Shown piece by piece: positions 1 to 64,000 of a stretch of DNA of 64,000 nt (the stretch's first letter is position 1; each line of letters begins with the position of its first letter). The notes beneath the pieces are model-generated. The model made no database searches. It was not told the origin of the DNA and was given only the letters and a program-made list of their open reading frames with translations. This stretch comes from Chromera velia (taxonomy: Eukaryota > Sar > Chromeraceae). Both the position numbers and the translations under genes were made by a program. The stretch is taken from contig JAHBMJ010005823.1 in assembly GCA_018398765.1 (NCBI GenBank), positions 81,771-145,770 on the forward strand, given 5' to 3'.

Positions 1-242
1 CAGGGCAGGCCGGGGGCAAGCCGTCGCACGCGCCCTGGGCCGCAGGTGAATTCGATTAACCACCGTACACGCATTCGATTCAGTGTGGCGCCGCGCAAAT
101 TTCAGCTCCGTCGAAATCATTTGACTTCATTGATTACTTCAGGCAACATCTGTTGGACTCTGCGTATACTCCAGGTTCACAGACCTCCCATAAAGAGCTC
201 TGAAGAAAGAAGCCGCCACACTCACTACTCTACTCCATTTCT
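1..242 (+). repeat. 5' LTR (partial) of a degenerate LTR element
   Basis: This stretch is repeated with about 90% identity at 2267-2508, in direct orientation and with the same right edge (both end CCATTTCT). The left part lies outside the window. Together with the downstream copy it brackets a Gag-like reading frame, which makes it a long terminal repeat. Confidence 0.8.
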
Positions 243-304
243 GTGGTTAACAGGAAGGCTCTTCTCTTGAACTCATCTTCATCTTCTGATTTGATTCTTC
301 AATC

Positions 305-1846
305 ATGTTGTCCGGTAACGTATCTTCTTCTTGAGTCACTCCTCTGCGATTTATTGATGACGACCCTCCACAGCATCATCAGATCGCCAATGGTCATATA
401 TATCTGAAGCTCGCCAAGATGTAGGCGGAAGGTTATGCGATCCTGATTGGTCTTAAGAAGCTGTACAAGGTCTTACATATTTTTTCTTTTGCTGCTGGAG
501 ACGATGCTCTCTATGGTTGGGTCGAAGAGCTTGCTTCGACGACCGAGGGTGCTGTTCCCCAGAGGACCAGTGGAGAGTAAGACACTGTGACAGCGTTCAA
601 AAAGCGTCTCCAGGACTGGGCTATCAAGTTCTTGTCTGCACTGGCAGGAGAGCAGGCACTTCTCCCAGAGGATGCACAGAAGGAGACGGCCTGGAAGACG
701 TTTGAGAACTTTGATGTCCTCATGAAGGCGCTCCCTATAGATCTATCTCTGAAAGAGACCGAGACGGCCTACACTGAGCTTCAGATAGACTTGAAGGCCA
801 GATTCATCGCTCCTTCGGACTCAGTCTGGGTGAATGGATTCAAGTTCTGGGATCTCCATCCCGACGATACAAAGGCGCTGGCACGCACGAAGAAGAAGAA
901 GGTGATTGCAGCGGCAGGGACTGAACCGGTGGCTCTGAGGTACTCTTGGGCGTACCAGAGGGAGATCATTGTGGAGGCACTTCCGACTTTGGACGCACGC
1001 CATACTCGGAATGAGTGGGTGGCATCCATGAAGAACGGCGTCCTCCGGATCGTCTCTCCAGTCACTAAGAAGGTAATCGAAATCTCCAAGCACCAGAAGC
1101 AGTTCCTCTCCCCTGCAGCCGGTAGTACAGCTTCTTCTAGCTCTGCCAAGTCACTGGAGTCACTCTTAAACTCTATCAGAACCAATGGGGAGCCAGACTT
1201 CGACCAAATGGACCCAGAGCACGCCCGTCACTTAGCCAACGTCTCCTAAAACTACAAAAACCACTACAACAAATGGAGATCGAAGCAGAACGAGAGGGAT
1301 GGCAATAAACGAACTGGAGCGGGGAAACAGAAGGGTGATTTTAAAGGCGGCCCGCAAGGCCAGCCTGTCCGCCCTGAGAATAAAGCCCAGGATGTACCCT
1401 CTGCTCCCGTCTCCAACCAGCAGCTGTCTCTCATCGATGTAGATATGAAACGATTAGCGATTACCATGTTGAAGATTCAGCAAGAGAGACAGGACTCTGA
1501 TGAGAAGAAAAAGACGAGTAAGAGACCGAAGGAGGAGAGAGTGAGGTTTGCAACGACCACTTGTGACATGGAGATATATGAAGTCATGCGCAGGGGTCAT
1601 GTGGATATGGTCTTCCCCGACTCTGATGGTCCGTCTGGCATCTACGATGTCTACGAATATAATCCTTTCTCTGAGAAAAATGTATTCATATCTGAGTCTT
1701 CACCTTTCTTGCATCAGTGTGGGGGGGGGGAAGAGAATACAGGATCTACAGAAGAAGTCAAGCAGGCAGGCAGACTGACTAAGATAAAAACAGGAAGCTC
1801 TGCTTTCGTTTCTTCAAATTTTGATAAAGAAGCATTCATGGCCTGA
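305..1846 (+). pseudogene. Gag-like frame of LTR element, four in-frame stops
   Basis: One reading frame runs from an ATG at 305 to the TGA at 1844-1846, broken only by TGA at 332, TAG at 422, TAA at 578 and TAA at 1247. The longest open piece (587-1249, about 220 aa) is followed in the same frame by a lysine/glutamate-rich piece (1445-1846). It sits between two LTRs, where a Gag would be expected. I see no zinc knuckle, protease or reverse transcriptase, so the element is non-autonomous. Each stop can be explained by one C-to-T change (CGA, CAG or CAA), which suggests decay by cytosine deamination. The Gag assignment is inferred from position and composition; no family motif is certain. Confidence 0.55.
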
Positions 1847-2212
1847 TTTGCTCAGTTTCTCTGAATGAGTCGCTGCCTGGTTTCTTTCTTTCTTTTTGTT
1901 ATTCCAGTATTATGAAGCGCTGAAAGGCATCAGACAGGCAGGACGAAAGAGGCAGACCGGAGATAGATAGACTTAAAGATGCAGACCGGAGTCAACTGAT
2001 CTTGTGATATCTAGCCCTCTACCTTGTTCTTGTGATGTCTAACCCTCTGTCTCCCTGCATTCCTTTTGTGTTACTCTTTACTATCGAGACTGGCTGATAA
2101 GGGAAAGCCAGAAAGGGCTTTATTGGCTCAAACAGTTAGAGCAAACGGCTGTGTTGACTTAGTTTCGCTTCCGTTTCTTCCTTTGCATAGAAACGAAATC
2201 GAGGGGGGGAGT

Positions 2213-2508
2213 TGAGACATAGAGTATTAGTCGTTCTGTCCGCGCACACGCAGGAAGGCCAAGCCGTGGGGTAGGCCGGGGGCAAGCCGTCGCGCGCGCC
2301 CTGGGCCGCAGGTGAATTCAATTAACCGCCGCGCGCACATTCGATTCAGTGCCGCGCCGCACGAATTTCAGCTCTGTCGAAATCATTTGACTTCATTGAT
2401 TACTTCAGGCAACATCTGTTGGACTCTGCATATGCTCCAGATTCATAGACCTCCCATAAAAAGCTCTAAAGAAAGAAACCGCCACACTCACTACTCTACT
2501 CCATTTCT
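2213..2508 (+). repeat. 3' LTR of degenerate LTR element
   Basis: This is the right-hand copy of the repeat at 1-242. A purine tract (GAGGGGGGGA, 2201-2210) immediately precedes a TG start at 2213 and can serve as the polypurine tract. The full LTR would be about 296 bp. Confidence 0.75.
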
Positions 2509-3616
2509 ACATTCAAGTTATAAATAATAGTGGAGTATCAAAACTCTGTTTTACTTAATTTATTTCATTTATTGATTTATTTATTTATTTATTTATTCAT
2601 TCATTCATTTATTCATTCATTTTTCCCCTCTTTATTTATTTATTTCCTTTGAACTTTTAATTGCCGTCTCGTACGCCCATCCGTAGTTTTCTCGGAAGGT
2701 CTATAAAGGATCACAGATCGATGCAGGCATCAAATGAAGGAAAGAGAGGGATTAATAAGGACAACGAAACAAAATACATGGAAACGTACAATCAGAGCAT
2801 GTCTTCAGGGTATACAGATCACAAAGACCAAAGAGCGATAAAAACAAACAAACGAATGTTATTTCCACGTATTTCGACATGCAGCTACTTGTCTTGAGAA
2901 ACTCTTACATACTGGTGCATAGGACACCAACGTTTATGATTCACCTCAATGTATCTCAGTTTCTTTTCGTCCTCAGGGAACCTATTTGATAAATTCAGAA
3001 CTCACGCTTCTTATCCTTGATACAATCACGCAGTCACTCCTAGGCATGGTTTATATATACATACATTTTTATATACATTCTGGACTTAGAGAATATAATG
3101 TATAGATAATGTACTATATAATTAAAAGAGAAACATCCAAGAGAGAGGTTTATATAATGAAGTGCGATGTGCAAACTTTTGAAGCAGGGCTGTGCTTCTT
3201 ATAACAGAAGCAAAAAAAATTAAGCAGAGAGACTCAGTTTATTGATGTTTAGTTTTTATGGTTTTTTTGGAGCGTTGAGGGCCTATAGGCTTATGTGGGG
3301 AGTCACTTTGTGGTAAAGTTTATACAAGCTAGAAAGTTGTTTAGGATAATGTGGGGAGCAAACGCAACGTAGGTAATAGATATAGACTAACCTTTAAAGT
3401 GACTCCACGAGCTTTTCTTCTTCCTTTCTCTCCATGCAAATCAGCTCTGGAAAAGAAAAAAACGTCAAAGAAAGTTTGTACATAGTATACAGTGCAGCAC
3501 ACTCTTAAATAAAAGATTTATATACGTAGAAGACAGATCGTTCTTGACACCTCAGATGCAAAACCGAATCCATCGATCGATGGAATGTTCGTTTTGAAAC
3601 TGATTTTTATAACATT
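2509..3616. other. AT-rich intergenic stretch, no gene seen
   Basis: It holds a TTTA/TTCA simple-repeat tract at about 2565-2655. Only short, composition-driven reading frames occur. No RNA gene or conserved protein was recognised. Confidence 0.6.
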
Positions 3617-3824
3617 TGTAAGGGGCGTACGAGGCTCATAATTTGCACTACCTTCTAGAGCTAAAAACAATCTTTACAATAACGTCCAGAGAGCTCTCAC
3701 TGTTAGAGGGAGAAGTCCATCGGTATAGCTATACCGTTCTCATGCACGCAGGCCCAGCCCGAGCTAAGCGATGCTAATTCTAATTAAGTGCCCTACAAGC
3801 CCAGACTTCGTGGCAATTACCTCA
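3617..3824 (+). repeat. 5' LTR of non-coding element
   Basis: A 208-bp TG...CA repeat that matches 6107-6435, except that it skips about 120 bp after the shared CATCGGTA. It was probably shortened by an internal deletion after insertion. Confidence 0.75.
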
Positions 3825-6106
3825 CATATGCCCGCCCACCAGACCAATGTCTACGCTTGGTTCAAATTCAAGTATGCACCTCACATATGCTCACTCACAG
3901 GGTGGGTGGGTAGGAAAATCCACCCAACAAGTAATTTCAGACACTCTGATTAATGACTCTTACCTGAGACTCTCCTTGTGCCAGTCTCTTCTCGTTTCAA
4001 CATCGATCCGCACTTCTGCGATCTCATCTGAGGGCGTCCCTAAGATGGCATACAAAAGGTGTCCAAAGCTTCCCAAGCATGCACAAGCGAGATCAAAGAT
4101 TCATTCACGTGGTTTTCGCATCCAATGTATTGCAAACGCAAGCTAGGCATTCATGCATGCATGCGACTGTCTCAGGGGACTCCAGTGATTTCTAATTGGA
4201 TGCACTCACTCTCTCTGTCCAGAATCTTCCCATTCAGGGTCACTGGAAGGATTTACTTAATCACTGATATTCACTGGGAGACTTCACGACAGCACGTGCA
4301 GTGCCTAGCCCACAATACACGCGCAGACAGGGGATAGACTCGAGTCACTAAACGTTCTTTTCCCTTCCTTTGTCTTCTTTTGACCGAGTAGGTATCATGT
4401 AATGCAGCCAGCCATAAATCTAGGTGGCAGACAAAACACGGCCACTCTTGTGTGCGCTCTGGACACTCCTTGAGCAACGCACACACACTCGGTTTCTCTC
4501 ATATAAAGCGATCGCAGACAGAGCATAAGGAGCTCAACTGCATGCACTCAGAAGACTCGAGGCTTTGAAAGCTCTGTGGAAGACTGCATGCTAACTGAGC
4601 ATAACAGTCGTCTCAGAGGTTACTAACAAAACACCATCCAGTCAAACAGAAAGCAGAAAGCACACACTCCTAAAAATTACTCGAAGTGTACCCTTTGACT
4701 GCAAAAATCTTAGTGAAGCTCTCTTCTTTCTTTTTAAACAAACCAACACAGATCGACACAATCCTTCATTCCCGGTAACAGACCGAGCTCTCACGTTCCA
4801 CGTGAATGGTCATTGCCCGCTGCCCTTGGATACTGCATAGCTCACCGCAGCTTGGCCAGCTGCAGGGCCAGAGAACTGCACAACATCTTGAACAGTCCGA
4901 CCAAAGTTGAACGCAGTGCACGCCACTCTCGAAAACAGCAGAACATTGGAGATTTAAGGTGTCAATCATTCACCTTCCTCTCCTATCTTTCTTTCCTTCT
5001 TTTCTTTGGTTGCAGAGTGTCTGATTCACTTTGTTTTGCTCCCAATCACTTTCTTTTTCCCTCTTTCTTTTCTCTATAATGTCCTCCTATGCCCAGATGA
5101 ACAGAGGGAAAGGTCAGAGAACAGATAAAAAGAAAACATATTCACTCTCTTAGTCCCTGTCTCTCTCCTCTTTCTTTTATTCTTCTTTCACTTTTTTTTC
5201 TCCCCAACTATCTCCCCTCCCCATTCATCTTTCATAAACAGAGAAAGAAAACAGTCAGAGAGATGCAAATTAAGAGATAGAAACATTTATTCACAAACAA
5301 ACCTCCACACCATACTCACTCTCACTTCCCTCAAGCACACTCTGATGAGTCTCCCTCTCTTCCTCCATCTCCAATCCCCACTGCAAATAAAAGTCTGCCT
5401 AGAAGTCTGCAGCCTCCAAAGTCTTTTTCCAACTTGGAAGCCCTTCACAACTGCTCCGCCGTCGAGTGACACAGCCGCGGTGCCCTCATAGCACTATTAA
5501 TATGTGTGATTAGCATGCGGTACTCGAGTTCCAGAGCTTCTCCACTCCAGTAATCAGACTGAGAGTAGAGATGCTTCCTCAGTCAAGTCTCCTCCTCTCA
5601 ATGTATGCATTATTCTCTTTGCTCACAAGAGGAAAGCACCTCTGTTCTCTTCAAATAGAAGCTCCTATCCTCCTTGGGGCACTTTCTCTGTGGGCAACAG
5701 TTGCTCTGATCGATGACGTTACCAAAGGTCAATATCCGTCTCCTTGATCTTCTCCCTCACTTCTCTCTCATTTCAACTCCGGCTCCTTCTCCTTCTACCC
5801 TGGTATGTTTTTCAATTCTTGTTCTCTCACCGCAAGCGGTAGAAAAAAGAAACACGCCTAGAAAGTTTTTAGCTCCTTATTTTCCTCGAAAACTCCACAA
5901 AATTCAAAACAAAACGAAACAACATATCAGAGCTGAAAAATTTTCAATCTGTCCTAAGCTGTCAAACCTCTGGCTGCCACCATACTCTATATGGCCTGGT
6001 GCTTCACGTAGCAAGCCCACTTGCCTTCGACAATCTTCATTCTTTCATCTCAAGAGATCTCACCACACTGTCTGCCCCTGTGCAACCGAAAGCTCTGCTA
6101 ATCAAC

Positions 6107-6435
6107 TGTAAGGGGCGTACAGGGCTCATAATTTACACTGCCTTCTAGAGCTAAAGACAATCCTTACAATAATGTCTAGAGAGCTCTCACTGTTGGAGGG
6201 AGAAGTCCATCGGTAAGTCTGACAGTCTAACCTCATACAATAACTTTTTGAATCAGACCCAGTCTTATGCTTGATCTACTGATTGCATCACTGTGCATGC
6301 TCATATATCGATCAGTCATTATACACACGCACCCGCGAGCTATACCGTTCTTACGCGCGCAGGCCCGGCCCGAGCTAAGCAATGCTAATTCTAATTAAGT
6401 GCCCCACAAGCCCAGACTTCCTAGCAATCACCTCA
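6107..6435 (+). repeat. 3' LTR of non-coding element
   Basis: A 329-bp TG...CA repeat followed by the 7-bp target duplication TAACATT. It is the longer, probably original, LTR form. Confidence 0.75.
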
Positions 6436-6442
6436 TAACATT

Positions 6443-8219
6443 AGTTTACATAGATTTCCGGATGAGATGCCTACAAGCACATGCAGATCATATACACAGT
6501 TTTGATATCCAATTTTATAGGCAGGAGAGGCGAGAAGAGAATTTCACAGGCAGCAATTTCACATTTTGACCAAACTATGCTGACCTTGGGCTACAGGCTT
6601 GCTCTTTGCCTGACGGACCTTCCCTCGGACTTTTACGGCAGCTCAGGTCCAAGCGAAAGGGGGTCTAGCGGACGGGCGAAGAGCTCTTAACTTCCTGTCC
6701 TCCTTCACGATGAGCAGAAAGGCTCTTTTCGACACGCCCCGGTTTATGGGCTTCCCGTGTGCCGTGGAAGGAGTGAAGGAACGCGGGGGGGTGGAGACGA
6801 GGGCCGGCGGTGGGATGGAGGCCTCAGTAGCATCTGGTGGTGTAGAAGGGAGCGACGGGAATGCAGGGGAGGGAGAGGGGCAGGAGAAAGAAGGGTTAAT
6901 GACATGGTTCCAGCGCGTGGGTGGGAGGTTTCAGCCTCCTGTTGCTCGGGTTGAGGGGCCTTGGGAGGAGGGAGAGGGGGCTTCTCTTGTTTGCCGTCAC
7001 TCTTCTCTCCTTCAACCTACTCTCTAATACTGTAGTGGCTGGCATCATGTTAGGTTTGGGGAGGGAGACACTGAAGTTCCACTAGTTTGGCATCAATGTG
7101 GCTGTCCTGACAGTGTTCGATCTTGTGTGTGGCTTATACGCGAAGACTCAGTCAACAACCAGGCTAAGGGGTGGGGGGGTGGGGAGGGGAGGATCTGGGG
7201 AGTGCAACAAGGTTGTTAAGGCCAATCTGATGCTGCATCCAAATCAGATTCCCCTCTTTACGGCTTTCAACAGAAAACAGTGGGACCTTGTTCAATGTCT
7301 CATCGGTAGAGGAGCAGTACAGAGGGGGGAGGAAGAACAGATCTCACCTCTTCTCTTGTTCTGGGCACCATAGCCAAGAGACCCCACCTCTCAGCCAACG
7401 AGGCGACGGCACTGAGGTGACAGTGGAAGAATGATGACAGGTTGTGGGGTTTGAGAGGGGAGGGAGGGGCCGGATATTCATCAAACATAAACACAACAAG
7501 AGAGAAAGGAAGTATACACATTATGGAATTGATCTCCTCATGTCCCTATCCCTATGGTTGATCTAGTGACCAAACTTTTTCGTCTCCGTCTCAGGGGGAG
7601 TTCTCAGCCTGCTCTTGGTAGGGAACCCCAGAAGGGAGAAATAAGGATGGTCATTGAAGACGGATGAAAGAAAACACAGACCATTTGAAGGAAAAAAGAG
7701 GCCGGGGAGAGGGGGAAAGAGAGAGAATAATAGAGAGAGAGAAGGCGTATGAAAGGAAGAAAAGAAAGAGAGTGGAAGAAGGATAGAAATGAAGGGGAAA
7801 AAAAGGGAACCGGGAGAGAAGATTAGCAGAAAGAGACACCGAACGTGGCAACACACAGAAGCAAAGGTGAAAAGAGCGGTAAGCAAAATCATAAGGGAAT
7901 GAAAATATATTTGTATGCAGGCAACGAGTGACAACGATAAGGAGATCGAACATGGGCTGGAACCAACAGAAGGAAAGAGGGAGGGAGGGAGGGAGAGAGA
8001 GAAGCGCTAGAGAGAAGGGAGACGGACGAGGAGCCTAACATACGGAAATAAAGTATAGACAGAAAGACAAGTGGGACAATTTGGAAAAGGATAAATACAC
8101 GTACACAGGCATACAGAAAGTGGAAAAGAAAAGATTATATAAAAGAATAGAGAAAGATACGAGGGAGAGGAAAGTGGGAAAGAGAACGAGAGAGAGCAAA
8201 AGAAAAAGAGATAGAGACA
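6443..8219. other. G/A-rich stretch without a convincing gene
   Basis: It becomes strongly purine-rich on the plus strand from about 6700, and especially from 7630. A 105-codon frame at 6710-7027 is glycine/glutamate-rich and shows no domain. I do not call a gene here. Confidence 0.5.
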
Positions 8220-8404
8220 GAAATAAACAGACAGACAGACAGACAGACAGACAGATAGACAGACAGACTGACCGTCCAACCGACCGACAGACTAGTAAAC
8301 AGACAGACAGTCAAACAGTCACACAGATAGATAGACAGACTAACAGACTAGCAAACAGACAGAGAGACAGACAGACAGACCGATCGACCGACAGACTAGC
8401 AAAC

Positions 8405-8438
<34 letters not shown>

Positions 8439-8987
8439 TCACACAGATAGAGAGACAGACCGATAGACTAGCAAACAGACAGACAGACAGATAGACAGTC
8501 AGACAGTCAGACAGTCACACAGATAGACAAACAGACCGACACACTAGCAGACAGATAGACAGACAGACAGACCAACTAACAGACTAGCAAATAGACAGAC
8601 AGACAGACAGACAATCAGACAGTCATACAGATAGACAGACCGACTAACAGACTAGCAAATAGACAGACAGACAGACAGACAATCAGACAGTCATACAGAT
8701 AGACAGACCGACCGATAGACTAGCAAACAGATAAACAAACAGACAGAGAGTCAGACAGACCGACCGACCGACAGACTAGCAAATAGACAGATAGACAGCC
8801 AGTCAGTCAGTCAGACAGTCATACAGACAGACAGATAGACTGACAGACTAGCAAACAGACAGATAAACAGACAGACAGATAGACAGACAGATAGACAATC
8901 AGTTAGACAGTCACACAGACAGACAAACAGACCAACACACTAGCAAACAGACAGACAGATAGAGACTCTGAGACAGATAGACAGACA

Positions 8988-8990
<3 letters not shown>
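8220..8990. repeat. CAGA/GACA satellite block
   Basis: About 770 bp of the tetranucleotide ACAG is interrupted at fairly regular spacing by ACTAGCAAACAG-like joints. Longer units recur; for example the 70-bp segment starting near 8586 is repeated almost exactly from about 8656. Reading frames across it are artefacts of the repeat. Confidence 0.9.
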
Positions 8991-9018
<28 letters not shown>

Positions 9019-9324
9019 AAGGGTGGGGGAAGGAGGGAGAAAGAAGGGAGACGGGAATACTGACAAACAAAAAGGAAGTATAGACAGAAAGACAGAGGAA
9101 ACAGAAGACTTAGAGACACACACACATACAAGAATCCTGAAAGAATCAAAAAGAGGGAGAAAAACGATAAAAAAGAATGAATAGAGAAAAACAGAAAAGA
9201 GTGAAGGAGGCTGGAAAGGCGGAAGGGAAGAAAAAAAACCAGAGCAGGGAAAAGAAGCGGTAGCGAGGAGTGATCATTAGGAGGGGGAGGGAGTGGAAGA
9301 TGGTAGTTAGAGAAAAGGATACGG

Positions 9325-9907
9325 TGTTCCGTGCTCCTCCGGACTCAGTAAGTCAGACGAAGCCGGAACGGAAGAATAGAACTAGAATTGGAGTTAAATA
9401 TATCTTTTAATTATTCACTCAGTGTTATTGAAGTCAGTGAAGGTCGGTTCTGAATCGGATCGCTTCAAGTCAATTCTTCCAGAAGGTAAGTTAACTCGAT
9501 TTGGGATTCAATTCTCTTACTCCGAGGTCAAGTTTTTAATCGATTCTTTCTTTTCTTTTTTTTCAAAGTTGCATTTTATGCTTGTTTCCTGCAAAGGTTG
9601 CCAATTGTGAAAGTGTATCAATTGTGTAAGTGTACCATGTTTGACAGACTTTCATTTTTGAAAGTGTATCAAGTTTGACATACTTTGTCTTAACCGATAC
9701 AGAACCGATTAATCGGCTTCTTGTGAAAGTTAGGCAAAAGAGATGGAGGTGGGAATCGAACCCGAGACCTTCCGCTTCTCAGTCTGCCATCTGGCAGTGC
9801 TTGCATTTCATCCATTGTGATTCTCCTGATGTCTGCCAAAGGACACAGACAGCAAAACGTCTCAGAATAATCAAAGACTTAAGTTGTGGTCTGAGTAGAC
9901 CGTAACA
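9325..9907 (+). repeat. 5' LTR (583 bp)
   Basis: It nearly matches 12243-12825 over its whole length. On the minus strand around 9744-9775 it holds a tRNA-like 3' half, including the B-box GGTTCGATTCC followed by CACCTCCA. Confidence 0.75.
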
Positions 9908-12242
9908 TATGCCCCCTCCTCAATAAGGCGCTTCCATGCGCCTTCAATTCCACAGAGTTGTACCGAGTTCTTGTTTGGCAATGCCCCTTGGTAGGCTTAA
10001 AAAGGATCCACAGGTGTCTTCACTTTCTAGTCTGCTCGTCGACAAAGTTCCACGAAGTCCCGGCGCCTGAGGTTCTTACTATCCTAATCTACACGTTGAC
10101 GCCTACTTAACTTTCATTCATTTCACCAGCCAGCCATCAGCCAATCAAAGCGGCGCAAAAGCTTCCGAAAAAGATGAGAAAAGATATTTCGCCTTTGTAT
10201 GCAGTCACCGTAACTGGGTGGTGTTTTGTGGATTCAGTGTTTCTCAACAATGTTCAAATTCTCACACACAGTCAACAGCGGACACTTCATTCCCAAGACT
10301 TTCCTTTAACTCAGTTTCTTTGCTTCTATTGCACTGATTCATTAGTGTATCCTCTAAACCTTTGTTTTGACCTCACTCCTTGAGGTGCGTTGCTTTGGAA
10401 GCTCAATCATTCGCTTCATGATCGGCGATCGTCTGCGTTTAATCCTTTCACCTTCTCACTTTCTGTCGAGAGGAACGGTGCGACTGGGGCTTACCGACCA
10501 TAAAGAGAGCCCGGCCACGCGGCAGCAGTCACATTTGGTCACACTTTTGATCACACTTCGTCTTTCAAAGGTCAGGCCTGCCGTTCCCTTGGGGGCATCA
10601 GATTGGCCCAGCACTGCGCCTTGTGCATCTTGCACATCTGATGGATCTCAACACCCCGGCTCGATTTCGAGATCGAAAGATCCAGTTTTGTCAGCATTAG
10701 AAAGCGTCACAGTTCACACCAGAAAGAACTCATTCAGCTCTGCTCTCTCAGAGAGAAATCCCGACGACTTCATTGAGCAACCAAGAGTGGTTGTTGGGCC
10801 GTGGCACACTCAGCCTTCTGCTGAATGCCCATACCTTTCGCATCGTCCGTTTCGGATGCAAGAGGTCAATCGCACCAAGGTGCTAACCATAGTGAATGGG
10901 TGTGTATTATGGCAGCCAGTCCATGCATACGATTGGTCTGTTTGTTTTTTTTTTTTTGGTGCACATAGTTGTCTCGAGTCTGGCATGTGCATCATCCCAC
11001 CACATACTAAGTCTTACTTCACACACCTTTTTCACCCAATCTTCCATTCCCCAACAAAAGGTTTCTTTATCGATACATAAGCAACTTATCCTGAGCCTCC
11101 TAAGGCTTGCTCCATCGTCGCCAGCTAGCAAGAGGTCCAAGCTCCAGCGAGGTCCAGAAGTTCCGCAGTTCCGATCCAATGGTCGCTCCATCCGTTGTTT
11201 CAGTTTGCAGAGAGGGCTGATTCTTAGAGGGATGTCGACCCCCACAGAGGCGCTCATGCCTGTACGAGACTACTATTGTTTTCCTTAGAGGGTTTGTGGG
11301 GAGGAGTTTCATCTGCGAGTGCAGAGGTTGCTGTTCGATTCGGGAAAGAACTGCTGGCTTGACTAAAAAGGTCAGTCATTTTCGCTCATGCGGCGTCTTG
11401 TAATAATTTGGTTGCATGTGCCCCGGCATTCCACCGCGCGGCGGGGGAGGAGTCACGCGCCCGGGCCCAAGGAAGCAATTGACCCTGCGGTATTTGGATT
11501 TAGCGCGTGAAGGTCAGTCAATCATCTTTGGCGAGAGTCTTATATAACCTTTCCTCTTAATTCTGTATTGTTTCACCAATGCCTGTCTCGGGAGCGCAAG
11601 CTCCACATGGTACTGAGGCTGGAATGGAAAAGAGAGAAACGAAGAAAAATGAACAGCGCTTCGCGGTTTGCTCTGGTTTTGTTTGGGTATCTTTCTCAAA
11701 GGACAGAAGAGGGAAAAAAACGAAAATTCAGCAGCGCTTCGCGGTTTGCTCCGTTTTGATATGATTTTACTCCAAGTCAAGGGTGACGGTCCTCTCAACT
11801 CGAGGGGCTCTTTGTGGTTGACGAAGGCGTTAGAGCGTACCAGAAGCTGGGTGTGAAAGCGTGTCGATGTGGATGGAGTTCAGAAGGAAGAAAAGGAAGT
11901 CCGGGGACAGCAGGGTCCAAAGGAGTGACAGCTGCCCACACACAGGTGAAGTGTCTTCTAAAAGGTCTCTAGCGCCGAGTGGCAGAAGGAACTGCCAGAT
12001 TCAGCGCTTGCAGGTATGCTTGGATGAAGAGAACTCTTTGGTGTCGGTTCCTGAAGAGGAGTGGTCGGCCGTACAGTTCGACCTTCTCTCTCGATCTCTT
12101 GTTGGGGGTCCCGGCAAGAAAGACAGTTTCTGAAGTTGCCTGAATGGAAATCTTCCAAGTGTCTGTGCTGAGAGACTCGATTGGTCTCCAGCTAGTTTTG
12201 CTCTTTGCAGGTTGTGTTCGACTCTCGTGGCAAATCACCACA

Positions 12243-12825
12243 TGTTCCGTGCTCCTCCGGACTCAGTAGGTTAGATGAAGCCGGAACGGAAGAATAGAAC
12301 TAGAATTGGAGTTAAATATATCTTTTAATTATTCACTCAGTGTTATTGAAGTCAGTGAAGGTCGGTTCTGAATCGGATCGCTTCAAGTCAATTCTTCCAG
12401 AAGGTAAGTCAACTCGATTTGGGATTCAATTCTCTTACTCCAAGGTCAAGTTTTTAATCGATTCTTTCTTTTCTTTTTTTTCAAAGTTGCATTTTATGCT
12501 TGTTTCCTGCAAAGGTTGCCAATTATGAAAGTGTATCAATTATGTAAGTGTATCTTGTTTGACAGACTTTCATTTTTGAAAGTGTATCAAGTTTGACATA
12601 CTTTGTCTTAACCGATACAGAACTGATTAATCGGCTTTTTGTGAAAGTTAGGCAAAAGAGATGGAGGTGGGAATCGAACCCGAGACCTTCCGCTTCTCAG
12701 TCTGCCATCTGGCAGTGCTCACATTTCATCCATTGTGATTCTCCTGATGTCTGCCAAAGGACACAGACAGCAAAACGTCTCAGAATAATCAAAGACTTAA
12801 GTTGTGGTCTGAGTAGACCGTAACA
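12243..12825 (+). repeat. 3' LTR (583 bp)
   Basis: The right-hand copy of the 583-bp repeat, with the same tRNA-like sequence at about 12661-12693 on the minus strand. It is followed by ACGG, matching the bases before the left LTR. Confidence 0.75.
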
Positions 12826-13079
12826 ACGGCAAAAACTCCAATTCCTTTCCACAATCGCTCCCGCATCTTCCAACGCTCCCAAATTCTAACTGTTTCCCTG
12901 ACTATTCTGTACGTCCAAGTCGCCCAGCAAAGTGTCCCGTCTCCACTGACAGTGCACCTACGGTGGTCGCAACACTGCGTAATTACCATCCTTCTGACGT
13001 CCCTACTGTAAATACATAAACCAGCCACAAAAAAGGAAAGACACGCATAGTACATATGTACGCATATATACACTTACCC

Positions 13080-13290
13080 ACATACAAACGCACATATGTA
13101 TGCATACACAGACACACATACACACACATAGACACACACACACATACATATATATACACACACACATATATACCACAACACACGCACACAATTTGAAACA
13201 CACATATATATACACACATATACACACACACATACACACACTCACATACATACACACACACACATATATATATAAACATACGCACATGGA
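13080..13290. repeat. CA/TA dinucleotide microsatellite
   Basis: An irregular (CA)n tract with TATATA interruptions. A pyrimidine-rich tract with (CT)n follows at about 13370-13590. No gene is visible. Confidence 0.85.
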
Positions 13291-13540
13291 CACATCTCTC
13301 ATGTGCTGTCTCAGAGAAAAAGGCAACAATCATACAAAAGAAGGAGATGAATTCCCTTGATCTTCTTTCTAAAATCCTTCTTTCCGTTTCCCTTTTTTCC
13401 TTTTTCTTTCTTCCCATCTTTTTTCCTTTTTTTTTTACTTTTTATCACTATGACTCTCTCTGTTTCTCTTCGTTTTTCTCACTGTTCATCTTAGAGTCTC
13501 GGTTTCTTTCTCTATGTCTATCCATCGTTCTCTCTCTCTT

Positions 13541-13583
<43 letters not shown>

Positions 13584-13654
13584 TTTTTATCGTTGGCTCA
13601 GCCTGGTGCTTTAAAGGGAAAAAAGAGAAACAGACGGATTAACAGATAAAGTAC

Positions 13655-14870
13655 TTGTATTGAATCGGGGTTTTTCTCCGTTTCCTTTGAGTTTTTGCCT
13701 TAAGGCGCTGCGAGGGAAGGGGATAAAAGAAGAAAGGGGGGGGGTAACTTACCCGGGTAAGGGAAATGAGAGGACCCCAGACAGCGCCAAGAGTTCGGCG
13801 ACTGTTTCTTCCAGGTGCCGATCGAAACGGAAGTTTTTGGTCGGCTGCATGTGACAGTCAAGCAGACTGGTATATCAAAAGACCAGGCTGTAAATGATTG
13901 TAAAACCTTCCCTGGCTCTTGTTTTGGTCGGATCAGTAGGAATGAGATAAAGAAGGAAATTTTCAATGGAAGACACTGATAAAACGGAAAGAGAGAGTGG
14001 GAAAATCTGAAAAGGGGAAGGGAAAGCTAGGTTTTCTCCCTCACTGCTCAAAAGAGGAAGTTTTTTCCTGGCTGCAGACCGCCTTAACTGAAAAAACGGC
14101 AGTCAGTGTCGCATGTTGGCTGGTATAGGTATGGTATGGGTGAGGTGGGAAGGAATGAGAAGCAATGAGGGAACCGCTAATATGCTGAGGGGGTTAGGAA
14201 AGGAGAAACCACTGGAGGGCTTTATTCTTTCTTTTTTTTCTTTCTTTTTTTCTTTCTTTTTTTCTTTCTTTCTTTCTTTCTTTCTTTCCATCTTTTTTTC
14301 TTTCTTTCTTTCTTCAATCGGGGGTTTTTCCCTCCATGTCCCTGGAGGTTTTCTCCTGAGGCGCTGTGAGGGGAGGGGGAAAGAAGAAATGCAGGGAGAT
14401 AAGGAAACAGGAGGGCATCAAGTTACTGTGTAGTGCCAAAAATTCGGCGACTGTTTTTTTCGGGTGCCAAATCGGAAGTTTTCAGTTAGCTGTGACAGTC
14501 AAGCAGGCTAGTATGTCAAAAAACCGGACTGGAAATGACTGTCAAACCTTCCTTGGCTCCTGTTCTGGTCTGAAAAGGTGGGAAAAGGAAGGAAAGGGCC
14601 GGGGAAACTGACTGAACGGAAATAGAGAGTGCATAAGAAGAGCTAAAAAGGGGAAAGAAAAGCTAGGTTTTCTTCCTCACTGCTCGAAAGAGGAAGTTTT
14701 TTCCTGGTTGCAGACCGCCGTGATTGACAAAGCGGTGGTCAGCATGGCATGTCAGTGGTATAGTTAGGGTATGGGTAAGGTGGGAGAGAATGAGATGCAA
14801 GGAGGGAGACGCTGACATGCTGAGGGGGGTGGGAAAAGAGGAACCACTGGCAGGCTTAGGACCACAATTA
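13655..14870 (+). repeat. Diverged tandem duplication, about 0.6-kb unit
   Basis: The segment from about 13661 to 14220 recurs from about 14318 to 14858. Shared blocks include ATTCGGCGACTGTTT, TGTGACAGTCAAGCAG, AAAGCTAGGTTTTC, AGAGGAAGTTTTTTCCTGG and GCTGAGGGGG. The two copies are separated by a (TTTC)n tract at 14221-14315. No coding potential is seen in either copy. Confidence 0.75.
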
Positions 14871-15926
14871 ATGGTACCAAGCAGCAGGTCTGGTTTTTTG
14901 GGGGCAGGATGAAGAGAAAGAAAAGAGAGGAAGACAAAGGAAGAGATGGGGGAAGAGAGAGATAATATTATAAGAGAAAAGGAAAGGGTGGTGATGGATG
15001 GGGGGGTGGGGGTGCTTTACGGTGCTGCGGCGACTGTTGGAACACCAGACTCAGTCGTATTGTTTATCCAGGGCCGGACATAGTGCACAACAGACGACTG
15101 AGAGGGGAGAGGCGGGAGAGACCTCGAGCATGACAGAACTGTTTCAGGCTCTCAGGTCGTGAAGCAGGGTGGGCTTCAAGATAGTGATAGTCAAATGGAA
15201 CTGTTATGTGGTAGAAGCAGGGGTGAGCTAGGGGGAGAGATATAGTCAGGGAAGTAGATTTGATATCCTGCACAACTGAAGTTTTGCTAGACTGCCCCAA
15301 TGGAAGGGGGAGCAGACATACATATGGGGTATGGGACTAACTCCGGAGGAGTGTATCCCAGTGGATAGCCACAGCCCCGTGGTGGACGAAAGTCTACCAA
15401 GACCAAGACCAAGACATTACATATATACATACCTACATTTTTGATAGACAGAATTTAATGTATGTATTTATGTATAAACCACGCTTAGAGACACTCAATC
15501 ACTCAATCGGTCGGTCGCTTATGCAAGCAGTCACTCTCTCAATGACATCTGTAGGATATTCAATGGACTGAAGGCTGAACCAGGGAAGAGTGGAGGATTT
15601 AAATCAAATTACAATGAAGAACAAATGAATAAATTGAATTGAGGCAGTTAAGAAATAATAGAAAAGGCATCCAATCATCCATCAATTGACTAACCGTCAA
15701 AAGGAGGCCAACTGCCATAAAGAACTCATGAGTTTAGCACTAAGTAAGTGCAAGTCTAAAACTGATGAGGCTCATAATAACCTATAATAACAACGAATCA
15801 ACGATACAAATTTTTATATTTATGAAGTCCATATTTCATTTCGCTTCATCAAAAGTAATCAGAAGTTGCCCCTTCTGGAAAAGAATTTATATCATGATTT
15901 GTCGCTGATTGAAAGCTGACTGTATC
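14871..15926. other. Intergenic stretch, nothing recognised
   Basis: Mixed-composition DNA with a short G-rich part near 15000. No long reading frame, RNA gene or element boundary was found. Confidence 0.5.
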
Positions 15927-18886
15927 TTATGTTAAAAGAGGCGCAGACGCAGATTGTTCCTCTCCGCGCACCCCTCTCTCGTCTGCCGCCGTCTCCGCTT
16001 CTTCTCGGCTCTTGCTGCTCTTCAGCTCCTCTGGACTCATAAGCTCGTCACCAGTCCCGCCGGCTTGCAGCACTGCATCCAAAGAGTCACTTTGTCAGTC
16101 CCCCAAGGTCAAACACAGCATACAACTCCAGGGGTTGGTGTATAGAAGCACCAAGACAGCCAATCGAGGTGCGCAGGATTTCCACTGAGTAGAGGCAAAA
16201 GTGTAGGGGCGAAAAAAGTCTCTGGTCCCTTACCGAGGACAATTAAATGACACATGAAATTAGTACCGGCGTGCGAACGACATTTTCGAAACATTCCGCT
16301 GTGCCACGTCAGCTGCAGGGTGCTCGGTGCATTCCCACTTTGCACTCTATTCTAATGGGAGCAGCAACACAAACGCACTAATCCGAAACACAGACAGATA
16401 AAATGACCGCTGACCTTTGATGAAGGACTCTGTCACGAAGATGGAGTACAGTCTGCACGCACAGAGGGAGATACCCGAGAGACAGATGCAGAGACAGAAT
16501 GAAACGAAGAAACGAAGGTGCACCGAGAACACAAAATAAATGCCTATACAGTTCTTCTCTCTCCGGTAAGTCCTCCCAGCCCTGTCTGTTTGTTGGTATC
16601 CACAGACGGCTTCGTGAACTCGATTGAAGATAAAAAAAGACGGCCCAAGAAGGCGCAGCACCATCTCTCTCCTCGGCTTTCCTTCTTTCGTGTCCTCTTC
16701 ACTTCGTTTTCTTTGACAAGCATTCCCGTTCCTTCTCTCCCCCGCACTCCAGGCGCGAACGACTGGAGTGACATTTGCAGAACACACGCAAGAGCACTTC
16801 AGTCGTCGCTTCTTGCGCCTCCATCATGTTTCTTTCTTTTATCCTCCCTGATCAATTCCGAAAGGAACCTTTTATGACCAGTACAAAAGATCTTTCGAGG
16901 AAACACGCCGTTTCATCTCATCAATTCCGCGTGAAAGATGCACGACAAAAAAGTCATGAGAGCCACGCGTGGAAAAAAGACAAAGGACGGTACAACAAAG
17001 ACTTGTCCGTTTCCTTCCAAGAGGACGGTACAACAAAGACTTGTCCGTTTCCTTCCAAGAGGACGGTACAACAAAGACTTGTCCGTTTCCTTCCAAGATG
17101 ACTCACTGAATGGCAAAGCCGATGCTAAGGAAAATGAACACGACGAGGAAGTAGATGAAAATTGTTTCGGAGGTGTGCCTGATCCCCTGGTCATCCCAGG
17201 CACCCTGAGGGAAAATTTAGTGGAGTGGAAAAGGAAAGGAGAAGGAAGAAGAGAGCAGAGGGAACGTGGTGAGGGGAAAGGAAAGAGCAGCCTCTGCAAG
17301 AAAGCCCTCAGGCACGCCCTACCTCATTCCATAGCTATTCGTCTGTCTCTCTGTCCGTTTGTTTGTCCTTACGTTCGTCTGTCTGTTCGTCTGGTGATCT
17401 GCCTCCCTATCTTTCTATTTGTCTGCCTGTCTGTGTCTCTGTCGGTCTCTCAAAGAATATGACACTGACATGCACCCCCCGCACGGAGGGTTGGGGTATG
17501 GACGGCATTGCGGCACACTTGGAGCCTCGAGGAGGAAGAAAACAAAACAGCACAAGTCCAGCCCCGAGGCATACTAGCCAAATCAGAGAAACGAATGGAA
17601 GATATAAGAAGAAAAAAACAAACGACCCCCCCCTGCTGACTGACTGACTGACTGGAGGCATCTGGAACGCAACCGGGACGGCCCCGATGATCAACAAAAA
17701 AACCGCCAACAGCGCACAGAACGCAAAAACTGCCGAGGCAATCTGCAACAGACACACGAAAACAGGCGCACAATGGGAGAGGGGGCAAGTCCATTTTGTC
17801 TGCCCAAACAGCTGAAGACAAACATCAAATCACAAATAGATGCTCACCGGGGGCGGAGAGCCAGACAAATGAACAGGGAGGGACGGAGCAGAACAGGAAA
17901 GTGCGTTAAAAACTGAAGGCAATGCGGAACAAGAAAAATACGAGGGAGGCGGAGGCAGGCAGACAAACCTGGAAGTAAAAGTAGATCTGGAGTAACCCCA
18001 CATCCCTCTGGTATGCTGCCAGAAACCCAATCGTCCCACAGATGATCGTAATAGCAGCTGCAGGAGGCACATATATGTGTGCATCTTCGGCTTTCTTTTG
18101 GGAGTAGTGGATGACTTCAGTTCGCAAGGGGAGGGAGCCTTTCATCTGGTGCTTCAATCAACACGGACAAGGGAGGGCAGAGGAATACAAAGGAATGCCC
18201 ACTCAGGCGTTTCGTTTTCCTTTGACTCTCTGCCACGGGGGCTCTTGCTAGAGAAGGAGGGAGCAGACTCCGCTTTTTGAGGGCATGAATGAGGAAATGA
18301 CAAGGTGACCGACCTACTGACTGACTGACAGGTGAATGCGACGGAGTAACCAGTGGTCTGCACACGAAGAAGGACAGGCACACATCTGGAGATTGACTGA
18401 CATTCATTCACGCATAAGGACATGTTCTTTTTCAACAGGCCGTTGCAATGACTTCTGTCCACTCGCGGCTTTTCCATTATTTTCCTGTCCCTCATTGCCG
18501 GTTTGACTAGCAAAAAGCCGCATGTTTGAAGCTCAAAACGCATTGAAAAGATCTTGACAGAGGGGGCAGGTAAGGGAATTTCAAAGTGGATCGAAGAAAT
18601 GAAGAAAGGTGGACGAAGATCAAGATGTCCTGTGGATCCTGGAGAAAAAAACGCAGGCAGAGAAGAGACAGAGAGGCTTCAGGACCAGTAACAGTCCATT
18701 CAACTGACCACTCCCTGCAGCGCGTTGAGGACAGAAATGAGGGCCAGGAGGAGGACTCCTGTCCGGAGCGTGCAGCTGCAACAACACCTGCATTCACAAA
18801 TGCGAACCAGTGGGTCATGAGAGGTAAGGCCATCGTTTTTGCCTTCAGAGCCACATCCATCAGGTGAGGGCGGCTTACTGCTTCAT
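15927..18886 (-). CDS. Tetraspanin-like four-TM protein, multi-exon (model partial)
   Basis: Small exons on the minus strand join in frame. Exon 1 is the 8-nt ATGAAGCA at 18886-18879 (donor GTAAGC). Exon 2, 18787-18709, gives a Cys-rich start (MKQCCCSC) and TM1. Another, about 18151-17969, gives TM2 (AAAITIICGTIGFLAAY). The next, 17742-17653, gives TM3 (donor GTCAGT). A short Cys-rich exon follows at about 17531-17472. The TM4 exon is 17204-17107, ending at a GTGAGT donor. The order TM2, short Gly/charged loop, Leu-Tyr-Phe-rich TM3 resembles tetraspanins, which organise membrane microdomains. The large extracellular loop is unusually short. A likely last exon, 16072-15927, encodes an acidic tail ending SAPLLT. 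Exons between 17107 and 16072 are unresolved. The family call is moderate; the four-TM exon chain is better supported. Confidence 0.55.
16985..17098. repeat. 38-bp minisatellite, three units
   Basis: Three nearly identical 38-bp units starting at GGACGGTACAAC (16985, 17023, 17061). They lie just downstream of the TM4 exon of the minus-strand tetraspanin-like gene, within the presumed next intron. Confidence 0.9.
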
Positions 18887-19318
18887 CTCGACTGCAACCA
18901 GGCGTGCCTATGCCGGTCGTCTTCAAAAGACCTCGGCTTCGGCAGCCAGGTCTTGACCGTCAATGGGGAATGTGGGAAGGATATACAGCCTTGTCAAATT
19001 TCCTGTCAACACATTTATCGATGTCACGTACGCGCACGCTTGCACTTCACTCGATCGTGCAGCCCGATATGTCAGCGCACTAGCTGTCGTCTTTGTGGCC
19101 GCTGCTCTGAACAAGGTGGACCGCTTCCGGCGATCCGACAGTCGTCTGAGTCACAGTATGTCACAGACGGACATCGCGGCATCACTCCATGTCAGACTCT
19201 CCGTGATGACCCGGCGTCTCTGTATATGCGCGGCGGCGGGGCGGGCCGCGCGGGCGGTATACATGGCCGGCAATTAACCGCCATGGCAACCCCGCGCCGC
19301 CGTTTTGTACGAGTCCCT

Positions 19319-19546
19319 TACATATTCCCGCGCGTACCCAGTTTTTCTACGTCGGATGCTGACCTTAAATGGTCAAGTCGGTCAGTTTGGCGCGCGCAGT
19401 CAATCTGAGGATCATTTAGGTCAGGGTTGGATGCACTCTGAACTAAATGATGATTGAGGGTTTTTTCATGCATGCCGCGTCCCCCTATATGAGAGGTGGA
19501 TCTAACCTATTAATGAGTGAAAAATTTAAAAAACTCAAGTTTGTTC
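19319..19546 (+). repeat. Interspersed repeat P, copy 1
   Basis: Blocks of this stretch (TATTCCCGCG, GGTCAAGTCGGTCAGTTTGG, CTCTGAACTAAATGA, CTCAAGTTTGTTC) recur in inverted orientation at 24355-24496. It is part of a TE family with at least two copies here. Confidence 0.7.
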
Positions 19547-19800
19547 CGCTACGGAGTGTGGTGTAGTGGCTAGCTTGTTGTACGGGGCTCATATAGTATA
19601 AGAAGTTCTGTCATACAAGGTTTTTACTTCTAGGTACTCCCTTACAGACTTTCATACGAAGGCTTGACTCACTGCTAACTACATGCATGCGCGTAGCTTA
19701 ATTGCATGGATGTAAATGCGCTCGAACTGCGCGCATCTCGATACGGCCTAACATGCTGCTTCACGTACCGTTGCACGGCTGGCTAGCCTCACAACGTTAC
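19547..19800 (+). repeat. 254-bp interspersed repeat X, copy 1
   Basis: It matches 23194-23447 in direct orientation at about 90% identity, 254 bp each. Near its start it has TGTAGTGGCTAGC, which resembles a tRNA A-box, so a SINE origin is possible. No B-box is clear. Confidence 0.7.
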
Positions 19801-20404
19801 ATGCCACCTCCCCCCTGAAGCCACGTCCACGCTGGCTTACATGGAAAATGTAAGTGAATCTTCTTATGTAACTCTTTTGGGCAATGGAGTAATAATCGTT
19901 GATTAGATCATCGCTTTTCCTTATACCTGCGGCGTCGTAGAAAACCAAAGATCGTCTTTCTTTTCTTTTCTTTCATCTCTCTCATTTCTGTTTTCAAAAT
20001 TTCCTTTACCATCTTTTCTGTGGCTCTTCTTCTCTTTCACATCGTCAGCTCATAGTCTACTCCAGTCAAACAATTACAACAGTTAGTCCTAACCACCATC
20101 CGTACTGACTCCACCGTATACCCAGTGCACATGCCCCCTCCCCCTTCAAAGCCGCGTCCACGCTCAGTCAAAGAGAGTGAGACGCACACGAAAACAACCA
20201 CAGAGAAAAAAAAATCAGACAAAAAAGGACGGAAAATATATATCGGCACACAATGGTTATTTCGTTCACGGAGTCCACTGGATACTATAGTACTGCATCT
20301 CACAATCGGTTGGCCCTACAATTACCCCTATCTCTTCCAGCTTGGTGCCGCTGTTCTAATAGAGATTGTGGACTGATAGAAGGCTACGTTGAGGTGCGGG
20401 TAGT

Positions 20405-21853
20405 CTACACGCTCCTCATCTGCCGCAATGCAGGTCTCACTTCTGGCATACATGGCATCATACCCCCCCTATTTCTATACATCTCCCCGTAAAATGTCTC
20501 CCCCATCTGTCTACACCCACGATGTGCCAAAAATGCATGCCAGTCTGCAGTACCAATTCCCTGAACATTTGGAATTAAGTCCTCCCTTCCCAACCGAAAA
20601 CAAAAAGACACATCCTCCCAATATTTGTGCTGGAGCGGATCACACGGTAGGACTGGCGTCTTTAGTTTTGTATGGGCTGCTCGCCTTCTCTCTTTCTCTT
20701 TGTTCTTCACCTCCGTTCTCTCTTGCCGACGCCTGGCCTGACGAGACGGTGTCAAACCATCAGACGAGACTGCTGGTTCCTCCACTCCCTCACTGATTGG
20801 AGGCAGAGGAGACCAATGGCTGTCCGTCTCCTTCTTTTGCCTCATAGCCAGCATTCCCCTTTCATGTTTTTCCTGCCTCTTTCTCTCTTTCTTTTCTTGG
20901 CACTTTTGTTTCTGTCTCTCTGCTTTCCCCGGACTCCCACCCTCAAAGTCATTTCCCTGCCCACCTGTCTCCAAACGATTGAGCTGCAGAGATGGGCTAT
21001 GTGGTCTCTCAGACTGGCAGTGGATTTGCTCTCTCAATTCCCAACTCCCAACTCCATACAGCAATTCAAACAAGTCTTTTCCCACACCTCCTTCGTCCTT
21101 CTTACTCCTTTCGATCCGGCACAGATTCATTGGAGCGGGCTCATTTATTTGACCATCCCCTCCGGTAGGAGCCATCACAGGGGAGCTCTGACCGAAATCA
21201 AAAGTCGTCTGAGGCGTCGCAAAGAACACGCCCCCATCGGAATTGACAATCCTACTCCCCTCTTACACTTCCCACGTCCCTCTGCCTTCTTTCTGGGACG
21301 ACTGCCTGAAGTCAAACGTCGTGCTTGGAGTTCCAGCAAGTGTGGCTCCCACGGAGCTCACAGGAACACTTCCCTCTCGCACCCCAGACACCTATACATC
21401 TGTTTGCTGCTGCGACTGATTGGAAACGCCCGACTGCGCACAGCCGTGCGATCTTACGCAAACACCGCCACCACCCAGGGTTCCTTCGACCCAATCCACA
21501 TCCCCTTCTCTCACACAGAATTCTTTCTCTGGGGTACGTGGTGGAATAATTCTCCCTCCTCTCTCTGTCCCTTGGTCTGGCCTCCTCTGTTGTTGCGAGT
21601 GGCTAGAAATCTTCGACTGATTACTGCCAAAACCTCGCTTGCTCGCTTCACCCCTCTCTCCACTTCGATTTGCATTTCCATGTGCGCCTGGGGCTTTGCG
21701 CATACCTTCAGAGAAGACGTCTCTAGGCTGCTGGACTTTCTGTTTCCTCCCTCTCCCTGCTGAACCTTTTGGGCAACCAGCATTACAGTGCTCAGATGAT
21801 TGCTGAGACTGCGTTTGCTCTGCCACTTTTTTCTTCCAGGCTGCCTCTGTCAA
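20405..21853 (-). pseudogene. Possible decayed gene, charged low-complexity frames
   Basis: Two minus-strand frames, 21853-21392 (about 154 aa) and 21229-20405 (about 275 aa), are rich in Lys, Arg, Glu, Gln and Ser. Between them a motif recurs at DNA level: a TTFDF-containing segment near 21330 and another near 21205. Upstream of 21853 the frame continues with GRPKTRRSRR, an AT-hook-like motif, past an in-frame TAA. No catalytic domain is recognised. It could be an intron-containing gene, a degraded transposase tail, or purine-rich DNA that happens to lack stops. Confidence 0.25.
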
Positions 21854-22037
21854 CCTGCGACTTCTACGAGTTTTCGGTCTGCCCGTATCGGTATGTTAAG
21901 TCGCATGTTGGACTGCACTCTGCTTCTCAAAAATCCCAGTTGGTAGAACAGATGGTCCACTGGCTTCTGTGGACTCTAAGAGTTGCTCTGCAATCTTAAA
22001 CCCTTCCTTCAAGAGGCTCTCACCGTTCGCTTGCACT

Positions 22038-22889
22038 CAGGGTTGCCGATTTGTTCGGCGGTGGACAAGCTTCATTACCGGTAACCGGTAATTACCGGTA
22101 AAGTTTGCTGGCAGTTGGCAAAGACTTGGCAAAATTCTAACAGTCACTAACATTTTTTAATAACCTAAGTCCTAGGTTATAGGTCAATCAATCAATCACT
22201 TAAGGCTAGACTTAAGGTCAATTCAAAAAGTTAATGCGTCATCTGTAGGGACAGCTATGCGGCCAGTGTGCTTGAAGATGATACAAGTCGAAGCGATGGG
22301 TCCCGTCTTACACTTGGTGCCCAAAGATAGAGAACCACTGGCCGCAATGACCACAGCTGGCCCAGACAGATACACCTGCACGATTCTAACAACGGAAAGA
22401 GTCCGCCTCAAAGTTTGGGCGGTCCCTCCAATCCAGTGCTCCAGCCTCTAAAGAAAGACCGCCGCCGACTAACAATCACTAAAGTAGACTTTTTCCGTCT
22501 CTTATTTTGATCGTTCTCTAACGACGGTCAAAGCCTGATATACAGAGAAGCAGAACAGTGAAAGATGAAGCAAAGTTAAAAAAGAGAGTAGTTGTTGGAC
22601 AGACACTGTCATAGAGCTATTAGAACTTTTTGCCACTTATAGGAGTGAAGCAGTTAAAAATTTATATTTTTTTAATATTTTTTTTTTAAATGTGAATAGG
22701 CTTTTCAAATGCCAATAAACACTTAAAAACATGTTTTTGAAGGTTGGCGCCGCAGGCGAAATTTTTTTTTTAGGGACCCTTATTCTTATTATTTTTTTTA
22801 TCGGTAAAAGGAAGGTAGACTGAGGCCATTACCGATTACTGGCAATTGCCGGTAGACTAGACCTGTTACCGACCAGAAAAGCAACCCTG
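22038..22889. mobile_element. hAT-like non-autonomous DNA element (MITE)
   Basis: The 852-bp segment begins CAGGGTTGC and ends GCAACCCTG. It is flanked by 8-bp repeats CTTGCACT (22030-22037) and CTTACACT (22890-22897), one mismatch apart. CAGGG termini and 8-bp target duplications are hallmarks of the hAT superfamily. Subterminal ACCGGTAA-type motifs cluster at both ends. It encodes no transposase. Confidence 0.75.
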
Positions 22890-23193
22890 CTTACACTTCT
22901 CCGGATGGAATGTCCTTGAATTTTTAAAGTTCATATACAAGCGAAAGAAATTTTCCGAAACGTTCCCAGATCGACATGACCGACGTGCTACTGAAGACTT
23001 TTGAGAACTTTTCACAAGACAAAGCAATGAACTCGTACGTTTCTGTTTGTTGCAGTGGTTGCGTGCGTAGTCAGTGCAAGCTGTGTAAAGCTGCAAAGAG
23101 ACCTCGCACTGTCAGACAGAGAATGATGTGTTCACGACGTGAGACGGACGGTCTGCGAACTCTACTGAGGCTGATCGTTTCGTTCTGCTACCA

Positions 23194-23447
23194 CGCTACG
23201 GAGTGTGGTACGGTGGCTAGCTTATTGTACGGGGTTCATATGGTATAAGAAGTTCTGTCATACAAGGTTCTTACTTCTAGGTACTCCCTTACAGACTTTC
23301 ATACGAAGGCTTGACTCACTTCTGACTGTATGCATGTGTGTAGCTTAATTGCATGGATACAAATGCGCTCGAACTGCGCGCATCTCGATACGGCCTGACA
23401 TGCTGCTTCGCATACCATTGCATGGCTGGCTAGCCTCACAACGTTAC
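23194..23447 (+). repeat. 254-bp interspersed repeat X, copy 2
   Basis: Direct repeat of 19547-19800. It ends CCTCACAACGTTAC, right beside the TIR element that starts at 23450. Confidence 0.7.
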
Positions 23448-23449
23448 GT

Positions 23450-24358
23450 GTTCAAAAAATATGGGTCAGCGATTTTTGGGCTTTTTCAGGTTTTTCAAGG
23501 AACCCAAAAAAATATTTTGACCCAGAGATCGAATTTTGCGAAACCATTGAAATTTAATCTACTATACTTAACCCAGCGAGCCTTTTTTTTTTAGTCACAC
23601 ACGCGTGCATACGTTTTTTTAGATACAAACCACGCGCCCCAACCACGCACGACCGGCCCAGGAAACACTACCGTCAAAAATAGTCCCGCAAGCGAAAAAT
23701 TAACTAAACGCTATATGGGTGACTCTCCCGGGGTGAGTGCCTTGCGTGCGCCGCGTCATATGACTCGCACCTACGAAAAAGGTGGGTGCTAGTGGGTGCC
23801 TTGGAATTGAAATTATCCGGCTGGGGATATTTGACGGGTTATAAATGTTTGACTGGCCAGGGATTTTTGGTGAGCCTGCCAGCCGAGCTCACTAACCAGC
23901 CTGCGCCAGGCTATTTTAACAGGCCATGTACATGTGACCTCCCTGAACCTAACTACCACTTGAAAGTTCAGGCCGCATTTTTGGATAAGCTTGAAAGTCT
24001 GCGCCGCAGGCGCGGATCATTTATGGTGTTTTGAAAGCCAAAGCCGCATATCTGGATGGTGTTTTGACTATCTATGCTGCAGGCATGGACGGTCTCTTAA
24101 AAAAAGATGTCACAGATAGAGATGATCTTGATTATATTTTTTCAAGTGGCACTTAGGTTTAGGGAGGTTGTACATACTATTTTGACGGGACTAACGGCCG
24201 GTATGCTGGGACGTGTTATGCATTCACGAACCCTCAAGAAATTTTTTGACAGGCCAGGGATATTTGACGGGCCTGGTGATCTTCACCGGCTCACTTTTTT
24301 GAGAGGCCAGGCTAGTTAAGAAACAACCCCGAAAATCGCCGACCCATATTTTTTGAAC
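23450..24358. mobile_element. TIR element with 31-bp inverted ends
   Basis: The left end, 23450-23480 (GTTCAAAAAATATGGGTC...), is the reverse complement of 24328-24358 with two mismatches over 31 bp. The 909-bp element has no convincing ORF. No clear target duplication was seen, so the superfamily is open. Confidence 0.65.
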
Positions 24359-24496
24359 AAACTTGAGTTTTTTGAATTTTTCATTCATTTAGTTCAGAGT
24401 ACATCCTAAATGACCCCAGCGCGCGCCAAACTGACCGACTTGACCATTTAGCCCAAAGTGCCCAAAGGAAAAACTGGGTGCACGCGGGAATATTAA
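24355..24496 (-). repeat. Interspersed repeat P, copy 2 (inverted)
   Basis: Reverse-complement match to 19319-19546, with an internal stretch missing. It abuts the TIR element. Confidence 0.7.
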
Positions 24497-24731
24497 TATT
24501 AATAATTGTGCATGCATGAATGTTTTTCTGGTTTTGCTTTGTCTCGACTGCATGTTTACGACGGTTGCTTCCTTGCATCTCCTCAAATACCATCCAAGAA
24601 TTATCCATGTTGGCTTTCATTGGTTCAACTCCTTCACGAAGCCAATAAGTGCGTGCTTGCCGATTGTTCTGGTGGACGTCGCAGGACACAAGTCATAGGT
24701 TGTTTCTGTATCTGAGGATACACCACCCAAG

Positions 24732-26028
24732 ATGTTCAAAAGCGCAGTTGAGGGCGTGCTCAGCGCACAGAGCCACCTTTTCCCCCCGAAATTGCCCGAT
24801 CCGCAGAGCAACGCTATCTTTGCGAAGCCCTTGTTCATTTTGTTCTTTAGCCTTCTGGTCCTTCCCGTCGAACTGTACTTGTGCTTCCGTTGGATCCCCT
24901 TCCAACAGGATGTTCCAAAGTCCCAACAAGGCTGCCTGCTGGTGCTGGGGTTCTTCACCCTCGCCAAGACCCTCCAGAAGATTCCAGAGTTCTTCGCAGC
25001 TCCTGAACGTGCGACAAAAACTCTCGAAGACGAAAGAGCACAGAGTCGAGCAAGGACATTCAACCGTCTCGTCGCCCTGACGAAGATCGCTTGGGAGTCC
25101 GTGGTGGTCTTCGGACAGTTGACCCTGTGGTCGTATCTGGTGGCTGGCGCTGGATTTGTGGAATTTACAGGTGAATGGACAGAAAACTCAACTCGTCTTC
25201 CTTCTCTTCTTCTGATGCAACACATACTCACACAAAATTTTTCGTATTTCCTCCCTTGTTTGCAGTGACCCTGTCTGTCCTGGTGATCGAGGACGAGCTG
25301 CTCGGAGAGGCAAGGGCAGCAGCAGGAGCGCGACCCTACATTGTTCCCCACCCAATCGTTCAGAGGAAGCCTATCGTCAAACCGATCACCATCACAGTCC
25401 GAGATCGACAGCCGGGAACTCCTGACGGGCTCATGTGGACTCAGATGGCGGACCCATCAGAGATCGTCCTTGCGGGCATACAACCCGGCTCCCGTGCATC
25501 CCAGGACCCTGCCGTTCAAGATCCCCTCAATCAGATGAAGCTGCAGATGGCAAAGCTCGTGAGCGTGAACGGCCAACCTGCTGTCGTGAAGGCCGCCGAG
25601 GGGGAGAGTATGCTGGCTGCGTACGAACGTCTGGTCCCCTCGTCCCTCTCCGAGGCCACCTTCGAACTTCTCCCACAGGAATCGGTGGTGATGATGACCG
25701 GTCCTTGGGATGTTGAGGTGGTTTCTGACCGTGCCGTGGCAGAGGGGCAGTTGATCTCTCTCACAGGAGACGTCAGGGTAAGTAAGGGAGGGAGGGGGCT
25801 TTGTAAGAAAAGGGGCGGGGAGAAACAGAAAGAAAGGGCGCTTCCTTCTTTTTCTGACATGATTCTCTGCCTTTTCTGTGGGGAGGTCGGCCGAGCAGAA
25901 GGTTTTGGTCTTCAAATTTCTCCCTCTTTGCCTCTCTGTTCATCCGAATCTCGCCAAGGAATGAAGAAGACCAGTTTCAAGGAACAGGTCCAAGGCAATG
26001 AACCAATCTTCTTCTCCCGTCCGTGTGC

Positions 26029-26066
<38 letters not shown>

Positions 26067-29000
26067 CTGCAGGGTGAGCAGATCCCTGTGGAGACGTCCA
26101 GTCTCGGAAAGGGCACCATGTCTGCGGCCTTCCACGTAACGCTGGGAGCCCTCTTCCTGGCTGTATTTGTGGCCTACTCTATCGTGTATATCCCCTTCCT
26201 CTCTCCCACGCGCCCTCCATTGCTCAGCCTCCGTTTCTTCCTCATTCTCCTGCCCCCTATCGTCATCGGTCTCTACGGCGCTTACAACATGTACAAAGTG
26301 TGCCACGACAGCTTCAAAGTCGTCAGAAAAAAAATCGACGAATTCGACCCCTCAAAACCGGCCGTTGGGAACGTCCCGAAAACCAACGCAGACCCAGAGC
26401 TGGTGCAGAAGTGCAGACGGTACACCGGTCTGATGGAGGCTTCTCGGGTTAGTGAGTGAGTGATTGGGGGATGGAAGTTTGAGGTAGATTCCGTTAGACC
26501 TGCATCCGTTTATTTGCTTTGGTGCTTCCTTCTTTCTTGTTTTTATTCCTTCCGTCCGTCTTTTCTTTCTTCCCTCCTTTTGCCTCGATTTTTTTTTTCC
26601 AGTGAGGTCGGTCTGTCTTTCTCCTCTCTTGTCTCCATTAACCGTTCCATGTATTAGGCCTCCTTCCGGTCTTCCGTGAGATTCATTTGGGAAAAATAAT
26701 CTAGAGATTTCTTTTCTTTCATCACATTTGTGCACTGAAACGATTCCTCCTTCTGCAGATCCTCCTCGAGACCTCTGCTTTCGTTTTGAACTGGACAGTC
26801 TGGGTGTTCCTTCTCTCCGCGTGGGACGAATTCGGATACTGGACTCTCCTGGCTCAACAGGCGGCACTCCTCATCCTCCCCTCCATCCAGGGCACCAGCA
26901 TGCCCCTGTTCTTCATTCAGGTCCGTTGGATTGGATGGAGTGGGCTGTTGTTGCTCTCCTCCGTCCCCGTCAATTCTGCCTCTGTAGGTCCTTTTGACTT
27001 TCTCTTCCTTTGCAGGGGAAAGGCGGGGTCGGGGGGAGAGACAGATTTAGATAGAGAGGGGGGAAGACAAACAAGCCACGGTTTTCTTCTGCGTGGGGGA
27101 GGTGCCTCATCAGAGTCCATGCATCGATCTGCCTTCTGAACATGTTTTTCTCCAGCTGTACGAAAAAAGCACCTGCATGTGTACCGACTACCCTTGCGTG
27201 TCTTTCTTTGCAGGCACGCCCCACCCTGGACAGGCAGCGTGTGTACGCACACATATGGAATGGCCCCCTCTCGAGACCCCTGCCCAAGATGGAGGACATG
27301 ACAGACTCCTTCGACCTCTCTTCAGTAGAGATGCAGTGGAGGCAGGCCCACGGCACAGAGATGCCGGACGAGGTGAAGGCACAGCTGAAGCAACAAGTAC
27401 TGCAACAAATGCAGCCGATGTGGCAACAGGTCGGTGGGTTCTGCATCTTGCTTTCAGGCAATTAAGGAATTGGTCCTTTCTCTTTTTCCGTGTCTCTGTC
27501 TGTGCGTCTGTCCACATTTTCGGTTGTGTGTCTGTATGTGTACGTCCGTCTCCGTCCTGGGTATTACTCATCTGAAGCAAGAGGAAGAGCACTCGACTCA
27601 GTCGGCCGTTTCATACCCCCCTCCCAGGCCCCTCCCGCACGAATCGGCATTTGTGCACATACAGACGAGTTTTGGTGTATGCAGACGGTATGTGCATGCC
27701 TGTGCGCATATGTGTGCATTCCGGTGTGTACGGCTGTTTTTCTGTGTATTCGCAGATGGTCATGCAAGAGGAGATGACGATGAAACAAGAAGAAGCACAA
27801 CTGGGTCTGCCTCAAAGACAGGGGCCAATCTGTCTGTCGTGCACCTTCGTGACTTTAATCGCGTCGGCACTGTTCCTCTTCCTCTTCTTCCTGATTCCCA
27901 TGGTCAGTCTCGTCCTCTTTTGGCAGCGTCTCTGCCTCATTCTTTTTCTGCGGTCAGAGGGAGACCTATGTGCCTGCTGCTTGATGAAGTAAATTTTCAG
28001 TTTTTGACCCTCGGAGTGCATGGGCATACTGCCTCCGTTGCCATCTTGTCACTTTGATTGTTTGCCTTGCCTTGTCTCCGGTCCATTATCATTCTTTTGT
28101 CCTTGTGGATTCTCTTTTTTCCTTGTGGAATTCTCTCTGTCCATCTGGCCGTCTCGCTGTCTCCTCCACTCATCCGTCGATGCGTGGAGGTCTCTTTCGC
28201 ATCTGCCTGCCTGCAAATCCTCTGTATGTCCGGCCATCAGTGGCGTCAATTGATCCATGCATGCATGTCCACCCATCTTTCTGTTCACAATACATCCATC
28301 TCCCCGCAGGATGCGCTTGACCATTCGGACAGGTCCACCGAGAGGGGAGAGCCGTCTGACGAGTTGACAGTCCTTGTTGTCGGGTTGCTGAACAAGACGT
28401 TGCCCCCCTCTCTGCTGACGCCCGATGGCCTCTCCCACTTCCGTGTTCTCCTCTATCTGATCGCTTCCGAGTGGCTGGTCATTTTCGCCATCGTATTCTC
28501 TCTGTATGGATTCTGGCCTGTCTTCAGTGACGCACAGAAACGGTGAGAGGGAAAGGGAGAAGAAGAAAAAGAGTTCTATTGGGGCTCTGGGGGTCGGATT
28601 TGCTTTTGCTTTGTGCATGAATGAATCTTGTGGCGTGCGTGACACCCCTCTGTTCCTTCCGTCCTTTCTCTTTTTTTTTTTGCCCTCCTTTCTCTCTTGC
28701 ATGATCGAATCGAAGCAAGGCTCTGTTTCGTTTCTTCGCATGAATGTTGACAGTCAGGCCACCCGCTTTCATCTATTTTTTTCTCATCTCAAATCCAAAT
28801 CAATCATGGTGGTGCATGCATGCAGATCCTCAGAGGACTGCAAGAAGGCCGCGAATGCGTCTCCGGCGGGGAAGAAGAAACTCGGGAGCGTCCTGTGCTA
28901 CAACCGCACCCAGCTTTTGACCTTCTGCCTTGTGGAGCTGTGCGAAAAGTTGATTCCCTGGATGCTCTTCGCTCTTCTCCTCGAGTTCCGATCCCTTGGG

Positions 29001-30089
29001 GAGGTCGTGCTCTTCTCCGTTGGTGCACTGGTCAAACCAGTCATTGCGGGTGTGGGGCTGTCGATGCTGAACTTTCGGTTGGTCGGTCGGAAACATGCAT
29101 GGCTCAAGCTGGGGTGAGTGTCTAGACAAGAGACCCGTAAGAAGAAATTACGTTCAGATTTCAGGGATTTTTGTGCGTCCTTCTGCGTAGCTGCTCGTGG
29201 GGGAGGGTCACAATTCTCTTCCCTCTCTGCCACTCTTTCACCAGTCAAAATGAGGCTCTGGCTCGTATGTCTTCATTTGTTTCTATCCGCTGCCAATTCT
29301 TTTTGTCTTTGGCTCTTTAATGTCTATTTTCTTTGTTTGTACAGGTACCTGGGGGCCAAGCGGTACGAAACTACACAGAAGCATGCACAGAGCATTCTCC
29401 TTGCACGAATGGGCCCGGTTGCACAGGCACAGGCAGAAGGAGGGGCCCCAGGGGATGAAGACGGAGGCGCGTTGGCGTTTCTCCTCGAAGGAGCACCCGA
29501 CGAGGATGGGGGGATCTCCACAGAATACCAAGTGGGAAAGCAAGCAAGAGCCCAGCTGACTTCCCAGCTCAATCAGATGGAAGCACAAACAGCAATGCTC
29601 CAGCAGATGGGGGGGGGCGCCATGGCACAGCCTGTGAGCATGGCAGTCGCTAGTGGGGCCGAGATGCCTCTCGCTCAGTCTGCCGGTATTGCCGTCGCTC
29701 AGCCTGCTGGTTTTGCAGTCGCTCAACCGGTCGGTATGGCGATGGCACAGCCGATGGGCATGGCGGTCGCTAGCCCGGCCGAGATGCCTCTCGCTCAGTC
29801 TGCCGGTATTGCCGTCGCTGAGCCTGCTGGTTTTGCAGTCGCTCAACCGGTCGGTATGGCGATGGCACAGCCTGTGGGCATGGCGGTCGCTAGCCCGGCC
29901 GAGATGCCTCTCGCTCAGTCTGCCGGTATTGCCGTCGCTCAGCCTGCTGGTTTTGCAGTCGCTCAACCGGTCGGTATGGCGATGGCACAGCCGATGGGCA
30001 TGGCAGTCGCTCAGCCAGTAGGAGGCGCCGTGGAAATGACTGCACTGGGGGGAGGGGACGAGCGAGCTCCGCTGTTGGGGAACAGGTGA
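24732..30089 (+). CDS. 1059-aa multipass membrane protein with C-terminal repeats, 9 exons
   Basis: Exons: 24732-25170, 25266-25777, 26073-26447, 26759-26983, 27214-27429, 27756-27902, 28310-28542, 28826-29113 and 29345-30089. All junctions are GT-AG and the total is 3180 nt, exactly in frame from ATG to TGA. Hydrophobic, probably membrane-spanning segments occur in nearly every exon (e.g. FVTLIASALFLFLFFLIP in exon 6), separated by charged loops. Exon 9 encodes an Ala/Gln/Pro/Met-rich tail with three 40-residue repeats, then ends with E-R-A-P-L-L, an [DE]xxxL[LI] sorting motif that suggests endolysosomal or plasma-membrane trafficking. An alternative exon 4 donor (26920) also keeps the frame. 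I do not recognise the family; a transporter or channel role would be a guess. Confidence 0.8.
26033..26064. repeat. (GT)n microsatellite in intron
   Basis: A pure TG run ends 8 bases before the exon 3 acceptor of the membrane-protein gene and may act as part of its pyrimidine/GT-rich acceptor context. Confidence 0.9.
29658..30017 (+). repeat. 120-bp coding repeat, three units
   Basis: Three near-identical 120-bp units start at about 29658, 29778 and 29898. Each encodes 40 residues rich in AVAQP/MAQP motifs at the C-terminal tail of the membrane protein. The DNA-level identity implies recent expansion or homogenisation. Confidence 0.9.
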
Positions 30090-30978
30090 AGACAGATGTG
30101 ACTGGGGAAGAACCAGAAGGAAGAAAAGAACGTAGTTGAATGCCATTGCCACAGTGTGGAGCCGGACTTCGGTCCACAGTGGCTTTGCCTGCATGCATGT
30201 CGATCGGTGTGTTGGTTTTTCATTCCACGCTTTACACAACTTTAATCGTTCGTTTCAAATTTGTTTTCAAGTATCTTCGGCCTCGATTTCAACGAGAATT
30301 TGTCTCCTCCGCCGCAAGCAAGCTATTTTCAACAGAAAGCTGCAGTTGCTTGAATTGAAATGACTTGCACATGATTTGATTTCCCGAGTTGATTGCTACG
30401 GGTCGATTAATCGATTGATCAAAAGTTGTTGCTGGGTTGTTGCGCTTCTGTTGAAATGACATCATCTAAGACATCACAAATGTATTGATTGATTGATTGA
30501 TAGGTTCCGCACTAGGCCTTCCCGCTATGTCAATCTGTTGCCAGAGCTAGCAGGTGTGGATTATAAAAATGATGATTTTATATTCATACAGAATTAAAAT
30601 TTTACATCCTTAAAGACATGATGATCATAGTATGATGTTTGATTGATTGATTGATTGATTGATAGGTTCGGAACTGCTAGCCGCACTGTTTGGGTTAGAC
30701 ATTGATTGATTGATTGATTGATATGTTCCGCCCTAGGGCCTTTCCGCTATGTCGTTAGCACGGCAATGAGTGGGATCTAGGAGTAAAGGTGTTTAATTAA
30801 TCACGGAATATATTTATTCACTAGTTACTCACTTCAAAAGTAATATCTTCAGGAATATATTCCTTAATAAATTAATGGGGGGTCCGGAGGGTGAAGTCCC
30901 TCAGGCTACATTTTTTATTTTTTTAAAAACACAACAACATATAATAGTATATATTATATGAATATGGTTAAAAGTTCA
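30090..30978. other. AT-rich intergenic DNA with GATT repeats
   Basis: Three (GATT)n tracts (about 30485, 30643 and 30704) are each followed by a related GGTTCCGC.CTAGG-type sequence. No gene is seen. Confidence 0.6.
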
Positions 30979-30993
30979 TATACGTCATTAATG

Positions 30994-32252
30994 ACCATGT
31001 TTGATTTGATTTGATTTGATTTGATTTGATTTGAGGTAGGGCTTAAGCTCAAATTAAATATCCAGTCAAGGAAGACCTAGTGTTTAAAGACCTATCAAAT
31101 ACGATCAAATATTTGATCAATATGACTTTCAAACTCAAATATGAAGGTCCCAAAAAAACTTTTGCAAGTACCGATCCGTCACGCATGCTGATTCAAATGA
31201 AAAAACATGAAAAAACCTAAATCTTGATGGTTTGCTCTCAAAAAAAAAACGTTTTAAGCTGCACTGAAATTGATGTTTCACCCCCTTTTACTTCATGCAG
31301 AGGTAAACCGATCAGCTGAACGTTTTCTCGAACAGCTGTATTGACTTTTCTGGTGCTGGAACATCTTTTACGGCCCCCTTTTTGAGCGTCTGCAAACATT
31401 TTACACCCCGTAAAGACATGTCATACAATCCAACAGGGTCGAACAGGAAGAAGGAGGCATTTGTTTTTAGAGCTGGGTATGCAAAAAAAATATGGTCCGT
31501 GCAAAAAGGGGCAAATGTGATTCAGTGTCAGATGAAAATACAAGGAGCCGAGGGGGAAGGAGAAACTATTTGTGGCTGTGAGTATGCAGCAGCGGTAACC
31601 AGTTCTTTTCAAACCTACCTCATCAATCAGCATGCTTAGCTGCCCAGAAACAGGACGGTTCCAACACCAACAGAAATAGCAAACGTGTACGCGGTTCTTC
31701 GTCTCAGCCCGTTGTCATCTCTCCGCGCAACCGAATAGAAGCCCAGGAGCACCCACTCTTGGAAAGCCGAAAAGCTAGAGAAAAAGCTCTCAGCAGCTCC
31801 CACCACCGATCGATTCGATTCACATTGAAGAAAGTGATCATGAAGAAGAGGAAAAGGAAGTGCCATAAAGCTGAGTGATTGTCACCTCAATTTTGGTACG
31901 TGCTCTAACTTTATCGTATCAACAAAAAGTCATATATAATTTCAAATCTATCAATTTTACGTTCTAGAGTGAGTCTCAGTGACTAGTGTATATACACTGC
32001 CACACAGGCATATTTTTTTTATGGAACTGATAAGTTATAATTTTATATATATTTTTTTAAATTTTTGAAACACACATCAGAAATGTTTTGATAACTATTG
32101 TCATGAGAAAAATGATCAGAATGACAGTAAGTCAGTAACTCAGTGAGGAACCCTAAGAGGTTAACCTCAAATCTTACCCCAAATATCAAATATTTGAGGT
32201 TGAAGCTCAAATCAAATCAAATCAAATCAAATATAATCAAATCAAACATGGT
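30994..32252. mobile_element. TIR element flanked by 15-bp direct repeats
   Basis: Ends ACCATGTTTGATTTGATT and its reverse complement (finishing CATGGT at 32252) are inverted. The 15-bp TATACGTCATTAATG occurs just left (30979-30993) and three bases right (32256-32270). ATTTG-type tandem repeats fill both ends. The interior contains a BED-finger-like ORF. Confidence 0.6.
31418..31639 (+). pseudogene. BED zinc-finger-like fragment in TIR element
   Basis: From ATG at 31418, about 73 residues read toward IWSVQKGANVIQCQMK, then a CGCEY stretch and TSSFQTYLINQH. The spacing of Trp, the Cys residues and the final Leu/His resembles BED fingers at the N-terminus of hAT-type transposases. The frame stops at 31637-31639, but an open Lys/Arg-rich frame continues to about 31878 in a different phase, so a frameshift or small intron is possible. 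No transposase catalytic core follows. Confidence 0.35.
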
Positions 32253-32506
32253 CACTATACGTCATTAATGTATGAACACACACCAAACCAAAACATGCAT
32301 GCACACACTGTAGAGTCAAAGGAGGCCTTACTGGCAGTGTACGTACTACGTAAGATGCATTCTTTTTCACTCTCAGCATTCAAACGCAAGTCACCAAAAC
32401 ACCACAAGCACTGTCAAGCAGAAAATTATCTGGGTACGAACAAGCAAAAAGATATTTGCAAAGACATTTAAGAAGTTCTTCTGATGCTGGGTGTTGGGGA
32501 CCACCA

Positions 32507-33454
32507 TAAAAAATGTCTGGTGGAATAGCTAGTGAAAAAGTCCGGTTACCGAACATTTTGACTTGCCTTTTTGAAAAGTCAACTTGCTATTTTCAAAAAG
32601 TCCGGTTGGTGGATCTCGAGAAGTATATGGATTATAAAGCTGAAAATTGGTGTATAAAGCGGGCTTAAAGCGTCTAGAAGCAAACACTAACTTTTCAAGG
32701 CTTTAGACAATTATTTTCCTCAAATAGAAAAAAAGTCCGGTTGCCTAAAATAGCAAGTCAAAAAGTCAACTTACCAAAAAAAAGTCCGGTCAACCGGACT
32801 TTTTTGAAAAAAGTTCAGTGGACTTTTTGAAATGGCAACTGAACTTTTTAAAATGTCAACTTGCCTTTTTTTTAATCATCTTTTTTTTAACATTGTCTGC
32901 ATGTTTTCAATTTCTATGTGTTGGCTTTATCATCGTATGTAAGTACATTTTCATATAAGTTTTTGTACGTTTTTTATAGTATATATCATAGTAGTTCTTA
33001 CAGTTATAAACAAGTTTTTTCATCTTTTATTCTATAGTTGCTTCTTTATTGGCTTAACCCTATTATTTTTGTAAGAAAAAGATGATTAAAAAAAAGGCAA
33101 GTTGACATTTTAAAAAGTTCAGTTGCCATTTCAAAAAGTCCACTGAACTTTTTTCAAAAAAGTCCGGTTGACCGGACTTTTTTTTGGTAAGTTGACTTTT
33201 TGACTTGCTATTTTAGGCAACCGAACTTTTTTTCTATTTGAGAAAAATAATTGTCCAAAGCCTTTAAAAGTTAGTGTTTGCTTCTAGATGCTTTAAGCGC
33301 GCTTTGTACACCAATTTTCAGCTTTATAGTCCATATACTTCTCGAGATCCACCAACCAGACTTTTTGAAAATAGCAAGTTGACTTTTCAAAAAGGCAAGT
33401 CAAAATGTCCGGTAACCGGACTTTTTCACTAGCTATTCCACCAGACATTCTTTA
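32507..33454. mobile_element. Foldback / Mutator-like element with 380-bp inverted arms
   Basis: The left arm (32507-32888) and right arm (33074-33454) are near-perfect inverted repeats around a 185-bp AT-rich spacer. Each arm contains several AAAAGTCCGGTT motifs, including a palindrome AGTCCGGT..ACCGGACT. The left flank TTGGGGACCA and right flank TTTAGGGCA are both versions of the LTR sequence TTAGGGACCA, an imperfect duplication of about 9-10 bp as Mutator-like elements make. It has no coding capacity. Confidence 0.8.
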
Positions 33455-33712
33455 GGGCAGAAAGAATTCATACGTGCACGCCGAGCGACAAAGAAAGCGT
33501 GAGGCGATGTCAGGCAGTAAGCCCCGTGCGCGCATGTAGAACGCTTATACAGTTTGCAATTCATGCATGAATACATGGAAAAAGAAATACCACAGAAGTG
33601 AGTTCACACAAAATGGAATGATACAGAGACAGAACAGACGTCAGAAAAACGGACACAGCAAATACAGAGGTGACATGTATTTGAGTGGACCGATACAGAT
33701 GAATACCGTACT

Positions 33713-34294
33713 CTACGGGGGGGCACTCTTGGGCTCATATAGGGTTACAAGTGCAAAAATGACATAAAAAATGAACCAAAAAACATTTGGACGAGCTTTT
33801 CACACAAGTTGGAGGTCCGGCATGTTAAGTTACTTCAAAATCAATCAATTTTACTGTATAGCTTATGTGGTTACATGAGGTTACACCTCTTATTATATAT
33901 GTCCCCTTACAAGGTTACAGATTACAAGGTTACAGGCAGTCTTGAGGTCCGTAACCAACTAAAAAGTCAACTTTCAAAAACTCTTCAAATCACTTCAAAA
34001 ACACTTTAAAATGCATGTAGACGAAGGTTACATCACTTTTGAAGAGGGTCATTTTAGGTTACAGGTTACAAGGTTACAAGGCGTTTGGCTACAAAGTGAA
34101 AGGGACACATCGTTTTTCATCAGTTTCTCATGTAATCTCAATCAACAGAAGATGTTTTCAATATTTTTAGACGTAACCTGATGAGATTGATCGATTGGGA
34201 CCACTTTTGAAGTAAGGGTAACATTACAGGGGGGTATACCCTTATGTATAGGGGGTGTTGAAACCTGTAACCCAATATAAGTGCCGGGCCCTAG
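33713..34294. mobile_element. hAT-like MITE in LTR, 8-bp target duplication
   Basis: The 582-bp insert splits the LTR and is flanked by exact 8-bp repeats ACCGTACT (33705-33712, 34295-34302). The empty site survives in the 3' LTR as ACCATACT. Ends CTACGGGG...GGCAC and GTGCCGGGCCCTAG form imperfect inverted repeats. The inside is full of GGTTACA repeats. There is no transposase. Confidence 0.8.
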
Positions 34295-34483
34295 ACCGTA
34301 CTACATGTATAACGCGTGCACGCATGCAGTCTAACTGACCGATCGTATCTGTTCTAAATAGCTAACCTGAAATCTCTCTAGAAGGAGTCGAAAGATGAAC
34401 GACCAGACGAACAAACTTTTCCATAAATACATGTAAGTAGAAGTCGTAGTCCTATACGCTAGCCCTACGTATACTCAACAAAC

Positions 34484-34498
34484 TAGTAGCAGAGCATT
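34484..34498 (+). promoter_or_regulatory. Primer binding site resembling initiator-Met tRNA
   Basis: TAGTAGCAGAGCATT begins three bases after the 5' LTR and resembles the iMet-tRNA primer site TGGTAGCAGAG.... Mismatches fit the general decay of the element. Confidence 0.55.
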
Positions 34499-34589
34499 TT
34501 CTTTCTGACGGCCTCATTGGTGTCTGTTTGCAGCCATTTCGGGTGCCACTCGCTCTGGCCGGAGATACCTCAACCCGGCGCTTCCAGTA

Positions 34590-35741
34590 AACACGGAAGA
34601 AGCCAAGCAGCAGGTGTCGGGCGGACCTCCAGATCCAATAGCCCTGTAGGTACAAATCGATGCCTTGCAGGCACAGTTGCAGCAAAGAGATGCAGATCTT
34701 GCTGCAGCCCAGCAGGCCCAGTAACAACTGACCCAGCAACTCGCATAAGCCCAGCAGCAGCAGGCACCGCAGGTACCGCAGGCACCCCAACATCAGCAAC
34801 AGCAGCAGGAGCAGCAGCAGCAGCAGGCAGGCCAATACGGACAGGCCCAAGCACCTCTCTATGTTGACATGACCAAGTTCAAGGCTCTCGACATCCGGAG
34901 AGTCATGGAGCCATTCAAGAAGGGGGAAGACGACCCCGTAGTTTGGATGTGCATCTTCATGAAGAAGATGAGAAACGGGAATCTGAACATGGAGGAGTGT
35001 AAAGTGCTGTTTGAGAGGCATGCGGAGGGAGTGGAAGTTCGAGAGTGGATGGCCAAGAACGCGCACCAATACACCACCATCGAAGAGTTCGAGCAGGCAT
35101 TCCTAGACAGATTCATACCCACCGAAGCCGAGAGCCAACAGGCAGTGTACGAGTTGTCTCAACTCAAGCTCTCCCCCACGGGTGACTTTGACGCGCATGT
35201 CAAGGTCTTCGAAGCCAAAATGAGGGTCGCACAACCCGGGTACGAGATCAATGCTCATATGCTCCCCTTCCTTGATACCCTCTATCCCTCGCTCTCTATG
35301 GAAATCACCACAGAGCCTGCCCACAAAGAGTATGCCAAGCTGATCCCTCGAGTGCTGTTCCTTCATCAACAGGAGCAAAAGAAGGGACCAAATCCCTCTG
35401 CCAAGAATCTGATGGCCTCAGCTGCGAAGTCTGCCGATGACGTCAAGCAACTGCGTGCCCAAATCTCTTCTCTGCAGTCCAGTATCAACTCGTTGCAGAG
35501 ATATACGCAGTACCCCCAAAAAGCGTCGGCTACCCTGCAGCAGTCGATGGCAGCATCGTTTGGACGTGGATACAATGGAAAGGCACGTAAAGGGAACTGG
35601 AGAGGGAGAGGGGGGAGAGGACGAGGATACCCTACTTCCTCTTCGTCTTCCTAAAGTGTCCCCGGAGGGAATACGCCGGGGCATCCCAATTACGTGGGGT
35701 GTAGGCAATGTGGTTCAAAAGAGCATCGAATCGCATAGTGC
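34590..35741 (+). pseudogene. gag: Gypsy gag with zinc knuckle
   Basis: Capsid-like open part 34869-35654 (261 aa) carries the retrotransposon Gag pattern: a W/F-rich helix set and FEQAFLDRF, then AVYELSQLKLS. A Gln-rich, CAG-repeat N-terminal extension lies upstream in the same frame but contains TAG and TAA stops. Downstream of the TAA at 35652 the same frame encodes a CX2CX4HX4C zinc knuckle at 35700-35741 (CRQCGSKEH, then TAG, then C), so the nucleocapsid was originally part of the same protein. An Arg/Gly-rich stretch precedes the knuckle. Every stop here replaces a codon one C-to-T step away (CAG/CAA). Confidence 0.85.
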
Positions 35742-38560
35742 CCCGATGCACTGCGAGGGAGTGGGGGCAGGAATCAGGGAAACGGGAGAGGAGGACAGGC
35801 TTAGAGGCAGGCCTGTCCTCCGTGAGTGATCAGAAGTTGCCTCCTCCCTGTGTGCCTACAATTGTTCGGGAGGAGGACCATGATTTTAGCAGGCTTTCGC
35901 AGAAGTCGCGAGATGTCCCTACTTCTCGTGGCGTTGCTGCTGATAACCCAAATTCGTTTGCTGCTGCTGGGAGGTCGTCTGTCCTCCCTTCTCCAGAGAC
36001 GCCAGGTATTGCAGCCACAGTTGAGGTAGCAGCCCGCCCCTGGGTGAATTTGTTTCTTTTTGGCCGAAAAGCATCTGCACTGTTGGATTCAGGTGCACAG
36101 ACCAGTGTGATCAACATCTCTTTCCTTGTATCTGCAGAGCATGAAATGCAGATAGCGAATGTTGGTCTGAGTACGTTGGGGAACAATGGAATTCCGGTAG
36201 TGGGAGAGACGTGTGCAGAGTTTTCGCATGAGTCTGCACCCAAAAAAATTTTTAAGCACCCAGTACTAGTGGCGGAGAATTCAGAGTACGATGTGGTTCT
36301 TGGGATAGATTTTCTTCGATCCTGATCTGATGTTTCTTTTGAACTTTTTGGGGGGGAAAAGCTGTATATGGGAGACTTTCCTCCCTTTGAGGTCTGGTAT
36401 GATGATGGTCTGAAATCGACGAAGGTGTGTGCCGCGAAGAGAACGTGTATGCCCCGATGGCACCACTCCCTCCTTCAAGTGTCCGTCGATGCCCCGGATG
36501 GTTCAGAAGTCCTTATCTAAAAGAACTTCCCCCGTAGCTATCCTAGTCTGGCTGTTCCTGCTCAGCTGACTACCGTGCAGGGAGGCATCACAGTTATTGA
36601 GGTCATAAACATTTCCCGTTCCAAAATCACAGTCGGTTCGAAAACAGCACTGTCCTTTGCAGAGCCGCCCTCTCACATTGCGGTGATGACTGCTGTGATA
36701 GCAGAAAAACGGCACGCAGGACCATGGCATATAAAGATGACACAGACGGCCGAGAGACTGGAGAGATGTGATCGCATATCCTCAGGAAAACCGTTAGAAG
36801 ACTTAGTGCGGTCCGGGGAGCAGGCCCCGACATACTCTCGGTCAGTCACTCCACCTACTTTTTTGAATGCACAGAGTGCAGATACGCATCCCTCGCTTCG
36901 CTCGCCTTTCCCTTCTCGCTTGCAGACTCTTCCAAAGGCAGACGTGCCTACGAAGTCTTCAAAGGACCTTCCTCCGATCGATTTAGAGAAGGTCATCTCA
37001 GATGTCCCACAGGAGATGAAGGGGGAGTATGTGGGTTTGTTGGGGGAATTTGGAGACCTGTGGTCACGGAGACGTTTTGATTTGGGAGAATTGAAGGTGG
37101 GGGGGAAGCTTTATGAAGCAACTATCCCCACAGAGACGAGCGTTCCCATCAGATGGCAGCAGGACCAAATCCCCTATCATCAGTGAGAGGAGGTGAAGAA
37201 AGAATTGGATACAATGCAGAGTGCAGGGATCATTCAACCCTCGCATTCCCCATGGGCAGCTCCGGTCGTTCTTGTCAAGAAACCTGACGGCTCGACCCAA
37301 TTCTGCCTTAACTTTCGACGACTCAACGCAGCTACCAAGCAGGATCTTTTTCCGCTCCCACGCATCTAGGAGACACTTGATAAGCTTGCCGGCTTGTCAG
37401 TGTTCTCTACCTTTGACTACATGGTGACCTCGGGCTTCCATCAGCTTTCCTTGAAGGAAGAGGACAGAGAGAAGACAGCCTTCATCACTCCGTTTGGGCT
37501 GTTTGAATTTCTTCATATGCCCTTTAGTTTAGTTAACACACCCGCCCTTTTCCAGCGAGTAATGACGTTTGTCCTCGCATCGCTCCCATGAGAGATAGCA
37601 CTTGTCTACGTCGATGATGTGATCATCTTCTCTCGCAGTCATGCTGAGCACTTGCAAGACCTCTGTGAGGTCTTCACCCTTATTTGTGCCGCCGGTCTGA
37701 AGCTCTGCCTCGAAAAGGCATAGATTGGAAAAGCACAGATGAAGTATCTAGGTCATACCGTATCCGCCCGTGGAGTCCATCCAAGTCAAAAGAACACGGA
37801 GAAGGTAAAGAACTGGCCGACCCCGACCGACCGTCTGAGCTTTCGCACATTCATTTACTTGTGCAACTACTACCAAACTTTTGTTGAGGGGTTTGTGCGG
37901 ATTGCCTATCCGCTGAATCAACTGTTGCATCCCTTCAATAAGAACAAGCAGCCCCTTCCCTTTGTCTGGATAGCCGCAGCAGATGAAGCCTTCCGGGAGC
38001 TCCATAACCGTCTCACTGAGCCACCCATCCTTTCCTTCCCTAACATGTATACCCCATTCATTGTGAAGCCGGATGCTTGTAACATTTCGATTGGGGGTGT
38101 TTTGGTACAAATTAAGGATGGGAGGGAGAGTGTGATCGCATAGTACGCAAACAGGGGGTTACAGGGGGTGGAGCTGAATTATAGAGCTCCAGAGCGAGAG
38201 GCTCTGGCAAATGTGTTTTGCTGCAGGCAGTGGTAACACTACCTGCTTGGCAGTTCCGTTTTCTTGCGGGTGATCCAGACCGATCACAAACTGAATCTAG
38301 CAATGCAGGAAAATAAGTTGGCGAATAAGAGAATCGAAAAATGGGCTCTCGAATTGCAAGAGTATGGATTGCAGTTTTTGCATAAGGAGGAGAATTCCCA
38401 CACCGATGCAGATGCTGTTTCCTGTCTGCCTGTCCCGAGACAGGTGGAGCATTCGACAGACACAGGCGCTCCCCTCTGTCAGCACTGTTTCCTTCCTTCT
38501 GATGGGAGCACTCCCCTCAGATCAAGATTTGATGCAGCAGTGGCAGGAGTGAAGGTATAA
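35708..38560 (+). pseudogene. pol: Gypsy pol: protease, reverse transcriptase, RNase H
   Basis: One frame, different from gag's, with stops at 36323, 36518, 37184, 37367, 37589, 37721, 38141 and 38234. Protease: ALLDSGAQTSVIN and VVLGIDF (36080-36320). Reverse transcriptase: [15 protein letters not shown], then FPLPRI, the MPFSLVN block and the catalytic YVDD at about 37606-37617. RNase H: KPDAC near 38070 and TDHKLNL near 38280. These domains copy the genomic RNA into cDNA and degrade the template. Several conserved positions are changed, and the frame ends at a TAA (38558-38560) before the integrase. Confidence 0.9.
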
Positions 38561-38569
38561 TCGAAGCCA

Positions 38570-40316
38570 AGTCCACACCCACACAAGCAATCGTTCCTTT
38601 CCTGGAGAAGGTGCGACGTTCAGAGCTAACAGAGGTGGAGGTGAAAGATATGTTTGAGTATCTGCAGAAGAAGTCTCTTCCGGAGGATCTTCAGCGCCGA
38701 CGGACAGTGCTAGCACAAGAGTTTTTATTCGAGTTAAGGGATGGCTTGCTCTACAGGTTTTCAGGTGAGTCTGAGCAGTTATATATCTCTGTCCATTTGA
38801 GAGAGACGGTGCTGGTGATGCACCATAATCACCCCATGGCAGGACACGCAGCAACAAAGAAGCTGACAGCTCGGCTTCTCACCGAATTCTGGTGGCCAGG
38901 TCTGTGTAAGGATGTGCGCAGCTGGGTCTACAAGTGCCGTCCCTGTCAAAAGAGAAGAGTACAAGCACCGCAACGCAACCCACAGACCGTTCCCGTCCCC
39001 ACTCGACCCTTCCAGAAGGTCGGCATTGACGTGAAAGGTCCTTTGCCTACCTCTCGTAGAGGCAACCAATTTATCTTTATCCTCACGTGTGCCTTCACAC
39101 GATGGCCAGAGACCTTTGCCTTGCCAGAGGTCCCCGCATGGGTTGTTGCAAAGATTCTTTTTGAGGAGATCATCTGCAAGTATGGCTTTATCGAGGAGTT
39201 GGTATCAGACAGGGGGACGAACTTCTTTAGCGAGATTGTGAGGGAGCTCCTTGCCCTCATGAAGGTCTATCACCACACCACAACAGGGTATCATCCACAG
39301 GCGAACGGCATCCCTGAGCGATTCAATCATTCGTGGGCTGAGGGAGTGGGAAAGCAGCTAAATCAAGAGAAAGGGGATTGGGATCTCTATCTCCAGCCGT
39401 ACAACGTAACATACTGCACTGCTTCCCATGCCGAGACAGGTCTCTCTCCCTTTGAATTGTTGTTTGCTCACACGCCGCAGTCGGTACTGCATGTGCAACC
39501 ACCGCCTGAGGCAGCGAGGTCTCTGCCTGTCTGTTACGACGACTACTACGGATTCATTCAACAAGAACGTGTACAAAAGATTGACAGAGCAGTCACGAGA
39601 GCAGAAAAAGAGAAGCAAACAAGGGAAAGGCGTAATCCCCCTCCGATGACGTGAAGATTCTGTCTAGGGGACCGTGTGTTCCTGCGCAGACCTCCCAATC
39701 CAATGGGGAAGCAACCCGCCTTCGAGGCGAGAGCAGAAGGAACCTATGTGGTCGTGGAAACACCGAGGAACAGACCATATGTGACCGTGATCAGGCCCCT
39801 AGGAGGAAAGAAGAGAGACGTGGTGAGTTCAAATAGATTGCAATTGTGGGAGGCAAAGGATAGAGAGAAGGAAGAGAGTGAAAAGAGTGAAGAGAGTGAG
39901 GCAAAGGAAGACTCTGCACTGCCGAGAGAAGAGAGACAACAGGAGGAGAAGAGAGCAGCTGCGGAGACAAGAAGATCGTCTGAAGGAGAAGGAGTAATCA
40001 TTCTACCAGGCACTCCTCGATCGGACTTTCGATTGGCAGAAGATCCTGAGTTAGAGGATTTGTTGGATGAGTTGGAACTTGGAGACGAGTTGGAGGTACC
40101 TGCTCAGACAGTGGAGGGGCGGAAGTGGGGAGCCCGACGGAAGGGCTCTTTGCCAGTCCGTATCTCTGCGAGTAGAATTTGAGACGGTAAGGAAACGTAC
40201 CGAGTCTCTTTTGACAATGAAACGTTTGCCTGGTTGTCAGAGAAAGAGATTCACTTACCTGAGATGGTTCAAAAATTCGAAAGAGAGAAAGAAAAGGTTT
40301 TGATGGAACTGAGTTG
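38570..40316 (+). pseudogene. Gypsy integrase with chromo-like tail
   Basis: Shifted by one frame from the RT region. The N-terminal HHCC zinc domain is visible (MHHNHPMAGH ... CRPCQKRR). The catalytic triad is intact: Asp codons at 39028 and 39208 and Glu at 39316, with 35 residues between the last two (D,D35E). A TGA at 39652 interrupts the frame. Beyond it lie an acidic, charged linker and a segment near 40140-40270 (RISASRI, TGA, then YRVSFDNETFAWLSEKEI) that resembles the chromo-type tail of some Ty3/gypsy integrases, used for chromatin targeting. Integration would not be possible from this copy. Confidence 0.88.
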
Positions 40317-40426
40317 AATAATTTTTATGCTTCCGGAACCTTGTAATGATTGCGCCGATTTGCATACGCTGATGCTGAGGTCCTTTCCATTCTTTCCTTT
40401 TTATGTTCTGCTCAGGGACGAACAGA

Positions 40427-40440
40427 GTTAAGAGGGGGAG
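40427..40440 (+). promoter_or_regulatory. Polypurine tract
   Basis: GTTAAGAGGGGGAG directly precedes the 3' LTR and is the expected plus-strand primer site for reverse transcription. Confidence 0.7.
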
Positions 40441-40899
40441 TGGTTATTAGGGACCAGAAAGAATTTATACGCACATGCCGAGCGATAAAGAAAGCATGAG
40501 GCGATGTCAGGCAGTAAGCACCGCGCATGTATGCAGAGCGCTCATGCAGTTTGCAATGCATGCTAGAATGCATGTATGAATACATGGAAAAAGAAATACC
40601 ACAGAAGTGAGTTCACATAAAACAGAATGACACAGAGACAGAACAGACGTCAGAAAGACGGATACAGCAAATACAGAGGTGACATGCATTTGAGTGGACC
40701 GATACAGATGAATACCATACTACATGGACAACGCGTGTACGTATGCAGTCTGACTGACTGATCGTATCTGTTCTGAGTAGCCAACCTGAAATCTCTCTAG
40801 AAGGAGTCGAAAGATAAACAACCAGACGAACAGACCTTTGCGTAGATACACGTAAGTAAAAGTCATAGTCCTATACGCTAGCCCTACGTATGCTTAACA
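40441..40899 (+). repeat. 3' LTR of Ty3/gypsy element
   Basis: A 459-bp LTR free of insertions, ending TTAACA and followed by the target duplication CTGGG. Confidence 0.88.
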
Positions 40900-40904
40900 C
40901 TGGG

Positions 40905-43399
40905 TAGGGATTGCTTTTTTGATTTCTTCTGTCTTCTTTTTGTAGTTTCGAAAGTGAGTCCAAAGATTAGACGTCTTTCTGCTGCTTTTCACTGTCGTCC
41001 ATTGAACATGGATAAGCCTCTAGGCTACTCCCAAAACATTTGTTTTTATAACGTTAAAAAAAAAAACACCTAGAAAACTATGTACCATTAGAATGATCAA
41101 AAGTATTAAAGACTAGTAAGAATCCGATTTTAGCTAATTAATCACTTTATTTAATCACATTCAATCACTTCATGGGATAATTAAATATATTCTAATCATA
41201 GGTGACTAAACACCTTTGCCTAGGAGTGGGACAAATCGATCATAACACATTCATAACATACATGCATAAACATATGCATGCATGCATGGTATGTGAATGT
41301 CTTTGTTTATAAAATTATCATTACTTGTATCATGAATACGATTTATTATTAAGCTTAAATCTCTAGTTATAAATCTATAGTCGAGAAAATCATTTAATAT
41401 TCTTCCTAGTTTTATAATTATTAATTTATCTATGAATTAATAACTCTGAATAAGAAATTACTAAAGATTCAACTTATTAATTTAGTGACTTAGGGTCTCG
41501 GCTACCAATGCCTACCATCTAACTCTAGGTCTAGCTTTGGGTTTAATATTAACTCTAGTACTATCTCTAGTAATGATCCATTTCCAAAATTTTTAGCGAA
41601 AAGTACTAAACAGTACATAGTGTATCACACACCTGACAGCCGATGACTCGGATAGGCATGTAGATAGACACTGTAAATGAAGGTTCTGATCTAGTTTCTG
41701 ATACGAGTCAGACATACAGGCAGGACGAGTCTCGACAGATCCACGTCAACACCAAAAAACTTGAAGGCTGCAATGAAACGATACACATGCAAGCCACGCA
41801 TCGAGTGCGAGGGGAAATGAGTTTTACAATGAGTGGGGCAGCAGAGCAAAAAAGAAATGTGGCGCCGCCATCAAGTGCCTGGTGAGCCGATTACGTCAGA
41901 CAAAGACAGGCGACTCCACTGTTTCCTTCTTCCGTTCATGCAACCCTCATCCAGTGACATGCTCCCATCATGCATTCCTCAACAGATTGGCCCGTCCATT
42001 TGTTCATCCAAGCCAACATGCATGCATTCACACATGCCTTCATTCATTAACTTATTTACTGATATGACCGAGACACTCGTTCAAGGACCGCAATCCTGTC
42101 TTGAGCAGAATGTACAGCGCCTTCCTTCCGTACTTCTTCTGAGACACTCTCTCTGATTTTGGAAGGAAACCGAATGCCGACACTGTCATCGGATTTGCAT
42201 GGGCAAACAACAAAGAAAGACATGCATACGACCGACCGGCAACTGAAAGCTAGTCATTTTCAGCATTGAAGCAAGAGGTATGCATGCAGACATGTAGAGT
42301 GAGGAAAAAGGATGCATGGGGGAAGAAAGAAAAAGAGAAATGTGGCGCCGCCATCATTGCCTGGTGAGCCGATTACGTCAGACAAAGACAGGCGACCCCA
42401 CCACTCCCTTCACCCCTCTGCTGACGCTGCATCCATTCTTCCGTCATTCATTCATCAACTCATTGATTCATTGTTTGATCCATTTCTTTCTCGACCCATT
42501 CATGCATGCGGAACAAAGAAGAGGAGAACTCAACTGGCCACGCAACCTTCAAGTTGCGCATCTGTCTGTCTCAACACAAGAAGCAAGAGAGAGTGAGAGA
42601 GAGGGGGTGGGGGTGGGGGGGGGGGGGGGAAGGGAAAGGGAGAGGAAGAGAGAGTAATTCAAGGGAAAAAGAAAGAAAAAAAAACTTCGATCGATCCATT
42701 CGGATTTCACGACCACTCGGTCACAGTCACAATCCGTCTCTTTTTTTTTGTGCAACCATTTTTTCTCTTCTCTCATTGATGTGAATCGACTGAGATGAGG
42801 AGAGGAGACCCGATCTCCTGCTTGAGAAAGGAGTCTCCATGCCTGAACTTCTTTTTTTCTTTCCTCTTGCGCGCTCCAGTCTCCTTCCACTCACTCTTCC
42901 TTTTTCGCAGTCTCCATCAATAAAAAAAGTAAACTGTTCCCTCGCAACCCGACAACAGACAACGATCACGAACACCCTCGCAGATGTGCTCTCTTTTCCC
43001 GCGTTCCATCTACCCCCGCCATGCAATCCCATGTCTTTCACTCTCTGTGGCTTCTGCTTGCTCGTAACCGTCGTTTTTCACAGCCTGTCTGTCCATCCAG
43101 CTGCACTTGCGTCTGTCTTGTTCTTTGCAACCAACGCACACACGCACTCATACACATATATTGGCACACGTGCTCACACGCGTAGTCACTGAATGGATCA
43201 CTTATTCGATCACATGGAGGGGGATAGAAGCTAGGGAGAGAAGGGGGACAGAGAAGATCAAGCTATCGAGAAATTTGTCCGGCTTCCTTTGCCTGCTTTT
43301 GCCTTCCTTTCTCTTCTGTGGCGTATTCAACCGTTACCACTTTTTACAGGCACAAAAACAAAAAGGAAAAGCCATTCAAGGCAAGAAAAGAAAAAGGAT
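40905..43399. other. Intergenic DNA with a local direct repeat
   Basis: AT-rich to about 41640. A block of about 60 bp (AAATGTGGCGCCGCCATCA ... GATTACGTCAGACAAAGACAGGCGAC) occurs at about 41855-41920 and again at 42338-42402. No gene was recognised. Confidence 0.6.
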
Positions 43400-46012
43400 C
43401 TACGCACAAGTAGAGACCGATCCCTCCCCACTGATTTCCCTCTCGGCCCCACCAAACAGCTGGGACCCCCAACCGAAGGTGCCCTCCAACTCCATCTGCA
43501 GGGTGTCCTCGAAACCTCCCCCCCCCATGAGTGTGGGATGAGTGGGGGGAAAGCAGAAGCGTTGGGAGGGCACTGTGCGGATGCGCACCTGACGATACAG
43601 AGAATTTTCCCTCCCAAACCTCCTCTTGAACTCTGTCTGCGCTGTGGCCTCATCAGGGTGATGGAATCGGATTCTCTTCAGCCACCTGTCCTGGTCGAGC
43701 ACCTTGCTTCTTGCATGGAACCACCCCGCATTGTCCAAAACCACCAGCGCCCCCTCTGGCATCATGAAGCTCAAAGTGAGCGAGGGGTTCTCGAGAGCTG
43801 CGTCCAATTCATCCAAAGCTGCCAACTCGGCCTCTGTGCAGTCAGACCGGATCACGACCTCGGAACGATACCTCCACAATCCATGGGAGGACAACACCCG
43901 CCCCTCAACCCAGTCTCTGTCGGTATCCTTTCCGAATTCGGGTGCGACACGGAAACGAAATTTGGATGAATGGAGGGTCTCGAGGGTCTTCCTGCTCAGG
44001 TGCATTCTCAGAGCGTCTCCGTGGATGAGACTGCTCAACCCCCCCCCCTTCTCGTCAGGATGGACGACAAACAAACCGATATACCGAGGAGGGGCCTCCT
44101 CAAAGCAGCAGTCTGTGTGCATAGGAAAAGGCTTGTCGGTCTTCGAACGGGCTGGGGCCCCTGTCTCTTCTCTCTTCCCTTCCTTCCCTGTCTGCTTCGG
44201 TCGGACATCCCAGACTGCAGAGGAGGCGTCGCTGTTGTGGAGGTTCAGCGGGCCCAGACGTCGCACAAAGCGCGTCATGCGCGCGTTCACGGCATCGTCA
44301 AACTCCTGACCCCCTTCCCCCCCTTCGCGACCAGCAGAAGCGGCAGACAGCCACTCGCTGCAGTCAACGACACAGACCCCATTCCGTTCGACGCACGCAC
44401 GAACCGCACATGCGACCGTTTCCTCTTCTTCGTCACTTGCCAACTCCCTGACCCTCTCACACACGCTGTCCGGAATCCCATACACCCTCCTGCCCAACGT
44501 CTCACCGGCCCTCTTGCCGGCACATGAGGGAGGAGACAACGCCCACGGAGCGGGGAGCAGCACAGGCAGCATGATCGTACCCCGCCCCCCCGCGAGGTTC
44601 ACGACGTCACACCCCACAGGGGATGCACGCCACATGCCAAACCCGAGGTATCTCCTCCCAAAGCACTGCACGAGACCCACTACGTGCATGTCCACCACCC
44701 CCCACTCCCCTCCCACAAAGGCCACGATAGGAAACGCGGCCTGAGGGATGAAGGGCTGCAACACGTCCCCTGTGCTCTCCCTTCCCTCATGAAGCCGTTC
44801 AACCCACTCTTCCACAGCGCAGCTACGGCCAAAGAGCATGTCTGCCCCCTTACCGAGCAGAGGGGCCTTGATGACCCACCCAACCCTTTCGGACTGGGCC
44901 TGGTCGAAGACATCGGAGGGACACACAGAGAGGGCATACGAGGGGACTAAGGCATCTCGCAGCCTCTTCGCCTTGGAGAGCCCCACGAGGCCGACGGCAA
45001 TCTCCTCGTCGTACAGGGCAGCGAGCATTCGTTTGTCGTGGACAAGGAAGATGGAGCGGAGGTCGTTGAGGCACCTGGGGAGGGAGGCGAGGGCAGAGAG
45101 GATCTCGTCGGAAAGGCCCAAAAGTTCAAATTGGTGAAGCTCCAGGGCGGCCTGGGTGATGGGACCCACGTTGTCCTGAAGTCTCCCCTGTGCGTCAATG
45201 GAGAGATCACTGGGGACAGCGAAGCGCACATCGCGTCCCTGGGCCTCCATGGTCTTTTTGAACAGGTGGACGTCCCAGCCCTTTTCCTTTCCGATGAGAA
45301 CAACGACAGGCTCCTGAGGGTCAAAGAATGACGCAAAGGAGGCCTCGATGCTCTGGTGTTGGCGAAGGGGAAGGCCTGGAAGGTGATGGAGGTGGTCCAT
45401 GTGTTGGTAGGCACCTGACATCTTGGCCGTCTGGTAGTACCCGTTGAAGGAGAAGCGGGCGTTGATCTCGCAAATGAGAGGACAACCCTCTGGTGTCTGC
45501 AGAAGAGCAGAAGGGAGCAGGGAGCTGTGAACAGATGCAGCAGACTTGAAGGATAGCTGAGGAGTGGAAAGGTGTTTGGTGTTTTGACTGACCAGAAGGA
45601 AGTCAGGTCTCCAAGATCCGAGCTCAAAGGGTTTCTTCAGATTGCCGAGGATGTTCTCGATCTTGGAGCACAGAGGGACGACGCTTCGAAGCCTCTCTTT
45701 CAAAGGGCTGAAGCCTGGCTGCGAGTAGAGGGAAACGGCTTTGCGGAGTGCCTCACTCATCACTTCTACGTTTTGCTGAAGGGTTTTTGCGACCGAGACA
45801 CTGAGGCCGAAGGGATATGGAGACATATACTTTTCGGGAAGCACCTCAAAGAGTCCGGAGGGGCGGAGGGCTTCGCATGTTTTGATGTGGTCAGCAGTGG
45901 CTTTCACAACACAAAGGGTCTCTTGGTTGGAAGGAGTCAGTTGCATTCCACAGCAGCAGCTCGCGGATTGCGGGTGCTGGGGGGAAGGTGTAGAGGAGAC
46001 GGCAAAGCTCAT
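43400..46012 (-). CDS. ATP-grasp-like + TauD/TfdA dioxygenase fusion protein
   Basis: An intronless 870-codon frame from ATG at 46012 to TAG. The open frame extends upstream to about 46240 without an ATG, so a 5' exon is possible. Residues about 150-560 look like an ATP-grasp ligase of the circularly permuted type: ICEINARFSFNGYY near 182, IKAPLLGKGADMLFG with Lys382, VLQPFIPQ, then a late GFGMWRASP/NLAGGRGT segment. Residues about 600-800 carry a TauD/TfdA non-heme Fe(II)/2-oxoglutarate dioxygenase with PMHTD (His632, Asp634) and the distal GWFHARS (His766) followed by an Arg-rich DRWLKRIRFH. Known family chemistry: ATP-dependent carboxylate-amine ligation and oxidation. A small-molecule biosynthesis role is inference; the substrate is unknown. 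Confidence 0.75.
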   Translation of the reverse strand: MSFAVSSTPSPQHPQSASCCCGMQLTPSNQETLCVVKATADHIKTCEALRPSGLFEVLPEKYMSPYPFGLSVSVAKTLQQNVEVMSEALRKAVSLYSQPGFSPLKERLRSVVPLCSKIENILGNLKKPFELGSWRPDFLLVSQNTKHLSTPQLSFKSAASVHSSLLPSALLQTPEGCPLICEINARFSFNGYYQTAKMSGAYQHMDHLHHLPGLPLRQHQSIEASFASFFDPQEPVVVLIGKEKGWDVHLFKKTMEAQGRDVRFAVPSDLSIDAQGRLQDNVGPITQAALELHQFELLGLSDEILSALASLPRCLNDLRSIFLVHDKRMLAALYDEEIAVGLVGLSKAKRLRDALVPSYALSVCPSDVFDQAQSERVGWVIKAPLLGKGADMLFGRSCAVEEWVERLHEGRESTGDVLQPFIPQAAFPIVAFVGGEWGVVDMHVVGLVQCFGRRYLGFGMWRASPVGCDVVNLAGGRGTIMLPVLLPAPWALSPPSCAGKRAGETLGRRVYGIPDSVCERVRELASDEEEETVACAVRACVERNGVCVVDCSEWLSAASAGREGGEGGQEFDDAVNARMTRFVRRLGPLNLHNSDASSAVWDVRPKQTGKEGKREETGAPARSKTDKPFPMHTDCCFEEAPPRYIGLFVVHPDEKGGGLSSLIHGDALRMHLSRKTLETLHSSKFRFRVAPEFGKDTDRDWVEGRVLSSHGLWRYRSEVVIRSDCTEAELAALDELDAALENPSLTLSFMMPEGALVVLDNAGWFHARSKVLDQDRWLKRIRFHHPDEATAQTEFKRRFGRENSLYRQVRIRTVPSQRFCFPPTHPTLMGGGGFEDTLQMELEGTFGWGSQLFGGAEREISGEGSVSTCA

Positions 46013-46790
46013 TGCGGAATCTGTGACGCTTGAGAGGAGCAAGTTCTGTTGAGCCACGACTAAAGTGGACAGTTGGAACAAAGGTTGAGCAGGGATCGGG
46101 TTACACGATGTCACTTTGTTAATTTTGTCAGGGCATACCGCTGTGTCAACTTCGTTGGAGTCAGACTTCCACAGAAAGATCTTGGCAGAAAGTGAAAGAA
46201 GATGATTTGTGTTGTCTTCCTTTTCTGCGCGGTCTTTCACTGATATTCATTTTCACGGCTAAATCTTATTTTCAATAGTTTTTCGAGCGGAGGATTTCGG
46301 CATGACACTCCTGCGTTTCGCAGTGGGCCGCGGCCCCTCGCCGCCGCGTCATGCAGTGCCTCAAGTCAATGTGCCGGGGTCCCTGGCAGCCATCTGGCAG
46401 ATTCTGGCAGCCATGGGTCCTTGAATGTGGCCGCACCGCGTCTGATCCGCCAAGCCCTCTTTGGAGGAGGCGATCCTAACTGTGTCTTCCTTGATATTCG
46501 TTGTGATGTCTTGCATACCCTGCAGGCAGCCGCATTGCAACAGTTTGAATTCGATTTCCTAATTCGCGATTGGTGTGTCGCTACGCACTTCGTCAGGGAA
46601 AAAGTCCGAGACTGCATGCATGGATCCCGTCTCCCAAGAGACTTCGTCTGAAGCCAGTGATCAGGTAAATGCGCTGGCTTGCAAGTCCCTTAACCCACCT
46701 ACTGCATTTGTTGACCGCATGAATTCACTTCTCGCTTGATGCTGCTTGCAGGTGGCTTGACAGGGAAACAAAGGGGAAAAAAGTTCGAGG
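46013..46790. promoter_or_regulatory. Divergent intergenic/promoter region
   Basis: It separates the minus-strand ATP-grasp/dioxygenase gene from the plus-strand glycosyltransferase gene. Transcription of both should start here. No TATA-like or repeated motif stands out, and a short 5' exon of either gene could be hidden in it. Confidence 0.4.
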
Positions 46791-49535
46791 ATGATTTTTA
46801 TTGACGATCACAGACCCGACAAGCTCCCTCTTCTCCCCTGCTACTCTCTGGAGGAGGTGCAAGTCTCAAGAGATGGGAGAGACGACTACGTGCGCCCCAG
46901 AGGCCATACGGAGGGAGGGGTCAAGCACTGGTTTGGAAGCATCCCGTATCATTTCCACTTTGGCTCCTACCTCCTTGGAGTCATTGGCCTCGTTGTGACA
47001 ATGCTGGTGACGTTTTTTTGGAATGGACAGGGTCCGTACTGCTTGAAATACGGTTGCCCTATCGTGACACCCCTGACTTTGCATCAGACTTGGGCCTCCC
47101 CTGACTGGCAGTCCCGTCTCGAGGGAGTTTGGTTTTTCGTCGTTTGGTTTTATTTCATGCCCCCCCTCATTTCGGGGTGGTTGCTCTACGTGTGCGGGTT
47201 TCTGAATCTCGCCGGTTTGACGCCGTCTAAAAGCGCCACACGTCACCAGGTGATCAAGGCCTTCACAATTCCCCCACAAGAAACGGGGGGGCCGCTGCGG
47301 CACCGACATATTCATTTCCGAGTGGTGACCAAAGGGAGGAACCCGGATCTGATCCAGCACACCCTCGAACACAACCTGAACACGGTACGCCCCTTCATAG
47401 CAGAGGGACTGTTGTTCAGTCCTGTGGTGGAAATCGTGACAGATCATGCACTCCCCAACATCCACACGTTGGAAGAGACGGGGCGTGCCGTCGGGGTGAC
47501 GGTGAGAGAAATACTGGTTCCCCCATCATACACCTGCCCTCAGGGGTCCCTCTACAAGGCCAGGGCACTGCACTATGCGAATGTAGTGACCCTAGGACTA
47601 GAAGAGGGGGGAGAGGGGGTGAATGGAGAGTCTCTAGAGAATACAGGGGGGCGGGACAGTCTGCATGATCAGCTTGAGGATGGGTTGTTTTTCGGAAGGG
47701 GAGAAGGAAATGGGGAAAGCCGTGAAACACATGCGGCCGCTTGCAACGGAGACACGCCCCCTGTGTCGAACAGGAAGATGTCTCCCGGTGGTTTGAGGAA
47801 GAATTTGGAAGGTTCTCGAGAAGCAGAGAGGGGTGGAGGGGGGATGGATGCTACTCAGACGGAGAGGGTGGTTTCGTGTGCAGCGTCTCTCTCGGTAACG
47901 GGAAGAGAGTCCGAGGGGGGCAGGGGGGGAATTGTGGATGGGGGGGGGATTTTATCCAGTTTGAGGGGGAGTGTGACAGACGATGATTTGATCGTTCACT
48001 TAGACGAAGAGACCAAATTGACCCCCCAGGCCCTCCAGGGCCTTCTTAGTTTCTATGCAGAGAGACACATTCAATATCTTGATGGAGCAGTGAGAAGGGA
48101 GGAGGAGATCAGGCAAACGCCTGCGTGGTTTCTTGGAAAGAACGCACAGAGAGGGGTAAGGAGAAGTGTGGAAGATGTGACACGCGGCTTTGATGCGATT
48201 GCGCAGGGGATTATTGTCTATGGGCAGGAGAGGCCAGTGGGGTCTCTTGCTGCCACCCTTGCAGACTCGACTAGAGTTTTGGATGATTTCACTAGGTTTC
48301 GTTTGTTTTTCTCCCTAGTGGGCGCCCCTCTCCAGGGGATGAAGGGTTCTTTTATTGCGGTTCCTGCAAGGTATGAGAGAAACCCGAGAAGTGAGGGAGA
48401 TATCGATGTTGCGGGTTGCACGTTTGATGTCGGTCCACGGTCTTCGATCACAGAAGATGCCGCGTGGGCGCTTCGTCTGGTTGAAAGGGGCGTGAGAATT
48501 GGGTTCATTCGGGGTATCCTCTTGGAGAAGTCTCCGTTTTCTTTTCGAGACTTTGTGAAACAAAGAGGGAGGTGGATTCAGGGGCTCTGGAAAGTGGCCC
48601 TTGATAGCGATGGACTGAAACTGTCCACCCGTCTCCCTCTTCTGATTGCCGTCTCCCTTTATTCCCTTGTGCCTGTCAACCTGATCCTTGGGCATGCGTT
48701 TGCTTTGTACACTTTTGGCACAGGTACGCTAGGGACGTTGACATGGACAGGTGTGTTTTTCCAGACGACCATGCAGGCGATGGCGTTGTGGGGGTATTCG
48801 TTCGGGGCCTTCCACAATCTCCGTCCACGGAATGCGGAGACGCGAGTAGGGCGTTTGTGCATGCAGGCAGAGAAGGTTTTTCTTTGCATTTTGTGTGGGG
48901 CTCTGGTGGATGTGTGGTTGTTGATGGAGGCAGCAGGAACTCTGTACGCCTTCTCAACTTGGCGCACGACCTCCCAGGGCTTTCACATCGTTGAAAAGGA
49001 TTTTGCCGGTCAGACTGGATCGAACAACGTTCTAGCAGCCCCCCCCCATGAGCCAAAGTGCCAAAAGCAAGAGCAAAAAAACAATCGTGTCTGGCAGCCT
49101 TCAGCAGGGGAGGGCAGGGGGGATGGCGCTGTGAGGTGCAGTCGGGGGAAAAGGGAAGGATCAGAAACGAGCAGTGCAGTCTCTGAAGCAGGTAGACGGG
49201 AGACTCTGCCTGCGGCTTTTGCCGGGGGCGTTCCGGGATTTTTCGAGAACGAAAGTTTAGATGTTCAGGGGGAGGGGGAGGTGGATGGCACTCAGAAAGT
49301 AGAACGAAAGGATCAGAGAGACAGCCAAGAAATGGAAAAAGATGGAAAGACAGGGGTGAATGGGGATTCAGGATCTCCAACAGGACTTCCCTCTCTTCAG
49401 CAGCGGTGCAGCCAGCCTTCTTCACGTTCTACAAGCGATGCAGGGCTCTCCAGTAGGCCCCGCACGTTCAGACTTGCAGCTGTAGCAGAAGGGGAAGGAC
49501 CGAACGTGGGGGGGGCATGTTTCGGACAGCCTTGA
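46791..49535 (+). CDS. Egghead-like GT2 beta-mannosyltransferase
   Basis: A single 914-codon frame from ATG to TGA. The N-terminus has two TM segments (about 58-80 and 112-140). The GT2 core follows: VVTKGRNPDLIQHTLEHNLN, VPPSYTCPQGSLYKARALHYA, the HLDEET motif (Asp405-Glu407), QGMKGSFIAVP, the acceptor-site TED (Glu555-Asp556) and QRGRW (591-595), then several C-terminal TM helices. This motif set is that of the egghead family (beta-1,4-mannosyltransferase acting on glucosylceramide in animals), so an ER/Golgi glycolipid role is likely. An insertion of about 120 residues rich in Gly, Glu and Ser splits the core before HLDEET, and the last 170 residues are low-complexity and charged. The absence of introns is notable beside the intron-rich genes nearby. 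Confidence 0.82.
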   Translation: MIFIDDHRPDKLPLLPCYSLEEVQVSRDGRDDYVRPRGHTEGGVKHWFGSIPYHFHFGSYLLGVIGLVVTMLVTFFWNGQGPYCLKYGCPIVTPLTLHQTWASPDWQSRLEGVWFFVVWFYFMPPLISGWLLYVCGFLNLAGLTPSKSATRHQVIKAFTIPPQETGGPLRHRHIHFRVVTKGRNPDLIQHTLEHNLNTVRPFIAEGLLFSPVVEIVTDHALPNIHTLEETGRAVGVTVREILVPPSYTCPQGSLYKARALHYANVVTLGLEEGGEGVNGESLENTGGRDSLHDQLEDGLFFGRGEGNGESRETHAAACNGDTPPVSNRKMSPGGLRKNLEGSREAERGGGGMDATQTERVVSCAASLSVTGRESEGGRGGIVDGGGILSSLRGSVTDDDLIVHLDEETKLTPQALQGLLSFYAERHIQYLDGAVRREEEIRQTPAWFLGKNAQRGVRRSVEDVTRGFDAIAQGIIVYGQERPVGSLAATLADSTRVLDDFTRFRLFFSLVGAPLQGMKGSFIAVPARYERNPRSEGDIDVAGCTFDVGPRSSITEDAAWALRLVERGVRIGFIRGILLEKSPFSFRDFVKQRGRWIQGLWKVALDSDGLKLSTRLPLLIAVSLYSLVPVNLILGHAFALYTFGTGTLGTLTWTGVFFQTTMQAMALWGYSFGAFHNLRPRNAETRVGRLCMQAEKVFLCILCGALVDVWLLMEAAGTLYAFSTWRTTSQGFHIVEKDFAGQTGSNNVLAAPPHEPKCQKQEQKNNRVWQPSAGEGRGDGAVRCSRGKREGSETSSAVSEAGRRETLPAAFAGGVPGFFENESLDVQGEGEVDGTQKVERKDQRDSQEMEKDGKTGVNGDSGSPTGLPSLQQRCSQPSSRSTSDAGLSSRPRTFRLAAVAEGEGPNVGGACFGQP

Positions 49536-50753
49536 AAGATCAGTGGTGTTTGAAATTTGCGAATGTACAAATCGGGCTCGAGTGGTTTGTTTCTGATGTA
49601 GTTTTTCATCGCAGAGGTCTTTCTCCGAGTGTGGCTCTATTGTCGTGAGTTTCCTTGCTTGCTTTTAGCTGGTGAGAGACTCCGATATGTAGTATGTACG
49701 TGGGTGCATTCAAAGCACTCAATTCCAACAGAATTGTCTGTGGAGTCTCCATGTCTTCAATTTTTTGCTTTCTTTCTCTTTGTACATGTTCAGATCGTCT
49801 GCGTGTCCATAACTGCCAGCGAGAGCACTTCCATTCATCTCATACATTGCGAGGATCTGTTTAGATGTGTTTTTCTTCAACCTTTTCACTGGTTTTTGGC
49901 TGTCGCTTTGTTTTGCTTGCACTAGCAGCACTACTAGCGTGTGCAATCAAAATGATACATACTAATAGTTGAATGTGTGCATTATCGTATGCATGAATCA
50001 AATACAGATGAAATCAGATGAATTGATTTGAGAACTCATGGAATACAATTGATTTAATAATTTTAATTTCCAGTTTACTTAAACTATATTTTGCTCACAT
50101 CTGGAATTCTAATACCCCTTTGGTGCTATTCAATTTTTTGTGAGGCTCTTGAACGAAGTCACCAAAATCTGCCTATCGCGTCTTTGTGTCATCGAAATCT
50201 TGCCACCTTCTAGCCTTCTGCCTGCACGCATGCCCGCCCAGCCGCGCCGCCTGCATACCGCCTGCTTGCCCGCGCATGCCGCCTGCCTGCTGTATGCATT
50301 AGGCAATCTCACTGATAGGTGTGCATACCAATATGCGGCTGTATGCGGTTATGTCCGACCAAGCTAATTTTGATGCGTTGCACGTCTCCTCTTTTTCTTT
50401 TCTTCTTTTTTTCCGACCGCATGTGCAAGCCAATGTGCTAGGCGTAGGATATTAAAAATAATAATCAAAAATAATAATCAAAACAAAAAAAAAATGATGA
50501 TATGATTCAAATGCAAAAAATGTACAATTTGACCTATAGGTTACTACTAAGACCTTCTGGTCACCTAAAAACGTCTTCAAAAATTCAAATTTATTGTTTT
50601 AGGATTTTTCAAAGCAATTTTATCGATTTTTATGGAGATAAATTTTTGAAGTTAGTCTGTACACGATAGGCTGACTTACACAATTTTTGCATTTCCCTCT
50701 CCAAGAATTTTAACAACTCTAATTGGCACCTCTGCCCATCCACTAACCCACCC
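49536..50753. other. AT-rich intergenic stretch, no gene seen
   Basis: Contains a GCCTGC-rich short repeat at about 50215-50295 and A/T homopolymers. No coding or RNA feature was recognised. Confidence 0.55.
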
Positions 50754-52200
50754 TCATCTATGAGGAATGACAAACTGAAATATCCGTATATCCAAGATAT
50801 TTGATTATGAAATATCCAAATATCCAGATATTTGAAGATATTTAGGGATATTTGTGATATTTCAAGATATTTTAAGATATTTGATGATATTTCACCAAAT
50901 AATTATTTCAAATAATTTCATTATCATTATCATTATCTTTCATTATCTTATGTATGACTCAGACTTAGATAGAAATAATGGGGGATAGAAATAATTGCAA
51001 ATATCCTCAAATATCTTAGATATTTCAGTTTATCATTTCTCATAGATGTTGAAAAAGAATGTGATCGGTAAGTCAAACTTGAAGCTCAAACTGTTAGTGT
51101 TCACTGGCACTGGCAATTCTAAAGTTCAGAAATCAAAATTAAAAGTTTTAAAGTTTATTTAAGTTTAAAGTTGGGTATTACTTCAAGTTGAAAGTTATAG
51201 GAGTACTTTTAAGTTTGAATGCGTTTAATGTCGTAAATACCGGCAGATCCATATACATGGCGGATCATCGGTTGTTGAGCGGCGATCAGGAAGAGTAAGA
51301 ACACGATCGACCACTTCGTTTGCATGGGCAATAAAATATTTTTTCACTTTCCGTCGATAGGGGGCATGTAAAAGATAGCAGTATGAAGGGAGCACCTCAA
51401 GTCCTTCATATGCTTGATAAAATACAAATTGCACGCCTTCAAGAACGCCACGCAGGGAAGACGGTACCGTCTTTTTCTCAACTTGAAAGAAAAAAAGGAT
51501 CTCTGCAAACCCCACTCTAACACATAGGCCCTGATCCCTTTCATCGTTTTGCTCACGCCGGCGTGAAGGGATATAATCGCGCTCGTCATACTGAAGCCGA
51601 GCTGTGTCCCGGTACGGAACGCCCCGGATTAGCATCCTTTCAAAGGATTTAATGGAGCATTCCTCTGACCCGTCTGCATGAAGAACAAGGTTGTCTTCAA
51701 CAATCATCCGTCGGAACTGCCCAACATCCCTTAAGACCTTTGTCTGATAAAGAACGAACTTCATCTCCAGAACATGGTTGCCAATCAACCGTTTGATGCT
51801 CTCCACATTTCCTCTCCACCCAGCTTGCCCGAATATGTGCTCAATGAGAGCATCCCGAAAGGCGTCCCCTTCCGTTTCGGTAACTCCAGTTTTTAAAGCC
51901 ACTTCTGCACAATCTGATTGACCATACGGTTGAACAAAAGGGAACCGTTGCTCCTGCAATTTCTTTGCGGCTGCAAGGATTCTTTTCCTCTCTTGCTCAA
52001 ATGCAAAAAGTCCCTCAACCATCTCTCCCTCTAACACACGCATTGAAAGAGAAAAATCGAAGTATCGGCGGGTAATTACACCCAGCAGCCGATTTATCTT
52101 AGATATTTGGGATATGTAAAGATATTTAATGGGGGATAGAAATATCTCCAAATATCCTGAAATATCTCAGATATTTCAGTTTGTCATTCCTCATAGATGA
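50754..52200. mobile_element. TIR DNA transposon with perfect 31-bp ends
   Basis: The 31 bases at 50754-50784 (TCATCTATGAGGAATGACAA...) are exactly the reverse complement of 52170-52200. A third, imperfect inverted copy ends near 51056, so the left 300 bp alone looks like a MITE of the same family. GATATTT repeats fill the subterminal regions. One long minus-strand ORF occupies the right two-thirds. The target duplication is not clear. Confidence 0.75.
51225..52043 (-). CDS. Transposon-borne ORF of unknown function
   Basis: From the first ATG at about 52043 the frame gives about 272 residues and stops at 51225. The open frame continues upstream into the terminal repeat (to 52151) without an ATG. 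Visible features are an ERMLIRG segment, then RLQYDERDYIPSRRREQNDE, a hydrophobic FAEILFFFQVE and a basic RRKVKKYFI near the C-terminus. The arrangement recalls accessory proteins of large cut-and-paste transposons, but I cannot name the family and see no DDE triad. It may be cargo or a trans-acting factor. The 1.4-kb element is too short to include a typical transposase elsewhere. Confidence 0.5.
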   Translation of the reverse strand: MRVLEGEMVEGLFAFEQERKRILAAAKKLQEQRFPFVQPYGQSDCAEVALKTGVTETEGDAFRDALIEHIFGQAGWRGNVESIKRLIGNHVLEMKFVLYQTKVLRDVGQFRRMIVEDNLVLHADGSEECSIKSFERMLIRGVPYRDTARLQYDERDYIPSRRREQNDERDQGLCVRVGFAEILFFFQVEKKTVPSSLRGVLEGVQFVFYQAYEGLEVLPSYCYLLHAPYRRKVKKYFIAHANEVVDRVLTLPDRRSTTDDPPCIWICRYLRH

Positions 52201-52567
52201 CACAGATTTGTACGTGTTCTTTTTTTGGAGCAAATTCTCCTCTAGTCGATCTCTTCTCTTTCTCCGCTCTCCCTTGTTATGTTCTGCACCACATTTTATA
52301 ACCGTATCTTGCCGCAATCTTTTTTTTTCAAAAGTTTTACAACTAGTTTTATAAATTACAAAGCGGTATTTGTATATAAAATATATATTCAAGAAGTTAT
52401 CAATTTAATTATACTAAAGTCCTAAATTTTTTGCATTTGGTTTGGCAGCTTTAGCCTAATTGGAAGTTTAATGTTCAGTCTGAGGTTCGGCAAAAGTTTA
52501 CTTCCCGTCTCCGTCCGTGTTCCTTGGTGCTTGTGCCGCGGCAATGCTACTCTCATTAGGCCCCGGT

Positions 52568-52580
52568 TTGTGTGTGTGTC

Positions 52581-52611
<31 letters not shown>

Positions 52612-52710
52612 GCCTGTGCGATCCTGTGCGTGTGTGTGTGTGTATGTATATGTGTGTGTGTGTGTGTCTGTGTGTGTGAGTGAGTGAGTGGGTGAGTGGG
52701 TGAGTGTGTG

Positions 52711-52742
<32 letters not shown>

Positions 52743-52743
52743 C

Positions 52744-52778
<35 letters not shown>
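52568..52778. repeat. (TG)n microsatellite
   Basis: A long TG tract with GAGTGAGTG interruptions; a second lies at 53241-53380. Surrounding DNA (52200-53600) has short frames that could be exons separated by TG-rich introns, but none is convincing. Confidence 0.9.
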
Positions 52779-52779
<1 letters not shown>

Positions 52780-53240
52780 CAAGTCTTCCTCTCTACCCCC
52801 TTCTTCCGTTCTCTTTTGTTTCCATTCGTACAGCATTAGTACGATGCTTGTGCCTGCCGTTTCTTATTTGCACGAAGGGTTGGCAAGTGAAATGCCCTCA
52901 ACCCCCGTGCCCTGGCAGCATGCAACCCCGTACAGAACCGAAGCTCAGGGGGGGGAGAAAGTGACTGCTCTCCCACTCTGCGGCACCCCTCGGTCCCTCC
53001 CCTCTATCTGATGTTTTTTTTTTGGCTTTTCTGCTCTGGTTCTTCCTTCTGGTCGACAAGCTTGGCTTCACTTGCCAGCCAGCATGCAAACTCGTTTCCA
53101 AGCGAAGGGCGAGTCCCGTTTCCGGGAGTCGCAGTCACACATCTCTCTGCACTTGTCGACCAGGTGTCCGTTGCTTTTCGCCTTTCTGTGGAGCTTTCTA
53201 GTTCCGTTTACCTCTTCTTATTTTGCATCTCTCTTTGTCA

Positions 53241-53262
53241 AGGTGTGTGCGTGTGCGTGTGT

Positions 53263-53301
<39 letters not shown>

Positions 53302-53332
53302 TGTGTGTATGTGTGTGTGTGTGTGTATGTGC

Positions 53333-53380
<48 letters not shown>
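53241..53380. repeat. (TG)n microsatellite
   Basis: TG/TATG tract. The following stretch to 53601 holds an open frame ending [13 protein letters not shown] that might be a last exon; support is too thin for a call. Confidence 0.9.
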
Positions 53381-53381
<1 letters not shown>

Positions 53382-53601
53382 CTCGCACGCTCAGGCCCCG
53401 TCTGCTCCAGGTTCTCCCCTTCTTCCAGCTGCGAGCCGATGGACAGAGCCACTGTGTGCTGAAAGCTTTCTGTTCTATGGCGCCAACACGGCATGCGGCA
53501 ATGGGACTGGGGGGAGAGGAATACATAGGGTGCATCTGAATGACAAGAAGGCTGTGGTCCTCCTGTTCCACTTCAAAAGTCTGGAAGAGAACATTGAGTA
53601 A

Positions 53602-54389
53602 CGCTGGACGTCTACTCACGTGCCCCTCGGTGGCTCCTTTCTTGGTTTCTTCTCCACCCGCATGGGGCCACTGCGGCATGTAAAAAATCATTTGCGTGCC
53701 TATGGCACGAAAAAGTGTCCAAGGGAATCAAGAGAATCGACGGATTCTCAAACAGACAGGAGTGAAGAAAGCGATCGAGTCCGTCACAAAAGAAAAGTAG
53801 AGGAGAAGAAGTAGATGGTCGATCAATATGATCGCACACATACAACCAACAGACGGACACACAGGAACGATCTCTCGAATTCATTTCCAACCATCCACCC
53901 AAGCCCTTCGCGTTTGCCTTTTCTTCTTCTGGTCAGAAGAAGAGGGCTGGAGCCTTCCTTTTGTGCTCAACAGAGCAGCCCCTCTTCCCGCCCATTCAAC
54001 GACCTTTAACCTCCTCTAAAGGGCAGACAGGCACTCAAGGTTTGTCCACGGTCCGTCGCTCGGACACCACTTGGGTGCACGCTGCAGACCGATTGACGCC
54101 TCCCCTTGTCAGTGAGAGTCTGCAGCGAGAGAATTACGTCGATCGCACTTCATTTTTCTTCTCCATGATAGGGCGAAGTCGTGCATAAGGCTTCAGAGGC
54201 GGTGGGCATGAGGACGTACATGCTGTGCTTCCCTTTTGGCGGAGCGAGACAGACGTAAGGAGATTTAGAGAACAAATTGAACGCAAAAAGAAAAGAAAAG
54301 GCAACCACTGGACAATCAAGAAACGAAAAATAAAGAAAACAACGAAGGAAGAAAGAAAGGAAGGAAGGAAGGAAGGAAGAAAGGAAGAA

Positions 54390-54425
<36 letters not shown>

Positions 54426-54979
54426 GACCACAAGTACACTCAATGCTGGTTAATTCATAAGACCTCACTGAAACATATGACGAAAAAGAAAAAGAACGAG
54501 AGGCACAGTGGCAGCGCGTGTGGAGAAGGAAAAGGAAAAGAATCGCCGAGCACCAGTTACTTAAAGACAGCAATTAAGGGCGTGCATGAACTTTTTCTGT
54601 CGCTTGTCCCAGGCCTTCCGTGTCGTCGTCCCCCCCCTTTCCTCTGCCTCTATGCAGCGAATTGGTTTTTCTTTCCCTTCCCGGTTGATTAATTCCGCTT
54701 TCCCCCAACGCCCTCTGTCTTTCGTCTCCTCAGCTCAGCAGTGACACCGCATACGGAAAAGAAAACACACAAATGAACGAAAAATGAACTCCAGAGACTC
54801 GTTACTTCACCGTGTGGTCACGGGATCAGAAAAAAAAGGTAGAGAATAGCGAGGAAGGCAGAGGAATACAGGATCAAAGAATGTCGACAGACAACGGTGC
54901 TTGTCTGGAGAAAGAGAAGTCAGAAAAGATTTGCATCAATATATCTCTCTGTCTTCTGCAGAGAGAAGCAGACAAGAAA

Positions 54980-55013
<34 letters not shown>

Positions 55014-55939
55014 AGCGTACAAACGAATGAAACAAACCCACACACCCAACAAGGAGTGCATGTCTTCCCAAGTGGGACTCATCCGAACTCCATGAAGAGC
55101 TTTTTATACAGGTTGAGCTCAGCCGTTTGGCCTGCAAACACCTTGACAGGCTGAGCAAAAGCGACAAAAACAGTAACAGCGCAGCGAGCAGAAAGAGGAG
55201 AAAAGAAGACGACTTCGAGAGAGAGAAAGAGTAGAAAAGAAAGAGCCAGACCCGCACCCATCCCAACCCATTCCCTGAGGAAAATCCTCGTCCCTCATTC
55301 AATTGCTTTTTACATCCTTCCTTCGAAAACGGATTCGTTCCACCAACCAACCGACCGTCAACTCAGCCCGGGGGGAGGAGGGAAGAGGGGACAGCATGCA
55401 GAGAAAGACAGAGGGGAGATCGAGAACCGCGTCATTTTCTTTGTCTTTGTCATGTTGCTTTTCACCCTCCACGTCATCTCCATGCCCCTTCCCCTGGACG
55501 ATCCGGCTTTGCTGCCTCTTCCCCTAAGGCTTCTCTTTCTCTTCTCTTGCTTGACCGCCTCTCGCGTCCAAAGGCGTGCAGGCGTGAAAGAAGGAGGAAG
55601 AAAAGCGTGAAAACCTTCATTGTCTTGCCCGCACAAATACATTGATGGCCCAATAAAGCGCACGCATGCGTGCAGGGAGAGGAAAGCAGAAAAGGGAAAA
55701 GCAAGATAGATGGCATGCAGTGACTGTCACGATGTACGCATTCAAGATTGGATACTTCGGGCAAGAGCGTCAAAACGAAACACACCCAAGCCTTTATCGA
55801 CAGGAAGAAAGAGGGGAAATGTTGTTTGACGACCCTGAAAGCAAGCAAGAGACAGAGCGAGAACATTTCTTTGATTTTTCCGAAGCTCGGCTCTTTCATC
55901 CCTGCCTCCAACAACAACAACAGAGGCGCGCGGTCGTGC
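53602..55939. other. Intergenic/3' flank with GAAA and ACAG repeats
   Basis: Contains (GGAA/GAAA)n at about 54345-54427 and (GACA)n at about 54983-55012. Reading frames are composition-driven. No gene was recognised. Confidence 0.55.
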
Positions 55940-58900
55940 TCACAATCTTTGAGAGCATTGCCGCCTCACATTTCGCATTGCTTGTACCCTTGCTGTCTTT
56001 TCTTGGAGCTCTAGAGACAACCGACGATCCCGTTCTGCTGTTCTCTTCCTCTTCTCTTCCTTCACCGCCTCTCGTGTCTGGCTTGCTCTGCGTTTCTCCT
56101 CCTCCCTCCTTGCATGCAGAGACTTGGCCTCCCTCATCCTTGCCTCCCAGACTTTCTGAGCATTACTTTGGAGGGCGGAAGAATCGCACTGAGCCTTCGA
56201 CTCTCGCCTCTGTCTCCTCTCCTCCCTCTCCCTCTGAAGGGACTTTGCAGCACGTTGCCGCATGTCGGCCCTGCGGAGCTCCGCGGTACCCGCGCGAAGG
56301 AGCGCAGGCGAGGGATAGATCTGCTGCTCGTTACGGAGTCGCGCATGAGATCGCGCAGCTCTTGACTGTGGTTCCCCTTCAGGAAGGGGAACGATCAAGG
56401 CAGACGTATGATCTGCTTGAACCTGCTCGAGGGACTGCTCTTTGTCTTCCAGATCGCCCCCCCCCTCTCTCTTGAACAAGCCAACGGATTCCGAATCAGA
56501 CGGAAGACTGGAATGGACGTTGGAGTCTCTCTTTCCTCCCTGTGACTCTGCAGGCACGCTTGCAGGTGCAGAATCGACGGGCACCTCGGATTCTCCCCCA
56601 CCCCCGTCTCTCTCGAACAAGCCAACGGATTCCGAATCAGACGGGAGACTGGAATGGACGTTGGAGTCTCTCTTTCCCCCCTGTGACTCTGCAGGCACGC
56701 TTGCAGGTGCAGAATCGACGGGCACCTCGGACTCTCCCCCCCTCCCCTGTCTCTCGAACAAGCCAACGGGTTCCGAATCAGACGGAAGACCGGAATGGAC
56801 GTTGGAGTCTCTCTTTCCCCCCTGTGACTCTGCAGGCACGCTTGCAGGTGCAGAATCGACGGGCACCTCGGACTCTCCCCCACCCCCGTCTCTCTCGAAC
56901 AAGCCAACGGATTCCGAATCAGACGGAAGACCGGAATGGACGTTGGAGTCTCTCTTTCCCCCCTGTGACTCTGCAGGCACGCTTTCAGGGGGAAGACCGA
57001 AGAACAGTCCCTCCGCCCCTCCCCCCCCGACGCTCTCTTCATCACTCCCTGCTACATTGAAACAGCCACACTGACACTCTCCGACAGCTTGCCAGAGGGC
57101 GCGAGGCAGCTGATGTGCGCACTGCAGGACGGCAACCACTCTCCGTCGCATCTCGCGATGGGCATGCAACAGATGGCTGACGGATGTGACTAGCGAGCAT
57201 AGAACTTGAGACTCTGAAACTCCGAACCGCTGACGGGGAGACAGATCTATCAGCCCGTCAGGAGTGACCTGACTCCCCTCCCCCCTCTGTCCCCTCACCT
57301 GCAGACCAAGAGACTTGGCCCACTCTTGAATGAAGGAAGCGAAGAGGGGCAACCTGGTAAGCACAGAGACTCGCATTCCTGTGCCCACGTTCGAAGGACA
57401 TGAAGTCACGAAGCCAAACTTGGCATCTCTAGCAAATGCCCTGTCTCCCCTCTCTCTCTCGTTCTCTGTTGCCAGACGGGATTCGAGTTCAGACAAGACC
57501 AGAGAGAGACGCGAGAAAAGGACGGGGAAATCGACCTGGTCAGAGAGTACCTGCACTCGGAGATGATCCTCCTCCCCCACCCATACACGCACCACACCAT
57601 CCTCAGATATGAACCCCCCCCTGCCAACAGGCCAATCCGTATTCACCCCTGCATCTTCAAAGTACTCCCCCGAGGGCGGGAAGAGCACCCTATCTTTCTG
57701 CAGCTGCTCAGCCCATTCGGGAGAGCACTCTGACAACGTGAAGAATGTCCCTCTCTCGACTTCTTCGATGGCTCTCTTGACACACTGAAGCAGCTCTGTC
57801 CTCTCCTCTGCAGACATCTGGGAAGGGAGACGGAATCTGCGGAGGTTGCGTGCCACGCGGATACGGAGAGAGACCCTCTCCCCGTACTTGTGCAGGGAGG
57901 GGACAGAGGCCGGCAGAGAAGCAAAGTCTTCGGCAGGTTGCACAACCCCGTCCGAAACTCCATGGGCGAATCTGACCAGAGGTCCAAACGACTCCTTGAA
58001 GGTTGTCAGATCTGCTGGGTGGCCCAGAACGCACCCTGCCCAACCCAAAGTCACAAGGTCCCAACAAGAGAGATAGGAATCTGCAGACTGGGGGTTTGTC
58101 TGCTGCCAAAACAGGGCAGGGGAGAAGAAATCGACCCACGACTGTGGCCCCCTTCCTCTGTGCTGCAGCTGTGCCAGTTGAATGTTTTGCAACTTTTGGA
58201 GTCTCTGTCTGAGCACGGGGGCCACGTCGGGATTTGCAAGTTCGTCGCTCCACCTGACAATGAGGGGGTCGAACTCTGGGGCTCTGTCATTGGGGAGAGC
58301 ATGGATGAGCAGAGAAAGTCGCCTCACCTCCTCTTTGCAGGACCTGCTTGCTTCTCTGCGAGCTTCTGTACGTTGGGCGGGGGGAGCAACAGGCGAGACC
58401 GAAGAGGGGCCGTCACTGTGCAATGAGACGGATTCGTCAGACAGAGGAATGCTGGGGGGGTCGGCTCTTGGTTCATCAACCTCGATCATGTATCCCTCGG
58501 ACACTGACTCTTCTTCGAAGTCTTTCTCTGAGCGACAAGGAGTCGCGGGGGGGCTTGCAGAATGAGATGCAGCAAGGAACACCAAGGGGGGGACGATGTG
58601 GGGGGGTACACTGGAGTGGGCTCCTTGTGTGGGGATGGCTTCTTGATCGTCTTCGACTTGGATGGACATTGTGTCTGTGTGTGAAGGGGGCGACTCCGAC
58701 CTGGCTTCTATATGGGAGACAGAAGAGGTTTCGGTGGGGGGTTTTAGGGGGCGGTTGCAGTTGATTTCCTGATTTGGAGATGCGTTGTGAGTGGACTGGG
58801 GACATCCGAGCGAAAACAACCATTGCTGGAATGAACGGGAGGACGCCAGAAACCAAGACGCCAGCGAAGCCGTTGCCAAGAAAGCAAAGGCAACTACTCG

Positions 58901-61160
58901 CAACAGAGGATCATATCGATGTCGAGGCGTCTCTTCACTAGGCTGTCGTCTACGATTTTGAGAGAGGATCGTCTTCCATTCCGTCAGGGACTCCTTCGCG
59001 TTTGTGGCCTCGAAGGAGAAGGGGATGACGGTGTTGCCATTGATGTCCTCAACTAGGTCTCTGCCCTCGCACGCGTTTCCGTTCTCCGAATCCTGCAGAT
59101 ATCAAAAAGGGGGTGGAGGGGGAATGCACCACACACCAAGAATAAAATGCACAAATGTCTAGCGACCAGTGGACAAGACGACATGACGCGATTCGTTGGA
59201 AAACTCCATGCGGGCCAGAAAGATGGAAATGATAACCATGCAAGGACAAGACGATATTAGACGCAGACTTTGCACTGACAGGAACCAAAACGGAAAGAGA
59301 TTAGATCATCCGCTCATTTTATCCTTTGCCGCCTGCCAAAAAGTGAAAGAGAAACTGACGAAGAGGCAGTGCTTGGCTCCCCCTGTCACCACGGGCTTCG
59401 GGAACCAAAAGCTGGGGTCGTGGACCGTGCGGACAATGTCTTCCTTTGCGTCGTCTCTTGCTGTACCAGATTGCACGTCCTCGTCTCTAGGGTGTTCTGT
59501 CAGGCCACACTGAAACTGCACAAAAAGGGCAAAGAGGGAAGCACAGAGAGAAATAATGAGAAAAGGGGAAATGCATATTGACTGAAAACTCAGAGAAATG
59601 CACAGAATCAGAAAACAGGTCCCGCCAACTCCACTGTTACTTAAGCATACAGTACAGGTAGAAGGACTAAAAGGGAATGCATGAGTGAAAGAATGAATTA
59701 CAGAATGAATGAATGAATGAATGAATGAATGAATGCATGAATGAATGAATGAATGAATGCATGAATAGATGAATGAATGAATGAATGAATGAATGAATGA
59801 ATGGATGGATGAATGAATGAATGAATGAATGGATGGATGAATGAATGGATGAATGAATGAAGGAAGGAAGGAAGGAAGGAAAGAAGGAAGGAAGGAAGGA
59901 AAGAAGGAAAGAAGGAAAGAAGGAAAGAAGGAAAGAAGGAAAGAAGGAAAGAAGGAAAGAAGGAAAGAAGGAAGGAAGGAAAGAAGGAAGGAAGGAAGGA
60001 AGGAAAGAAGGAAGGAAGGAAGGAAAGAAGGAAGGAAGGAAGAAAGGGAGGGAGGGAGGAAGGAAGGAAGGAAGGAAGAAGGAATGAGGGAGAAAGAGAG
60101 GAAAGAAGGAAGCAAGCAAGGAAGGAAGCAAGCAAGGAAGGAAGGAAGCAAGGAAGGAAGGAGGAAAGGAAGGAAGAAAAGAAGCAAGGAGGCAAGGGAG
60201 GGAAGGGAGGAAAAAACGAAAAACGAAAAGCGAAGAAGAAACGAGAAGAAGTTGACGAAGGAATGGAAAAGGAGAGACAAGAAGGAGTGAATAAAAAAAC
60301 AAAGGACCAAAGGTGACTGACAACTGTAAATTTCTCCAATCCCCCGTCCTGTATTAAGGTGACTCCTCTCGTCAAGCCTCTCGTTGCGTCGTCTTCATTG
60401 ACTTCTTGCAAGTGTCGCCCTTCGCTCCTCTCAAGGTACGTCTTCTTGTACGCGAAGCCGGAAGGGGAGAGCATGGCTGCACAAAAACATACAAAAGAGA
60501 GAAACAAAGGGTGAGGAGTAATCACTGGCCAATGGGTAGGCACTCGCCGAAAACGGTTTCCTCTCTTTCCGCTCTTCATTTTTACTGCCGAGTAGACCAT
60601 CTCCCGGGGTGAGAATGGCAAAGAGAGGAACAAAGATGGGAAAAAAACCGACCTTTATTGATGTGTTTAGGATTGTTTGGGGGGTGGGAAAGGGGCAGAT
60701 CTTTCCCATTTGGGCCCTTCACCTTCAGAGAATGGAGGTGAGCGTTTGTGGGGATTCCTGGAGACCCGTCTACGTTGATCTGGTATTGATCTTTGAGGTC
60801 CCCTGCACTGTCGTATATCAAAATGCGTGCCTTTGCGTGCCCGTCAATCCCCAGGGGAACAGACACGGGGGGAGGAGCATCGCTTATGAGGGGCACCCAG
60901 GTGACGGTGTTGTCTGCTCCAAACTTCACCTTCACTCTGCAGCCGAGCTCGGTTAACCTCTTCGAGTCTATGCGCAGGTCCAAGCCAATTGCATTCTGTG
61001 CCCCCTTCAAATGCACAGTGCAGACTTTTTGTCCACTACTGGGGTCACAGGGGAGAGGCGCGTGTGACCCGCTATGAGAAATCGTGATACCCTTGAGTAA
61101 CATTTGCTGAAGTCCTCCAAACCCCAGAGGGGCAAGGAAGAACGCGAAGAAAGTCCACAT
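55940..61160 (-). CDS. Membrane-anchored arginine kinase-like protein, 4 exons
   Basis: Exons 61160-60653, 60476-60322, 59515-59360 and 59092-55940 join in frame to 1323 codons (donors GTCGGT, GTCAGT, GTCAGT). The start gives a signal peptide (MWTFFAFFLAPLGFGG). Residues about 25-335 form an ectodomain with scattered Cys. One TM segment lies at about 339-358 (VVAFAFLATASLASWFLASS). From about 670 follows the catalytic domain of an ATP:guanido phosphotransferase: RIRVARNLRRFRLP, GEEDHLR (780-785), CPSNVGTGMR with catalytic Cys838, and RGQRGE (873-878), the arginine kinase form of the specificity loop. Known chemistry: reversible phosphate transfer between ATP and a guanidino compound. The N-terminal substrate subdomain is poorly recognisable. 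The tail has 47-residue repeats and a basic coiled coil. Cytosolic placement of the kinase is inferred from topology. Confidence 0.82.
56440..56995 (-). repeat. 141-bp coding repeat, about four units
   Basis: Near-identical 141-bp units (47 codons) occur in the last exon of the arginine kinase-like gene, encoding acidic Ser/Gly/Glu-rich repeats with VPAESQGGKRDSNVHS and SVGLFER. The first unit (on the coding strand) is partly diverged. Confidence 0.9.
59700..60185. repeat. (GAAT)n and (GGAA)n block in intron
   Basis: About 160 bp of GAAT repeats followed by over 300 bp of GGAA/GAAA repeats. It lies wholly inside the second intron (59516-60321) of the arginine kinase-like gene. Confidence 0.92.
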
Positions 61161-63898
61161 TAGAGAGGACTTCTGCTGCTGTACTGCTATACAAGAAAGA
61201 AAGTTCAGTGCTTACTGCTAAGTGCTCAGTAGAGCTCGGTGGATCTACTCAAAAGGCAGACGAACCAATTGACAAGGAGAAAAAACTCGAGTACTGTTGT
61301 GCAACTGTTGTTCGACAACGATCGAGTCTAGGAAAAGATTCCAAGCCGACAAAGAGGCCTTCAGGGTGTTTCTCGTTTCTTGGGGGCTTTTCTCCAGGTG
61401 ATTTGCAAAACCTCAAAGAATAATCAGCACTTGTGAGGTTTGATCTGATTGCTTTCATGGATCAGAAGTGAGATTCAATTATAAGCCAGATCCTTTTGAT
61501 GGTGAATGATGCGTGCGTGTAACATGCAATTAATGAACTCATATATATATAATTAAGCGCAGCACAATTTGAGGTTCGCGCGCTTTGCGCGATAAAGCGA
61601 GATCAGTGTTTATTTTTTTGTCAGAGCATCTGCAGCTTTTTACATTATTGTTAGCCGTCATTACTAACTGGTCAACCGTCAGTTTTCTTTTATGGCATAA
61701 ATTTTAACATGCATAGTCTCTGTCAAGTAAGCGTCAGTTTTTTGTGTATTTTATTTAGGACGGCGGATGAGAATCTAAATAAAGATTCCATTGATTTTTT
61801 TTTTTTGTTTAGAGCCTCAGTATCGATTAACAACTATGTATGCCTAGAAAAAAATGTAGAAAAACTAGGAGGATTTGATATACCTAGCAAAACTGCACTG
61901 CACATAAACTAACATAGACGTACCACGGGGTATGGTCTGAGTTTCAGCAATGAAGCACACCCGCTTGTTGTTTGCAGGCCGGGGCGGCCTCTATAAGACA
62001 AAACGGCGATAGTGCTCGAGGACACCAATAAATCACTTATAATCACTTATCATTTATAAACCATAAAATAACAAGCTTCTGATCAAACCTTTAATTTTGA
62101 AACGTTTCATTAAAAGTGAATGAAAGATGATGATAATGATGATGATGATGCCGTATCATGACGGTTAGATGATCGGTTGGCTAGCTAGTTGGCTAGCTAG
62201 TTGGCTAGCAGGTTAGACAGACAATTTAAGAAGCCACGCCTATGACACGGCCAGCCCAGCCTAAGACCAGACGTGGCAAAAACACTAAAGAACATGACAA
62301 ATACTAATAAAACTTTGTATCTCACTAACCATGTCTAAAATGAATGACTAGATGAATGAAGCTAGGCGCTGCACTACATTAAAAAAAAAATAAAAGATGA
62401 GAAAAAAATTTTTTTTTATGGATTTTTTTATTATTTATCATGGCATTCAATAGACAAACAACTGTTGTTCAAGTGTTGCAAGAGTGTTGCACGGGGTGTT
62501 GCATTCAAAACTATATACTTTTCAGTTGATAAATATAAAAAAAAATAAAAGATTGGGAATTTTCTTTTTTTTTCTTTTTTTTTTTATTTATGGAATGCAG
62601 AGCCTAGGAATGAAGTCATTTTCAATGAACATAGCAGGAAAACCTAGTGCGGAAAAATCAATCATGCAATCAATTAATTAATCAATATTTTAACAGCTGC
62701 TTGAACAGCACTTACAGCACCTCATAATAGACTATGTTCTTTTCCAGATTCTTTTGTATTATCAAGTTAATTCATTAGTTAAGTTTAATAATGCTTGATT
62801 CTCAATCAATCAATCAATCAAAGCACCACAAAAATGCTTTCAGGCTATGTCAGCCTATCATGATGTGGTCCACCACAGTCTAGTATACATACCTTACTGT
62901 AGCAGGAAACCTTGGGTGGAATATCATTTGTAAGCAAGTGCTTATAATGACTCGTAGACCACTTTGCTGCTGCCAGTGGTAGACTGCTGCAGTTGACTCT
63001 CATTATGCGGTTGAGATCCTTACTTCCTCCTTGATCATCTGAGAGAGAGGCCATCCAGCGAAAGCACACGAACGCAATTGCGCACCTGCAGTGGAAGATT
63101 TGTTGATTGATTGATTGATTGATTGGTGTCAAACCTTAGACGGAGCTCTGAGCTCCCCGGCGGCGTATACATGCGTGGTCGCGTTCACACCTGGCGGCTT
63201 CAGACTACAAAGTTAACCATTTGCATCAATCACCTATCAAGACTGGGAGGCACAAAGTGAAAACAGACACAAAGAGGTATGGCACGTGCAAAAGAAGCTT
63301 CGTTCGTAGTCAGGTGACCTCCATCGTTCTCAAATGTCTCACAGCCAGCAACAGAGAGAGAAGCCGCCTCCCTCTCTGTCTGGCTGCCTGCCTCTCTTTC
63401 AAAAGAAACAACCTGCCTGTTGAAACGAAAATCCGGGATTCGTTCTTTGCAGCAGCCGCTCGAACCCCCCCGACGCGGCAGAAGAAAGAGAGGCGATCCG
63501 AGTGAACAAATCCAGGTCAAGCTGCAACACAGCATTCATGCAGAACGAAAAAACGGACTGAGTCACAGATTGATTCATTCATTGTGCCACTCACTGATAA
63601 ATGGGAACGATGTACATTCATGTTTTGTACTGTTATGATCGGGTCCAACAATACATGAGAAGAGCGCCTATCCAGCCTTCGCTCGAAAGATAAAAAAGAG
63701 AGAGAGAGAAGAAGACTGATCACGTTATTGATGCTCACTTGAATCAAAGCGAAGCCAGGCGGTGGTGACTTCCTCGCGCCAAACCACAGCCAAAGAGCAA
63801 ACAGGCATAAGCACAGACAGGGAAGAACATACACAAGCACAACAAAAACAGAGACATGGAGACCTAAACCACCGATCCAACCATCGAGACTGACTGAC
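61161..63898. other. AT-rich intergenic stretch, no gene called
   Basis: Contains a small tandem TTGGCTAGCTAG repeat (62177-62210), A/T-rich tracts and (CAAT)n/(GATT)n tracts near 62803 and 63105. A minus-strand frame at 62845-63132 and another at 63230-63535 might hold exons of the gene entering from the right, but splice evidence is weak. Confidence 0.5.
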
Positions 63899-64000
63899 CA
63901 CATAAGCATCGTCAAAGTCCCCACTCTCATCCGCGTCCCCCCCATCTACTTTTACTTTCTTTCCGGATGCCCCTCCACTTCCAGACAAACCCCCCCCCCC
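63899..64000 (-). CDS. Partial exon of unknown gene, cut by window end
   Basis: A minus-strand frame enters from beyond 64000 and reads SGSGGASGKKVKVDGG, then an acidic DADESGDFDDAYV, ending at a GTCAGT donor (63898-63893) like those in confirmed genes here. Too short to assign a family; the rest of the gene lies outside or in unresolved exons to the left. Confidence 0.35.

What the first reader, a model, noticed from the sequence alone, without database searches (positions are those of the whole stretch)
55940..61160. Receptor-like arginine kinase: signal peptide, ectodomain, TM, phosphagen kinase, repeats, coiled coil
Phosphagen kinases are normally soluble or, in mitochondria, peripheral proteins. 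Here four exons join in frame to place an arginine kinase-type catalytic domain after a single TM helix, with a secreted-type N-terminus. The catalytic Cys (838), EEDHLR (780-785) and the RGxRGE loop (873-878) are retained, so activity is plausible. This could be a membrane-tethered ATP buffer or a guanidino-substrate sensor. I know of no described protein with this architecture.
Basis: partly seen in the sequence, partly recalled or inferred. Interest (0 to 1): 0.88.

Follow-up and report, generated by a model that had tools for sequence, protein, structure and literature searches.

The report
Membrane-anchored phosphagen kinase with swapped ectodomain
In the alga Chromera velia, an enzyme type that normally floats in the cell and buffers ATP appears to have been built into a receptor-shaped membrane protein, one of a small family of such proteins, and this copy seems to have borrowed its outside part from a different membrane protein.

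The parts
60653..61160 (-). exon 1: signal-peptide-like start (aa 1-16, about 61113-61160) and first ectodomain part
   Evidence: 58% identical to C603 exon 1
60322..60476 (-). exon 2: ectodomain
   Evidence: acceptor and donor at homologous places in C603
59360..59515 (-). exon 3: ectodomain
   Evidence: donor CTCTTC|GTCAGT identical in C603
55940..59092 (-). exon 4: end of ectodomain, TM, linker, kinase, repeats, tail, stop
58985..59092 (-). C603-like start of exon 4 (aa 274-309), up to the inferred fusion point
   Evidence: E 0.11 on its own; placed directly after the same splice acceptor, alignment score 57 reached by 0 of 5000 shuffles, mean 17.7
58907..58981 (-). juxtamembrane EWKTIL... 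(aa 311-335), like TM-kinase paralog L012
58838..58906 (-). transmembrane helix, about aa 336-358
58217..58837 (-). low-complexity Ser/Pro-rich linker, aa 359-565
   Evidence: read from sequence
57149..58216 (-). complete phosphagen-kinase fold, N-domain plus catalytic domain (aa 566-921)
57155..57778 (-). PF00217 match (aa 712-919)
58028..58030 (-). Val628 at the place of arginine-clamping Tyr68
57398..57400 (-). catalytic Cys838 (= Cys271)
56460..56989 (-). 3.8 copies of a 141-bp (47-aa) repeat
55943..56326 (-). highly charged C-terminal tail (aa 1196-1323), 54% identical in L012

Best explanation
A single-pass membrane protein of Chromera velia whose cytosolic part is a phosphagen (guanidino) kinase. 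SHOWN from sequence: a continuous reading frame from a signal-like start through ectodomain, TM and complete two-domain kinase fold; membership of an eight-locus kinase clade in this genome; a chimeric make-up, with ectodomain residues 1-309 like a C603-type membrane-protein gene and residues 311 on like the TM-kinase family; low dN/dS on both halves; kept phosphoryl-transfer residues (Glu314 apart); a changed arginine clamp. INFERRED: the signal peptide puts the ectodomain outside and the kinase in the cytosol under a membrane; the kinase transfers phosphate between ATP and a guanidino compound other than free arginine, or takes arginine poorly; the ectodomain anchors or senses, so that ATP supply or a phosphorylated guanidino product is made at one membrane site. 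The switch from outside to inside is a guess.
Against: No transcript or protein evidence was available. The TM's N-flank (aa 311-336) has six Lys/Arg, its C-flank (359-384) one, which speaks against N-outside unless the signal peptide works; that signal is short and lacks a basic n-region. SignalP was not available. Glu314, which hydrogen-bonds the guanidinium in the arginine kinase model (passages of PMC11075012), is Gln here; the 44 comparators, which I chose among protist- and bacterial-type hits, lack Glu there too. Five of seven paralogs carry stops or frame breaks, so the family may be decaying. Pairwise dN/dS averages both lineages and does not show constraint on the window's own branch. 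SH-aLRT 87 is below the starred level of 95, and the tree warns of odd composition in six TM-clade rows and of a long branch for L014.
Confidence: 0.6

Rival explanations
1. An ordinary arginine kinase that has only changed address: it phosphorylates free arginine and buffers ATP under a membrane, as flagellar arginine kinases do elsewhere; the ectodomain is only an anchor.
For: Phosphoryl-transfer residues kept; top folds include arginine kinases such as Paramecium AK3 7ews; a flagellar, membrane-fraction arginine kinase is known in trypanosomes (passages of PMC4517888; PMC3679164).
Against: Tyr68, which holds the arginine amino group (passages of PMC5598448), is present in 42 of 44 chosen comparators (two gaps) and absent in the seven family members readable there. 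The genome also has a normal arginine kinase, P0092.
Confidence: 0.2
2. A pseudoenzyme: the kinase fold serves as a cytosolic adaptor or sensor of ATP or guanidines, without turnover.
For: Substrate-clamp change and Gln for Glu314; many broken paralogs; receptor-like layout.
Against: The other twelve active-site positions checked are kept, under low pairwise dN/dS.
Confidence: 0.12
3. An artefact: a misassembly or gene-model join of a C603-like gene with a TM-kinase gene, or a young fusion on the way to a pseudogene.
For: The join lies at one point inside exon 4, and the public protein comes from the same genome project. The assembly paper mentions more low-complexity DNA in this genome as a difficulty (passage of PMC4501334).
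Against: Frame is kept through the join; no locus found in this assembly is close enough to have supplied either half (58% for exon 1, at most 71% for the kinase region); dN/dS is low on both sides; gene prediction used RNA-seq as intron evidence (passage).
Confidence: 0.1

Closest known systems
Arginine kinases and other phosphagen kinases (PF00217/PF02807; Limulus, shrimp, Paramecium AK3 7ews)
   Different: Those are soluble (recalled); here signal-like start, ectodomain, TM, long linker, repeats and charged tail are added, Tyr68 is lost, and PF02807 is not recognised by its HMM
Flagellar arginine kinase of trypanosomes
   Same: A phosphagen kinase placed at a membrane in a protist (passages)
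   Different: Targeted by a short N-terminal extension (22 aa) that the authors align with acylated calflagins; no TM or ectodomain is mentioned in the passages seen ('transmembrane' occurs 0 times in either main text)
Mitochondrial creatine kinases
   Same: Phosphagen kinase attached to membranes (recalled)
   Different: Peripheral binding after a cleaved presequence (recalled)
McsB protein-arginine kinase
   Same: Same catalytic domain (6fh1, E 8e-22)
   Different: McsB matches only from the catalytic domain on (query 106-355); here the N-domain fold is present, and taurocyamine kinase matches far better (8e-73)
C603-type membrane protein of C. velia
   Same: Same ectodomain, signal-like start and five of six splice sites
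   Different: Followed by several hydrophobic stretches; no PF00217 match on that contig; unnamed; its pieces gave no Pfam match over the cut-off

Membership tests
Phosphagen kinase superfamily | PF00217 catalytic domain above cut-off | tested here: met
   144.3 bits against 22.4
Phosphagen kinase superfamily | All-helical N-domain | tested here: met
Phosphagen kinase superfamily | Phosphoryl-transfer residues (R124, R126, E225, R229, C271, N274, R280, R309, R330) | tested here: met
   All present. Position names from passages of PMC11075012 and PMC5598448; R124 and R280 recalled. Glu314 is Gln
Arginine kinase (EC 2.7.3.3) | Guanidino-specificity loop with Tyr68 | tested here: not met
   Val628; Tyr in 42 of 44 chosen comparators, two gaps
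Arginine kinase (EC 2.7.3.3) | Turns over arginine | not testable with these tools
   Needs an assay
McsB protein-arginine kinase | Catalytic domain without phosphagen-kinase N-domain (recalled), best match to McsB | tested here: not met
   N-domain fold present; McsB E 8e-22, taurocyamine kinase 8e-73
Receptor-type single-pass membrane protein | Cleavable signal peptide and one TM helix, kinase in cytosol | tested here: inconclusive
   Hydropathy fits; flank charges disagree; no SignalP or experiment
Receptor-type single-pass membrane protein | Ligand-controlled output | not testable with these tools
   None
Cadherin-like beta sandwich (PF12733) for the ectodomain | Match above cut-off | tested here: inconclusive
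   C603 exon 1 E 0.027, 15.4 bits against 24.2; window ectodomain no match; AlphaFold of exon 1 alone pLDDT 41, not usable

The most novel reading that the evidence does not exclude
C. velia has a class of receptor guanidino-kinases: exchangeable extracellular domains that control a cytosolic phosphagen-kinase domain whose product (a phosphoguanidine, or arginine phosphorylated within a protein) is a signal rather than an energy store.
Probability: 0.12. Interest if true: 0.92.

Novelty: new variant of a known kind. Interest (0 to 1): 0.66.

Why it matters
Phosphagen kinases are textbook soluble ATP buffers. A family that builds one into single-pass membrane proteins, keeps its chemistry, changes its substrate clamp and swaps ectodomains would give a new kind of membrane energy supply or signalling output, in a free-living relative of the apicomplexan parasites. 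The substrate question can be tested directly with one recombinant domain.

Tried and rejected
Ectodomain identity: Pfam on the window ectodomain found nothing and PF12733 rang neither in the genome nor in the controls, which the tool says does not show absence; AlphaFold of exon 1 alone was of no use; a search of residues 20-330 scored 1,352 candidates of 728-2315 aa and found only P0001 at E up to 1.

One-off fusion: rejected, because eight loci share the kinase clade. L009 as proof that a long second ectodomain belongs to the family: not accepted, because the part upstream (P0003 aa 1-456 and the exon before it) also occurs at C1755 with no kinase match there, so P0003 may merge two genes.

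A left-over Cys ectodomain in the window: searched; only the EWKTIL stretch and TM match below E 0.01. Loss of Glu314 as proof of inactivity: not accepted, the 44 comparators lack it too, but they are not animal enzymes. Membrane-anchored phosphagen kinases elsewhere: of 138 fetched proteins scanned by hydropathy, five had a segment over 1.7: P0001, P0003, P0015, P0033 and P0050; P0033 and P0050 look like mitochondrial-type N-termini by eye, and in P0015 the segment follows the kinase. The two kinase searches scored only part of the candidates or listed only part of the hits (the 7,989 candidates sharing most words; 120 of 621 listed).

Literature, listings seen only unless passages are named: Chromera velia with arginine kinase (0 papers); phosphagen kinase with transmembrane and fusion (7 of 7 listed); arginine kinase, myristoylation, cilia (5 of 5); three of six chromerid/phosphagen/transmembrane terms (12 of 929 listed); arginine kinase with transmembrane (12 of 275 listed); chromerid genome terms (8 of 2,793); active-site terms (10 of 10); phosphagen kinase with extracellular domain (4 of 4); arginine kinase, Paramecium, Tetrahymena (5 of 5). 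No title or abstract start listed describes such a protein; the unlisted papers were not seen. Passages only were read of PMC4501334, PMC4517888, PMC5598448, PMC11075012 and PMC3679164. 'Phosphagen' and 'guanido' do not occur in the main text of PMC4501334.

Full report
What is there. The gene runs on the minus strand. Four exons (61160-60653, 60476-60322, 59515-59360, 59092-55940) join with intron phases 1, 0, 0 into 1,323 codons. The product is letter-identical to UniRef P0001, 'Phosphagen kinase C-terminal domain-containing protein' of Chromera velia CCMP2878, which names the organism; the genome held has 177.8 Mb in 4,040 contigs, and the published assembly has 193.66 Mb in 5,953 scaffolds (passage of PMC4501334). 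That paper's gene prediction used strand-specific RNA-seq as intron evidence, but I saw no reads for this gene. Exon 4 alone is open over 1,050 codons; 500 shuffles reached at most 394.

A family. Thirteen PF00217 places lie on 11 contigs of this genome, a lower bound. Eight loci (window, L009, L010, L011, L012, L013, L014, L016) form one side of a branch in a 45-row tree, SH-aLRT 87; the ordinary arginine kinase P0092 (locus L015) lies far off. L018 attaches beside the clade and L017 elsewhere, both short and on very long branches, so neither is placed. L009 has a Cys-rich juxtamembrane ectodomain (C-D-x-W-R-D ... C ... L-I-F), a TM-like stretch and the kinase in one open frame. L011 and L012 have the same in one frame, each with two stop codons (in L012 one lies within the TM). 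L010 has a related ectodomain, TM and N-domain in one frame. L016 has the Cys ectodomain, and L013 the related ectodomain with TM, in the frame directly before the kinase. L014 has only TM-like stretches in other frames upstream. That is evidence, independent of the window, that TM plus kinase is a real arrangement. Damage shows in five of the seven paralogs: two stops each in L011 and L012; frame changes and stops in L016; a frame break at a run of nine G plus a stop in L010; a frame break in L013. L009 and L014 are open through the kinase. Sequencing error cannot be excluded, most of all at the runs.

A swapped ectodomain. The window lacks the Cys ectodomain. Its residues 1-309 instead match, exon by exon, a gene on contig C603: exon 1 at 58% identity over aa 1-150 of the query (genome-wide E 9e-48), exons 2 and 3 weakly (genome-wide E 0.004 and 0.012; DNA matches of 68% and 71% with E 3e-22 and 1e-8 in a direct comparison). 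The start of exon 4 is weak by search (E 0.11), but it stands directly after the same acceptor, and its alignment score of 57 was reached by 0 of 5000 shuffles (mean 17.7). Five of six splice sites are at homologous places, including CTCTTC|GTCAGT at the end of exon 3; the donor of intron 1 lies 36 bases further from the start codon in C603, in the same phase by my reading. A 51-bp piece of the 5' flank also matches (E 3e-4). In C603 the ectodomain is followed by open frames with several hydrophobic stretches and no PF00217 match; I did not build its gene model. A near copy of its exon 1 lies at the end of contig C2479. From residue 311 the window matches L012 and the other TM kinases. So the gene joins two families within exon 4, just outside the TM. 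The ectodomain's dS to C603 (1.14) is lower than the kinase's dS to L012, L013 and L010 (1.9-2.7), which fits a capture after the kinase paralogs split, though such dS values are rough.

Selection. NG86 dN/dS is 0.112, 0.075 and 0.128 for 255, 260 and 259 kinase codons against L012, L013 and L010; for the other four paralogs dS was saturated. It is 0.317 over 245 codons of exons 1-3 against C603. These are pairwise values that average two lineages.

How it may work. With a working signal peptide the ectodomain is outside and the kinase inside, where ATP is. Chemistry is probably intact; the arginine clamp is not, so I expect another guanidine or poor arginine use. Whether the outside controls the inside is unknown. 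The flank charges around the TM (six Lys/Arg before, one after) argue against this topology, which, with the absence of transcripts, is the main result against my reading.

What is known. A phosphagen kinase at a membrane is known in trypanosome flagella (passages of PMC4517888 and PMC3679164), as is peripheral mitochondrial creatine kinase (recalled). In the searches listed under Tried and rejected, whose listings were partly capped, I found no description of one with its own TM and ectodomain. In a search of 5.8 billion proteins, 18 proteins of 728-2315 aa matched the kinase region among the 7,989 candidates scored; by hydropathy only P0001 and P0003 (both C. velia) and P0015 have a TM-like segment.

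Noticed in passing
window 59516-60321: Intron 2 holds a long GAAG/GAAT simple-repeat array, about 59675-60212.
   Followed up: partly
window 43400-46246, minus: 948-aa open frame with a TauD-type dioxygenase domain towards its C-terminal end (PF02668, 60 bits) and a long N-terminal part without a Pfam match.
   Followed up: partly
window 46761-49535, plus: 924-aa open frame with a family-2 glycosyltransferase domain (PF13632, 58 bits) and hydrophobic stretches by eye.
   Followed up: partly
window 34749-39654, plus: Retroelement-like frames: a gag-like frame by eye and an integrase frame (PF17921, 61 bits; PF00665 just under its cut-off).
   Followed up: partly
window 29118-30089, plus: Frame with a hydrophobic stretch and Ala/Met/Pro-rich repeats that match DUF4774 (41.5 bits).
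   Followed up: no
L042 (C1755) and L009 (C3615): A second gene with a signal-like start stands at C1755 without a kinase match, yet directly before the kinase in L009 and, with three stops, in L010; the public protein P0003 may merge it with the kinase gene.
   Followed up: partly
P0015 (1403 aa, metagenome): A phosphagen kinase followed by a signal-like hydrophobic stretch and a long, apparently secreted part; may be two merged genes.
   Followed up: no
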